From Polytrichum commune (lineage: Eukaryota > Streptophyta > Polytrichopsida > Polytrichales > Polytrichaceae), in assembly GCA_950295325.1 (NCBI GenBank), contig OX485803.1:40751554-40815553 (forward strand): a stretch of DNA of 64,000 bases, given 5' to 3'. The position numbers and the translations under genes were made by a program. Shown in pieces: positions 1 through 64,000 of the stretch. How positions within the stretch are numbered: position 1 is the stretch's first letter; every line of letters starts with the position of its first letter. The notes under the pieces were generated by a model. The model worked only from the letters and a program-made list of their open reading frames with translations, had not been told where the DNA came from and did not search any database.

Positions 1-846
1 ATGGTTGATGTTGTAACCTCTCATCTGGTTTGCTTGGTGTTGTCCCATTGATGCTATATTGCGTAGGATGTATCTCCTGATGAAAAATGGTGGAGATCCG
101 GTTGTTACTTCTATACAGCCTAATGGTAACTTGAGATCCCCTACTGCCCACATGAAGGCCAAAGTATCCTTCGCCCTAGAATCCGCGTGTGCCCACAGTT
201 CGCCGAATTGGTCCTGATTCAGGGACGCGCCTTTTCGGATTATAGGTAAATTGCTGGTGAGCAATGTGAGTGCTCCGTGTGCATGGTAACCTTGCATGAT
301 TGATGTGAGAGGTTCGGTGTGGTTCAACAGTCGTCTGAAAACTTCAGATTTAGGATGGGTCGAAGATTGCGGTAAACCCATCTGCCATATCGGGATCTGC
401 TCGTGCTGAAGTTGGTGTTGTAATTCGTCCTTTTCTTGTTTGAGCATCTGAAGTTCCTGTTGAAGATCGCTGAGCAGCTGCTCTGCTGCTCCTTCGGCAA
501 GTGTTTGCCGCTCTGTTCGGTCCAGGGGTCGGTGCGTACGGGGGCCGAAATCTGGGTCCGACCTGGTGGCCGAAATTGATGTCCTGGCAGCCATGGCTGC
601 CCTAAGTTCCTTGTTCTCTGCTCGCAACGCAGCAAGCTCTGTCCGCTCTTGCTGTTGGTTTCGGAGGACTTCTGCTGGTCGATTTATGTGCAGGTTCCTA
701 GATTCAGCATCCTCGCCGAATTTAAGTAGCTGGGCCCGCATTGCCGCAAGTTCGATGTCCTTATCCCTGCATCGCTGCGAGGTGGAACTCTCGAGGTCCT
801 GAAACCTGGTGAGAACGTCCTGGACTTCTTTCTTTAACCGCTCATT
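1..846 (-). pseudogene. Continuation of retrotransposon 3' ORF past an in-frame TAG, open to window edge
   Basis: After the TAG at 847-849 the same minus-strand frame stays open for 282 codons to position 1, with no further stop (every in-frame plus-strand triplet was checked for tta, cta and tca). The first half is rich in Glu, Gln, Lys and Leu with a heptad look, including runs such as LQQELQMLKQEKDELQHQL, so it is a probable coiled coil. The last third is more globular, with Trp-rich stretches such as GELWAHADSRAKDT. Such a long open stretch after a stop is unlikely by chance, so the TAG is most simply a nonsense mutation in one protein of at least 800 residues. Function unknown; no named domain recognised. 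Confidence 0.7.
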
Positions 847-2409
847 CTATGCTTGGGTTTCAGAAAGTTGGGTTTGTATTTCAAAATAGTCTTCTATGCA
901 CATGTTGTTAAGCTCTTCTGCATCGAGAAGCTTTTTCTCCAATTGTTCAATTTGCATATAGTGCGTTTTAAGTATCTCTAACTGCAGCTTCTCTGAGTTG
1001 CTGCCTGGGAGTTCCATGTCCTCATGCAGGACCGCCTCCCGCTGGGCTTTGTAAAACTGAGAGTCCAATTCTCTCAGTAACTTGGGGGGTGCTTTGTTTG
1101 CCAGGGTAGTGAGCAAATTCTCCATCCTCCGGTGTGCTTGCTTTACTTGTTTGATGATGTTGGGGATAGCGTCTGGAACGTGCCAAGGTTCCTCTGTCTC
1201 GAGTATTACCGAGCGAGGTGTTTCCGAGGTTGATGGGGGTGCGGATGCAGAAGGGCCCGTTTGACGATCCGGACCGGTTGGTGCTACCCTTACTGTGCTA
1301 TGGAGAGTGGGTGGTTGTAAGGAGGCCTTAGTGTACTTCCTCCTTTTGGGTGGGTCATTGTTTTCAGCTGTAGTGAAGGGTTTGGCGATGTGAAATCCCG
1401 CCTCAATTTCCTGTCTCAGATTCATCGCGCCTGCTGCCTTAATAAGAAGGGTGAGGTGGGGGCCTATTGTGGTCCTGGTCACTTTTACTGCAGTTTGAGA
1501 ATGCTTGTTGTGCAATTTTATAACTTCTTCCCGGAATTCTTGATAGAATTCGCCTGGCCAATCTACTGCCTGACCATTGAGGGCTGCCTGGATAAGCTCC
1601 GCAAAAGTTACCGAAATGTGATTTTGGCCAGCAGTATTCAGACAAAATAAAGAACTCAAGAGCCTGAGAGGTTTCTTAGCCCCTGGGTATGTACAATCTG
1701 TTACCTTTACTGTTTCTTGTCCTGGAGCCAATGTTTCGAGTGAAGGGAAAAGCTCTGACAGTCCCCACTGTTTGGTTGAGGTGATTTTCCAATTGGTGAG
1801 GTCGAAAATACTTCGCATATGTGGTCTCCAATCTGTTGCAATGAGTGGGAAAGTCTTTCCTTGCACTGTGGTGACCATGGTGTCTTCTTTGAGGTTTGAC
1901 AAAGCCTCCCGCACCAATGCCTCATGCAATACCCCCCAGGTGTTTCTGGTCACAAAACTCTCTAAGTTGATTTGCTTAAGAAAATTGACCTCTTCCAAGG
2001 TGAACTGATGGTTCCTAAGAACTGCATCAACCACAAAAATGTACCTTGCAGGTTCCTCTTCCCCTTGTCTTCTCTTCATCTCAAAATTTGTTTCCTTGAG
2101 GTTGAGCACTGCTTGGCACCACAGATTTTGGTAGGTGTGGAACTTGCACAACAGGGGATGCCACTGCAGCTCCTTCGTGCTCCACCGCACCAAGGTGAAC
2201 CCTTCCAGGCACGTAGCTCGCAACTGTTTCCAAAGCATCCCCTGCTCATCTAGCTGGGGTACGAGTTCATATAGGCTTTCCATTGCGACTCCCTTCCTTG
2301 CTTCAGGCAATCTGTTACCCTGCTCTAACTTCCCGAAATTAGGTGTTGGTGTGGCAACCGCTACGTTTCTGATGTGAGCGCTGATATGAGAGTTAGGTTT
2401 CACTTGCAA
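847..2409 (-). CDS. Retrotransposon extra 3' ORF (post-integrase), function unknown
   Basis: This 520-codon frame begins at a TTG; the first ATG is at 2283 (MESLYELVPQLDEQ), so the true protein either starts there or enters from the 43-aa frame upstream by a lost frameshift. Residues about 43-330 look globular, with motifs such as TDCTYPGAKKPLRLLSSLF and VTFAELIQAALNGQAVDW. Residues about 350-420 are Pro/Ser/Thr-rich and disordered with a basic KRRKY patch. Residues 430-520 are Glu/Leu/Lys-rich coiled coil that continues beyond the TAG. No signal peptide or membrane helix is seen, so it does not look like an envelope-type protein. It follows integrase on the same strand, as extra ORFs do in some plant gypsy elements; membership in this element is inferred from strand, position and matching decay. 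Confidence 0.6.
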   Translation of the reverse strand: MQVKPNSHISAHIRNVAVATPTPNFGKLEQGNRLPEARKGVAMESLYELVPQLDEQGMLWKQLRATCLEGFTLVRWSTKELQWHPLLCKFHTYQNLWCQAVLNLKETNFEMKRRQGEEEPARYIFVVDAVLRNHQFTLEEVNFLKQINLESFVTRNTWGVLHEALVREALSNLKEDTMVTTVQGKTFPLIATDWRPHMRSIFDLTNWKITSTKQWGLSELFPSLETLAPGQETVKVTDCTYPGAKKPLRLLSSLFCLNTAGQNHISVTFAELIQAALNGQAVDWPGEFYQEFREEVIKLHNKHSQTAVKVTRTTIGPHLTLLIKAAGAMNLRQEIEAGFHIAKPFTTAENNDPPKRRKYTKASLQPPTLHSTVRVAPTGPDRQTGPSASAPPSTSETPRSVILETEEPWHVPDAIPNIIKQVKQAHRRMENLLTTLANKAPPKLLRELDSQFYKAQREAVLHEDMELPGSNSEKLQLEILKTHYMQIEQLEKKLLDAEELNNMCIEDYFEIQTQLSETQA

Positions 2410-2531
2410 CGCCTTCGGTTGAGGTTCAGCTGAACTTTGACAGTTGAGGTTCTTGTGTTAGGGTTTGGAGAGCTTAGCTGGCTTGCTTTCTTTGCCAGCT
2501 GGGTGGTGGGTCCCTTGACCACGATGGACAT
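2400..2531 (-). pseudogene. Possible N-terminal start of the 3' ORF, out of frame
   Basis: A 43-codon frame starts at ATG (2529-2531) with MSIVVKGPTTQLAKKASQ and ends at a TGA at 2400-2402, overlapping the next frame by 10 bases. Basic and Ser/Thr/Asn-rich. The downstream 520-codon frame has no ATG for its first 42 codons and is open upstream only to a TAA about 54 bases before it, so an insertion or deletion between about 2400 and 2470 could have split one start region from the body. Codon-like composition is the only support; it could equally be chance. Confidence 0.3.
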
Positions 2532-3150
2532 CTTGGAACAGGTGATCCCCTCCACCCGATTTATTGCTTTTCAAGTTTTTCTTTTACTTCCTTACTGACT
2601 TGTTGTAAGTGGTCTTTTTGACAGGTACAGTCAGTCTTCACTTCCTGTGGGATTCCCCATTTCGATGGGTTGAATCCCCATTTCTTTGGGGTCCACTTGT
2701 TGGACCCCTCCCAACAAAAACAAATTGGATTTTACTTGTTCAGTTTTGCAGAGTTGTTTGTAGTAACTTTTATCCTTGTTGTTAGTCCTGGACTAGAGTA
2801 TCAGGGCTCTTTCCTTCTCAGTATTCGTCCACAGGTGTTGAACGCTCATTGGTTGGTACTTTGAACAATTTTGATGCAAATGTTATATGCATGCATGTTG
2901 TGTCATGGCGAGTGCTAGATTCTTCCGCAGCACACAAAGTACTCCTGGAATAAATTTATAATGCCTTCCCACGACAGAAAATGAAATTGGTCGCAGTCTG
3001 TTATGTGTTCACACATCTTCAGGTTCGAGTACATCTCCCTTGGTAAATTAACAATAACACTCCTTCCGCCGAAAAGAGGCTGCAGTGTCATCCATAATAC
3101 AAGCAAAATAGTCTTCTTTTCCAGCAAGATTCCGTTTGGTCGGAGGTTCT

Positions 3151-3175
3151 AAAAAAAAAAAAAAAAAAAAAAAAA
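3151..3175 (+). repeat. Poly-A run, 25 bases
   Basis: Uninterrupted run of 25 A on the plus strand (poly-T in the sense of the retrotransposon). No target duplication was recognised around it, so a retroposed insertion is not demonstrated. Confidence 0.9.
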
Positions 3176-4150
3176 CTGGGGTCATCTATCTTCGTTGGGC
3201 AGAGATAGATCAATCTTTCCCTGGTCACAAGCCACATTTATTCACAACTCTTCCACGGAACAAGGAAAATTTATTGACCTTACTGGCAGGACCTCAATCC
3301 CCTATTCATCCATCCCTTAAACCTCATCCGCGGTTTCCTGAGCCTCCATCCATATTCATTTACTTGTAAAAGAAATTCCAGTCTTCATCGGAGTTGATTT
3401 AATCTAAAGGGTGTAACAAGCACACCTTCTGCCCTAATTCTCTGCGCTAGTGATTCCCTGCTTAAACTTCACCTTCCAGGGCACTCGGCTTTGCTTGTTT
3501 TCAAATTCCATATGTACTTGTGTGTATTTTAACTGCTAAATGGTCACGTAATCCTCTGCTCTTTTTCATTCCGTATTTAATAAAGTTCATTCGTATGCTC
3601 AACATTTTCAATATATCTCAGTCTGTTCCACAAATTCATCGAAGGGGACCTCATTGGTCATCCATATTCGTATTCATCCACAATCAAGTCTATCCCTTAG
3701 ACTTTTCTTCTGACGGATATTTGTATGTTTCCTTCCAAAGTGCCTTCATCCAATTGGTGGTTTAGTGGTTCATTCGTAACCCTTTTCGGCTCTTAACCCG
3801 GTCTTTTGACCCGCATTCATTCCAATAGATGTGTGATTTCTAAATGTATGCCTTCGTTCGTGTAACTTCCTAATCATTGCGTTCCTTTCTCAATAGTTGA
3901 ATCTTTTACTGGTGTGGTTCCATCATGCGTCAAAACATGTTTGGGAATTTTCTTAAACAACTCTTATTTAACTTTTGGTAATCCTTGGTGAAAAATGATG
4001 ATCTTGGCTAAGTTTCCTTTGCGTAGGCTTAGGTATTACTGACTTCTCTCTTCTTTACTTGGTTGTTATTGACTTCTACTCATCCTAGATTAAATCTATT
4101 TTGGCTACATCCCTTTTGTGCCTGCTTGGGTAAATACATTTCCTATTGAC

Positions 4151-4164
4151 TCCTTTCCTCTTTC
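4151..4164 (-). promoter_or_regulatory. Candidate internal polypurine tract
   Basis: The minus strand reads GAAAGAGGAAAGGA just downstream of the integrase frame. Plus-strand DNA priming in LTR retrotransposons uses such tracts, and some plant gypsy elements with an extra 3' ORF carry a second internal one. Here the assignment is positional inference; the genuine tract next to the 3' LTR should be outside the window. Confidence 0.25.
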
Positions 4165-4251
4165 AGTGGGGCAATAGGGCTCTAACTGGTTTACTACGCC
4201 AATGGTTTGTCCCAGGTGAGTCTTTACCTGGGTTTTATTCTCTCAAAATCT

Positions 4252-4878
4252 TCATTTGGGAGTTAGTTTCACCCCAGTTGGCTCCAAGCCAGGTAAGGCA
4301 GGGTAGGCATGGGTTGTATCCCTCGTAGGTGTTGTGGTTCCCGAATTTTCTCCTAAACCTGATAGTAATTCCCATTGGGATATGGTATGTAGGTTGGTTT
4401 CTTTTTCATCCTTTTGGTCATACCTTATGAGTTTTAAGGTATCTTTTGGATGGACATTCTCTTGTTTTGAGGGATGTATGTGGTATACTTCTAGCATGAC
4501 CCTGTGCATTTCCAAATCTTCAGCATCTAAGGTTTCTTGACTTTGGTAAGAGGTGGAACCAGTATGTGAAATGGTTTCCTTAGTTGAATGAGAAGATGTG
4601 GTGAGGGGAATTTGTGTGGTGCTAGTCCCTTTGTACAAATGGTTTTGTTTTGCTCGTATCTCCGTTTCCAAAAAATGGCGTGCTAAAATTTGTAAGGCAT
4701 AAGCCTGAGTTGATTTGGGCTCTTGGTATGGTTTTAGCTTGTTCATGTTGACTCGTCCCAAACTGTCTCCTTGTAGGGTGGTAACATCCACTGAACCATT
4801 ATCATAGACTTGTTGAACTAGATAAGGTCCTGCCCATCGTATTTTGAACTTGCCCGGCCCGGGTATTTTATGGCGCAA
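4252..4878 (-). CDS. Integrase C-terminal domain and tail (frameshifted fragment)
   Basis: The 208-codon frame opens with an artificial TTG start; real similarity begins with KFKIRWAGPYLVQQV, followed by Asp-Gly-Ser-Val and VNMNKLKPY. This is the gypsy-type integrase C-terminal beta-barrel signature (a Gly-Pro-Tyr turn, then an N-x-x-x-LK-x-Y end). The frame continues upstream to at least about 4900 with F-Y-P-G-Q-R, which also fits that domain, so the switch from the integrase frame lies somewhere between about 4890 and 5050. The domain is followed by about 150 hydrophilic Thr/Ser/Glu-rich residues to the stop at 4252. No chromodomain is visible in this tail. Confidence 0.7.
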   Translation of the reverse strand: MRHKIPGPGKFKIRWAGPYLVQQVYDNGSVDVTTLQGDSLGRVNMNKLKPYQEPKSTQAYALQILARHFLETEIRAKQNHLYKGTSTTQIPLTTSSHSTKETISHTGSTSYQSQETLDAEDLEMHRVMLEVYHIHPSKQENVHPKDTLKLIRYDQKDEKETNLHTISQWELLSGLGENSGTTTPTRDTTHAYPALPGLEPTGVKLTPK

Positions 4879-6377
4879 GTGCCATAAGATTCGTTGGCCC
4901 GGATAAAAGTGTGTTTTGGGTGTAGTATTTTGCTCCCCATCTTCGTTACTTCGAGAGTTTGACTTTTCTCCATAGCTCGAGTAGGATCCTCTTTCAAAGT
5001 GTCGTGTTTCTTAGCCTCCTTTCGGGGTGGCTTGGTTATCCCAAGGTCACAATGTTGACATTGTCTCTTCGCCCGAGGTTTGTCATGTCTTTCCTTTCGT
5101 AATAGCTGCATATGTGTCATGTTTTCTTCGGCTTCATGTCTGGTTAAATCCATAGTTCTGAGCTGTTCCATTCTCTTCTCGAGTATGGGATGAAACTCTT
5201 GATTCCGTTTCTGGTAGACGTCGGGGTGAAGGTAAGCCATAGGTAACAAGGCTTCCGTCCCGAACACTAATGAGAACGGAGTGTGCTTGGTAGTAACCTT
5301 ATAGGCTGTCCTATAGGCCCAAAGTGTTGCATGTAACTTGGTGTCCCAATCTGTTTGATTGGCGTTAACCATTTTGGTCAAGGCAATCTTAATTACCTTG
5401 TTGGTACTCTCTGCTTGCCCGTTTGCTTGTGGGTAGTAAGTGGTTGACTTCCGATGTAAAATCATGAACTCTTGGGTGAGTACCTTAATAGTGTCATTGA
5501 TAAAGTGACTTCCTTGGTCGCTCACGAACTCCAATGGACAACCAAATTTTGTAATAATTTCCTCAAAAAGGAATTTGGCTGTGGATTTTGCCGTGTTATC
5601 CTTTAAGGCTCTGGCTTCCACCCATTTAGTGGTGTAGTCGGTAGCCGTGATAATGTACCGATTCTTGGTACCTTTAGCTGGCGGGTTGACCGGTCCGATG
5701 AAGTCCAAACCCCATTTCTGAAATACCTCTGTGGGCATTGTGGGATGTAAGGGTTGGAGATTGGTTGAGATTTTTGGGCCAACCCTTTGACAGATATCAC
5801 ATTGAGTGCAATAAAGATGGACATCTTTCTTCATGGAGGGCCACCAATACAAGGCAGTTAAAACCTTGTGTAAGGTGATGTTGGCTGAAAAGTGCCCTCC
5901 AGCTATTCCTTCATGAGCTTCTGCGATAATGGCTGTAGTTATTGGTCCAGCTACGCATGTCCTCCGAATACCATCGGGCCCTTCTTTTATCAAAGTCCTG
6001 TTGTGGTTTAGCATGTATGGACGACTTCGTATGGCGATTTGTTGTCGCTGTGTGGTTGAGGCTTCCGTGGTCAGCCTCCCGTGTGTCAGGTAATCGATGA
6101 AAGGTATTCTCCAGTCCGGTTCTTCTTTGTCCTTGATCGTGACAGTTTTGCAGTCAACAACATGCTCCGGGGTTTCATTGGGCCAACAAACTCTACACTT
6201 CTTGCATAGATGGTCAATGTCCGGAGGAATTGTGGGCCACCAATAAGGCCCTTGGGTGACTTGTAAAATCATTTCATCCATTGAAAGATGAGGGTACCGT
6301 TGATTGTGAATGGTTGTCAACCATTCGATTCCTCTTTCTTGAGAGATGCACAGTCTCGTTTGCCCATTAATTTGCAA
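4818..6377 (-). CDS. Retrotransposon integrase: zinc-binding modules 7 (part) and 8 plus D,D35E core
   Basis: The frame starts with a TTG that is not a real initiator; it is the shifted continuation of the frame ending at 6367. Residues 4-64 finish module 7 (CKKCRVC). Residues 88-196 are module 8, the orthodox one next to the core: His155, His162, Cys193 and Cys196. The catalytic core has Asp225 (WGLDFIG), Asp287 (VSDQGSHF) and Glu323 (NGQAESTN), with exactly 35 residues between the last two, so the D,D35E triad is intact. A W-AYRT and TPFSLVFG block follows, typical of the gypsy core end. After about residue 420 the sequence becomes Lys/Arg-rich and loses family character before a stop at 4818, because the true C-terminal domain is in another frame. 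Role: joins the reverse-transcribed DNA to the host chromosome. Confidence 0.9.
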   Translation of the reverse strand: MQINGQTRLCISQERGIEWLTTIHNQRYPHLSMDEMILQVTQGPYWWPTIPPDIDHLCKKCRVCWPNETPEHVVDCKTVTIKDKEEPDWRIPFIDYLTHGRLTTEASTTQRQQIAIRSRPYMLNHNRTLIKEGPDGIRRTCVAGPITTAIIAEAHEGIAGGHFSANITLHKVLTALYWWPSMKKDVHLYCTQCDICQRVGPKISTNLQPLHPTMPTEVFQKWGLDFIGPVNPPAKGTKNRYIITATDYTTKWVEARALKDNTAKSTAKFLFEEIITKFGCPLEFVSDQGSHFINDTIKVLTQEFMILHRKSTTYYPQANGQAESTNKVIKIALTKMVNANQTDWDTKLHATLWAYRTAYKVTTKHTPFSLVFGTEALLPMAYLHPDVYQKRNQEFHPILEKRMEQLRTMDLTRHEAEENMTHMQLLRKERHDKPRAKRQCQHCDLGITKPPRKEAKKHDTLKEDPTRAMEKSQTLEVTKMGSKILHPKHTFIRANESYGTCAIKYPGRASSKYDGQDLI

Positions 6378-8994
6378 AACTTCGCTTTAACTTTCCTTTC
6401 TTTAGAAAGTAATGAGGTAATTCCGTCCGTAAGGTACCCAACTCTTCATGAAAGGCGAAGTCGCTTAGTTCCATTGGGTTTTTGAGGTATTGAATGATTG
6501 GTTCTCTCCAATCATGTGTCTTATGATTCTGGAGGAAGATAGTCCCGTAGTTCTCGATTTTAAGGCCTGACGTTGCAGTGATCTGACATGGTTTACATTC
6601 GTCAATTAAGTGGTTTATATCTGAAGAAATGGTGGGCCACCAATATGGGCCTTTGTGTACTTGTGTGAGTACTTCTTTTCTCGTTAGATGCGGTATTTGA
6701 TATTCATGTATCCTCTTCACCCAATCCTTGGCGTCTTCTTTGGCCACGCACATCTTAACTTCCCCATTTGGTAATCGATATTTCAACCCATCTTCGGCTA
6801 TGAAATACGTCTCGGTGTTAAGGCTGAGTAATCCCAACTCTTCATGTGTACCAACATGGTTTAACTCCTCAAAGCTCTTTAGTCGTTGTGAGATTGGTTG
6901 TCTCCAATCTGGCTTAGGTGTTGGTTTTGGTGAAGATGAGTTTTGATTTTCCCTGGGGCATTCCTTCGGTGTCTCCGTTCCTCTGCAAGTTTTGCAGTAT
7001 CTTAAATGGTTGCACACGTCATTTCCCCATGTCGGCCACCAGTACGCTCCTGTGGCCACGGCCTTCCATGTTTCTATGGCAGCCAAGTGGGGTTCGCTTT
7101 CCCCATGTACCTTGGCTAGGTACCTGGGAACTTGAGTCTCGGGGATACAAACTTGGTTACCTTTTCCTCCTTTGCGTATCCGTTGTAACGTGCCGTTGCT
7201 GAACACAAAGTACTTCTGGCTTTGTGTTACCGTCCTTTTTACCTCTGGTGGTAGGGTTTGGTCGAAGACCTCTTTGCATGTTAGGTACTCCATGTAAGGA
7301 CGTCTCCAATCTGCAGCAACCCCTCTTAGTAGGTCTTTCCGGTCCAGAGGTGATGGTGTCTTCGGGTCTTTTGAAAACTCTGCTTGGTTGCTGCATACCG
7401 TACATTTCCGACGGCATAAGTTGTTAATGTCGGCTCCGCATGTGGGCCACCAATATGGCCCAAACATGATTAGGTGCCACATTATCTCTTCGCTAAGATG
7501 TTCCCCGGATTCCGTAACATGTAATTCTTGCAGGTATTTGTTGATTTCACGTCCCGCAATACATATCTTCACGTCTCCATCCGAGAATATCCTCTTTAGT
7601 TTTCCTTCTTCAATGAAATATTTCTGGCTTTGTCGAGTTATCCTTTTGTATTGATTCTTCGAGATGCGGGGTCCTTTCAAATACCCGTATGTGAGGTATT
7701 CTATAAGTAATTTCCTCCAATCCTTGTTGTCATGAGCTTGTACGATGACGGACCCGCAAATTATGTTATGGAGCGGGCCTCGAAATCTTCTTCGACAAGA
7801 CGGGCAGTCGTACATAATGTAGATTTGTATGTCACACAGCCCCATCGTGGGCCACCACCGATTCCCTTGCGAGCATCGAAGCCAAGTTTGTTGGTCGTCT
7901 AAGTGTCTCTGCTGGTGTACGTGCATTTTCCCTATCCAATGCTTTATTTGGTAACCAGCGATGCAAAGTTTAGCCATTCCATTCTTCTCCAGTTTTCGAA
8001 GTTTTCCCTTTTCCAAAGTGAAAATTTCGCTCTCTCGTATGGTTTCCCTCTGCCCTCTTTGGGTCTCCATGTCCATTTTGAATCTTCCATGTGCCAGATA
8101 TTCGACTAGAGGCGTTCTCCAATCGTTGAAGGTTTCCTTGTATGGTATAATGTCCGTCCCGTTACCAGGTTCCGAAGAGCTTGCTTCTGTTGGCAACTCT
8201 TCTCCTCGTTCTTCACACTCGGTGCATAGTGTGATGAGTAGTGAGACGTCTTCCGCTATAGTTGGCCACCAATAAGGACCTTTTAGAACCAATTCCCTGG
8301 TGGCGCTTATAGGGAGATGCCGATTTTCTCGTATATGGAGGGTCTTGATGTAACTCTTCACATACCTTCCAGGCATACATTTCTTTGTAATGCCGTTATG
8401 AAACATGCGGTGTAACTCTCCTTCAATGAGTATGAAAAATTTGCTTCGGTACACTACCAATTTCCTTTCTTCTTTGGGTAGGGAACTCACCCAGGGGGTT
8501 CCGTGTGTTAGACAAGTTAGGTATTAGACATATGGTGTTGTCCAATCCGATTCTGCTTTTCCTGTCATATCTTCTTGCGCTTCCAAAGGTTGTACAGGGA
8601 GTGGATCGTCGTCGTCCTCTGAATCTTGTGGGGTAATATTCCCGGTTTTGTTTCCTTGGTCAACAACCTTACATACCGGACATTCTTGACAGTATTCCAG
8701 TACGTCTCTTCGTCGAGTAGGCCACCAATATGGGGTGCGTAGTATGTAATGCCATGTTGAAGTTAGATTGTAGTGTATCCCATCTTGCTCATGGGCTTCG
8801 CTTATGACTTCTTCAATGATGTCCCCGGCTATACACTCATGTATCTTGCCGGAGATACTGACTCGCTTGAGCTTTGCGTCGTCTAGGACGAAGGGCTCAC
8901 TCAGTTGCCTGATCTTGTTTTGTTTTCGTGGGATAGCTAGAGCTGACAACAATCTTCCGTGGGTAAGGTACTCAATGAAAGGTGCTCGCCAGTC
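5790..8994 (-). repeat. Eight tandem protein modules of the integrase zinc-binding type
   Basis: Module starts (Asp of D-W-R/T) and last Cys: M1 8994-8671, M2 8547-8215, M3 8124-7795, M4 7722-7393, M5 7311-6985, M6 6909-6586, M7 6513-6186, M8 6116-5790. Spacing is 396-447 bases. Each has D-W at position 1, mostly followed by a Y-L pair near 9-10, a Cys-Ile/Val/Met near 54, His near 68, His 6-8 residues later, a W-W-P near 90 and a CxxC near 105-110. The Cys-Ile site, both His, W-W-P and CxxC are kept in all eight although the rest is strongly diverged. Known gypsy elements have one such unit between RNase H and the integrase core. The modules are separated by 25-40 residue polar linkers. Confidence 0.9.
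6367..8490 (-). CDS. Pol continuation: zinc-binding modules 2-7
   Basis: This 707-codon frame is in the same frame as the Gag-Pol ORF; only the TAA at 8524-8526 separates them, and its nominal start is a GTG inside module 2. It contains the rest of module 2, complete modules 3 to 6 and the first half of module 7, ending at a TAA at 6367-6369 created by a one-base shift near 6380. The downstream frame resumes the module immediately. Landmarks: WWPT at each module, CxxC at residues 89-92, 229-232, 363-366, 499-502 and 632-635, and paired His 7-8 residues apart upstream. Apart from these modules there is no other domain. Presumed role: multiple DNA- or protein-binding zinc fingers N-terminal to integrase. 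Confidence 0.85.
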   Translation of the reverse strand: MSSLPKEERKLVVYRSKFFILIEGELHRMFHNGITKKCMPGRYVKSYIKTLHIRENRHLPISATRELVLKGPYWWPTIAEDVSLLITLCTECEERGEELPTEASSSEPGNGTDIIPYKETFNDWRTPLVEYLAHGRFKMDMETQRGQRETIRESEIFTLEKGKLRKLEKNGMAKLCIAGYQIKHWIGKMHVHQQRHLDDQQTWLRCSQGNRWWPTMGLCDIQIYIMYDCPSCRRRFRGPLHNIICGSVIVQAHDNKDWRKLLIEYLTYGYLKGPRISKNQYKRITRQSQKYFIEEGKLKRIFSDGDVKICIAGREINKYLQELHVTESGEHLSEEIMWHLIMFGPYWWPTCGADINNLCRRKCTVCSNQAEFSKDPKTPSPLDRKDLLRGVAADWRRPYMEYLTCKEVFDQTLPPEVKRTVTQSQKYFVFSNGTLQRIRKGGKGNQVCIPETQVPRYLAKVHGESEPHLAAIETWKAVATGAYWWPTWGNDVCNHLRYCKTCRGTETPKECPRENQNSSSPKPTPKPDWRQPISQRLKSFEELNHVGTHEELGLLSLNTETYFIAEDGLKYRLPNGEVKMCVAKEDAKDWVKRIHEYQIPHLTRKEVLTQVHKGPYWWPTISSDINHLIDECKPCQITATSGLKIENYGTIFLQNHKTHDWREPIIQYLKNPMELSDFAFHEELGTLRTELPHYFLKKGKLKRSFAN

Positions 8995-11900
8995 TTCGAA
9001 TGGTTGCACGTGAACCATGAATAAACTTGCGTCCGGAAACTGGTCTTGTACCCCTGAGGGGTCTTCTCCACTTTCTATCCTTGATAGGTGGTCAGCCATT
9101 ACATGGCTCCTACCAGGCTTATAAACTACTTTAAAATCGTACTCTTGAAGTAACAGCATCCATCTCGCGATTCGCCCGGACACCACTGGTCGATTGACCA
9201 AGTATAGCAGGGCTTGATGGTCCACGTAGAACACGAAATGGTTTGCTAGCAAATAGTGTCTGAACTTGCCCACTGAGTAGATCATTGCTAGGGCTTCACG
9301 CTCCGTCGTACTATAGTTCTTCTCCGCACTGTTTAGGAGTCGACTAGCGTAATGAATTGGGGAATCTCTATCCCTGTGTATGTTCTGAGCGAAAACGGCT
9401 CCAATTGCGATGTTCGAGGCATCGCAGTGTACGTGGAACTCCATGGTCCAATTGGGAGTTACCAAAATGGGTGTAGTGGTTAACATTTTCTTCACTTCTT
9501 CGAAGGCCTCTTGACAAGATTTTGTCCAAATGTACTTCTCTCTTTTCTTGAGTAGTAAGTACAAAGGCCGAGTGATCTCAGCATACATCCATATGAATTT
9601 CCGATGGTATGTAGCTTGGCCCAGAAAACTCTGAATTCCTCGTACGGTGGTTGGTGGAGGTAATCCTTTGATAACTTCCACCTTCTTCGGATCCACCAAC
9701 AATCCTTCTTTGCATACCACGTGCCCTAAGAGTCTCCCTGAATTAACGCAGAAAAAACACTTTTTTGGGTTCAGGCTTACTCCATTTTCGCGGCACTTAA
9801 CGAGACATTTTTCCAAATGCTCAATGTGGTCTTCTTTGGTTCCATAAACTGTAAAATCATCTAAAAACACCTTCATGAATTTGTCGAGGTAGTCGGCAAA
9901 TATCTTCATCATGCCCCTTTGGAAAGTGGCTGGTGCACACATTAATCCAAAGGGCATCACCCTGTACGCGAATGCTCCGTACTCGGTGATGAAAGACGTC
10001 TTCAGCTGATCTTCTAAGGCGATCATGATTTGGTTGTAGCCACTGTACCCGTCCATCAACGTGTACATCTCATGTCCTGCAACCGCTTCCAAGATGGATT
10101 CTGTAAAAGGTAAAGGAAAAGGATCTACCTTGGTGACTGCATTCAGTTTTCGATAGTCGACACACACTCGCAGTTTCCCATTCTTTTTGGGTACAATCAC
10201 GATTGGTGACAGCCATTCGGTTTTATCCACGGGATATATGAATCCCGCCTCCAAGTACTTGTCTATCTCTTCTTTCACCTTGGCTGCGTAATTAGGGTTC
10301 ATCCTATAACGCATTTGTCGTATCGGCTTGGCTTCCGGCTGTAGCTCAATCTTATGCTCGCACACATGAGGGGGTATTCCCTTCATGTCTTTGTAGGTAA
10401 AAGCAAACACATCCTTGAATTTTAGGAGTAGCTCTTTCACCTTTGCTTCGTATTCTCCCAAATCTTTCGCGATTTTGACTAATTTAGGCTCCTCCGGAGT
10501 TCCTAAGTTTAAATTCTTCACCAAGTCTTCATCTTCAACTGTCCACCCTGCTATCTTCTTCCCTTTAACGGCTTCTGAGGCAGGGGTGCGATCAATCTCT
10601 ATCTCTCCTTCTTTTGCTTTGTAAAACTGGGAGGGATATATCGGTTTCTCTTCCATAGCTTCTTGTTCTTTCTTCGTTGCTTTTCTTGACCGAGGTTTCT
10701 CGGTTTCACCTTTTCGTGATCCAGGTTTTCCTGGCTCGTGGTGAGTATCAATCTTCACTGTGTCGCAGCTTGGTTCTCTTAGCTTCTTCAAGCTTTTCAA
10801 ATCAAAGTTCCCCATGGGTAGCAGTTCTGGGAAAGCTTCATAGACTATCGCTTCTTCTTCATCGGACAATCCCATTTCCCAGTCATAGTCTTCCCAATTT
10901 AAGGGTCTCTTGGCCGGTGGTAGTGCCGGTGTTCGTTGGGTGCTTATCTCCACCTTGTTTCCACCCTGCGTTAAGGTCAATTTGTTGAGGGGCCAATCAT
11001 GTTGTGCTTGGGCCTCTTTTAACCATGGCCTCCCTAGCAAAAGGGAGTAACTGTCTTCGGTACTCACCATGTCTATGACGGTGAGTGTCGTTCTAATCAC
11101 GATGCCGCCGACATCCAGTCGTACGTCTCGGATGATTCCCTTGGGCATGACCTTTCTTTGGTCAGCCATTTTTATAGTGAATGGTGCAGGCTCTATCTTC
11201 TTGAGCCCCAATTTCCTTCTCAATGTATCAGTGATGATGTTCACTCCTAATCCACCATCGATCAACGCGTTCGGTATTCGTTTATTCTTTACGATCACTG
11301 ATATCATGGGCATTTCCTCATCGAATGCCTTTGTTGTCACTTGGTATGTAGAGGTCGGTTTCTCAGACGTTCCTTCTTGGCTGGTAAGGGCAGCCATTAC
11401 CCATTTCCTACAATAGGGGGCTATCTCTAGTAGTTGCCCTATTGAAATGTTGGCTCTTGTGTGATTCATCACATTCTCCAAGATCTCATCTACCCTTGCC
11501 TGGGTAGTCTTTGGGGCGCCTCCTTTCTCGGGGCTCCGTTCTTTAGGCTTCCTTGCTTCTTCTTCTTCTGGGTACCAAGGTGCGAACTCTTCTGGCGTGG
11601 GTAGAGCTTCGCCCTCTTCCTCCTGTATTTCCGTGATAGTTTTACTCACCTCTCGGTGGACTCTCCTATCTGCTTCCCATTCATTGCTGTTGGCTCCTAT
11701 TGGCCTTTCCTCTTCCTCCTTATCATCAACGTGTTCATCTTGCTCGAACACCTCCTCTTTGTCTTCATCGGGGTGTGCGTCCGGCTCGCGCACAACATCC
11801 CTCTCTTCATCAGAGTTTTCATCTCTTTGTTGGTGGTCTTCCTGCTCCTCAGAGCTGCCACTGCTCGAATCGTCGTCATCATCACTATCGTCACTTTCGC

Positions 11901-14100
11901 TATCTTCCTTGCCTCCCTCGGCCGCAGCCCGTTGGGCTCTTGTCATCACACACACAGCAGGGGACACCACGTTGGCTCCCACGGCTGGCTTAGCATTCCT
12001 GAATCCACTCAACTCCTGTTGGTGTTTGATAAAGTGCGGACAGTCCGTCTTCCGGTGTCCCTTTTGATGACAGTAAAAACACTCGTCGGGGTTGCCATCT
12101 CGCTGAGGTACGCCAGTGTACCCAGTTCTCGGCGCTGCCTTGGTGTTGGTACTGTCCATCAAGCTTCGGTTGTATTCATGGTTGATAGGTCCTCTGGGAC
12201 CTCCTCGGTAGGGGTATCCATCTTCCCTCCGGTAATCTTGGCTCTTGTAGGGGTAGTAGCCTTCCCTCCTGAAGTCATCTCTGTAGTTGTCGTTGGGCCT
12301 AAAATAGGGCCGTTCATCTCTGCGATATTCATTTCCCCGGTAGGGGCCTCCCGCCTCCCGCCGGTAATCGCCTTCCCTGAATGGGGACCTTTCATCTCTT
12401 TTGAATTCTATCCTTGGTTCAAACCGAACCCTTCTGTCATTCGTTTCTCGCCTAGGAGTGATCGCTCCTGGCCTTCGATTGGATTGGGGTTGTATTTGAT
12501 TTACCCCATATCTTCTATCCCGGGGTCTCCGAGATTCGTGCCTTTCATAAACACACTCACTTGTGTTATGAGTAAGGCTATTACAATTTGTACATTGTTT
12601 CATTTGACACTCTTGCACGTAGTGCCCTTCATTTCGGCATCGCCGACAAATTATGCCCGTTCTGAATTTCCGGCTTCCCAAAGCCAGTCCTCCTATCTCT
12701 TCTCTGAGAGTCTTGATGTCATCTTTGGTTGAGTTATTTCTTCTACTCTTTGTCTTCTTTTTCTTCTTTCGCCGTTCTTCCTCTGAGTCATCACTTGACT
12801 CCTCACTGTCACTCTCATCGAGGAACCTCCCTTTCCTCATCTGTCCTAATTCCAACTTCCGTGCCGATGCTTTTGCTTCATCCAAGTCATCGGTCGGCAT
12901 TAAATCAATGTGCTTAGCGTATTCCTTTTTCAACCCATTAAGGAACCATGCTTTCTTGAATTGATTACTAGGTTGAGGGTGAATCTTTGATGATTCCACC
13001 ATAACCCTTTCATAAAATTCCTCGACTGTCTCGTCTTTCTTTTGCTTGAGGGAGCCTAAGCTTTCAATGACTTCTCCCTCTGATTTCTTTGATCTGAATC
13101 TCATAAGGAAGGCAGTTCCTAAACTTGGCCAGTCCGGAAAATGGTTTGGGCCAAATTGGGAGTACCATTCCAAGGCTCGTTTCTTTAAGGTAACAGGGAA
13201 TAGTTGTAATTTGATCGCGTCTGTGTCTTCTTGATTTGCGAGACACACGTTGTTGAACTCTTGCATATACGTATCGGGATCCGTCTTACCCTTGTAGGTT
13301 GGTAAGGGAACCTTCGTTCTTCGGGGTTGTGCGGCCATGTTGACTGGGTTGGGTAAGTTGCTTCCAACACCAGGTGGGTTGTTGCTCTTGGCTGGTGGTG
13401 GGCTGACTCCGGTGTTAATTCCAAGGTTTTGGAATTGCTTAAGTTTCTCTTCAAACTTCCTCCGTAGGTCGTCAAACTCTTCTTGACTGATGGGTCTTTT
13501 TACTCCTTGGTCCGTGTTATCTTGTGTGCTTTCTCCGGAGAAGCCGGAGTCTTCAAAGCTAAATTGTTCTTCAAAATTTCTTTTCAATTTCTCCCAACTC
13601 TTTGGGTTGAAAAGATTTTCCTCAGCCGTGTTTCCTTGATGGGTGTTGTCCTGCGCTTTATCTACTGGGGTATGTGTACCCGTGTTTTTACCTGTACCTT
13701 TCGTTCTCAACACATAGGTTCCAAGAGGGGTGCCTATTATCAGATCATCCTCATCTTCCTCGTTTTCTCCCTGATTCAAGTTCTCTTCATCCAAGTCTTC
13801 ATGTCCTTTGCTTGTCTCACCATTACCTCCTCCTTCACTTTGACTTCTATGGTGGCTGGGCTTAGGGGTGTGGGAACCTACTGCCGGTGGTTCAGAGGCG
13901 TATCGGCTCTCTTCACTTCTTGTAGTTCTTTGTCTTGTACGCCTAGCGTACCTCTCTTCTCTTTCTCTCTTGAGTTGTTCAGTCCGCCTTATGCGGTCTT
14001 CTCTGGAATGCATGCGCTCCACATGCTTCTTCTCTGCCTCCTGTTCTCTAGGAGTTGGTGATGTACTTCTCATACTAGATGTATCCTCATGATCAACCAT
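8524..14100 (-). CDS. Gag-protease-reverse transcriptase-RNase H polyprotein
   Basis: Starts at ATG (MVDHEDTSSM). Residues 1-250 are charged and disordered. Gag core at about 260-420 (PLPTYKGKTDPDTYMQEF, then LEWYSQF). Zinc knuckles CX2CX4HX4C at 485-498, 503-516 and 674-687. A Tyr/Arg/Gly repeat region at about 575-645 and a Glu/Asp-rich linker at about 715-830 follow. Aspartic protease at LIDGGLGVNII (Asp948) with LLLGRPWL as the second signature. Reverse transcriptase from about 1230, with LRVCVDYRKLN, MPFGL, and active site FLDDF (Asp1414, Asp1415). RNase H from about 1555 (HCDASN Asp1560; TTEREALA; YVDHQALLYL; ADHLSR). Module 1 starts at 1703, and the frame ends at a TAA inside module 2. 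Gag and Pol share one frame, so no frameshift is needed between them. All catalytic residues are present. Confidence 0.95.
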   Translation of the reverse strand: MVDHEDTSSMRSTSPTPREQEAEKKHVERMHSREDRIRRTEQLKREREERYARRTRQRTTRSEESRYASEPPAVGSHTPKPSHHRSQSEGGGNGETSKGHEDLDEENLNQGENEEDEDDLIIGTPLGTYVLRTKGTGKNTGTHTPVDKAQDNTHQGNTAEENLFNPKSWEKLKRNFEEQFSFEDSGFSGESTQDNTDQGVKRPISQEEFDDLRRKFEEKLKQFQNLGINTGVSPPPAKSNNPPGVGSNLPNPVNMAAQPRRTKVPLPTYKGKTDPDTYMQEFNNVCLANQEDTDAIKLQLFPVTLKKRALEWYSQFGPNHFPDWPSLGTAFLMRFRSKKSEGEVIESLGSLKQKKDETVEEFYERVMVESSKIHPQPSNQFKKAWFLNGLKKEYAKHIDLMPTDDLDEAKASARKLELGQMRKGRFLDESDSEESSDDSEEERRKKKKKTKSRRNNSTKDDIKTLREEIGGLALGSRKFRTGIICRRCRNEGHYVQECQMKQCTNCNSLTHNTSECVYERHESRRPRDRRYGVNQIQPQSNRRPGAITPRRETNDRRVRFEPRIEFKRDERSPFREGDYRREAGGPYRGNEYRRDERPYFRPNDNYRDDFRREGYYPYKSQDYRREDGYPYRGGPRGPINHEYNRSLMDSTNTKAAPRTGYTGVPQRDGNPDECFYCHQKGHRKTDCPHFIKHQQELSGFRNAKPAVGANVVSPAVCVMTRAQRAAAEGGKEDSESDDSDDDDDSSSGSSEEQEDHQQRDENSDEERDVVREPDAHPDEDKEEVFEQDEHVDDKEEEERPIGANSNEWEADRRVHREVSKTITEIQEEEGEALPTPEEFAPWYPEEEEARKPKERSPEKGGAPKTTQARVDEILENVMNHTRANISIGQLLEIAPYCRKWVMAALTSQEGTSEKPTSTYQVTTKAFDEEMPMISVIVKNKRIPNALIDGGLGVNIITDTLRRKLGLKKIEPAPFTIKMADQRKVMPKGIIRDVRLDVGGIVIRTTLTVIDMVSTEDSYSLLLGRPWLKEAQAQHDWPLNKLTLTQGGNKVEISTQRTPALPPAKRPLNWEDYDWEMGLSDEEEAIVYEAFPELLPMGNFDLKSLKKLREPSCDTVKIDTHHEPGKPGSRKGETEKPRSRKATKKEQEAMEEKPIYPSQFYKAKEGEIEIDRTPASEAVKGKKIAGWTVEDEDLVKNLNLGTPEEPKLVKIAKDLGEYEAKVKELLLKFKDVFAFTYKDMKGIPPHVCEHKIELQPEAKPIRQMRYRMNPNYAAKVKEEIDKYLEAGFIYPVDKTEWLSPIVIVPKKNGKLRVCVDYRKLNAVTKVDPFPLPFTESILEAVAGHEMYTLMDGYSGYNQIMIALEDQLKTSFITEYGAFAYRVMPFGLMCAPATFQRGMMKIFADYLDKFMKVFLDDFTVYGTKEDHIEHLEKCLVKCRENGVSLNPKKCFFCVNSGRLLGHVVCKEGLLVDPKKVEVIKGLPPPTTVRGIQSFLGQATYHRKFIWMYAEITRPLYLLLKKREKYIWTKSCQEAFEEVKKMLTTTPILVTPNWTMEFHVHCDASNIAIGAVFAQNIHRDRDSPIHYASRLLNSAEKNYSTTEREALAMIYSVGKFRHYLLANHFVFYVDHQALLYLVNRPVVSGRIARWMLLLQEYDFKVVYKPGRSHVMADHLSRIESGEDPSGVQDQFPDASLFMVHVQPFEDWRAPFIEYLTHGRLLSALAIPRKQNKIRQLSEPFVLDDAKLKRVSISGKIHECIAGDIIEEVISEAHEQDGIHYNLTSTWHYILRTPYWWPTRRRDVLEYCQECPVCKVVDQGNKTGNITPQDSEDDDDPLPVQPLEAQEDMTGKAESDWTTPYV

Positions 14101-14215
14101 GTACGCTACTGAGAGTGTTTCGGGGTCATGGTCTTGGCCGGCTCTCTCAGCTCTGACGCCTCAATGCACCCGTACTTCACCTGTTTGCCTATGGATGATT
14201 ACTTGGACACTTGGT

Positions 14216-14854
14216 TTAAGTTCTTGTTTCTTGTTCCTGCTCCTGCCCCAAATTCAAGTTCCCCACACTACCATGCAAACCACCATACAGAGGTAAGAAT
14301 ATCTTTCTAACATACAAATCGTACAACAAACCTTCTTGTTTGTAATGGTAACCTCGATGTCGCGTTGCTCCTAACACATAGGCGCTAATTCCTTCTCTTC
14401 CGTCATTCCATATCTTAGAGAAAATTACTGCCTGCAGCTCCTCTGGTAACTCAGCAATGTTTCTCTCAAATTGTGACCGGTACGTGAATCCTATTTCTCT
14501 TTCTTGATGTAATTGCCAGACCTTGTCTTCATACATCTTCTGCATATCCCACATGAGATCGTGGAATCTCCTGGTTCCTTCCCATTTCTTCAAGGTTGTT
14601 CGACTGGTATCATACTTTGGATAATCCCATGGCCACTTACCTAAAGCCAAGACTTCTTGTTGCTTTGAGTTCTCTTCTTCTCCTCCTTCGCTTCCCTGCA
14701 CGTAGAATCCTCGGAGATTAAACTGTTCGAGTCTCCGTTGCACTGCTCTCTCTATACGATCTTGCTTCCGTGGTCCAAATGTTTCTTCCCATTTGCGTTT
14801 CTCATTCATCTCCTGTTGGAGTCTTCCACAATATAGGTAGTACATGTTCTCCAT
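14216..14854 (-). CDS. Leader ORF between primer binding site and gag, function unknown
   Basis: 212 residues from ATG (MENMYYLYCGRLQQEMNEK), 87 bases after the primer binding site and 115 bases before the gag ATG, in a different frame. It is rich in Glu, Arg, Lys, Gln and Trp, with helical character over residues 1-60 and 85-135 (RRFHDLMWDMQKMYEDKVW), a Glu-rich acidic patch near 55-65, then a more compact segment (GISAYVLGATRHRGYHY). No recognised domain, signal peptide or membrane segment. Ogre/Tat-type plant elements are known to carry an extra ORF before gag; similarity in position is clear, homology is not shown. It may be a structural or RNA-binding accessory protein. Confidence 0.65.
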   Translation of the reverse strand: MENMYYLYCGRLQQEMNEKRKWEETFGPRKQDRIERAVQRRLEQFNLRGFYVQGSEGGEEENSKQQEVLALGKWPWDYPKYDTSRTTLKKWEGTRRFHDLMWDMQKMYEDKVWQLHQEREIGFTYRSQFERNIAELPEELQAVIFSKIWNDGREGISAYVLGATRHRGYHYKQEGLLYDLYVRKIFLPLYGGLHGSVGNLNLGQEQEQETRT

Positions 14855-14940
14855 TGACGCCTGCCATCCAACTTACTCCCAAATATTGTACGTTGTAAAT
14901 TTTATCTTCTAATCTAGGTAAGTGTAACGTCCATGTGGCG

Positions 14941-14960
14941 AATCCCCAGCATGGTCGCCA
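14941..14960 (-). promoter_or_regulatory. Primer binding site for minus-strand DNA synthesis
   Basis: On the minus strand, three bases after the LTR end, the sequence is TGGCGACCATGCTGGGGATT. It begins with TGG, complementary to a tRNA 3' CCA, and its complement continues as a T-arm-like CGAATCCCC, so about 22 bases could pair with a tRNA 3' end. It is not the initiator-Met site (TGGTATCAGAGC). The tRNA identity needs comparison with tRNA genes; an elongator tRNA is inferred. Confidence 0.7.
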
Positions 14961-14963
14961 AAA

Positions 14964-15634
14964 TGTCGAGGTCACCTTCAAACCCTCAGCAAACTTAGAC
15001 GGTGTAACCCGCTGCTGACCGGTTTACATGGAAGTTACTCCCACCAAAATTAGATTCTCTTAGTTTCCAAAACTTGTGAAGGTGTCCGTTAACTCTTTGT
15101 TGACTAATTCTTGTGATCTTTAATTTATCGCTTTTGAAATCCTCTTGGAATCGTTGACCTGAGGTTACAAGTTTATGTTCCCCGAAATCTAATATTAAAG
15201 TGCTCTCTAAGAAACTACTTTCCTTAGTTCTTAATCATCTATTATATGTATGCCTCCCAGCATCCAAGAGTAGCGGATGAGCTGCAGAAAACCAAACGTC
15301 GAAGAGGACCAGGAGCGGCCGAGAACCAGAGGTGGAAGGGCTTGCAGGTGGCCAAATAGATGATTAAGAACTAAGGAAAGTAGTTTCTTAGAGAGCACTT
15401 TAATATTAGATTTCGGGGAACATAAACTTGTATCCTCAGGTCAACGATTCCAAGAGGATTTCAAAAGCGATAAATTAAAAAATCACAAGAATTAGTCAAC
15501 AAAGAGTTAACGGACACCTTCACAAGTTTTGGAAACTAAGAGAATCTAATTTTGGTGGGAGTAACTTCCATGTAAACCGGTCAGCAGCGGGTTACACCGT
15601 CTAAGTTGCTGAGGGTTCGAAGGTGACCTCGACA
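14964..15634 (-). repeat. 5' LTR, 671 bp, built as a near-perfect inverted repeat
   Basis: The ends are TGTCGAGGTCACC and GGTGACCTCGACA, starting TG and ending CA, and the inner end abuts the primer binding site. Beyond the short terminal repeat, the arms 14964-15244 and 15354-15634 are inverted copies over 281 bp, with only about five differences and one single-base gap, around a 109-bp unique centre. Either the LTR itself is palindromic, or a second LTR fragment was joined head-to-head. The second LTR lies outside the window, so the outer boundary is inferred from symmetry. Flank beyond 15634 starts TATATGAG. Confidence 0.65.
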
Positions 15635-16328
15635 TATATGAGTGCTATGTTAATGTAGTTAGCATCTCCATAGTTTTCAAAACCATATATTGAAAGAGAA
15701 ACGGTGGTAAGACCTTGCAATTTTCGGAGATGGATTTGGAGGAGAGAAGTTGGGAAGCCATAGTTTAGGAAGGCCGCCAAGTATGTATAAATATATGTAT
15801 AAATATATTCATATTTTTGTATTTTTGTATTTTTGTATTTATATTTTGTAATTTTGTAATTTTGTAAATTTTTATGGTAAGGCCCGGGGAGGCAAGGTTC
15901 GGGCACAATAGCAAGGGGATGGGGACCATGGGGGTGTGATTGGGGAATATGAATAAAATTCACATGGGCTATGGAATGGGATGGGATGGGATGTTGCAAC
16001 GGTGGTGGTGGCTATTGCCCCACCGTTCCCAGCCGTTCTGGAAAGGTCGAAGGACTCCACGGGGACGGTGGGTGCAATGGGTTGGAGTGGCACATGTCAA
16101 ACTAGTAATGTACACGAACCTCGTGTGGTCATTCTTCTTTACTGAGCACCTATATATGACGCGTTATACAACTAGGCTTCTTGTTATGAATGGACACCAA
16201 AACTGTATGTGTTACAATGAGATTGGACTATGTGCTTAGAATATAGACACCATTCTAGAGACACACATGGAACACACTTGGGAACGCTTGTGTGATCATT
16301 GAAAGGAAACTGGGGGAAAGGGGGGAAA
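15635..16328. other. Unassigned DNA with AT-rich tract
   Basis: No gene recognised. Positions about 15785-15870 are a T-rich imperfect repeat of TATTTTTG/TAATTTTG. A GGGAT run lies at 15975-15992. The frames through here show no domain and I do not accept them. Confidence 0.5.
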
Positions 16329-16436
16329 CATGACATTATTCAGATCCATAAGACTGAATGTGAGGAATATATGCAAATACTATGTGGAATAACCTCAGTC
16401 CCACAGAACATTGTCATGGAATTGAGCAATGTTATG
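16329..16436. mobile_element. Small palindromic MITE, diverged copy
   Basis: The ends CATGACATTATTCAGATCC and the inverted GAGCAATGTTATG match the element at 46827-46951, including an inner pair of ACTGA/TCAGT-like segments. It is more decayed than the other copy and is followed directly by a G run. Confidence 0.5.
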
Positions 16437-16438
16437 AA

Positions 16439-16453
16439 GGGGGGGGGGGGGGG
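16439..16453 (+). repeat. Poly-G run, 15 bases
   Basis: Uninterrupted G tract, then A and four more G. Confidence 0.85.
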
Positions 16454-16855
16454 AGGGGCTATATGACCTTTAACGAGTACAAAAATTACTCAATTATGTA
16501 GTCGATAAGATATTCAAATAAGCTTTGAAAATCACGAGGAAAATGACTACAACCTCCACTTGGATATTGCTCTAACCATCTCGTACTAATCGGATGTTTC
16601 GTGTCCTAGGGGAAGCGGGGTAGATGAGGAAAAAGTAACCATTTAAGACCCATCTACCTTAGCTAGGGTTCTCCCACCCGGAATCGGATGACCATCCACT
16701 ATAATTTCATTCGCAAGCCACAAATGTTGCATGTGCACACATTAATTGACACCTCACAATGTGATATTATTACTCCACTATGGATGATTTTTGAGGCACT
16801 CTACTCTAGTTTGCTCTTAACTATCCCCACAATCGGTTGAATGGACTAAATGCCC
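16454..16855. other. Unassigned DNA
   Basis: No gene, terminal repeat or tandem repeat recognised in this 400-bp stretch. Confidence 0.4.
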
Positions 16856-16869
16856 GGGCCACTAGTTAC

Positions 16870-17223
16870 GGATGAACCGGTTGAGTTTGAGAATATATAA
16901 GAACCTATGACCGGGAGAACCGGCAGTTAGTTACAGATGAACCGGTTGAGTTTGAGAAATAACCGGTTGAAGTTGAAGACCTCAGGAAAATTACACATCA
17001 TTTTAGAGGAATCTATAAAAGAATATACCCCAATTTAATAAAGGAAAACCGGAGGATGTCAACAACATGTAACCGGTTGGACTTGCAAACACTAGGATCT
17101 CCTCAACCGATTATGCCCAAAAATCTCCCCAATCACTAATTAATAAGAACCGGTTGAAGTTCATGTTCATCAAGATTTCGGGGAAAATAACGAATCATTT
17201 TAGAGGAATCTATAGAATATAGC
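16870..17223 (+). repeat. Dispersed repeat A (satellite progenitor family), plus orientation
   Basis: Contains the family hallmarks in order: GTTACAGATGAACCGGTTGA, a second AACCGGTTGAAG, GGAAAATTAC, ATTTTAGAGGAATCTAT, AACATGTAACCGGTTGGACT, CACTAGGATC and GATTATGCCCAAAA. A second partial start begins at about 17150 and is cut off where MITE B starts at 17227. The middle is the same sequence (opposite strand) as one unit of the 133-bp satellite at 27795-29789. Related copies lie at 31095-31310, 34260-34560, 47430-47550, 48630-48795 and 49465-49725. Confidence 0.7.
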
Positions 17224-17226
17224 TTA

Positions 17227-17597
17227 AGGGCAAGCCCAGTGACCCTGCACCTGCATCTGCATTTGCGCTTTCTCATCCGCGATGCGGATGCATATGCAGG
17301 ATACTGGCCCAGTCACCCTGCTATACCCTAAAAATGGATGTAGAATAACACATGAAGTGCAAAACTCCCTGCATTTCGGCGAGATATGCAAGGAGCCTGC
17401 TATCAGCCAAGGACAAACAACTTCATGGCGGCTTTTAACTAAAGACAACTTAATATGGTAGGGTTGTAGAAAACTACAAATCGATCTAGAGGAAATCCTT
17501 GAGGTAGTAATTAAGGTAGAATGAGTGGCAGTTTTGCATGGGTCTGCATCTGCATTATGAGTGGAGGCCACTTTTCATTCCCAGATGCAGATCCAGT
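17227..17597 (+). mobile_element. MITE B, copy 1 (right end lost)
   Basis: Starts AGGGCAAGCCCAGTGACCC and follows the copy at 21776-22161 in inverse orientation, including hexamers of the GATGCA/TGCATC type near both ends and the internal CTGCTATCAGCCAAGGACAA. The last about 25 bases with the second terminal repeat are missing; sequence switches at about 17597 to a small foldback. Open frames over it are by-products of the element. Confidence 0.65.
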
Positions 17598-17601
17598 TAA
17601 T

Positions 17602-17689
17602 TAAGCTTAGGTGCCACTTAATTACATCCTCATCTTCAAAAGTGGACTTTACATCCATATTATGTGGACTTTCGTGGCACCTAAGCTTA
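17602..17689. repeat. 88-bp foldback with perfect 16-bp arms
   Basis: TAAGCTTAGGTGCCAC at 17602-17617 and its exact reverse complement at 17674-17689, with a weaker inner pairing around GTGGACTTT. It sits directly at the truncated end of MITE B. Confidence 0.7.
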
Positions 17690-17817
17690 CCAATGGGGAG
17701 GGTGAAATTGTGGATTGTTATGTAGAGTTCATGGAGTGTTATTTTAAGCCAACTTAAGTTCTAAATTGGGGTCAAAGACCTTAAATTAGTGGACTTTTGT
17801 TCAATTAGGATGAATAA

Positions 17818-18326
17818 GAGTTGCTTCACACACGAGCCAAGAGCCGTGACCATGAAATTGTGAGAGCCCAAAGGAAAGTGTCCAAAGGATGTCCCATCAC
17901 ACCTTGAAAATCATATAGTGTGGTCACGGATCCTCAAGTGTAGTGTAGTGTGAAGTCATATGTGACCGGACCCTCGACCAAATCTTATTTCAAGGAATTT
18001 CTATTCATGCGGGCCCTCACGCATGGTAGAATAAAAAGAAATCAACGGTTGTGAGCATTCGGAGTGCCATGGTCTCTTGGTTTGGTGCTAGGCCTTCCTC
18101 CCAGAGGTGGTATTTGAAAATAGTCCAAGTGACCATGAAACATGATCCATTTGATGCCATGTAGAAATCCATGTAGACTTTACATCAATCTTACATTCAC
18201 TTATATACTCCGTTGGTCCCTCAAGCGTAGTGTGAAGTGAACTTGGACCAGCTCCGCCTTTTCCACCAATGAGAGTGCTTGAAGTGTAATGGTCACGGGC
18301 TCTCAGTCTCGTGTGTGAAGTGGCCC
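17818..18326 (-). mobile_element. MITE C, copy 1
   Basis: About 509 bp with inverted ends of the form GGGCCACTTCACACACGAG (left end here decayed to GAGTTGCTTCACACACGAG) followed by a second inverted block around CCGTGACCAT/ATGGTCACGG. Flanks TAA and TTA. Same family as 47557-48056 and 48115-48615, in inverse orientation. GGGCC ends with TWA-type flanks suggest PIF/Harbinger-derived; classification is inference. Confidence 0.7.
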
Positions 18327-19744
18327 TTATAAGGGGTAAAGTCTCCCGGAACATCCATGGTGAATGTTAGGAAATGAATACCTGCGTTTACCTTTTTTTT
18401 TTTTTATGTTTCTCATCTATCAGGAAGGTAGAAACATGGTGAATTACATGTAACTTGAAAAATAATTATATTTCCTAGATTCGTTGACTCCGTAAACGGC
18501 ATCACAAATCCCAAATTTATCTTTATGAAGTTCAATTAGGATGGAATTAACCCGAGTCAACTTATAGGGGGTTTTGATTTTACTAGAAACCATTTGTCCA
18601 TGGTGATGGATGAGTTTATGTAGACACCGCAAAAGTTGGGAGAGAGGGATTGTTGTATACAAGTGTCCCTATCATTCATTCAACATGAAAGCCCATGAAT
18701 AGTATGTGACCCAGAGGTTACCTTTTTTTAGTTGATTTGATACCGGAATTAGCTCTAGAATGTGATTCGAGATGAGTTGGCAACAAACCCATAGGGGGTC
18801 AGATTTTTATGTTGGATGGATGAAAGGTATGCTTGTACATGATACTTCCCTCTCTCCACAAAACTATGGCTGGTACAAGGCAGGGAGTTATATACATGCA
18901 ACATGTTTTTACCACTTTGTGGGGCGAGAGGGAATTATTGCATAAAAAGTATACCTCTCATTCATCCAAACAAAACAACATGAAATAGCAAACATGTTGG
19001 AGGTTTCTCAATGCAATGTGACATGAATTAATCTCAAAGATCCGAATCAGCCTAAGCATAACGCAATTGGAATGGATCCCGAGGGGTGGATCTTTGTACA
19101 CAATATGAACTAATGTGAATATAGAAAGGGGTATTATTAAAGGCATTAGCATCCAAAGTATACATAAGGGAGAGGTATTGTTTTTCTTTAGTGTGTACAT
19201 TTAAAAAAGTTATTGGGTTATTGGAGTAAAGGTAGATGTACCGGGGGGGGGGGGGGGGCTTAGGTTTAGAGAACAAATGACAACAAATGTGTTAGTTTCG
19301 TCAAACTTATGTTTTAATCCATTGTTGTCATACAATATTAGTCCCCAATAACTACTCTATATGTTCTCGTTTGGGTTTGCATTTGGGTTCTAAGTTCTTA
19401 CAAACTAGAGGCTCTTGGAGTGCTTGTCGGCTCCCTTGAGTTTTCCTCTTTGGATTATGGCTAAGATATTGTGCTCTTGTCTTTGTTTGTTTCATGCAAT
19501 CATTGAGATACATCGTATGGATGAAAAAGTGTTTAATGGCTTTCTCATTGGAAAGTGACGGTGGATTGGATATGTAATAAAGGCCTATTTATTTCATGGT
19601 TTATATTTTGTACATGTAGTGGAGGGCATCTATCACATTGATTTGAAAAACTTAGTATAAATACATGAGTCCATTTTTTGGCCTACTGTTGGTGCGTATA
19701 CATGTTTTGCTCCATCTATTTCTCGTATACAGGGGGTTCAATTT
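18327..19744. other. Unassigned DNA with weak internal repetition
   Basis: No gene. Two diverged stretches resemble each other (about 18630-18690 and 18920-18985: a GGGAGAG-like purine run, then ATTGTTG, then a TATAC and CATTCAT series), and a shorter echo is at 19140-19190. A G run lies at 19243-19258. Confidence 0.35.
19243..19258 (+). repeat. Poly-G run, 16 bases
   Basis: Longest G tract in the window. Confidence 0.9.
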
Positions 19745-20247
19745 CATAGTAACTGTGATACATAATTTTGGTCAGGATGTATGACTTTTAAATTTTTGAT
19801 GAAATATGCGCTCCAAATGGAAGCTGGAATGCCGAATGAATAGGAAAGTAGGAAATTAGTGACTAATTAGTAGAAGTGAGTAAGAAGTAAATTCTTTTCA
19901 CTCACCTGAACTAAGTATTAGCCCAAGAGAGTCGAATGGACAGGGCCATAGACATGTGCTCTAAATGAAGAGACTCAGCCAATCTGGATCCGGGGAGGCA
20001 AATTAGTGGAAGTTTCTTTTTGTCTATATTGTTAGGGCCATAGGCAAGGGGGGGGGGGGGGTCTGGCTCTCAACTCTCGGGAAGAGGATGCATGTCTTCT
20101 GTTTTTTCTCACAATCTTTAATGTACACAAGGTGTGAAGCCCTTGACAATTTGTAAACTCGTCTTTCTTGAGTAATATATGATTGCATTAAATTGCCATA
20201 TGACCTGTAAGCCTTTGGAAGCCACTGTGTTCATAAGTACCAACATG
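19745..20247 (+). repeat. Repeat D internal start, copy 1
   Basis: Begins GTAACTGTGATACATAATTT and runs parallel to 22970-23400 over about 430 bp, sharing GACATGTG, AGAGACT, GTGTGAAGCCCTT and the AATATA-rich end. It includes a 14-G run at 20048-20061. No coding capacity seen. Probably part of a degenerate non-autonomous LTR element, interrupted on the right by a SINE. Confidence 0.5.
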
Positions 20248-20755
20248 TGCTCATCACCTTAGTCCACCCAACTATGGTGGGGGGTCCTTGGACCTTGTTG
20301 TATGATACTAGGGCCACACCAAAAAGCCCAGCCAAAAAGCCCAGCCCTACGTATTCTCCGGAAATACAGGGCTGGGATTTCAGATGGCTGGAGCTACTGG
20401 AGTGGCTGGAAGCAGGCGGGTAGCCTGCTCCAGCCATCTAAAATCCCAGCCCTGTATTTCCGAAGAATACGTAGGGCTGGGCTTTTTGGTGACTGTAGCT
20501 GTTGAGTATTTCGGTGTGGCCCTGGTATGAGTACCTCAAAGCCCTTTGGGGGGATACCATGTCCAGTATCTTCAAGGCACTAGTGGCTAGCTAGGAACTA
20601 GTATAGTGTGTCACTATAGTGCCCATCCTCGAAAGGGGAGAGTAGTATTGCCCCAGTGTCCCCTTGTCTGGTGGGCATCGGGTCATTGACATTACGAACG
20701 GACACCTTATTCACGCTGGCCCCTTGCTAAAAAGGGGCCGGAGTTTCTATCTACC
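20248..20755 (+). mobile_element. SINE copy, 5'-truncated, with a MITE inside
   Basis: From GTGCTCATCACCTTAG to GGAGTTTCTATCTA this matches the SINE at 60441-60805 in inverse orientation with high similarity, but lacks the tRNA-like head. The match is interrupted between TTGTTGTATG and GTACCTC by the 20309-20523 MITE. The 3' end carries only one TCTA unit of the tail. Confidence 0.75.
20309..20523. mobile_element. hAT-like foldback MITE inserted in a SINE
   Basis: About 215 bp. The ends are TAGGGCCACACC and GGTGTGGCCCTG, and most of the length folds back on itself through AAGCCCAGCCCTACGTATTC, GGAAATACAGGGCTGGGATT and AGATGGCTGGAG. GTATGA is present on both sides, with weaker agreement for two further bases. 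The related uninterrupted SINE at 60441-60805 has a single GTATGG at this site, so the insertion and a duplication of about 8 bp are visible directly. (T/C)AGGG ends with 8-bp duplications are hAT-like (family knowledge). Confidence 0.75.
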
Positions 20756-21775
20756 AGCATGTGAAATCTTCTCCTAATATATTGATAGCACTTACTTAAG
20801 TGATATTGTCTGGTGCATGGCCTCTTCATGTGAATTGCAGGAGGTAATCTGTTTTTATAATGTTGTATGTTGGGTTGGCAATGTTTTTGTAGTTTGGATT
20901 GAATTTTCGCTGGATCCTTGTGAAAAGGATAACAAGGACGAGTGTCGAACTTATGGAGACAAAGAAAAGAAAACTCTTGGAGTGAACTAATTGCCTTTAC
21001 CCAAGAGGCTTAATAAGTTACATTACGAGTCTGATGTGATCGATGAATACCTAATTGAATCCCACAAGGGAGGAGTAAAATGGGCTACGATTAGCACTTG
21101 TTTGTCATCACAATATGAAGGAAGTTACCGAGAATGAAACTTTCATCTCTGGTGCACTCGTCTGTCCTAAGTTGTGAGTTGGAAGTGGCCATTACTCGAT
21201 CTCTCGATGTGCATACTTATCTTTACTCTTGAGAAGAGAGTAGGAGGATTGAATGAATAAACTGAAGGATATCCCAGTAGGAGTAGAAGGAAATGATCCG
21301 TACCCGATTATGGTCGGGTGAGTCGTGGGTACATCATGTCAACAATGAAAAGGATAATTCTGATTCTCAATTGGAGTTTCGGTCAGACCATAGTCTTGTT
21401 AAGATCCCAAATTTGAAGCCAACTATTCTCACCTCGAGTTACGTACTCGGGGTGAATTGCTGTTGAAGGTGTTAACTGGAGGCGAGTGTTTTGTCCAGTT
21501 AAGTGTTAATTAAACTTTGGAGGAGAGAGGCAGATAATCATTAGTGCTGTCTTTAATGAATTCATACATGCGCTGAAGGTAGGACACTCGTCTGTGTAAT
21601 CTTTTCAGTGATGTGGGAAGAGCTTCGTAATTACTCATTGAGTCGAGACCATCGCCGAGGGCCGGGGTGAAGATTTGGAAACGACAAGTCGGCCGAACTC
21701 AAGAGGCGAACCGTGTTGGGGGAGAAGATGGGGTGGTATCCCATATTGATTGCCATGAGGCTCAAGAGCCGGTAT
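20756..21775. other. Unassigned DNA, continuation of repeat D interior
   Basis: No gene. It contains the first of the short GTGAA-loop hairpins (20914-20930) and a GAGA-loop one near 21228-21245. It is assumed to be the interior of the repeat D element, but base-level similarity with 23400-24960 is weak. Confidence 0.35.
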
Positions 21776-22161
21776 AAGAGCAAGCCCGGTCATTCTTGGA
21801 TCTGCATTTGCATCTGGGAATGAAAAGTGGCCTCCACCCAGAATGCAGATGCAGACCCAGGCAAAATTGCCACTCATTCTACCTTACTACCTCAAAATTT
21901 CCTCTGAAATGATTTGTAGTTTTATGTAGCCCTACCATATTGAGTTGTCTTTAGCTAAAAACCACCATGAAGTTGTTTGTCCTTAGCTGATAGCAGGCTC
22001 CCTGCATATCTCGCTGAAATGCAGGGACGTCTGCACTTCATGTATTATTTTACATCCAATTTTAGGTAATAGCAAGGCGATTGGACAAGTATCCTGCATC
22101 CGCATCGCGGATGAGAAAGCGCAAATGCAGATGCAGGTGTAGGGTCACTGGGCTTGCCCTA
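21776..22161 (-). mobile_element. MITE B, copy 2 (both ends present)
   Basis: About 386 bp with ends AGAGCAAGCCCGGTCA and TCACTGGGCTTGCCCT (inverted). Both sub-ends carry repeated TGCATC/GATGCA hexamers. No clear target duplication. Inverse copy at 17227-17597. Confidence 0.7.
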
Positions 22162-22194
22162 AAGAGAGTAAGGGCCAAGTACATCTTTGAGAAC

Positions 22195-22970
22195 TTGACG
22201 CTTACTTGTGACTTTTACTGAGACTGCAACACACTATGAGACTTGACACCTGGATTTGGTTATTATTACTTGTGACTAGTTATTGAGACTATGGTTGGCA
22301 CTCAGACTATGGCCGACACTCACTACACTATGGACTTGGGTATTTAGTCTCGATCGCTTAGTTTCGGTCCTCAGTTTTTGTCACCTGTAACTAGACTTTT
22401 GCAAATCATCACAACTCATTTTAAAAGTATTAAATGAAATAATGACTCGTTAATTTAGAGGGAATGAAAGAGATTGAATATAAAATTATCAGTTTTGATT
22501 AATTAATGCAAGGGTATGAGGTGTATAAAGGGGGTGATCTTGAGCGTGGATACTAATATGTGGTATGGCCTATGGTCACTGGATACTGAAGGAAGAGACT
22601 ATGGACCAAAACAAGGAGCTTGGACCTTGTGTGTATAAGACTATGGCGTACTCAAAAGACTAGTTGTTGAGCCGTGACTCTTTATATTGCAAAATCATCA
22701 TAAGAGGGATGTTATTGACACAAGTGGGTTATAAGGGAGTGAGTGAGCAACTGCATGTACTGCCTTGAGTGACCTGCAACCCTAATTAGATAAGTCCTAA
22801 AATTCACCTCGAAAGCTATTTCTTTGGGGTTTGTTGTCCTAAAGTTCATCTTGTTTCTCTTGTGATCTATCAATTAACCTAATAGTGACACCTAGATGTA
22901 AAACATGACACTCATTCAGTCTTCCTTGTGTGTTTTTCTTAATTTGAACCCAATCCCAAAGACTATCTAT
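22195..22970 (+). repeat. Repeat D, LTR-like unit 1
   Basis: Direct, diverged copy of 25215-26040, sharing in order GACTATGG blocks, a GAGACT series, AAATCATCA, GAGTGGGTT-like segments, TGCATGTACTG, TTTGTTGTCCTAAA, ATCTATCAATTAAC and GAACCCAATC. A third partial copy is at 42230-42475. Long direct repeats about 2.2 kb apart around non-coding DNA suggest LTRs, but no clear TG/CA ends or primer binding site were found. Confidence 0.5.
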
Positions 22971-25214
22971 AGTAACTGTGGTACAACTTTTTGGTCTTAG
23001 AATAGTCATTTTAGGATTTTGATAGGATGTGAATTCATATCGACACTTGCAATGTGAAATGGACACTAAAGTAAGTTATTAGTGATCAATTATCCGAAAT
23101 GAGCTAAGGATGAGACATTTAGTTCATATGAAACAGTTCCAAGAGGAAGAGTCTTTTGGGCAGGGCAATAGACATGTGACCAAGTCGAAGAGACTTATGA
23201 AATCTGGCCCCAAGAGGCAAGGAAGCTAGTTCAGGGGATATAGAGGAGAAGAGGGGGAGGAGAAGTTAGTTCCTCCCGAGAAGAGAGCCTCCCTCGTCTT
23301 GCAGTTTTTTGAGCAAGTCTAGCTTGGGTGTGAAGCCCTTTTTGATTGTACATTTTACTCTACATAATATAATAGTGTGAAGCTATTTTATCAATGATAA
23401 GTGTGAGGATTGAATCTGTTGTGTTGGTGTTTGCTGTGAATCAATTAAGTCCAAATTGTACTTTCCTGGTTCGGGAAGAATCTAGAGAGAAATTGTGATA
23501 CACTACTCTCGTGAAGAGAGTAAGTGATTTATTGTGAGGTCTTAAACTCATGTGAGTAATCAAGTCATAGAACTTGAATGTGGAACTCTTGGTTGAATGG
23601 GAAGTCTTTGAGGAAGTCCATCTTTGTATGAACCGGTACAGCTTTAACTATCTAATTGTGTCTTGACTGTTGTAAGTGTGGAATAGAAGTGAAACTGCGT
23701 GAAGCAGTTTCTCTGTCTCAAAACCAATACTCTTATTTACGTTCATAACTTAACAATGGAATGTGAAATTCCACTGTGAGTAAGTATATAATTCAATCTT
23801 GACAACTCAGTAAAAGAAGTTGTGGCAATCCTCTTGGGAAGAGAGGAAGAATTATTTATGTATTAAAGTGGACTCACATGATAATCATGAGGGACTCTGA
23901 AGTGTAAAAGATTAAAGTCTGAGCGAATCCGAGTGGGAGTGTAGAATCCAATATAAAGTTCCTGTGAAAGGGTCAAATTGATTTTTCTCGGTGTTATGAA
24001 ATGTCTCCAAACCTTAATGATGGTTGTTGCGGGGAAAAGCAAGAATGTGTAGGCACAGTGAGGACCCTGAATGTATGACATAACTTTAGGATCTGACTTT
24101 TGAGTCACGAACCATAGAACCGAATAGAGATCTTATTCAGGCCACGAGCAACTTAGTTGTTAGTGAATCCTTCAAGCAATGTTTGATTGAGAGATAAAAA
24201 TCCCATCCCCTGGGAAGGGATTAAATTGTGCTTAGTCGCACCTAAAATTCCTGTGAAGGGCAAACAAGTGGTTCATGTGACTTTCCTGTGAAAGGAATGA
24301 ATCACCTTCACCCTCGTCTTGTGTGCGAACGAGGTGGAACTGCGTGAAGCAGTTTAACCATCTTTAAGCCCCTGGGCTCATTTATGTTCTTGAGTGGAAC
24401 GAGGAATGCGAAATTCCTCACAGTCAAGCTTATGTATGAGTTCTACAAATTTAATCAGGGGATTCCAAGCCGATAAGTAAGCTTGTATGATTGGTTTATG
24501 CGAGAAACGTTTAAGTCGAGGGAAGAATGACATTCAAGTAATTTAATTGAGTACTGAAAAATCACCGTAATTTTCTCCTGTCTGTCGTGCCCTTGCAATA
24601 GTTCTGTAAAGTAGTTGAGGGTAAGAATTTATTTCGGAAAGCGATTCCTCTTTCTCTCATGATTGTGATGGTCGTAGTTACTTCTCATTGAGTGATTAAA
24701 GCAAGATTCTCAGTCGCAGTGAGGGTACAATGTTGAAATTCCTCAGTGTAGAGAGAGAAGGGGAGAGTAAACCAAATTTATCAGGACCTGAACCATTATC
24801 GAAATCAGGAAATATGATTTGGGATTAGCCTCTCGTCATTGTGATGCTTGAGGGAATTCGATCCGTGTTGAAATCGACTACTGCAACTATAATACTTTGC
24901 GGATGCGAAGAGGCTGGGTGAGATGGCCAGGTAGCAACTTAATCTTGTGAGTCTTGAGTTTAGTTAAAGAAGAAGATGGAGGAATGGTGAGAAAAAAAAA
25001 GGAGCAGCCACTGTTGATTGGAGACGAGGAATGTGCCGCGCGGGCGTGGAGTCTGCTAAAGAAGGAGTCGCATAAGAGGAGGAAGCAGTCGGGCGCGAAG
25101 AGTCGACGGAGTAGCTAAAGGAAGCGCGTGCATTTAACCCATAAGGTTTGGGTGAGAAGAGGGAGGCAAGCATATAAGGAAAAGCAGCCACCTCCAAGTC
25201 CGAGAACAAGACGC
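22971..25214 (+). repeat. Repeat D interior, hairpin-rich, non-coding
   Basis: 2.2 kb between the LTR-like units. The first about 430 bp match 19745-20230. No frame over 81 codons and no domain. It carries a series of short perfect stem-loops with the same loop GTGAA or GCGAA but different stems (23505-23521, 23691-23711, 23757-23773, 24283-24297, 24338-24354, 24401-24419) and looser examples. Purine-rich GC stretch at about 24960-25200. Confidence 0.5.
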
Positions 25215-26040
25215 TGACTGGTTACTGGCTACTGTTACTGGTTACTAGTTATTAAGACCATGGTTACTGGTTACTCAGACTATGGCCCTACCTTTCAAAC
25301 GTGACTTGACACTGGTTACTTGTGACTGTTACTGGTGACTAGACTATGGCCGTGCTGTGTAGACTATGGTCCTGCGATTAGACTCTTACGGTCCTGGCTC
25401 TGTTCGGTTCGGTTCTAGCCTCGGTCACTAGGTTACTGTCACACGTTAGACTTTGTTAATTTTAATAATTTATTTTAATGCATTCAATTCCACTGAGATA
25501 GTGTTAAGTCTAAAACTGACTAAGGAAATAATTCATTACTGTGGTCTATATCTAATTTAATTAAATCCATCACTTAACCATAGGAGGAGTCAATTGTGAA
25601 CATGATATCCTTACTAACTGTGGTGTGGCCTTTTGATACTTGGCTACTTTACTGAAGAGACTATGGTTCACCTCAAGGAGTTTTTGCCTTGGGTTTCTGA
25701 GACTATGGCGTACTCAAATGTCTATGGCTGAGCTGTGACTCCCTGAATTGCAAAACACATTATAAGAGTGATGTTACTGATGAGAGTGGGTTGTGAGGGA
25801 GTGACTGATCAATTGCATGTACTGCTGTGAGTGACCCTCAACCTTAATTAAATCAATCCTAAAACTCACTCTAGAAGTCTTTTTCCCTGTGTTTGTTGTC
25901 CTAAATACATCTTAATTCTCTTGTAATCTATCAATTAACTCAATGGTGATCCCTAGATGCAACACCTGACACTCATTTGGCCTTCCCTGTGTGGTTTTCT
26001 TAATTGGAACCCAATCTAAAAACCTATCTACAGTAACCCA
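25215..26040 (+). repeat. Repeat D, LTR-like unit 2
   Basis: Partner of 22195-22970. The first 200 bases contain short tandem variants of TTACTGGTTACT and GACTATGGC. The last 300 bases, from CATTATAAGAG to CTACAGTAACC, are the best conserved part. Confidence 0.5.
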
Positions 26041-26747
26041 TGCTTGTCATTTAGGTTTCCAATGAAGCGCCCACCCCCTATGAAATAGTTCAACCACAAC
26101 CATATAATAAGGAGACAGTTTTAACAAATTGCCAAGAATTTGTTTTAGCCAATTTGGTTTGCCATTAAAAACTGACACAAACTAAAAAAGTGTTACGATG
26201 AGATTGGATGATGTGCTCAAGTACGGTAGCCATTCCAAGTATGATAGTTACCACAATTGAGAAAGTATGTGTTGATTGTTTCGAGACATTAAATCATGCA
26301 CTTTTATATCTTATAGCTTCATAATTCGACTATGATTTTCAATAATTTAAGTGAGAATGATTCATCACAATTGCTAACCGGAGGCGACAAAATTTGTGTA
26401 TGGAGTTAAATGTGCCCATAATAGACCCACATATTGTGGACCAGGAGATTTTCAATTTGGTAAGTGGAACTGGTATGCAAATTCGGGAAGAAGACTATTT
26501 ACTTATCAAAAAAAGGGGAGGCCAACAAGTGTTGCAAATGAAAGTATCTTGACATGTTTAGGCTAAGAAAGCATGCACAACCAATTGCTCATCACAAATT
26601 TACATTCATGAGGCGTGATATCATTCATAATTCTCAGATTATGTTCATGAGCTGATCATTTATGACTGATGACCAACTTAAGTAGGTGGATGACTTCCTG
26701 TTGTCGACGCTTGTCGTCCACTCTTGTCTCGATGGTTATCTGGTTTA
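26041..26747. other. Unassigned DNA
   Basis: No gene, terminal repeat or tandem repeat recognised. Confidence 0.35.
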
Positions 26748-26865
26748 GGGCCACTTCACACACAAGAATGAAGGTCCATGTTCGTTGCATTCTAAGATCT
26801 CTCATGGGTCAAAAAAGCCGAGACTGTTTAAGTTCACTTCACACTAGAAGTTGAAGACCTAAGGG
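26748..26865 (+). mobile_element. MITE C, short derivative
   Basis: Starts GGGCCACTTCACACACAAGA after a TTA and contains TTCACTTCACACTAGAAG, matching left-terminal and subterminal parts of MITE C, but it is only about 120 bp. The right end is unclear. Confidence 0.45.
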
Positions 26866-27160
26866 CCCATTTTTTTTGGGCATATGGATTCCTACATGGC
26901 AAATTATAATAACATGGTATTTGTGATAACATCACATGGCATGCAAAAATGTCACAAATGCCATTTTTTGGAATACAAGGAAGACTAGCAACATGTGCAA
27001 GTGATAACACATGAAGTTTTTTTTTTTAATAATTTTAATAATTTTATCATGAATGCTATGTTCTTCATTGTTACTTCAAACACTTTTGTTAGCAATCAAA
27101 ACATAACATTCATGATATAAAAAGACTTCTTCTTTACTCTATGAACTTGTACCATAGGTA

Positions 27161-27188
27161 AAACCCTAAACCCTAAACCCTAAACCCT
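27161..27188 (+). repeat. Interstitial telomere-type repeat (CCCTAAA)4
   Basis: Four perfect heptamers of the plant telomere motif. A short remnant, CCTAAACCCTAAA, also occurs near 30282-30296 inside the Harbinger-like MITE. Confidence 0.9.
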
Positions 27189-27195
27189 TGAGGGC

Positions 27196-27545
27196 CGATT
27201 ATAATCTCCCTAATATCATGCATGCGGCAACCAAAGTGCATGTGATATTAAGGAGGTGTGTAGTGTTAGCATGCATGCATGAAAATAGAGAATTAGTGTA
27301 GCGTATGACATTATGAAATAACACAAAGTTAACATTACAATAATGAGAATGATGACAATGTGATGCATGCGAGCGTGTGGTTTGGATTCTTCGGTGGATG
27401 AGTTTAACGTCAAAACATGTGATATATGGGAGAGAAACAAGAAGGGAGTTTCACACCGAGCACATCTCTTCCTAAGGTTTCATAGTATAAGAGAGGGAGT
27501 GACATTATGGAAGTTAGGGTGTATTAGACTTTATCAAGATTTATG
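27196..27545 (+). mobile_element. Repeat E, MITE-like, copy 1
   Basis: Inverse of 30586-31089: shares GGCAACCAAAGTG, GTGATATTA, GTAGTGTTA, GAATTAGTGTAGC and AAATAACACAAAGT, and further on GTGACATTATGG. Internal similarity patchy; boundaries approximate. Confidence 0.45.
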
Positions 27546-27794
27546 TACTACACCAATTTCTCATTGCAATCAATTCACAATTTTACTTACAATTTGAAGT
27601 GTTTGGTTCATGAAACTATAGAGTCGTCCTTTACATCAACCGGAGTTTTGGTTGGGAGTTGGTTGATTTGCATACCGAACTTTCGATAAGTTTCAGGATG
27701 CATGCTTGAAATCAATGTGGAGGTTTGAACGGAAAACATTGTATACCGATCACAATGTTCTATATCATTTCAAGTATGTCCACTCTTGACACAA

Positions 27795-29789
27795 TCAATC
27801 AAAATCCTAGTGTTTCCAAGTCCAACTGAGTTACATGTTGTGATCCTCCAATTTCTCTACTTTGGGTTGGAGTACATTCCATAGATTCCTCTAAAACCAT
27901 CGGGTGATTCTCGTGAAGTCATGATGATCAATCAAAATCCTAGTGTTTTCAAGTCCAATTGGGTTACATGTTGTGATCTTCCAATTTCTCTTCTTTGATT
28001 TGAAGTATATTCCACAAATTCCTCTAAAACCATCGCATGATTCTTGTGAAGTCTTGATGATCAATCAAAATCCTAATGTTTCCAAGTCCAACTAGGTTAC
28101 ATGTTGTGATCTTCCAATTTCTCTTCTTTGATTTGAAGTACATTCCACGGATTCCTCTAAAACCATCAGGTAATTCTCGTGAAGTCTTGATGATCAATCA
28201 AAATCCTAATGTTTCCAAGTCCAACTAGGTTACATGTTGTGATCTTCCAATTTCTCTTCTTTGATTTGAAGTACATTCCACGGATTCCTCTAAAACCATC
28301 AAGTAATTCTCGTGAAGTCTTGATGATCAATCAAAATCCTAATGTTTCCAAGTCCAACTAGGTTACATGTTGTGATCTTCCAATTTCTCTACTTTGAGTT
28401 GGAGTACATTCCATAGATTCCTCTAAAACTCTCCGGTGATTCTCGTGAAGTGTTGATGATCAATCAAAATCCTAGTGTTTCCAAGTCCAATTGGGTTACA
28501 TGTTGTGATCTTCTAGTTTCTCTCCTTTGATTTGAAGTACATTCCACGGATTCCTCTAAAACCATCAGGTAATTCTCGTGAAGTCTTGATGATCAATCAA
28601 AATCCTAATGTTTCCAAGTCCAACTAGGTTACATGTTGTGATCTTCCAATTTCTCTACTTTGATTTGGAGTACATTCCACAGATTCCTCTAAAACTCTCG
28701 GGTGATTCTCGTGAAGTGTTGATGATCAATCAAAATCCTAGTGTTTCCGAGTCCATTTGGAGTACATGTTGTGATCTTCCAATTTCTCTCCTTTGATTTG
28801 AAGTACATTCCATAGATTCCTCTAAAACCATCAGGTAATTCTCGTAAAGTCTTGATGATCAATCAAAATCCTAATGTTTCCAAGTCCAACTAGGTTACAT
28901 GTTGTGATCTTCCAATTTCTCTTCTTTGATTTGAAGTACATTCCACGGATTCCTCTAAAACCATCAGGTAATTCTCGTGAAGTCTTGATGATCAATCAAA
29001 ATCCTAATGTTTCCAAGTCCAACTAGGTTACATGTTGTGATCTTCCAATTTCTCTTCTTTGATTTGAAGTACATTCCACGGATTCCTCTAAAACCATCAG
29101 GTAATTCTCGTGAAGTCTTGATGATCAATCAAAATCCTAATGTTTCCAAGTCCAACTAGGTTACATGTTGTGATCTTCCAATTTCTCTTCTTTGATTTGA
29201 AGTACATTCCACGGATTCCTCTAAAACCATCAGGTAATTCTCGTGAAGTGTTGATGATCAATCAAAATCCTAATGTTTCCAAGTCCAACTAGGTTACATG
29301 TTGTGATCTTCCAATTTCTCTTCTTTGATTTGAAGTACATTCCACGGATTCCTCTAAAACCATCAGGTAATTCTCGTGAAGTCTTGATGATCAATCAAAA
29401 TCCTAATGTTTCCAAGTCCAACTAGGTTACATGTTGTGATCTTCCAATTTCTCTACTTTGATTTGGAGTACATTCCACAGATTCCTCTAAAACTCTCGGG
29501 TGATTCTCGTGAAGTGTTGATGATCAATCAAAATCCTAATGTTTCCAAGTCCAACTAGGTTACATGTTGTGATCTTCCAATTTCTCTTCTTTGATTTGAA
29601 GTACATTCCACGGATTCCTCTAAAACCATCAGGTAATTCTCGTGAAGTCTTGATGATCAATCAAAATCCTAATGTTTCCAAGTCCAACTAGGTTACATGT
29701 TGTGATCTTCCAATTTCTCTTCTTTGATTTGGAGTACATTCCACGGATTCCTCTAAAACCCTCGGGTGATTCTCGTGAAGTCTTGATGA
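27795..29789. repeat. 133-bp satellite array, 15 units
   Basis: The landmark TCAATCAAAATCCTA recurs at 27795, 27928, 28061, 28194, 28327, 28460, 28593, 28726, 28859, 28992, 29125, 29258, 29391, 29524 and 29657: every spacing is exactly 133. Two unit types alternate, one with CTTCTTTGATTTGAAG and CCATCAGGTAATT, the other with CTACTTTG.TTTGGAG and CTCTCGGGTGATT. Units 8-11 are nearly identical; the outer units are the most diverged. At 28327-28858 the types alternate as a 266-bp dimer. On the minus strand each unit equals the middle of dispersed repeat A. No spacers, so this is not a CRISPR array, and no coding frame. Confidence 0.95.
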
Positions 29790-29870
29790 ACTTCAACCGC
29801 CGGTTATTTCTCAAACTCAACCCGCTCATCTGTAACTAACTTAGTGGTCGGTTCTCCCCGTCCATTGCTC
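29790..29870 (-). repeat. Dispersed repeat A flank of the satellite
   Basis: Read on the minus strand, GTTACAGATGAGCGGGTTGA, GAGAAATAACCGGCGG and TTGAAGTTCATCAAGAC lead straight into the first satellite unit, just as in the unamplified copy at 16870-17223. The array therefore sits inside a copy of repeat A. Confidence 0.75.
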
Positions 29871-30037
29871 ATCAAAGCTCGAGTGGGCTTTATTTGGACA
29901 TGGGCCATAAAACGTGTGTCCATGCAATGATTTTCCTTGTTTGTGGGTCCAACGTCATTAAATATCTCCGCTGAAATATTTCTGACCTTTTCCTTTAGGA
30001 GGGCGTGCAACCAGGCTCTAGAATTGGAGAACATTTA

Positions 30038-30581
30038 GGGCCAAGTTCCATGTGCCGGTCCCGGTCCATTTTTTTCAAAATAAATGGGTGGGCCGGTGAA
30101 AAGAGGGTGGTGCCATGTGCCCATCTTTCTCACCCAAGGACTGGTACCCCCCATGGATGGGTGTCCCACATTTTGTGTTATCCAAGAACGGGTGCCAAAA
30201 GACCGGCGGTCCTAAGGGTAACGAGAAGGACATGTGCCGGTTAGAAAGCTCCGGTGACTGGATCGTCCGGTCACCTAGGGTACACCCTAAACCCTAAAGG
30301 CCACTTTGTTCTTCTAGTCCCTTCTTTTGAGGAGTACTCCTAGGGAACATGTATTTTATGATGTTTTTAGAATCTAGTTGACCTTCATTGCCGGTGACCT
30401 TCATAAAGTGTCATGTCTTATCACTCACCAAATTTAGTTAGAAAGTAGGAAATCGAAAAAAACCGGCACCCCACATAGAAGTACCCCTCCATAAAATGGG
30501 TGACATCACCCTTTTTTGGATGATGTCACCCGTTTCTCACCCATTTAAAACGGACCGGGACCGGCACATGGAACTTGGCCC
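30038..30581. mobile_element. PIF/Harbinger-like MITE with TTA duplication
   Basis: 544 bp with perfect inverted ends of 30 bases, GGGCCAAGTTCCATGTGCCG being the first 20, flanked on both sides by TTA (30035-30037 and 30582-30584). GGGCC ends with TTA/TAA duplication are the Harbinger signature. No transposase frame. A TTA at 30582-30584 is followed directly by repeat E. Confidence 0.85.
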
Positions 30582-30585
30582 TTAG

Positions 30586-31089
30586 GGCTCTGGGGTACTA
30601 CCACATTGCAATGCAACGTCAACAACTGACCGCTACACCTTAAACTCCGTAATATCAACCCCCATAATGTCAATCACTCTTCAATATCCCGAAACCCTAG
30701 GTCACGGATGTTCGTAGTTCAAACCTCACTCCTTATTGTCACATTTCTCTCCTTTACATCACGAAATTTGTCATTAATGCAAACCACCCAAGAAGTCAAC
30801 CTACACCCTCGCATTGCGTCATGTGTCAACATGTGGAGTGTCACCTTCTTATTCTTATTCTTCTCCTTCTTCTGCCACTTGTTGAATGTTGGTGCATGCG
30901 TCCGCCACATCGCCCGGGACAGCCAAGTGGAGTGGACCACACCACACCAGTAAAATGATGCACTTTGTGTTATTTCCATAGTGTCACATGCTACACTAAT
31001 TCTATAGTATCACGCATCCATGTTAACACTACAAAACTCTGTAATATCACGTTCACTTTGGTTGCCACAAGTGTGATACTACAGAGTTT
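30586..31089 (-). mobile_element. Repeat E, MITE-like, copy 2
   Basis: Ends are imperfectly inverted (CTCTGGGGTACTACCACATTG against CTCTGTAGTATCACACTTG on the other strand), with further internal ACTCTGTAATATCAC variants. Inverse copy at 27196-27545. Boundaries approximate. Confidence 0.45.
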
Positions 31090-31094
31090 AGAAT

Positions 31095-31310
31095 GTAGTT
31101 TCAAATGAACCAGTTGATGAGTCGGAGGAACACGCGATTGATATTCAAGATGTCAGGAAAATTACCCACCATTTGAGGAGAATCTAGAGAATATACCTCA
31201 AATTAATAAAGGAAACGTCCACCGAAAGATGCTGAATTTTAAACTGGTTGGACTTGGAAATTCCACTCGGGATGTCAACCAATGATGCCCAAAACTCTCC
31301 CCGAACACTG
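31095..31310 (+). repeat. Dispersed repeat A, plus orientation
   Basis: Shares AGGAAAATTACCCACCATTT, GAATATACCTC, AATTAATAAAGGAAA, TGGTTGGACTTGGAAA and TGATGCCCAAAACTCTCCCC in family order. Confidence 0.6.
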
Positions 31311-31828
31311 ACCACATGGGTATGTGTTTATATTTGTGGGAGGTGATTCTATGATATTTGACTAACTTACGATTTTGGTATACATGTGGGGTGTTGTTCG
31401 GTTAGTTTTTCTTATTCTCCATCTTCTAGCGATCATATTATGTTAACACCTTCGAGTTTGTGTTGCATTCTCATATTATCTACGATAAAACATAGACAGA
31501 AATCAGATTGGAAATCGGTCCAGCTCCCTTGATCTAGTTATCACTGTCGTCACAGGAGTTCTCGGCCTTCATCCTGCATCATTGGAAGAAGTATGCAAAT
31601 CTACCACAACGATAGATTTTTGAGTGACGCATGTCAATCACTGAGGTCTCATATGTTGGTAGTGTATGGGTAGCGGAAGGTGTGTGTTTGTTGATTTATT
31701 GGCTCTATCTGTAGGACAGAGACTATGCATCAACTTCTTCGTTTCAAGAGCAAATTTCGTAACCACTTTGCGTTCACACTTGGACGTTACTTGTTCTTGT
31801 TATTTTTGGTCCACTTTATTCAATGTGG

Positions 31829-31878
<50 letters not shown>
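31829..31878 (+). repeat. Microsatellite (TC)n then (TA)n
   Basis: About 14 TC units followed by about 10 TA units. The frames through it (Ser-Leu then Ile-Tyr repeats) are artefacts. Confidence 0.9.
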
Positions 31879-31879
31879 A

Positions 31880-34255
31880 TTGCTCCCTAAAATGCATTGA
31901 AAGAAATCTAGTTAACTATAGTTATTTCGACAGTTCTTGATTATTCATTTTAAAATTTTCAAGTGATAAATGAGTAGCTTCAATCCTTGACCTGCATTTG
32001 AGAAGAAGGTGCCCAAAATCCAAGAAAGGTTTGGTATAGTGAATAACCATGGATTGGCATGAGCAAAGTGACAACTACAATTGTAGTCTTTCATAGTAAA
32101 GGACAGAGCCTCATGGTTCTACTGTTTTCTTGTTAACTAAATACATAGGTCCTCCCAACTGTGTTCATTGTTTAGTGTGGTGTAGTGAATAAAATTTTGA
32201 AGACGTAGTCCAATCTCTCATAAACATCATGTGTCTTTAAGATGTTTGTTCTTTGATCCTCACGTAACCACGCACCGATCAAATATAGGCTTCTGATTAA
32301 GAAACGTAATTGAGTAATAACCCGCATCCGTTATGTGCCTAAGTTAGGTTGTGCGTAAAGAAGTAGAGAGTGTCGAAGTCTGACAGTCATGTGAGGAATT
32401 TCTCTCGATTTGAAGCATCAGGTGATACATATTCATGCTTTTGAAAGCCCAATCCTTGATTGAATCTCGAGTCAGTGAATATGATGCCGATGCATGCATT
32501 AACAGCTGCCAAATATCAATCTGGAGTGATACTGTCTACTCGGGAAATGGCATATCTTCAGAATTTAAATTTATGTAGTATACGTTGAGATTCGAAAGTG
32601 TAGAAAACCAAGCAGTTTTTTGAGGCTGAGTTAACTTGTTAGAATTTGGTGTGCGGTTGAGGACGCGTTTAATTAATTCGCACAAAAATTTCACTCCCCA
32701 ATGCTGGAAGTTCTTCCCCATCTTCTGTCACCACCTTTGAAGGTTCAGTGCCCCGGAAAGCCAACCGTTATCATTTGATCTCATGAAATTGCAATCATTT
32801 TTTATTCTTTCCTAAAATACCAGAACAACAAAATACAATTCAGTCAGTAATCTTCGAAGTGGCACGAGGGCAAATATCGATACTACTTGCAGCTCATCAT
32901 TTGAAAAGTTTTCACAACGCAGAAGGTTGGCTCAGTTTTTGGCCAATTTTCGGAGCTCAAGGTTGCAGAGCTTCAACCTTGATGTATGTCAATCGTCATC
33001 CAATATTATGGCATCTCGGAACAAGTTTCCATCAATTTTACCAGTCTTGCTCTCAGTCGACAAATTTCTCCACTCTCATTATATTCACAAGCATGATATA
33101 AATATAGCCTCTCACTCGACACAGATAATTGAAAGTGTCGAACTCGCCAATGGCAAAATTCAAATGTGTCAAATGAAAGTGCATCTTCAAAAAGTCACTC
33201 ATTTGACCATTTGTTGGGTCACCAGGTTCGTGTTGTGCACGAATCTTTTCCTGGCACATTGGACAACGTCGTATCTAGAAATACAACTGGGTGTTTAATT
33301 ATAATAATTTGGTTTTCGGTTTCTTTGAGGAAGACATGCTTCTTTGGTTTTGTGGTGAAGGGACGTTCAAACTGCTGGCAATTAACTTTGACACTTCAAT
33401 ATTCAACAGAAACATGTTGAGATGAGCTTATGTCAATGCAACGAAACAATGTGAAAGATATCGGCTTGTAGTGTGGAAGGAGCAGGTATGCTCACTCGGA
33501 AATTGACATCACCCACTTGACACTTTGTACAAAAACCCCAAAATTGTCCAAGCAACATAGAAAAATGTTGAATTCCATGTTCACTCTCCACACTTTTAAT
33601 TGGTGGCGTTTATTTATGTTGAATGATATGAATAGCCTTTCTCTGCTTGTGAGATCAAGTGTCATGCTGGTGACATTGAGTGCATACGTCGAAGGTTTAA
33701 TTAAAAAAAAAAAAATTGCCCAACAGTTAAATATGCACTGTTAACTCTTGAAAGGTTATAAATCGAAGGTATGAAATTATATTATCCCCTTGACAGAAGT
33801 TGGTTTCATGTCACAGCCACTCTTGTATGAAAAATAAATGTATGTTTGCGTATCAACATCCCGGGGCCACAAAATTTGAAGTACAAGCTAGCAGCACAAC
33901 TCCATTGAGTTGCAGGGCGAGGGCTGGTACTGATCTCGATGGTTTTTTTTTTGTGGGGGAGGTGGATTGTGTGTTCTGGTTAAAATTTCTATCCAGCTTG
34001 TGACAGGAAACCAAATCAGAATCAAACGAGGGTTCGAACCAAATCAAAAGAAAACGAAGGGTTCGAGCGACATTGTCGTAATGGTTGGTCGTAATTCATG
34101 GAGGAGGTACATTATTATTGTTTGCTGCAAAATCCTATCCCTGTGAAATGTGTCAGGTTTTAGGATTTAAAGTTTAGTGATGAAAATTAAGCCCCCCAGA
34201 GTCATGAGTTCCTTGTCTAGATTTTCCCGAGCAACAAATTTGGAAGTATCAGGGT
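31880..34255. other. Unassigned DNA
   Basis: 2.4 kb in which I find no gene, transposon ends or tandem repeat. Frames reach at most 123 codons with no recognisable domain; some resemble chance frames over AT-rich DNA. Confidence 0.35.
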
Positions 34256-34259
34256 CCAG

Positions 34260-34560
34260 TGGTCTGGGGAGATTTTCAGGCACAATTGGTCAAGATCCAA
34301 GTGTTTCCAAGTCCCATCACTTGCATGTTGATAATTTTTTTTCTGGTATTCCTTTATTCATTTAACTGTGTATAGTCTTTAGAGTACTCTGAAACGATTG
34401 GTGATTTGCCTCAAGTCTTGAACTTGAACCCACTACAAGGATACCTGAAATCTACTTCGAGTCGCTGAAACCCAGCGCTAATGGCCTGTGATTCTCGTAG
34501 TGATGAGTCGTTCAATTTCTCAAGTTCAACCAACTCATCTGTAACTCGGGGGACCTGTAC
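34260..34560 (-). repeat. Dispersed repeat A, minus orientation
   Basis: Reading the plus strand: GGGGAGATTTTCAGGCACAA, CAAGTGTTTCCAAGTCC, TTGCATGTTGAT, then at the far end TTTCTCAAGTTCAACCAACT and CATCTGTAACT. The order is that of the family, reversed, with diverged middle. Confidence 0.55.
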
Positions 34561-36280
34561 TTAGATTCTCGTGATGCCTGTTCCGGGATTACATATAGAA
34601 TTAAACCCTAATTACACCAACTCGAAGATGAAGCAACAGCATAATCGATGCCACGTGTGCACAGACAACATCGTCCAGTCATCTCTATTTCTTCTTTGAA
34701 GGTGTTGGAAGATGAATAAGCCTCTTCTTTTAGGAACAGCATCTGCTACCCAATTTTCGAATTCAAGAAGATGGGGTGACGGACTTCACGGAATGCAGCG
34801 AGGTACGGAATTTTGAAGTGATGTATAGGTGTATAGCGCCTGAATCTCGGTTTGTTATTAAAAAAACACGAAGTTTTCATCTGTTACACCAATTTGATGA
34901 ACTCGCTAACAGCTCCAAATAATTTAGTTTTTTGTGTTCAGCCTGCTAGTTGGCGCAATTACGGGAGATTTCAGGCAAGTAGTAGTTCGCGAGTCTCCAC
35001 GGTTGTGGGAAAGCGACAGATTTGTGCCCACGGAATATTGAGCATTGACAAATAATCTCCAATTTCCAAACAAACGTGCACAGAAAAGGCATAAATTCTG
35101 TTCTTCTTGAGAACAGCCATGCCAGCAGGCTTTAAGATGATTTCACAACCTCAAGAGGAGTCATTTACACATCATTCGTTGCCCGATTTCGGGAAATCCT
35201 GAAATTTCAGTGACCGCAAATTGGAAAGGATTTTGTAGAGAGCAATTACAAGATGATGAGAAAGCGTTGGAAAGAGGAGGGAGATCTACAGGCAGGTATT
35301 GATGATTTGCAACGCAATCGCTCAATCACAGATCATGACAGGAGAGAACGAAACAAACCCAATATTCTGGATCAAGTGGCTCAATTATCAGCTTCCAACT
35401 TCACTCGTCTCAAATCAAACCACACAATCCAAGAAATGGTGAACGACGTAGCAGCCGTCACCTCAAAATTCATCTTTATGGGCCCTAAAGGGTTAGCTGA
35501 GTGGCCACACACAATTTGACATGATCTTAAATAGAGGTGAAATATTGACAATGATGTGGGAGCCAATTCTCAACATGTTTCTTGTTAAATGAGTAACCGC
35601 CAGATTTTGTGAAGAAAAAAAAAACTATTGATTTATGATCTCGGTTCCACTAATTGTGGCCAGGTTGTACACGGATTTCATGGCCAAGAATCGATGAATA
35701 CTAATGTACGTCAGCATCAATGCATGTGGATTTCTTTCAAAGCACCGACAATGTAAAGAACAACTATTTGATACTCCTCACCTGTAGTGAGCCATTAATC
35801 AAAACTGTGAACTCGGAAGGACCCATCTTCAAATTCGGACCACGTCTTCCAGTTTGTTTAACTACTCCACACTTGATAGTGAACACAATTTGGAGGACTT
35901 GTGTATTCAGCTGAGGAATTAACAAACATGCACTTCCGATAACCATGACTTAAATCATCGGAGGTCCGATTTCATGTTGAAGTTTCGTTGACGTTTCATT
36001 GTAGATTTGCAAATGCAACACAAGTTTCGTTGTGTAAATCTAATCAATGGAAGTTGGAGACCATGAAAAACAAACCGGATAACATCCACATACCTTTTAT
36101 GTGTATATATATTTCCATGTTTCTTGAACTATCTCATTCAAGCTTCATGAATGAAAGAGAACGTTTATGGGGAGGCTTTGCTTATGTGGTTTAGAAAGAC
36201 ATGTTCACATGTGTTATGTATATAACCAGAATCTAGCCAACATAAATTGTGCATAAAAGCCCAATCAACGCCTCAAACTA
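34561..36280. other. Unassigned DNA
   Basis: No supported gene. The 88-codon frame at 35253-35519 has a charged, Asp/Arg/Asn-rich composition but no family resemblance, and its reverse is also open, so I do not call it. Confidence 0.35.
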
Positions 36281-36676
36281 CACTAAATATGATATTTAGT
36301 GTCACCAATTCCAATTGTTGTGCAAATTATTGGCCACTTTCATTATGTAAACTGCAGTGTAGTGTCACCAACACTAACTGTTAACCCAACATTATTTGTC
36401 ATTCCCTACAATTTTTTTTTGGGGGGGGGATTATAGATTTACAGTGTTGCAATTACTATCACTTACCAAGTGAATTTTTTTCATCCTAAATTCAATCATC
36501 CATGACAATATTTCCTCACAAGTTGTTGACAAGAGAAGGGTCGGGTTTTTTGGCCAATGGATGAACTCATCCATCATCCTTGACAGTATTTCTTCACTTA
36601 TCCATAAGATGTGTCATCCTAAAAAATTGCCATAGTGGCATAAAATACCATATGACACTAAACATCACATTTAGTG
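36281..36676. mobile_element. MITE F, copy 1 (TA-flanked)
   Basis: 396 bp. Ends CACTAAATATGATATTTAGT and the inverted ACTAAACATCACATTTAGTG, with TA on both outer sides (36279-36280, 36677-36678), so a Tc1/Mariner-like duplication is likely. Interior shares AATCATCCATGACAATATTT and the GATGAACTCATCCAT segment with the inverse copy at 48922-49361. Contains a T run and nine G at 36412-36429. Confidence 0.7.
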
Positions 36677-37328
36677 TAGCTAGTCAAGCTAACCATCACA
36701 TAAGGGGAACATATGTGGCACAATTTGCCACCGGCAAGTAATCAAGTTGGACTTAACAAGTGTGATTTTTTTTATTTTTTTTATTTTTGCTATGTGAGCC
36801 ATGGTTTTGTCGCAAGGCTAGGGGTATATGGGCTAGTTGACGATTGTTGATGAACAAATATGATGGAATGAGAGAAGGGAAATAGAAAAGAGGAGGACAA
36901 GGGAGGATGTTGAGGGAAATTGATATGATGAGTCTAATCTTGCGGAAGATAAAGAGGAAAATTGCAAGGGAGATCGAGATCAAGTTGCAAGTGAGTAGAT
37001 GATATATTTTGCACTCACAATACATATAGTATCTAGGTTTCGTCAACAATAAATATCTGAATCAAAGAGTGAGCGAAAGTGAGAGAATGAGAGAGGGAAA
37101 TAACGAAAGTGCGGTCAAGAGTTTGCGCGAATTCAAAGCTCATAAAAAACACCATGATGTTGTCAAGTACTCGATTCACAAGTGCAACTTACATTGACTC
37201 TGCATGTATCTAAAATATGTGGGCCTTAGTGGTCACTAGACTTGAATCTTCCTAAACGGGCATCTATAATATGGCAATGTTTGAAGTCAAGATGGACTCC
37301 AAAAAGACACATGTCATGATGAGATTAT
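36677..37328. other. Unassigned DNA
   Basis: T-rich tract at 36766-36790; otherwise nothing recognised. Confidence 0.35.
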
Positions 37329-37470
37329 ATCATGCAGCTTTTGTTTCGTGGGCCCTCATAATAAAACAATGGGATGCTCGGAGTTTGGTCTAAACTTGAG
37401 TCTCCTTGTGCAATGTTCTGAGCATCCCATTATTATATTTTGAGGGCCTATGGAACGAGAGCTGCACGAT
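37329..37470. mobile_element. Foldback MITE G
   Basis: Two 51-base inverted arms (37329-37379 and 37420-37470; for example GGGCCCTCATAATAAAACAA against the other arm) around a 40-base loop with GAGACTCAAG-type sequence. One arm and the loop recur, diverged, at about 50607-50690. Confidence 0.65.
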
Positions 37471-38183
37471 TCTAGGTTCGGTAATAAACAATAATTTGTT
37501 TCATCCTAAATTGATCAATATTCCTTATAGAGAGATGTCTCTAGACTCTCCCTACGCAAAGACTGCATGACTTTTGTAAACTAGAAAATATTATAACACT
37601 TCATGTTGCATTAGAATGCATTATAGGTAATCAAAACCATACCACCATCATGATATAATACAAGAGTTGCCTTCCCGGGTGCATTTTAATCTACTCCTTT
37701 GTTTTTGCAAGAGGACAATGAAGTCTCCATCGTCCTCAAGCATGTAATAATTATCAACCATAAGAAACATTTTGGACGATGATTATGTGACGCACCCTAC
37801 TGTGGGCACTTCCAGCTCCACAAACAATTTTGAGCGTTGGATTGTATTATTGGAACGTCGGATCAATATGAAAATGAACAAACCCAACCTCAAAAGAGTT
37901 TTGTTGCCAAGGAACCCTGTGTATGATATGTATGAATCTTGTCCATTCGGAAAGCATAGGAGAAGCTTAATTACACTTACAAATTTTCTTATGTTTGAAT
38001 TTGAGAAGATGGTGCATATTGCACCTCACACTCAATAACTATTCTTGACACATGTTTCATACATTCATAGATTTCAAAAGCACCAACAGTTTCTCCTCTT
38101 TCAACCAGACTAATTTGAAGCATTTTCTGTTGTTTTGTTGATGAAGTTCTGAGATTATGTTAATATGAAAAACACACCCGGAA
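37471..38183. other. Unassigned DNA
   Basis: No supported feature; the 88-codon frame at 37772-38038 has no recognisable domain. Confidence 0.3.
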
Positions 38184-38223
38184 AAAGAAGAAGAAGAAGA
38201 AGAAGAAGAAGAAGAAGAAGAAG
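38184..38223 (+). repeat. Microsatellite (GAA)n
   Basis: About 12 perfect AAG units. Confidence 0.9.
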
Positions 38224-38850
38224 CTTCTCCCAAATTCATGAGGCACTCTAGGAATTGTGGTTCATTACCATTGATTCCCTTCCACTAGATGGTTATATGA
38301 TCTAATTTAGTAGTAGATTTTCAAGCCACATTCATAGACTTTAAACCCGTCTAGTGGAAGAGAAACTAACGAGGGGAAGGAACATCAATTCCTCTAGTGA
38401 GGGCTTCAATTGTGTTAGTGAGCATGCTTATTTTGAAAGACAAATGGGTTTTTTTTAAGTCGTTCAAACGTTTAACTATTAACTATGATGACATGTGCAT
38501 TGAGGTAGCCCCACACTAATTCATTGGCAATTCACATTATTTTGAGTATAAACTGCCCCAATAACTAAAATACAATACTTGTTTTCGGTTTTGTGGTTGC
38601 TATATTGAATGAATAAACAAAGTTATTAGTGTTTGTGATCTGGTTTTGACCCAAGGTAATTTGCGTGGGTAATGAGACAACAATTGTTCGTGAAGGCAAC
38701 CAAATTGCACACATTAGTGTAGATTGTCGTATTCATGGGAATGTTCTACACCATTCACAACTTGAATATTAGTTTACCGTATTTCACGTCATGAAGTTGG
38801 AGACTTGAAGGAAACTAGACCTATTTTTTATTGGATGCCCTTGCGCCTCA

Positions 38851-39790
38851 TCAAATTTCAAAGAGATGTACATTGATATGATGTTAGTAATTTGTTGGAA
38901 AAATCAAATAAAATTTTATTTATTGGTCAAAAGTTGCATGCCTTTGAGCATTCCAAAACACCTTGGAAAGGTTGCTTTAAGACATCAATTCTTGGTCCGA
39001 GATGACCCTAAACTACCGGATGATAGTGGAAAGGTACCCAAACTGAATAGAGTGGTTGGTAGTTTGATTCCCGGCGGTGAAATCGTCTCTCTACTTGACA
39101 GAAACTAGCCAGGTTGTCAAGCACCTCTTGTGTTTCAAAATAAATAAAAATAAAATAAATTCTTACCAAATTAGAGATCACTAGTGGTGAGGTTACCTTG
39201 ACGTCCACCCCTCGTAAACAATTGTGCGAAGGTTGAGATATATTAAATAAAATAAAAGCAATGTCTGGGTTTCTTTTACCTGATGTACTAAACATCAAAG
39301 AGACGTACATTGATATGATGTTGGTTTGTTTTGGAAAATTCCACGCCTTCGAGCTTTCCAAACACCTTGGGAAGACTTCTTTAAGACATCAATATTTCTT
39401 GCCGAAATGGAGATCGATATTGGTGAGGGTCAACCTCGATGTTCAACTACCAAAAAAACCGTGTGAAAGTTCGACATACACCAAATTTCAAACAGATGTA
39501 CATTGATGCAATGTTGGTTTGTTGGGAAAGTTTTGAAAGTCACATGCCTTTGAGCATTACAAAAGCCTTGGGAAGGCTACTTTGAAACGGCAATTTATAT
39601 TATTGATGTAGAGATAGATATTGGTGAGGATAAGTTGACGTCCCAACCACCAGATTGGAAATAAGGAATCAAATAAAACTAAAAGAAATCATGCGAAAGG
39701 TCGGCATAAATATGATGTGCATGGTTTGTTGAAAAAACCCAAAAATAGTATGCCTTCGAGAAATTCACTTTGAGCTTTCCAGCACTTTGA
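38851..39790 (+). repeat. Diverged tandem repeat, about 200-bp unit
   Basis: Units start at about 38851, 39290, 39482 and 39690. Each has AGATGTACATTGATATGATG or a variant, then TTTGTTGG-AAA, CCTTGGGAAGGCT, TTAAGACATCAAT and GGAGAT-GATATTGGTGAGG. The first unit is longer because of an insertion at 39003-39159. Confidence 0.6.
39003..39159 (+). mobile_element. Possible tRNA-derived SINE inserted in a tandem unit
   Basis: Absent from the corresponding place in the next unit (about 39395). It has a B-box-like TAGTTTGATTCCC near 39060 and ends in an A-rich tail AAAATAAATAAAAATAAAAT. TTCTTGGTCCGAGAT before and TTCTTACCAAATTAG after could be a diverged target duplication. A-box weak. Alternative: an ordinary deletion in the other units. 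Confidence 0.4.
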
Positions 39791-41490
39791 CCCCTCATGT
39801 CCTATGCGATCATAATATGGCTGTAAATAATTCGCTCTAATCCTTTTGACACCAGTTTGGATGGTTTCAAAATATTATATTAAACATTTCATGACTTTGG
39901 GGAGTCCCAAAATGTGAAAAATGTCTATATTGTGCATATCGGAACAAAATTAGTGCACACATGAACATAGGAACATGCTTGTGGGAATGTAAGAACATTC
40001 AAGTCAGAACACATGAATGTCGTTTGCAAACATGGGAACGTGTAAATGGGAATATTAAGAACAACGCATGGTAAAGTGGGAACTCGTTGATTTGTAAATA
40101 TGAGAACGTGGAATCATGGTAATTGTATGTGCATCCATGCTAGCCTCTACAATAGGTACCATGTCCACCTCTTACTAGTACTACATATAGAAGTTGTAAT
40201 ATTAAATTGAAGTTTAATATGCAACACTTCACATTGGATAGGTCAACAAGAGAATGACCCCCATTCGACATGTTCGAAACACATACAATGCCAACATGTC
40301 CGTTTCTCAGCACCAAAGCCTTTCATTAAGGTCATCACGAGTACGCCGTGACAACAATATTGTTACAATGTGCTTGAAAAGTATTGAAATCAACGAAAAT
40401 AATTCTTGCTAATATTGCCATGGACAAACCACCCAGAAATATTTAGTAACAATGCTAGTATTTGTTATAGTGGCTCACGCTATCAACCAAGGCACATACA
40501 AGGGGCAATTCTTCCATTTCATTCCCACCGCCATTTGTATTTTGTTTCATTGTTTCGTGAACATATCAATGTCTTTGTTCTTTGTTCTTGTAAGAGAAGC
40601 AAGGAGAAGCAGTTTTACCATGGTCCATCTTGTCATGAATGATGGTCAACACCTTCCAAGGATGATCAATAGAGAGAGCCCTCATGCACCGGTGAGCATT
40701 ACGAGCAAATTCTTGCTATGCTTGGTGTTTCTCCAACTACTTTGAAAAACAAGTGTGGGCAAATGAAACTTTAACATGTTGGAGAATAATAGTAGCAAGT
40801 GAATCGTATTTCCCACAACGAGCAAAGTTGTCACTAGCCATTTTTTACGTAGTGCTTAAAATAGTTATGCCTTAACTGGCTAAGAGTCGAAAGACAAGTT
40901 AGCACCAAACCACATTTGTCATTCACCTGCAAATTGCACAAGAGATGCAACCGTTAGTGAGACACCCCACAATTGAGAATATAGTCGGATTGTTGTCATT
41001 ATAGTGGAAACACGTTTCCAACGGACCAATTGGAATTTTAACAACATTGAAGGGTTCGTTGACCTAGTTGATTGTAACAAAAAAAATTCTTCCATATTGT
41101 TCCACGAAGCAAGACCATCTTGACTACGTGTGTGCCATTCGGCAACGTGCATGACTTATGAGGCATTATGTCTCCTTTGTCCTCAAATAGGGTGGAAAGA
41201 GTGGCAGTGGCTTGCTAAGTGGATACACAATTCCTCTCTGCATGGTGTTCAAGTTCCCATGGTCTCGCGGACGTATACCACACTTGAACTCTAACAGTTT
41301 TTGTAGAATGTGGTTTTTGAGATCACAAATATGTGCCTCCATGCCATGACCCATGTATCATGACCACTCAAAATGACGACATTCATAGACCCCCCCCTGG
41401 AAGTGTATGTACTTATCTGTGGACCTCAAGCTTGGCGAAGAGACCATCGTCTGTACATGATAGACAAGTCTGTTGGATGCCACAATCTAA
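39791..41490. other. Unassigned DNA
   Basis: No gene. 39940-40120 has a loosely recurring GGAAC/GAACAT word; the rest shows nothing recognised. Confidence 0.35.
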
Positions 41491-41883
41491 GGCCCGGTTT
41501 ACACTATCGACCATGAAGTTGTCCCAAGGCGATCTAAGAGCGTTGATTGGGTGTTGAAGTCGTCCCGGGACAACTTTGGTTTACACTAGAGAAAAAATGG
41601 TAGAGGTCGAGGTCCCCAAAATATAATTTTTAAAGCCTAATAAATGCATTGACATGGTCCAACAGGTTTTGCGTTGAGAGAGGCAAGAGAGGTGGTCCGG
41701 TAGGAAAAGGCAAGGGCCCATGGCAAGGTCTTCTTTCCTCTTGGTCCACATTCGGTTTACACCTAGTGAGGGGCCCATGGCTCTCAAAACTGATTTTTAA
41801 TGAAGTCGGATAATGGAAGTCGGACCATTGACAAACGTCATCTTCCATGGTCCGACTTCATGGTCCATAGTGTAAACCAACCC
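41491..41883. mobile_element. PIF/Harbinger-like MITE with TAA duplication
   Basis: 393 bp. Ends GGCCCGGTTTACACTAT and the inverted ATAGTGTAAACCAACCC, flanked by TAA at 41488-41490 and 41884-41886. Interior repeats CGGTTTACAC twice more and an inverted GTCGGA/TCCGAC block. No transposase. Confidence 0.75.
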
Positions 41884-42229
41884 TAAGTTATGTGGAGTAA
41901 AGGAGAAACACATGACGTGAAGTTGTGTTGTTAAAAACTATAACCCTGATTCATCAATTGTTTGTAATAAAAGGTTGAATGTGATTGGGTGATGAAAGTG
42001 TGGAGTCTCGGGAAACGAACCGTTGGGTCGTCCCATAGTCAAATGTTAATCACCATAGCCTTATGAAATTGAGACGCGAAGCCCTGCTTTGTGGATAAAT
42101 TGTTGGCTGAAATTAAGATTGTTCGAGATGGCATTACCTAGGTAACATTTGATGAAGGGTCATGTGAAAAGAAGATCCATACTCCACCTTAGAAAAAGTA
42201 AGAAGCATGAGAAGGGCCATACGCAGTGG

Positions 42230-42475
42230 AAGCAACACTAAAAACAGTTGCATGTATTGCACTAAGTGAGCAAAATAATCCCCTCCATAATCTTTTATAG
42301 TTCTTTAAAATTCATATCAAACAAGGTCTTACCTGGGTTTGGTGTCCCAATTTTCTTCCAAAGTCGTTATGACCTATCAATTAACTTAATAATGACACTT
42401 AGAGTCCAATCTGACACTTATTTCATCTTTCCTATGTGGTTTTGTCAATTTGAACCCAATCCAAAATCCTAGTTA
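42230..42475 (+). repeat. Repeat D LTR-like fragment
   Basis: Matches the terminal 250 bp of the units at 22195 and 25215: TGCATGTATTGC, TGGGTTTGGTGTCCCAA, ACCTATCAATTAACTTAATA, TGACACTTATTTCATCTTTC and TTTGAACCCAATCCAAAATC. Confidence 0.55.
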
Positions 42476-42599
42476 CAAAGAGTTCATCCATTGTGGAAAA
42501 CACGAGATTGTGGCCACACCCTCATGTCCCCCATGTCCATCATTTCCTCAATAAGCTCCATTATAGAGATACCAACTTGATTTCTTCCAAGACATTTGA

Positions 42600-43328
42600 C
42601 CCAATTACGACATCGAAGAGCCGATTCCCAGCTGGACAGCGTTCGATTGGATTTTTGAAGATGTAGGCTTGTCGAGGCAGATTAGCACTCGACCAGAGGA
42701 GGCCCATGATGTCGTTTACAGGAGGATATGCCACGGATGGAGTCTGACGTTTCCTGTGTCCGTCACCAACGACCCCCGATTTTGCGATTGTCCGAGGCGC
42801 TGGAAATGGCCACCTCAAGCTCTCATCAATAGTTTGGAATATAACTAGCCGATTATCCCTGGCAGTTTTGTGACGTATCAAGATTGTTATGAGTCTTACA
42901 TGCAATTTTCCTATGAGCACATGGAGCATCAACACCGGGTGTGCTTCCGAGCGGCGATTTTCAAAGCCATTTTAGGATTTTGGTGCAAGAAGTACGAGTT
43001 CGTCTACAGTGTGAACTTGTTGAGCAAGGCCAACCGCAAGGCAATGTTCCTGATGAAGATCAATTACAATTCGGCGCGGTGGTATCGGTGCTTGGAGGCG
43101 ATGTGCGCTACTTATTTTATCATTGGCCCACACCATAGTTTGGTGAACGAGTTCGGAGCCACTCAATATGGCGTCATCAGTCGAGCATTGAAGACACAGC
43201 GGCTCGTGCACAACACGGAGGTGCCACAGGAAGAGGTAATGGCACCAGGTTATGTCGAGGATTATGGCTCATCTTCCCAACGACTATTCAACCAGATGGA
43301 CCAAAGCAATAAGCGGATGAAGAAGTAG
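42600..43328 (+). pseudogene. Unrecognised coding-like relic, 242 codons with one TAG
   Basis: After a TGA at 42597 the frame is open for 82 codons to a TAG at 42846-42848, then 160 codons to the stop at 43326. The composition is clearly protein-like: Trp- and Cys-rich motifs IPSWTAFDWIFEDVG, CDCPRRWKWPPQ, FRAAIFKAILGFWCKKYEF, ARWYRCLEAMCATYFIIG, and a hydrophilic tail ending NKRMKK. No membrane helix or domain recognised. It lies between a repeat D fragment (42230-42475) and more repeat-like DNA, so it may be the remnant of a transposon ORF, perhaps of an autonomous relative of repeat D, or a captured host fragment. Start unknown. Confidence 0.45.
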
Positions 43329-45650
43329 AATTTTGCGGGACGCAAAAGATTAAGTGTGGGGCTATGTAAGACCAATTTTTGGCTATCGCCTAGCCGAATT
43401 AGGCAATTTTCGAGATTTGATGATATTCAACTGGCGAATAGACTCTGAACCTTGTCGGAAGCAGCAGTTGGAGGCCATCATCATCAAGAAGCGGTTATAG
43501 CCTCTAACCGACCCCTCCCCCTTCGTCGTCATAAGGAGGAGGTGAGCAAGGAGTAGGCAGGCTATTTTCAAAGGATAGAATCAGATGTAGTCTCACAATA
43601 GTGCAATAGGCTTTAGTGGTATCAAATCTTAGTGATCGAGTATGAGTGTAATTAGTCTCTCTGAGAAGGAGAAGTAGCAATATGCAGATAAAATTTGAGG
43701 GATTCAATCTTTGGCAATATGTAATTTGAATATGAATGAAGCAGTATTTCAATGAGCAATAATCTGGTTGTTTATGTGATGCAAGTCTGATAGCGGTAGC
43801 GTCAGTATTGAATGTGAGTGTATTGATGTAAGCAAATTGAGTCTTAAGTGGAGGCATGAAGTGTACATGTCTTAGCCAGAAAGTTAGCCGTAAGGGCAAG
43901 TATATCCTGAGACATTCTAGCGATAGGCCGAGAGAAAGGAGTGAGATCGAATAAGATACTCAAAGAAGGCAAAGCCTGTGGAGGCAAGAGTCTTTCTGAG
44001 GTAAAGACGTAGTTATATGCCGGAACGGCAATAGGCTGTAAGGTCCGAGAGCAAACATATGAGCAAGGAAGTTGTCAATTATGTGGAAGAACGTCATATT
44101 CTTGGCAAATGGCCATGAAGTAAAGCCGGAGTGTTTGAGAGTACTAAGTCTAATGTAAGTGGACGAAGTTTGAGCAGGCGAATAAGCTGCAAGATAATTA
44201 CTTACCCTACGAGAAGGGAGTGAAGATGAACAGACGACAATGTGGCCATAATATGAAGCCGTCTATAAAGAAGCATGACCACTGAAGGGTCAAGACGGAA
44301 GTAACTCCCATGAGGGAGATGAAAGGGCAATTGGCCTAGAGAGAAATCTGTGGCGACAAGCAGAGAGGACAAAACCTAAGCCATAGGGCGATGGAGAGAG
44401 AGAGAAAGAGATAAGATAGTAAGGCCTAAGATGGGCGAGGCAATCGCCGAGAGAAGTCTGACAGGCCATAGCCAGTGCAAGGTAGCCTGAGTGCTATAGA
44501 CATTACCATGTGGTAGTTTCCCAGAGAGAGGATATCGCTTGGGCAAGTTAGCCGCATATCGCCAGCCCGTTGGAAGAAATTAGGCAAGGGTTGGCGTAAG
44601 CATTGACTACATAGTCAGTTTGAGGGGAAGAAGAAGACTTTACCTTGTGAGATAAGACTACTTGCATGCAAATCTTCTGGATGATAAAAGTTTGTGAATC
44701 AAGGGATATAGCCTGATAAATTTATACACATTTAATGTATTGACAAAATGGATATTCTTTGAGATGAATTGCCAAGTCTATCGGAAAATGACGGTGGTAG
44801 TTACAGTCTCTGAAGAATTGCCGATGGTTGTAAGTGAAACTAAATGGAATTAATTTGAAGTGATTGCAAGCATAATTCATCACAAATAAAGACAAAGATG
44901 GTTACTCAAAAGACGTTGCCCGGACATGTTGTCCTGCCTATGAGTTATTGACCACTTGCCAATCTTTTGAGCTTCACGACTGAATTAGGTCCGAAACTTA
45001 GAGTGATAGTACCTACCTTGAAGATAGGATAGACAACACTCACTACGGAACCATCACAAATGAACTAATGAGAGAGAAAGAATGGGATGAGTTAATATTG
45101 AAGAGAATAAGGAATGAGAATCACCATAGAATGTTATTAAGAGCCTTAACCCAATGTGACATTAACCCTTATAGACACTAACTCAATCTTCCTGGGGACC
45201 TAGTTCCCTGGGTTTTGTTGTTTTAAGTCATAGCAAAAAACTAACTACAATGGGGATGGGCATGCCTCTTCCATTCTCGGGGTTGGTCCTTGTTCCCATT
45301 GCTTGTGGGTGTTCTTTTCCCAATTCTTTGTTCCCTCCACTTGCAGCCATTCCCCAAGGGTTCCATTGTTCCCATGCTCCTTGTGATGGTTCCCCGAGGT
45401 TCCCCTAGGGTTATAGGTTGGGAACTTCTTCTTATTCCTTCGGCTTCTAAGGGTGTTGATCCCCTTTATGTCCAGGGTTTCCTCATTCTTTCGTTTGTTG
45501 TCCCATTTTATCTTTAGTGAAGGCTTATTGACGATCCAACAACTATAGACTATATATTCTATAGTCTATGTTTTATAGTCTATATTCTATAGAATAGAAT
45601 ATAGCATGTAGATAATAGAGTAGTCTAGAATCTAGACTATTTCAACTACT
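43329..45650. other. Probable degenerate element interior, non-coding
   Basis: Immediately after the relic lies AAGTGTGGGGC, a purine-rich stretch of the type seen before LTRs, but no LTR pair was established. GA-rich, with small hairpins such as CTCCCATGAGGGAG (44308) and TGCCGGAACGGCA (44018). 45090-45230 weakly resembles the repeat D LTR end (TGGGTTTTGTTGTTTTAAGT). 45540-45640 is an AT-rich cluster of CTATAGA/TCTATAG palindromes. Confidence 0.35.
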
Positions 45651-46826
45651 TTTTTGTTCATGTTCAGGCTTGTTATGTCTTGCCAAGTGGATAATTTTGA
45701 TTAAAAAGAGTTAGCCATTTTTGGATTAATTCAAATGTGGGAGTGTGCTCTCAATGGGTTCATATTGGAACCACTCCATGAATGCCTAGTTGACATTTGT
45801 GACCTCTGCGGTCACGGGCCAACATATCCTAAATATGTTTTTTGTTGATCCCTATGTGCAAAAATTTGCATGACACTCAAACGCATCATATCCTAAACAT
45901 CTGCTTTTGAAAGTTTTAGTTGGACATGTGTTGGTGGATATAAATTCATGTGGAAGAACCGGTGCCTCAAATTGCAAAGCTTCCCCCAAAATCACAAAAT
46001 AATGATTTCAAGATTTGTGAGTTGATTCAAGTATGCATATTGCCCCTCTTTTAAATGAGGATAACATTCTCTGATTTGGAGATGATTTGAGTGGAGGTTC
46101 GATCAAAAAGCCAACCCCTGGTTTAATTTCTAATTTGTTGCCCCTTAAGACCACTATTGACATTCCTATTATAATATCTTACATAATAAAACTCCAATGT
46201 TAGAATTTGGACTCTGACTAGTCACCTCTAGCTTGCAAACATCTATGTGGTCGGTTTTGTCATAAAAATTAAAATTAAAAAAACTCTAGATCTACAGCTA
46301 TGGTCGATGAAATTGAGGTCACATATTTTGGGCAAAATTTGAGGGAGTAGTGTGGGAAGTTAGGAATTAAGAATGCTACCATATGTTTTGCCCTCTGGAT
46401 TCTCATAGATGACCCATGGCATCCACAGTGTTGTGTCAAATTCCTTACTTTGCAAATAAAATATCAAAATTATAACATAAAGTTGAGGGCATCTATAACC
46501 AATGAAATCATAGAGTTTGCATCTATTTACGAGGAGTAATAGCAAGGAATTGTTTTTCTTGCCAAGGGAAACAAATTCTAAGGAGGATACAATTATCTTC
46601 ATAAAAAAATAATGAACATGGAAATTGCTACAAATTTGGAAGCATAAATTATAGGGTTACACGTACTCACTCTATAGGTTAACCCATAACCGTTCATCTC
46701 AATGCTACCCCTTGGTTATAACAATTGTCAAATCTCTTATGAGGGTAATCAATGACAAGCCACCACCACATAAAGTAGAGGCACCCACAACCGATCCCTT
46801 AAGAGATTATGCGTAAGATTTGGAGA
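45651..46826. other. Unassigned DNA
   Basis: No gene, terminal repeat or tandem repeat recognised. Confidence 0.35.
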
Positions 46827-46951
46827 CATAACATTATTCAGATCCATAATAGTGTTTTGCGGGACTGACCATATTCTAAAGAATATTCTCTGTATTCCTT
46901 GGAATATTGTCAGTCATGCAGAACAATGTTATGGATCTAAATAATGTTATG
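46827..46951. mobile_element. Small palindromic MITE
   Basis: 125 bp; ends CATAACATTATTCAGATCCA and the inverted copy differ by one base over 23, with inner inverted GTTTTGCGGGACTGAC / GTCAGTCATGCAGAAC. Diverged copy at 16329-16436. Confidence 0.7.
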
Positions 46952-47429
46952 GAAGTATAAGGCGGTATAGAAATTAAAAAAAAAGTAAAATATTAAAAAT
47001 CATGTGTATGAAGACATAAATCAAGAGGACTACAAATTATTTGGTAATCTTATTCCTTGATTTAGAATTAGTGCGAATCTTTGAAACCAAAAGTTGAGCC
47101 GAACATATTACCAATGATCATAACTGCTCATTTTAACCACTCATTCCTCCTCACTTTAACACTCGAAACAAGGACATGTGTCGATCGCCGACGGGGTCAT
47201 GATTGGGAACATGCGCCTTCACTATAAACTTTAAAATATGTTTGCCTAAAAAATACAGATCTCATCCATGTCAGCATTTTATGAACCTAGTGAGCGGTCA
47301 AATGGACCTGGTTGACTATGGATGCCTTGACCTTAGGTCATCACGTGGACATTTTGCAACCCAAACCGATTGCGATCACAAGATTCATTCTATATCATTC
47401 TATATCTTGCATAAATCACAATAGAAGAT

Positions 47430-47550
47430 TTTTAGGCTAAATAAGTCAAGATCCTACTGTTTCCAAGTCCAACCGGTCTCGTGTTGATTTCTTTCCGGAT
47501 TTCTTAGTTAATTCAGGGAATATTCCTTGTATTTTAATACAATGATCGTC
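47430..47550 (-). repeat. Dispersed repeat A fragment, minus orientation
   Basis: CAAGATCCTACTGTTTCCAA, GTCCAACCGGT, CGTGTTGAT and AATTCAGGGAATATTCCTTG in reversed family order. It ends where MITE C copy 2 begins. Confidence 0.55.
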
Positions 47551-47556
47551 CATTAA

Positions 47557-48056
47557 GGGCCACTTCGCACACGAGACTGAGAGCCCGTGACCATTACATT
47601 TCAAGCACTCTCATTGGTGGAAAAGGCGGGGTCGGTCCAAGTTTGCTTCACACTACGCTTGAGGGACCAACGGAGTTTGTGAATGCAAGATGGATGTAAA
47701 GTCTACAAGGATTCCCATATGGCATCGAATGGATGATGTTTCATGGTCATTTGGATTATTTTTAAAAACCAGCTCTTGGAGGTAAGCCTAACACAAAATT
47801 GGGAGACCATGGCACTCCGAATGCTCACAACCGTTGGTTTATTCTATCTTTATCATACTTGAGGACCCACATGAATAGACATTCATTGAAGTAGCATTTG
47901 GTTGAGGGCCCAGTCACATATGACTTCACACTACACTTGAGGGTCCGTGACCACACTACATGGTTTTGGAGGTGTGTTGGGACGGCCTTTCGACACTTTC
48001 ATCTGGGCTCTCATAATTTCATGGTCACGGCTCTTGGCTCGTGTGTGAAGTGACCC
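47557..48056 (+). mobile_element. MITE C, copy 2
   Basis: 500 bp with ends GGGCCACTTCGCACACGAG and CTCGTGTGTGAAGTGACCC (one or two mismatches), subterminal CCCGTGACCAT/ATGGTCACGG. Flanks TAA and TTA. Separated by 58 bp from copy 3 in the same orientation. Confidence 0.8.
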
Positions 48057-48114
48057 TTATTGACATGCAATAAAATGAACCCCAGAATCCCAATGGCAAA
48101 CAACTTAGAACTTA

Positions 48115-48615
48115 GGGCCACTTCACACACGAGACTAAGAGCCCGTGACCATTGCACTTCAAGCACTCTCATTGGTGGAGAAGGCAGAGCCGGTCCAAAT
48201 TCGCTTCACACCACGCTTGAGGGACCAACGGAGTCTGTGACTGTAAGATGGATGTAAAGTCTACATGGAATCCTACATGGCATCGAATGGATCATGTTTC
48301 ATGGTCACTTGGACTACTTTCAAAAGCCATCTCTTGGAGGGTGGCCTAACACAAAACCACTGGGAGACCGTGACACTCCGACCGCTCACAACCGTTGATT
48401 TATTCTATTTTACCATGTTCAAGGACCCGCATGAATAGACATCCATCAAAATAGCATTCAGTTGAGGGCCCGGTCACATATGACTTCACACTACACTTGA
48501 GAGTCCGTGACCGCACTACATGAGTTTGGAGGTGTGTTGGGACGGCCTTTACCAACTTTCTCTTGGGCTCTCACAATTTCATGGTCACGGCTCATGGCTC
48601 GTGTGTGAAGTGGCC
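48115..48615 (+). mobile_element. MITE C, copy 3
   Basis: 501 bp, ends GGGCCACTTCACACACGAG and CTCGTGTGTGAAGTGGCC, flanks TTA and TTG. About 90 percent similar by eye to copy 2. Confidence 0.8.
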
Positions 48616-48629
48616 TTGAGATGATCGGA

Positions 48630-48795
48630 ATTGAAGGTTTTTGGAGTAGAATTGGTCGAGAGCCTCTTGCTTCCAATATACACCAGTTACATGTTAACAT
48701 TTGTCGGTTTTCTTTATTGAATTGAGGAATATTCTATAAATTTCTCTGAATCAATCGATAATCCTCTTGAAGTCCCAACCACTTCATCTGTAACT
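48630..48795 (-). repeat. Dispersed repeat A fragment, minus orientation
   Basis: CACCAGTTACATGTTAACAT, GAGGAATATTCTATAAATT, CCTCTTGAAGTCCCAACCAC and TTCATCTGTAACTAC, reversed family order. Confidence 0.55.
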
Positions 48796-48921
48796 ACACT
48801 ATTTTTTTTCCAATCAATGTGGGTTACCATTCAAAGTTACGTGTTGCTATAATGTTTTACAGACATTATCATTTTTTAACCAACTAAGTTGTATCATATT
48901 CTTCAGAGTGCATACTAACTA

Positions 48922-49361
48922 CACTAAACATGATTATTTAGAGTCACATGGTATTTTTATGTCACTATGGTAACCAATTCGGATGACACTTCTTATGAGT
49001 AAGTGAACAAATATTGTCATGGATGATGAATGAGTTCATCCATTCGCAACCAAACCCTACCTTCTCTTGTTGGCTACTTTGCTCTTGGTTCCTCCTCCAC
49101 CCCAAGGGAAATCGCCTCATGCTTGGTTTAATTTGCATGCTAACAAATTTGTGATGAAATATTGTCATGGACGATTGAAATTTGGATGAAGAATCACTTG
49201 ATAAATGCAACACTGTAGAATCTATAAACCCCCAAACATATTACAAGGAATGACAAATAATGTTGGGTTAACATCTAGTGTTATGGACACTACACCATGG
49301 TTTATGATTAGTAACAAGCAAGACAATTAGACTTGGCGACACTAAAATACCATATTTAGTG
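48922..49361. mobile_element. MITE F, copy 2
   Basis: 440 bp, inverse of 36281-36676. Ends CACTAAACATGATTATTTAG and inverted TACCATATTTAGTG. TA on the left (48920-48921), CA on the right, so the right flank has decayed. Confidence 0.65.
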
Positions 49362-49464
49362 CACTTGTGCTATTTGGGGAGAAAATGATACACTCAATAA
49401 AAAAAATGTTATAGCAACATGTAACTCCAAATGGTAAACCCACACTAATTAGACAAAACAATGT

Positions 49465-49725
49465 AGTTACAAGTGAAGTGGTTGAGATATAACTAGTTGG
49501 AGTTCAAAACTCTATGAAAATTACCAATCATTTTAGATAAATATATATAATATGCCTCAAATTCATAAATATTACAAATAATGTTTAAATTATTTTTATT
49601 AAATTTCATATTTAAATGAAATTATCAAAAAACCAAAAGATCACACAACATATAACCAGTTGGATTGAAATGAAACACTACGATTTTGACCGATTATGGC
49701 CAAAATCCTCCCCGGCTATGTTCGG
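49465..49725 (+). repeat. Dispersed repeat A, plus orientation
   Basis: GTAGTTACAAGTGAAGTGGT, GAAAATTACCAATCATTTTA, ATATAACCAGTTGGATTG, ACACTACGATTTTGACCGAT and CAAAATCCTCCCC, with an AT-rich insertion in the middle. Confidence 0.6.
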
Positions 49726-50606
49726 GGAAAACCGACGGCTAGTTCACTATCAGCCGATGGAATTCCCCTCATGGCCGGTCCAAATTTCCAACCATCGGAT
49801 GGCAATCCGATTGTAATTTCAATCCTCCGGCAACTAGCCGATGGACCATAAAATGTCCCGGAAATGTAGCCGATTCTTCTTGTGAGTTACTGGATTTCAG
49901 CCGGAAGCATCCAGAGCGCTATTTCTCTGGGGCATCTGATGATGCACTTGAGGAAGTACCCTAAACCTTAAACTTTTTGAATTATGCAACCTTTCCATGA
50001 CCAAATCCAATTGCTTCTATGAAGAATTGGGGGACCCTTGGCCTACAAGCGGTGAAGGCATTGCTAGGTTCAATTCCCGCCAAGGATATTAACTCTTCAA
50101 ATTTAAAGTTTTGAATGTGCCTTTTCTTTTCACTTATTCAAGAGTTTGTACTAAGAAATGATTTCTAATAACTTTTCATACAATTTATAAACAATTAGTG
50201 CCGATATGAATTCCATTTAATCGGATATTGGCCAATGAAAATGTGAAAATATAGGCAATTGGCCGATTGATTTCACAAAAGACTGGCTCTTGCGGATGTA
50301 AATTGGAAAAAATCCGACCCTTCGTAACAACTACCGGCAATTAGCCACTAACTTAAGGCTTCAAAAACTTCCCGAACTCTGCTCCCCGGTGAGTGTTTCA
50401 TTAATACGGTAACACTCAAATAGATAAGAATCCCAAGAATCCCGACCCTTTACGAAGCACAAACCAACATGTCCCAAATCCATGGCTCCGTTTATTGTGT
50501 CTGCAGATCACGTGAAGATGAGACCAAATAAGTATATTTACATGTGTTCATAAATCCTTGAACACAATCTCTCCTATGGCTTTATACATAACATTACTCA
50601 ACGTGC
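49726..50606. other. Unassigned DNA with a tRNA-like fragment
   Basis: No gene. CCGATGG/AGCCGAT words recur at 49730-49870. A B-box-like AGGTTCAATTCCCGCC at about 50066 follows a TGGCCTACAAGCGG that resembles an A box, but their spacing (28 bases) is too short for a tRNA gene. Confidence 0.3.
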
Positions 50607-50690
50607 ATCTCTTGTTCTGCTCTGTGGGGCCCTAGAAAACAACAGTGGAATGCTCAAAAAGTTGCGCAAGGAGACTCGAATTCAAACTAA
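50607..50690. mobile_element. Partial MITE G copy
   Basis: TGTGGGGCCCTAGAAAACAA, TGGAATGCTCA and AAGGAGACTCGAATTCAAAC follow one arm plus loop of 37329-37470. Confidence 0.4.
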
Positions 50691-50699
50691 ACTCCCAAG

Positions 50700-53600
50700 A
50701 TCTGATTGTTATATTGTGAAGGTCCACGTCGCAGAGTAATGTTTTATAAGTTGACTCTCGGTCAACTAACTCAACTCTCAATATGTTGCCGTGTATATAT
50801 ATATATATGGGTTTCACCAAGTTCATAAACCATATTTTATATATTTATGCGTTTGACACCTTATTATATACATTTTCTTGTGTCAAGGAGAAGACAAATG
50901 CATTATACTCGTGCTAGACATTGACAATCGAAATACGATGTGTAAATTGCGATTGCAATTGTATAGCCATCAAATACATCACATATTCAATATAGAACAA
51001 ACTGAAACAAGGTACCAAACATACCCATACTCCTCCTCCTCCCCCCCCCCCCTCATCAACGTTCAAATATAATGATTTATGATATAAAAATCGATGAAAA
51101 TAAGTTGATTCAGCTAGAAAGAGTGGTTTGAAAGAGTATGCAATATTTTTCATATATGGAGTAGAGGAAATGATGACGAATGCAAGTTGTTTCGTAATTC
51201 TATTCTTTGTCAATAACTATCTACATTTTCCCAAAAAGGAAAGTTAGTCAAACCCCCTATTTGTTCACTAGTCTCCCTAATTTGAGCATCAAAATATCAT
51301 GCTCTGCATACTAATGCACACAAAATGGTTAACTCAATAGTACTTAGAAGTGCTCTCAAGTGTTGTGAAACAACACCTATCTGGCCAACCACTACATCCC
51401 ACTTGTCATTGCATCCATCCCGCCACCACTTATATAATTAGCTATTTTGGGTCCACACAAGAATCATTCTACCCCTAGTCTAGTGCACCAGTAATGGTCA
51501 ATCATCGTTTTCAGTTTTTCTACCATAACCCAAATAGAGGCTACCTACCACATGGTAGGCAATAAACCCTAGCATGTACCAAGGGTACTATTGAATAAAC
51601 CAAGGCCAGAGGGCTCAAACTCACGTTGGTGTATTGAAATCTACAACCAATACATAGTTACAATATAATAATAGGATTTCAATTCATGTGTACGTATGAG
51701 CATGCCTTTGGCTTTCAAGTACCAAATGTTTCTAACCAAGGAAAGCAACACTTAACTTTTAGCTATGCACCAACTTCTCCTAGGCTTTGAAACACACAAT
51801 TACTGCAAGATAATTAGCACATCCATAGATATTTTTTCCCATAGCCAATTTCCTCATGATTTTTGGAGCTTACATGAATATCTTGTTAATTATCACAGTG
51901 AAGATTTTTTTTATTGAATAATCATATATGCCTCCCCCCCCCCCTTGTGCAAAATTCATGTTGATTATTGAACCTAGAATGGTTAACAAATATTGAACAT
52001 GTAGTCCAATCTCTTTTAAACAGATGATGTCCCTTTATAGAACCACGCGCGACTCAAATATGGGTGTGCACTTAAGATAAGTAAAAGAATTAGGCCAACA
52101 TTTTTTTTAAATTGGTACATTGTATGGTTGCTTAAGTGGCATTCTACTCTCACATCAAGTTTTGTGTGTGTTGACAAAATTTCAAGAATGTAACTTTCAT
52201 TGCACCAAACCTTCATATGTCTATTGCCGAGGGTTTTAAAAATATAAGGTTGCAATTCTATCTCTTCAAACTTTATCAAAATTAAGTACGACATTGTGGA
52301 ACACCCATGTCTTTGTCTAGTTATTGAATTTTCTCAAATAAAGCTTAAGTAAAGTAAGAGCCCAAAAAACTTCACTATTATGGTGATGGTTGACATAAAG
52401 GAGAACAAAGTGATGATGTCTTTTCTTTGAAACAAAGTGAACCTAAGATATTTGAGAAAAGTGCTTCAATGATACGCATATAGCTATTTTCACATCTTTA
52501 TGACATGTTGAAAGTGAAGGCCACTTGAATGAAACCTTTGGTTTTTGTTGAAGCACTTTGTGGCCAAGGGGGAGTGTTAATATGTGAGCAGTAATTGGTG
52601 AGCAGTGAGGTTGGCAAAATATTTGGAAATACACCCACCAATATCTTATGACCGTGGTATTTTGGCATAAACTATAACATCTTTATTTATAATCATATGA
52701 GTGGAGAGTTCACACAAAAATGCAATCAACCTGATGAATGCTTTCTCAAGATCAACAACTACAAGTTTGGCATGAGAGTTTGGAGATAATTTTTAACATT
52801 GTTGTTAGATTCAACATTTAATTTCTTTAAATAAATACAACCACATTCCAAGTATCAAGCATGATTTAGACTATATTCTAGAATTTATGTAGGTTTGAGA
52901 AATGAATTGATGGACGCATTGTGACAAATTTAGACACTGCGATTTTTGGACATACATGGAAGTACAAGAGGAAATTACTCACACATATCAATGTCCACAA
53001 AGTTATCAACACATTCAATATAGTCAATGTGGAACCATGCATAGAAGCTCCGTAACTACCTTATCATCTTCCATTCTCTCCTCCTCTTTGTCACTAACAT
53101 GTTCAACACACTCCTTTGCATCGAAATCTACGAATGGAAAGATGTGATGATCGTAACCGGCGACCTACTACGATGTGATGGTGTTGAGGTTGGATCCAAC
53201 AACCTTTGTGACCGCCTTTGCATGTAATAGGATAACTAGCAAGTGGGAGGGGACATCACATTTTCCATTTTTTAAGGGTTTAGGGTTTAGGGTTTAGGTT
53301 TAAAAACAAAACTCAAATGGTCAGCATTCATTATTGAATAATAGCATGTTGAATGATTTCAAAATTGAACAAACATGAAACAAATGGCGAACTTGCATAT
53401 TCCATTGGGATTTCGTAAAAACTTTCCAAGTAGGTTCTGCATCGACATCAAGGGATATCATTTCCACTATGAGGTGACGATAGAGCATTGTATGATGATG
53501 CCAAGATGACATCAAATATGGCAAAGTCTCTCTCGATTGCGATGAAGTAACACTTTTACACCAACAAGAATGAATAAATGCATGTACAATCTACATATAC

Positions 53601-55567
53601 ATAGAGATTATATTCAATATTTCAAACCACACTTACATTTAACATTTTCACATGTAGATGCATAAGCATCAGCAAATTATTCCAATTTAGTCAACATCTC
53701 CAAAGAATTGCGAACATTGTTTTCTTTTCGTACTAGTATGAGTATGGTTTAGAATGGCATCGACCCAAATAATGACTCGGGTATGCAAAGATTCCCTTGC
53801 CTTGACATGCCCACCAAATATCAATATTTTATTGGTGTGACAAATTTGGTACCCATGAAAAGGTTCTTTTATACTTTTCTTAATGTTGATTATTGATACC
53901 ATGCATTCACCTATATACCGGTCCAACATTGGTTATAACCCTCCAACTTGTGACTGTCCACTTCTATCTATATTGATCTACCATATTTACTTCTAGTGTC
54001 CTAACTTATATGACCAAGATTACCACACTAGAGGGTGGATTCCTAGTTGGTAGTGATATTAAGGCGTTGACCAACTTGCTTCTCTTAACTTTGACACTAA
54101 TGCGGTAGATACTTCTTGTTAGTAGGGAAAATGAAGGTAAGACATATATAAGTCTTGTCTCTCCAAGACTTCTTGCAACTAGTTGCTTACAAAATGACAA
54201 GCAGTACTACTAGCACAAATAAGTTAGGAATGCCTTCCAACCCAAATACCAATATTCCAAGCACCAACACTATTACATTCATTAGCAAGGTCGTACACCG
54301 CAAAACTTCACCACTCCCTTGTACTTCTCACCCTTGTACTTTCTAAGTAGGTACTAGGATTTGTGACCTAAGAAACCCTCAATTCACTATCCTAACCACC
54401 ACTTCTTATGCGGTCATCCTAAGGATTACAAGCACCGCTCTTACATTTATCCTTTATATATTTTCTCCTTCACCGATACTTGTGGTTACATCCTCAAAGC
54501 AACCATTTCTACCTTTCGCTAATTACTCAGTAAAGCACAACTACTTGCCACATGAGCCCATACAAAAGTTTTGACAACATCGTTTGCAAAGTATTTGAGA
54601 GAAATAAAAGACATTTTGAGTTATCTTCAAGGCTACATATATGTTGATATTTGTATCTTTAGCACCAAGCACACAACCTTCAAAAAAAAATCGAGATTTT
54701 TCAAGGTTGCTTTGAAAACCATTTGAGATAATTAAACAAAATTGTAGGAGAAACTTAAACGTACCCAAAATGTTGATATTATTCATCTCAGCACCGAGGT
54801 GACTAATTTCAATTTTTTGGAGATTTTTCATAATCAATATAACAGCCCTAGGAAGCGTTGAGAGGGCCATTTGCAAACCATTTGAAAAAAATTAGAAAAA
54901 TACATATGTATGTGAGAAATTGAAAGGTACCCAAATATTGATATTACTCAACTTGGCACTATTAAGGTTTTTCAATTGATGGTCTTTCAAAATTGTTTTG
55001 AAAAACCTTGGGAAGTGGTACTAGACTGTTTGTAAATCAGTTAAGAAGAAGTGTGACCAAAATTGTGTTAAAATTGTGACCAATTTTTTTAATTTTTTTC
55101 ATTAAAAAACATTTTTTATATCTTATATCTTGTTTGAAGTCTGAGCATTTGAAAGATGTGACCATGACCAACATTTGAAGAATAAAACCACATTTTCATG
55201 CCATAGGTGCGATAACAAATAATATACAATACATATAATTGATTGTTGTGATACACAACCTGAAGGTGTCGCAACCCCACTATAAGTTGGATAACTCTTT
55301 GTGATCAAGATCACCAAACAACACAGTAGTTGGTGTTGTAGTTTCAAATTAGCAATCATGCAGGAATTAGATGTACACAATACAGTGGAGAATGTTGACA
55401 CATAATATTATGTTGTTGGTTGTATTCTAGTGCGGTCACAAAGGAAGGCTTCTACAATCTTTAAAAAACAATTGAGATTGTGGCCTTTCTAGTACAAACA
55501 ATGAATTGGCCACATGCTCTTGGTTGCTTCTTTAGGAGAACAACCAATATGTGTATTGGTACACATG
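50700..55567. other. Unassigned AT-rich DNA
   Basis: 4.9 kb without a supported gene. C runs at 51041-51052 and 51934-51943, and a telomere-type block at 53275-53298. Frames reach at most 111 codons with no domain. Confidence 0.35.
53275..53298 (+). repeat. Interstitial telomere-type repeat (TTTAGGG)3
   Basis: Three heptamers plus a partial one, opposite strand orientation to the block at 27161. Confidence 0.85.
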
Positions 55568-55963
55568 CTCCCTCCGTTTCAAAATAAAAGTTACGTTTTA
55601 GAAAGTCATTCTTTGCATTTTTAGCACAAAATTGTGTGCGTTGTATAGCTCTCGCTAAGCGCTTTCTGGCGAGCTAGGGGTGTCCATAGTAACACCCGTT
55701 CATCGCCATTGACGATTGACACCGATTGATCTCACACATAAAACCGCTTTGATGTGTGTCGACGCCGTTGAGTCCAAATATCAATTGTTAAACAAGTGTA
55801 AATTGTTATTTGACTTGGTAGTTCATCAACAACAACATTTACATTGTTTATGGCAACATTCCAGTTGGTTTGGCGAAGTTTGAGAGAAATTTCACTAAAT
55901 GTAACTTTTATTTCGTAATGCATTTTATGTCCAAATGTAACTTTCATTTTGAAACGGAGGGAG
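55568..55963. mobile_element. Stowaway MITE
   Basis: 396 bp with ends CTCCCTCCGTTTCAAAATAA and the inverted TTTTGAAACGGAGGGAG, the classic Stowaway (Tc1/Mariner-derived) terminus. TA follows on the right (55964-55965); the left flank is TG, probably a mutated TA. Subterminal AAAGTTAC/GTAACTTT also inverted. No transposase. Confidence 0.9.
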
Positions 55964-55965
55964 TA

Positions 55966-58658
55966 TGTGTTAAGAGGGTATTTATTCGGGGGATATAAAG
56001 TGCATGATCTTGATTTGACTACACCCAATTGTCATATACATAACACCATTTTTTTTTTGTCAATTTTGTTGATCTTATCATTACTTAGACAATGTAGAGG
56101 CACACGTTCCTAGCATGCTCTAGTTGTTGCATATTTTAGTGTTTGACTAATGACTTTTGTTGTGCCGGAACATATGCACTGGCATCCAACAACCCAACGT
56201 AAAATACACAAAGTACATAAACTACAAGTCTATAATCTAGTAGGTAAGGCCCCTATTGCAAATTTAGCTTACAAAGTATACATATGGGAGGGATATTGCT
56301 CCACCTAGCTTTGTACAAATCAATAGGGTGCTATAAATTTTCCTTTTTGGAGGGGTAAGTATGTTCTTTGGACATCACAAATTAGATAACATGAGTGTAT
56401 AAAAGAGGGTTTTTAGAGGCATCGATGTTTATAATATATGTAAGGGGGAGTTGTTGTTTATTATAATTTGATAGTAATTGTGCTTACCTTATGATTTAAA
56501 CAACTCTTTACTCGTAAATATAAGTTCTATCGTTTTCCCAGCTTCAATGACGCATGTTGCATGATCAATTTTTTCAAATTTGAAAGCGAAAGTGAATTGA
56601 AGACGAAATATCTAATTTGTAAGTGAACCTTGGAATGAGATATTTAATCTAGAAGCCATTGGTTTCCAACTCCAAAAACTGGCATATTCCAAATGCACTT
56701 GTTGCAAAGCATAGGGACAAATGGGAGAGTAGAACACTTACAACATATGCCACAGTGGAGAACAAATACCAATGGCGTATACAACAAACACATGTGTATC
56801 GTGTATTCATGGATCTATATGCAAGGTTGACTACATAGTGGCGAATACATTTATATATGCAACTATAATTTTGAACTATAGCAAGGTCATGGCATCATGC
56901 CCAAATCATATAGGACTATATTGCAACTATTATCAAGCACTAATATTCAATAATATATAATCATGATGTGATGTTGATATATAAATTTTAGGAACTTTCA
57001 GTACATATAGGTAATTGTAGTTATTTTTCAAGTTCCAATTACTTACATTCAAGCTATAATAACATATTAAGGCTCATTTATGGATCTACAAATACCATGT
57101 TGATTACATGGTAATAGATCCCTTAACAAAATTTAGAGCATAAATTACACTTTAATAAGGTTTTATTTTTTAATGTCAAATGTCCCCTTGCATTCCATTT
57201 ATAGCTATATTATTTAAAATTTATGGATTGTAGTCTAATTATAGAAAGGTGTATCTTATGTTTTTGCGTATTACTCACTGCTCACATCCTAGCTTCTCTC
57301 TATGGCAAACTTTAAGTAAGAATGCGACATCATTTCCACTCAAGATTCTCCTACTATTGTACCATGGTAGGTTCAATTATGCTTAATTATCTTTAATCGG
57401 TTCAAATGTGTAGGAATATTTGTGAAAGGAGAAGGGATTAATCAAAATGTCATATAATCAATTAGCTTAAATTATCAAATTTCTTTTTTTAATTCAATTC
57501 TCAAAACGACAAAGGCCCTTATAAATGATAAGTCACAAAGAATTTAGGGGATTGTTAAATTGACCACACACTCGTTAAAACGATCACAATCAATATTTTG
57601 AGGTGTCAATTAGGCTATGACTTGTCATCCGAGTTTGGTCAAGTTTTACTAATTCTAACATATAACCGATACCTTGTTCCTTTGCAAGTGTGGAATGAAA
57701 AATCAAAATTCGAGAAGTCGTGGCCGCACCACACATCACTATGGTCGTTTTAACAAACTCCGTGGTCGATTTGGCAACTCCCAGGTTTAAACCTCAATGT
57801 TAAAGAGGAATTTTTCATATTTTAACTTCTAGGGAAAATTACATGCTTTATTGACAGTTTCGCTTTGGGAATGAAACCCCAATCAATGCTTATTTACTAG
57901 ATGGAAGTGAACATATATATAGAATTCTAAACCTCAAAAATGAGATGCACTCAATAAAGGTTTTTTTTTGGGTGGACAAGAGAACCTTCAAGAATGCAAA
58001 GGAAAATATTTTTATGTTAAGTCGGGCATGGCGAACAACATTTTTCAGTTGAGTTTAGATTATTTTCTTGGGATTCGCCTGTGGGCCGCACGTCAAGAAC
58101 CCCGGCCTTTAACCTAGCAAAAACCCCTTCCCCTAAAAGTTTGTAGGGGGTGGTTTTACATCCGCCAAACTTACTACACATGAAAAAAATATAGATAGAT
58201 AGATAGATGCAAAACAACCAACTCCCGACAAAGTTTCCGTATGAATAAAAGGGTGACTCTATTAGGGTTGCACAAGGCTCTAATAATCTTCAATGCCGAT
58301 GAAATAGTCAACACACCCATCAAAATGTGGTCGCACTAGCACTTGAAAGAATCAACGTTGTTTGGGTGATTGAAAAAGGTGATGTTGGACAATATGGGGC
58401 CGGTGTCGCCCTAGAATTCAAAGTGGTCTTGAGTTTCGGCATGAGCCGATTCGGAACCGACACTAAAGGCTTCTTTAGTGGGGTCATGCAAAGGGCACTA
58501 TAATTGCACATGTAATTTGTGGCAACGGAGGATCTTTATATTTAGACAATTTGACCCCCCAAAGTAGTCTTATGCGAGGTTTGTTTTAGACACAAACCCA
58601 AAAAGAAGAAAAAGAAAAAGTTTTTTTCATCATGCGTCTCAAACTTCAATTGACACTA
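55966..58658. other. Unassigned AT-rich DNA
   Basis: No gene recognised. Around 56285-56300 and 56448-56462 are purine runs followed by ATTG/TTGTTG, similar to those near 18630-19190; too weak to call LTR ends. A (GATA)4 tract is at 58191-58208. Confidence 0.3.
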
Positions 58659-58978
58659 CACAAAATAATATATTTAGTGTTTGATACACTAAATACGAAC
58701 GCATACACTAAATATCAATAACCCTATGAAAGTCAGTAACATTACATGTAAACTCAAACACTAATTATCAGCTATGGTAATATGTGGAAGTTACATGTTT
58801 GAATTTACTGTTAGTAAGGATATGGAAAAAAAAAGGTATAATAAGGGAGGTGACAGTAGGGAAGGTAGTGGCACATTTATGTCTAACACTAATTGTTAAA
58901 GAATTGAAAATTAGTGTTGAGCATGATAGGGTGGTAACAATACTAAATATAATCAAACACTGAATATCATATTTTGTG
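58659..58978 (+). mobile_element. MITE J, copy 1
   Basis: 320 bp with ends CACAAAATAATATATTTAGT and inverted ACTGAATATCATATTTTGTG; TA on the left, TT on the right. Inverse of the 320-bp copy at 60932-61251 along the whole length. Confidence 0.7.
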
Positions 58979-60430
58979 TTCTTCTATTTTCATTTTTTTG
59001 AAAAGTCTCAAACCCTAGAATTTGAAAGTAGTGATGAACCCCAAGCATTAAACAAACGAAACAAAATTTTGATGTCCCAGCCGGGTTTTTCTTTTATTTT
59101 TTTATTTTTTTATTTTTTTCCTTTCTTCCCTACCCGCCCATGGTTTCTTTAGAATTTATGGAATTTTCAATGCCATGATCCGCCGAGTATCATTATTTAG
59201 ATCAAATTTTCTTTCAATGTGTGGGAAATATTGGAGGCATGGGACTATATATGCAACCATGATTCATGAATGATTCACCAATTGGCTTGGCTTATGTGAA
59301 CTTTAGCAAAGAGTGCTAGTAATTCCTTCTAGTATAAGCGTGTGAGTGTAATTTCTCCAAGAAATATTGACCACGAGCCTTCGACGAGCTAGATTGAAAT
59401 CGTTATAACTTTATGCATTAATACTATTTTCATTGGCATGTATATTGATGAGATTGATTTGAATATTGTGATATTGTTGTGGATAAATATGAGGGATTGA
59501 CAAATCAACTCTCTTGCATCATATGATAGACATATAAGTTTCCGCATTCTACTTGCAAATTCCTCCTTGAACTTCAACACCCCTTTTGTGCATCATCTAC
59601 CTCTCCTTCAAAAGGTCTATGTAGATCTTTTATTTGCACAAACTATAGAAAAAATGATACCTCCCTTTCAAAAACATGCTACAATTCTTCAAATTGGTCC
59701 ACTTTCACTTTACACTAAGCTCAAAAGCCCATCAATTGCAAAATTGGGTGTTTAGTTACCATGGTAAGGCCTTTGGATTGACTTTCAAAGGTCCTTCGAT
59801 TTTTACGGTCATGGCTTTGGTTTATGTGTAAAGGGTTTAGTGTAAACTAGTTATCTCCAAATTATCCCCATTTGTTGGATTCGAGGTCTAGTTACAAGCT
59901 ACTTTGATTACTCCAATTAGTGAGGGCCACAACAACTCTTTCAAATCCACATTGATTTTCAACCCACTTCCAACCCCTAGTTTAAATTAGTGTGGGTCAT
60001 GTTATTTTTTATCATAGGAAATTGATGCCATGTGAATATTTCATCATATGATGTTTTTGTCCTTGAACTAAAACTCGAGGTGTTGGTTGGAAGTCCTTGG
60101 GAAGAGTTAGGATAAGACCTGAGGTCTTTGGCCCATATTCTTTTTACCATTGGTAAACAATCAGTGTGGACCATATTAATTATTTCCACATCAATTTTGT
60201 CACCCACACTAATATGACTATTTACACTAGTTGATTGAATATGAGGGTTTAAATTTCATTTGCAAAAGCTTTTTGGAACATGCAATTTAGTCAACCAACA
60301 TAAAGAAAATGCAAGGAATATTCTAGTAACGAGCATACGGCATGCCTAAGCGAGCGACACGTGGCAATTAAGTAGCAACACCTCGTAACCTACCTACCAA
60401 CTTAACAAGCCAGCCATCCACCCACATGTT
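58979..60430. other. Unassigned DNA
   Basis: No gene, tandem repeat or transposon ends recognised; a T-rich low-complexity tract at 59088-59120. Confidence 0.35.
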
Positions 60431-60440
60431 TACCTCCCTA

Positions 60441-60805
60441 GATAGATAGATAGAAACTCCGGTCCCTTTTTAGCAAAGGCCGGCGTGAATAAAGTGTTTG
60501 TTCGTAATGTCAATGACCCCATGCCCACTGGATAAAGGGATATTGGGGCAATACTACTCTCCCCTTTCAAGGATAGACACTATAGTGACACACTATACTA
60601 GTTCCTAGCTGGTCACTAGTGCCTTGAAGATACTGGACATGGAATCCCCCCAAAGGGCTTTGAGGTACCCATACAACAAGGTTCAAGGACCCCCCACCAT
60701 AGTTGGGTGGATTAAGGTGGTGAGCACCACACCGGCATGGGGAATAGAACCCACAACCTCCTCATTGGTGGCCATGAGCCCTAACCACCAAGCCAAAGCC
60801 CATGG
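60441..60805 (-). mobile_element. tRNA-derived SINE, intact, with 10-bp target duplication
   Basis: 365 bp on the minus strand. It starts with a tRNA-like head: A box TGGCTTGGTGGTTAGGG and B box GGTTCTATTCC within the first about 55 bases, as needed for RNA polymerase III transcription. The body has no coding frame and the 3' end is a short TCTA repeat. TACCTCCCTA is repeated exactly on both sides (60431-60440 and 60806-60815), the mark of LINE-assisted insertion. A 5'-truncated relative is at 20248-20755. Confidence 0.9.
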
Positions 60806-60931
60806 TACCTCCCTACATATATGTCCACCTCTTTACCATGGGTGCTTGCCCCGAGCTACAAGCTTAGTAAGAGGTGCGATGGGGTAATATACATGACACA
60901 CTACAAACTTGCTAAAACCATCTACATACTA

Positions 60932-61251
60932 CACAAAATATGGTATTTAGTGTTTGATTATAGTTAGTGTTGTTACCACCCTACCATGCTGAACACTACT
61001 TTTCAATTCTTTGACAATTAGTGTTAGACATAAATGTGCCGCTACCTTCCCTACTGCCACCTCCCTTAGTATATCCTCTTTTCTTCATATCTTTACTAAC
61101 ACTAAATTCAAACATGTAGCTTCCACATATAATCATAGTTGATATTTAGTGTTTGAGTTTACCTTTAATGTTACTTAATTTCATAGGGTTATTGATATTT
61201 AGTGTATGCGTTTGTATTTAGTGTCTCGAACACTAAATATCATGTTTTGTG
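60932..61251 (-). mobile_element. MITE J, copy 2
   Basis: 320 bp, ends CACAAAATATGGTATTTAGT and inverted ACTAAATATCATGTTTTGTG, with TA on both outer sides (60930-60931, 61252-61253). Internal copies of TTTAGTGTTTGA. Exact length match with copy 1. Confidence 0.75.
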
Positions 61252-61253
61252 TA

Positions 61254-64000
61254 GCTTACATATCTTGTCGGTTCATGATTCATATGCACATGTGCCATTT
61301 GTTGGCATGGTACGACCAAAACTAGTGGGGGATGTACCATTCCATAGTTAGTTGATCTTGACAAGTATAATTGGATGGATGTGGACCACCTCCAACCAAA
61401 ATTTCTCCAATATGCATTGGTCTAAGCCTAGTCGCTTGGTTCATTCTCCCTTGCTTGGCACTCCACTATGTTCCATCAAAGAAAAAGAATGATATATAAA
61501 CTATGTTGTCCTACTATGAGCATGCTTATGATTTGTTTGCATCTCAAAAGCTTACTCTAAACCAAGAGGGGTCACGGGGAGGTCATTCTTTGTAAGATAG
61601 GACGGTCCACGTGCAATCGATATGTATATATATGTGATATTCACATAAATATAGGAAAATTATTTCTATGGGGAATATATTAAGTATAATTGAAAAAATC
61701 TATCAAATATGCATGAATGTCCCATGAATATATGCATTACTTCATAACTTCACTAAGAATACCCTTTTATTGCACGTGGATTGTACCCCCATAAGGGAGT
61801 TATTCTCCCTCCTTCCCCCTCCCAAAGTCTCTGCACATGAGTGCCTTGTTCATTATCAAAGTCAAGATCCTCGTACTCATCAAATGGCCATGTGGACTCT
61901 CCCAATTAGTGAACCTGGAATAATTGCTACTCTAGTCTATGGTAAACACATGTCTTTCTGGAACCCGTTCTTGGACCCAAACCAAACCACATATCAATTA
62001 GATATAGATGTCCTAACAAGAAAAGTAATTGAAAGTAATGTCTACCTTACCCTCAATCGATCCATGACACCATGAACAAGAGAAACTACCCATCGATCCA
62101 CTACTTGCACTCTACAAAACATCAATATTCCCGGGATATTCTCATGTTCAACGTTAAGAATATAATGGAATCGTGTGCATCCAAATGATCAAAGTAGAGT
62201 ATTGGGCTGATATTATCCTCAACAAAAGTAAACTTGAGGAAAAATGAGCTCGAGGTCCACCTACTTAAATGCAAGATACTTTATATATACGTCACTCCCA
62301 CTCAAAGCGCTTTGACTCCATGAACTTGCCGTGAATCTTGATGTTCTAACAATCACATTCTTTTTGTTGTTCTTGCTTCACAAATGTTGGGAGATTGACA
62401 TCTACACTATTAGAAAATGTGGTCCTAGAATTACAATTCCTTATAGATTGCACTCAATTCTTGTCACTGGAGTCAATTGTTGATGATCACATGTGTCAAA
62501 TGAGAAATATGTTCCAGGACCATGTCCCTAGTAGTGCTAGGAGGTCTTTACATGTGATAGAGTGAACCACTTATCGATGGAAAAGATTCAAGGTCAAATG
62601 TCAACATTAAGTACAACTATCACAACACGGGTGAACTTCCACTATGAAATTTCAATATGTTTTCAGCTCGTAGAATCAAACAAATTGGTAAGGTAACCAA
62701 ACACCTATGTTTGAGTGAGGTGTAGTTAGGTGTCCATCCAAGAACAAACACGCACCAAAAACAAAACAAACAAAACAAACTAATGTTCAAATAAGATTGG
62801 ACAAGTGCTCAAAAATTGTTAGCTACTCTAAGTTCAACAATTAACTGTGTGTGTGTTTGGGGGGGGGGGTGGAGGGGGAGTCTCAATAATAATTTAAGAA
62901 GAAAGAGAATGTCAAATAATCTTTGTGATATTCACACAAGGTCCAAGAATTACAAAGAAAATGATTATGGCTTGAATTTAGATTTCCTAGTAACCTTATG
63001 CTAATTGCATATTGAATCAATACCAACATATGAGTCCCTTGGCAATTGTCATGGGTCACCGGAAGAAATACACATATTCGAAATTGCAATTTGTAGTGAC
63101 GCAAGTCAATTACCGGCGACTCGTATGCTTGTCGCGATATACCCTTGAGAAGCGAGTTCATAGTTGAAAGTGTTCATTTTGGGCCCACTTACATTAGTTC
63201 CTTCTCATCTTAAAGGAACCTCCAAGTGCAAAGTCATGCACTCGTCGTTGACCACTCGTGTGGAGTCTTTAAGTTATGTTGTTAACAAGCACTACGCAAA
63301 TTGCACAATCTTACCACCGATACTCGCCCACTAAAATGATGCTAAAATCTATGACCGGTGGAAGAAAAATCTACTAATATTGTAACGGATCATAAAACAA
63401 GGTCAATGGGAAGAGAGAGAAAAAAAAAACATAGCCAATGTTAAGACCCATGTCATCCCATAGTGAAGGTCAAGCAATCGCATAGATTATCTTGTGCCAT
63501 CCAACTTTTGCGCTTGGCCATTTCTTTGCGATTGTACTCTTGGAACAAAAAGCGACAAGGAGTCCCTTTTATGATGATACGTCCAAGCACGACATCCAAG
63601 CTCATGTCCCGATCACACCAACGTTTCCGTCCAGTTCCAGCCGTGGAGTTGTTGGGATTACATTGAGAAATAGATGTTGGCCCATCATGTTTCACACTAT
63701 TACAACTGGAGATGCCAAGGGATGGTGCCAGAAGTGGTTGGTGTGATAACCCCCCCCCCCGTCTTGAAGAATACCTATTAGTTATAGTCGCAGCGATGCC
63801 TTGCTACTATAATACCCATGGCATTTATGGCATCGATTAGAATATTTGAGAATGCATAGAATTTTTTGAATTGTTTTGTCGTAAATAAAATAAAAGAACG
63901 TAATTTAAGAAAACAAAAACAAGACAAAAACATCCTTTTGTCATGAGAAATTGAGAAGCTATTAGTCAACGACAATTTTCCGAAGCCTTGGGGGGACTAT
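61254..64000. other. Unassigned DNA
   Basis: No supported gene in 2.7 kb. The 101-codon frame at 61770-62075 has no recognisable domain. An 11-G run is at 62859-62869 and an 11-C run at 63750-63760. Confidence 0.35.

Follow-up and report, generated by a model that had tools for sequence, protein, structure and literature searches.

Five, eight or eleven integrase NED+NTD-type units in series in a Ty3/gypsy retrotransposon family of Polytrichum commune

A family of plant-type Ty3/gypsy LTR retrotransposons in Polytrichum commune encodes five, eight or eleven NED+NTD units in series within one polyprotein, preceded by RNase H and followed by the DDE catalytic core, and these arrays are maintained by selection; the probability of this anatomy and selection is put at about 0.95. 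The integrase N-terminal domain (NTD) usually occurs once per chain, and the number of NTDs per intasome is set by the subunit count. The copy from which the analysis started lies in the window, the whole 64,000-nucleotide stretch analysed here, and contains eight tandem units that follow RNase H and precede the integrase core. These had been recognized in an earlier note made from the letters alone, which is confirmed on this point and is now extended by five- and eleven-unit copies; its picture of tandem modules holds, although it left out these relatives as well as two lesions in the window copy and did not notice that what is repeated extends beyond the zinc domain.

Organization of the element

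The following features were assigned in the window, all on the reverse strand.

From about 15.6 kb down past base 1 of the window, (-): whole element, Ty3/gypsy LTR retrotransposon
14964..15634, (-): rearranged 5' LTR, consisting of an inverted, internally deleted LTR and then a 280-bp LTR end
14943..14960, (-): primer binding site, 16/18 letters like tRNA-Arg type
14219..14872, (-): ORF of 218 aa between primer binding site and gag, without family match
14160-4255, (-): polyprotein region (ORFs and Pfam)
12928..13206, (-): gag (Retrotrans_gag), Pfam E 2.9e-10
11026..11298, (-): aspartic protease (Asp_protease_2), E 0.0036, weak, below cut-off
9718..10194, (-): reverse transcriptase (RT), RVT_1 E 4.3e-27
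9139..9528, (-): RNase H, RT_RNaseH and RT_RNaseH_2 matches
8665..8997, (-): unit m1 (NED+NTD), PF17921 E 2.8e-10
8209..8547, (-): unit m2, in-frame stop at 8524-8526, part-unit PF17921 E 2.2e-5
7789..8127, (-): unit m3, without Pfam match alone, HHCC present, best structural match
7387..7725, (-): unit m4, PF17921 E 3.1e-5
6979..7314, (-): unit m5, PF17921 E 2.5e-6
6580..6912, (-): unit m6, PF17921 E 4.6e-6, zinc ligands present in the window copy
6180..6516, (-): unit m7, frame change near 6370-6386, part-unit PF17921 E 1.1e-4
5784..6119, (-): unit m8, adjoining the catalytic core, PF17921 E 3.9e-15
5430..5732, (-): integrase catalytic core (rve), E 7.5e-11, D,D-35-E spacing read from the sequence
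4255..5010, (-): C-terminal ORF past the core, in another frame in the window copy, its start resembling the post-core part of database protein P0007
850..2457, (-): 3' ORF of 536 aa after integrase, without family match above cut-off

The Pfam order of gag, protease (below cut-off), RT, RNase H and integrase is that of Ty3/gypsy elements, and Integrase_H2C2 (PF17921) matches occur in three consecutive ORFs between RNase H and the rve core. The window copy is broken by the stop in m2 and the frame change in m7; since 22/22 other m2 units compared have a residue at the position of the stop, this lesion is private within the compared set. In the ORFs of the core and of the C-terminal part, which are interrupted in the window copy, Pfam found no chromodomain, the mark of chromoviruses at the integrase C-terminus, and it recognized a single RNase H stretch, although the position of a second RNase H varies and a divergent one could escape Pfam. 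An additional archaeal-type RNase H is described as a mark of the Tat clade of the OTA (Ogre/Tat/Athila) superclade (PMC6317226).

An LTR search confined to the window found no LTR, the 3' LTR being situated left of base 1. At locus L009 the LTR spans 7183-9614 (about 2.4 kb), with its start inferred from a TG following a purine-rich tract. The LTR end is identical at 280/280 bases between the window and L009 and hence the insertion looks recent. Because the 5' LTR is composed of an inverted, deleted LTR plus an LTR end, the inserted DNA is bounded on either side by the same LTR end. The 5-bp target duplication ATATA is present on both sides, at the rearranged 5' LTR and at the 3' LTR in L009, and is intact around the insertion. 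The primer binding site resembles the tRNA-Arg type at 16/18 letters. The list of non-chromovirus primers in PMC6317226 includes tRNA-Arg. Elsewhere in the window, a tandem satellite with a period of 133 bp, whose copies are 85-93% identical to the reference copy, occupies 27794-29822.

The repeated unit, its zinc ligands and predicted fold

Using a unit profile made from six window units and refined on 122 segments, eight units of about 112 aa were delimited between RNase H and the integrase core of the window copy. In each, a D-W-(R/T) block stands first and an HHCC domain last, which is read as NED+NTD, so that the repeat is larger than the zinc domain. For the units a fold of NED+NTD type is predicted, with matches to foamy virus, Ty3 and MLV integrases. 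HHCC is complete in 8/8 window units and the predicted folds are NTD-like, m3 included, in keeping with the zinc-binding type of module that had been proposed. When the Integrase_H2C2 profile was run on single units, as had been suggested as a check, seven of eight matched, four of them above cut-off, whereas m3 gave no match alone; a lone Pfam scan was rejected as a criterion, since m3 escapes it yet matches in HHCC and fold.

Over 54 units from the window and database relatives, 207/214 ligand cells are kept, and among the window and these relatives conservation within ranks is higher at ligand columns than at random ones (p 0.00025). Among 22 own-genome copies HHCC is complete in 160/176 units m1-m8, with 22/22 for m1, m2, m7 and m8, 20/22 for m3, m4 and m5, and 12/22 for m6. 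The remaining ten m6 units are without three or four ligands, reading YPCY (6), YPYH (3) or YPSY (1); two or three ligands are likewise gone from m6 of the database proteins P0004/P0005, and CxxC is lost from the third unit, f3, in 2/2 copies of a five-unit family (L041, L040). The claim that retention in all eight modules implies selection for zinc-bound folds thus fails for m6, which remains constrained after the loss (dN/dS 0.29), and for f3. In-frame stops were found in 11/201 units of own-genome copies. The window units are mutually 22-42% identical, and mean net charge differs among them, ranging from +3.7 to +6.2 in m2-m5 and m8 and being negative in m1, m6 and m7; for 68 single-unit relatives it is +4.1.

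Copies in the genome and relatives in databases

A search of the own genome, 408 Mb in 64 contigs, yielded at least 64 array matches, a lower bound (62 of 972 candidates scored). The best 30 of these 64 loci, window included, comprise 21 eight-unit loci, some of them with stops, frame changes or a split unit, 8 eleven-unit loci (L023, L024, L025, L027, L028, L029, L034, L038) and one truncated locus (L022). Single-module copies, named beforehand as the finding that would overturn the proposal, are absent from these best 30 of 64. In seven of the eight eleven-unit loci, ten units were seen complete and one more by its tail, and L038 is broken, its first unit not being seen. In L042 and L043, 2/2 copies examined for this, RNase H directly precedes the first unit, and hence eleven is the exact number there. 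Open frames of the arrays reach 3716 aa. A sister family contains five units, with the core present in L041, while its second copy, L040, has four units and a cut fifth without the core. PF17921 was scored at 150 places of the genome, and the 8 best of these have one unit each within about 3 kb.

An array search of proteins revealed 13 relatives (12 ENA, 1 JGI) with 62-81% identity. Each of the 55 units recognized in them matches one window rank best, with the ranks in order, as are all 42 unit-to-unit junctions; within a rank the linker length varies little or not at all, and several motifs in the linkers are kept. No single database relative contains all eight units, but overlapping pieces run from RNase H-m1 (P0010) through m8-core. 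The JGI protein, P0012, is without m8 and core, and its m7 runs into the C-terminal part. In RT the family lies near single-unit elements, Riccia proteins among them; the closest entries are ENA/JGI and Riccia proteins, and the nearest RT relatives outside the own genome whose sequence covers the region each have a single unit. An array scan of viral contigs gave no match, and a scan of the genome contig collection gave five pattern matches, none of them a relative.

History of the array

In the RT tree, the five-, eight- and eleven-unit elements of the own genome form one clade (99), with single-unit elements outside. In the unit tree, m1-m8 together constitute one group (99.7), from which single-unit NTDs are separate, and the members of each rank come together with a support of 77-100 (m8 77), but 0 for m4; an earlier FastTree had set a single m4 unit apart from the seven others. 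The amplification was held in the earlier note to be old, and this is borne out by the 22-42% identity among units and by the separation of ranks, with the low values for m4 and m8 just given.

The extra units of the eleven-unit form, p1-p3, fall within the m1, m2 and m3 groups. Two eight-unit copies, L017 and L018, are closer to this block (m2 91%, m3 77%, m1 77-78% identical) than are ten other tested copies (m2 60-68%, m3 56-62%, m1 62-74%), which points to two routes between eight and eleven units: the eleven-unit form may have arisen by recombination of a three-unit block between two eight-unit lineages, or else L017/L018 may derive from an eleven-unit form that lost the block, and the data agree with either route. 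In the five-unit family, f1 is placed with m1 (83) and f4 joins the m6/m7 pair (94), and the groupings f2-m4 and f3-m2 are weakly supported (46 and 44). Pure three-at-a-time growth from five through eight to eleven was rejected, as only the 8/11 step is shown, m6/m7 is a separate pair and support for f2-m4 and f3-m2 is weak.

A two-unit gypsy clade was also recognized, composed of P0027, P0038, P0041, P0056 (from the fern Adiantum nelumboides) and P0134, the last being the one new two-unit member among 4 proteins found by a protein search with the two-unit region. The single-unit P0053 is sister to this clade in the RT tree (100). A shared origin with the window family is rejected on RT (AU p 2.9e-6, with P0134 absent from the tree), while the unit tree alone is undecided (2modA+array p 0.49; 2modA+2modB p 0.85). 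On RT, the two-unit clade is independent of the window family.

Selection on the units

dN/dS was estimated by NG86 on 22 of the 30 loci using pairs with dS 0.1-1.2, which are not independent of each other; eight loci with broken or partial arrays were left out (L010, L016, L021, L022, L033, L035, L038, L039). Pooled values for m1-m4 are 0.104, 0.142, 0.147 and 0.128 (113, 168, 47 and 124 pairs), and for m5-m8 they are 0.177, 0.222, 0.127 and 0.049 (136, 60, 30 and 62 pairs), as compared to 0.038 for the core (106 pairs) and 0.091 for RT-RNase H (19 pairs). No pair reaches 1, the single-pair maximum being 0.42 among units and 0.86 for the core. With dN/dS of 0.10-0.22 in units 1-7, 0.05 in unit 8 and 0.04 in the core, selection maintains the array, and the earlier rejection of passive duplication is upheld as purifying selection. 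In the ten copies with a lost zinc site, m6 has a dN/dS of 0.292 (32 pairs) versus 0.180 with HHCC (26 pairs); without its zinc site m6 is therefore under relaxed constraint and is not neutral, which indicates that selection keeps the unit and not always the zinc site.

Possible roles of the extra units

From its core-like low dN/dS and its position beside the core, m8, the most conserved unit, would serve the catalytic integrase as its working NTD. The remaining units may form an arm of set geometry, in which the basic units m2-m5 would grip LTR or cDNA and the acidic units m1, m6 and m7 would make protein contacts. As rank identity, order and spacing are kept, separate jobs fit better than interchangeable beads, and from what is reported in PMC8632968 on Ty3 and in PMC9065133 on MVV, the first guess to be preferred would be that they bind the LTR and mediate contacts between integrases. 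One chain may thus supply NTD/NED contacts which other intasomes recruit from additional integrase subunits, the most likely mechanism, to which even odds are given.

Alternatively, the units could be released by the element protease and act outside integrase as single proteins that bind nucleic acids, serving as chaperones of RNA or cDNA. Inter-unit linkers of 18-39 aa, with a strongly acidic one between m1 and m2, charges that differ by unit and a divergence sufficient for independent proteins would permit this, but the linkers are conserved in length, and in several of their motifs, beyond the need of mere spacers, and such release is considered unlikely. Equally improbable is a targeting arm, in which different units would attach to host chromatin or to transcription factors and so direct insertion: the ranks are separate lineages with rank-specific net charges, and for the Ty3 NED an interaction with TFIIIC is reported (PMC8632968), although the ATATA duplication at the single insertion examined says little. 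That the extra units are tolerated passengers of passive duplication is very improbable, for although array length varies by whole blocks, units evolve faster than the core and m6 is less constrained once its site is lost, the values in units 1-7, the 0.29 of site-less m6 and open frames of such length argue against it. An assembly or gene-model artefact or a lone degenerate copy, which the two lesions in the window copy might have suggested, is ruled out by 29 further own-genome loci (best 30 of 64) that have all or part of the array, and by its occurrence in ENA/JGI proteins of other contigs.

Returning to an arm working within integrase, a broader reading is put forward tentatively, at somewhat less than even odds. 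NTD arrays in one chain may be a distinct, repeatedly evolved land-plant gypsy architecture, in which units are non-interchangeable, arrays gain or lose whole three-unit blocks when co-replicating lineages recombine (from 8 to 11 or the reverse), a single polypeptide does the work of extra integrase subunits and some units are now zinc-free in role. With 5, 8 and 11 NTDs per chain under selection, the role of extra NTDs becomes directly testable with natural length variants, and a unit with a naturally lost zinc site offers a further handle. No description of tandem integrase NTDs was found in the open-licence PMC papers searched, and surveys that set integrase matches aside as standard, as is done in PMC9289625, would overlook such arrays.

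Comparison with known systems

The order of gag, protease, RT, RNase H and integrase, together with extra ORFs, is common to the window family and plant Ty3/gypsy non-chromoviruses (OTA and kin), in which, however, the integrase N-terminal region occurs once instead of 5, 8 or 11 times. The two-unit clade resembles the window family in that NED+NTD units stand in tandem after RNase H and before the core, but it contains two units only and belongs to a separate RT clade. NED and/or HHCC of the foamy virus (PFV), Ty3 and MLV integrases match the units by sequence or predicted fold. PFV and MLV integrases have one NED/NTD-type region per chain. Unlike the window family, Ty3 is likewise described with one such region per chain (PMC8632968). 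In the lentiviral MVV intasome many NTDs are reported per complex, contributed by sixteen separate chains (PMC9065133), whereas here they are encoded in one chain, so that the likeness is one of analogy only.
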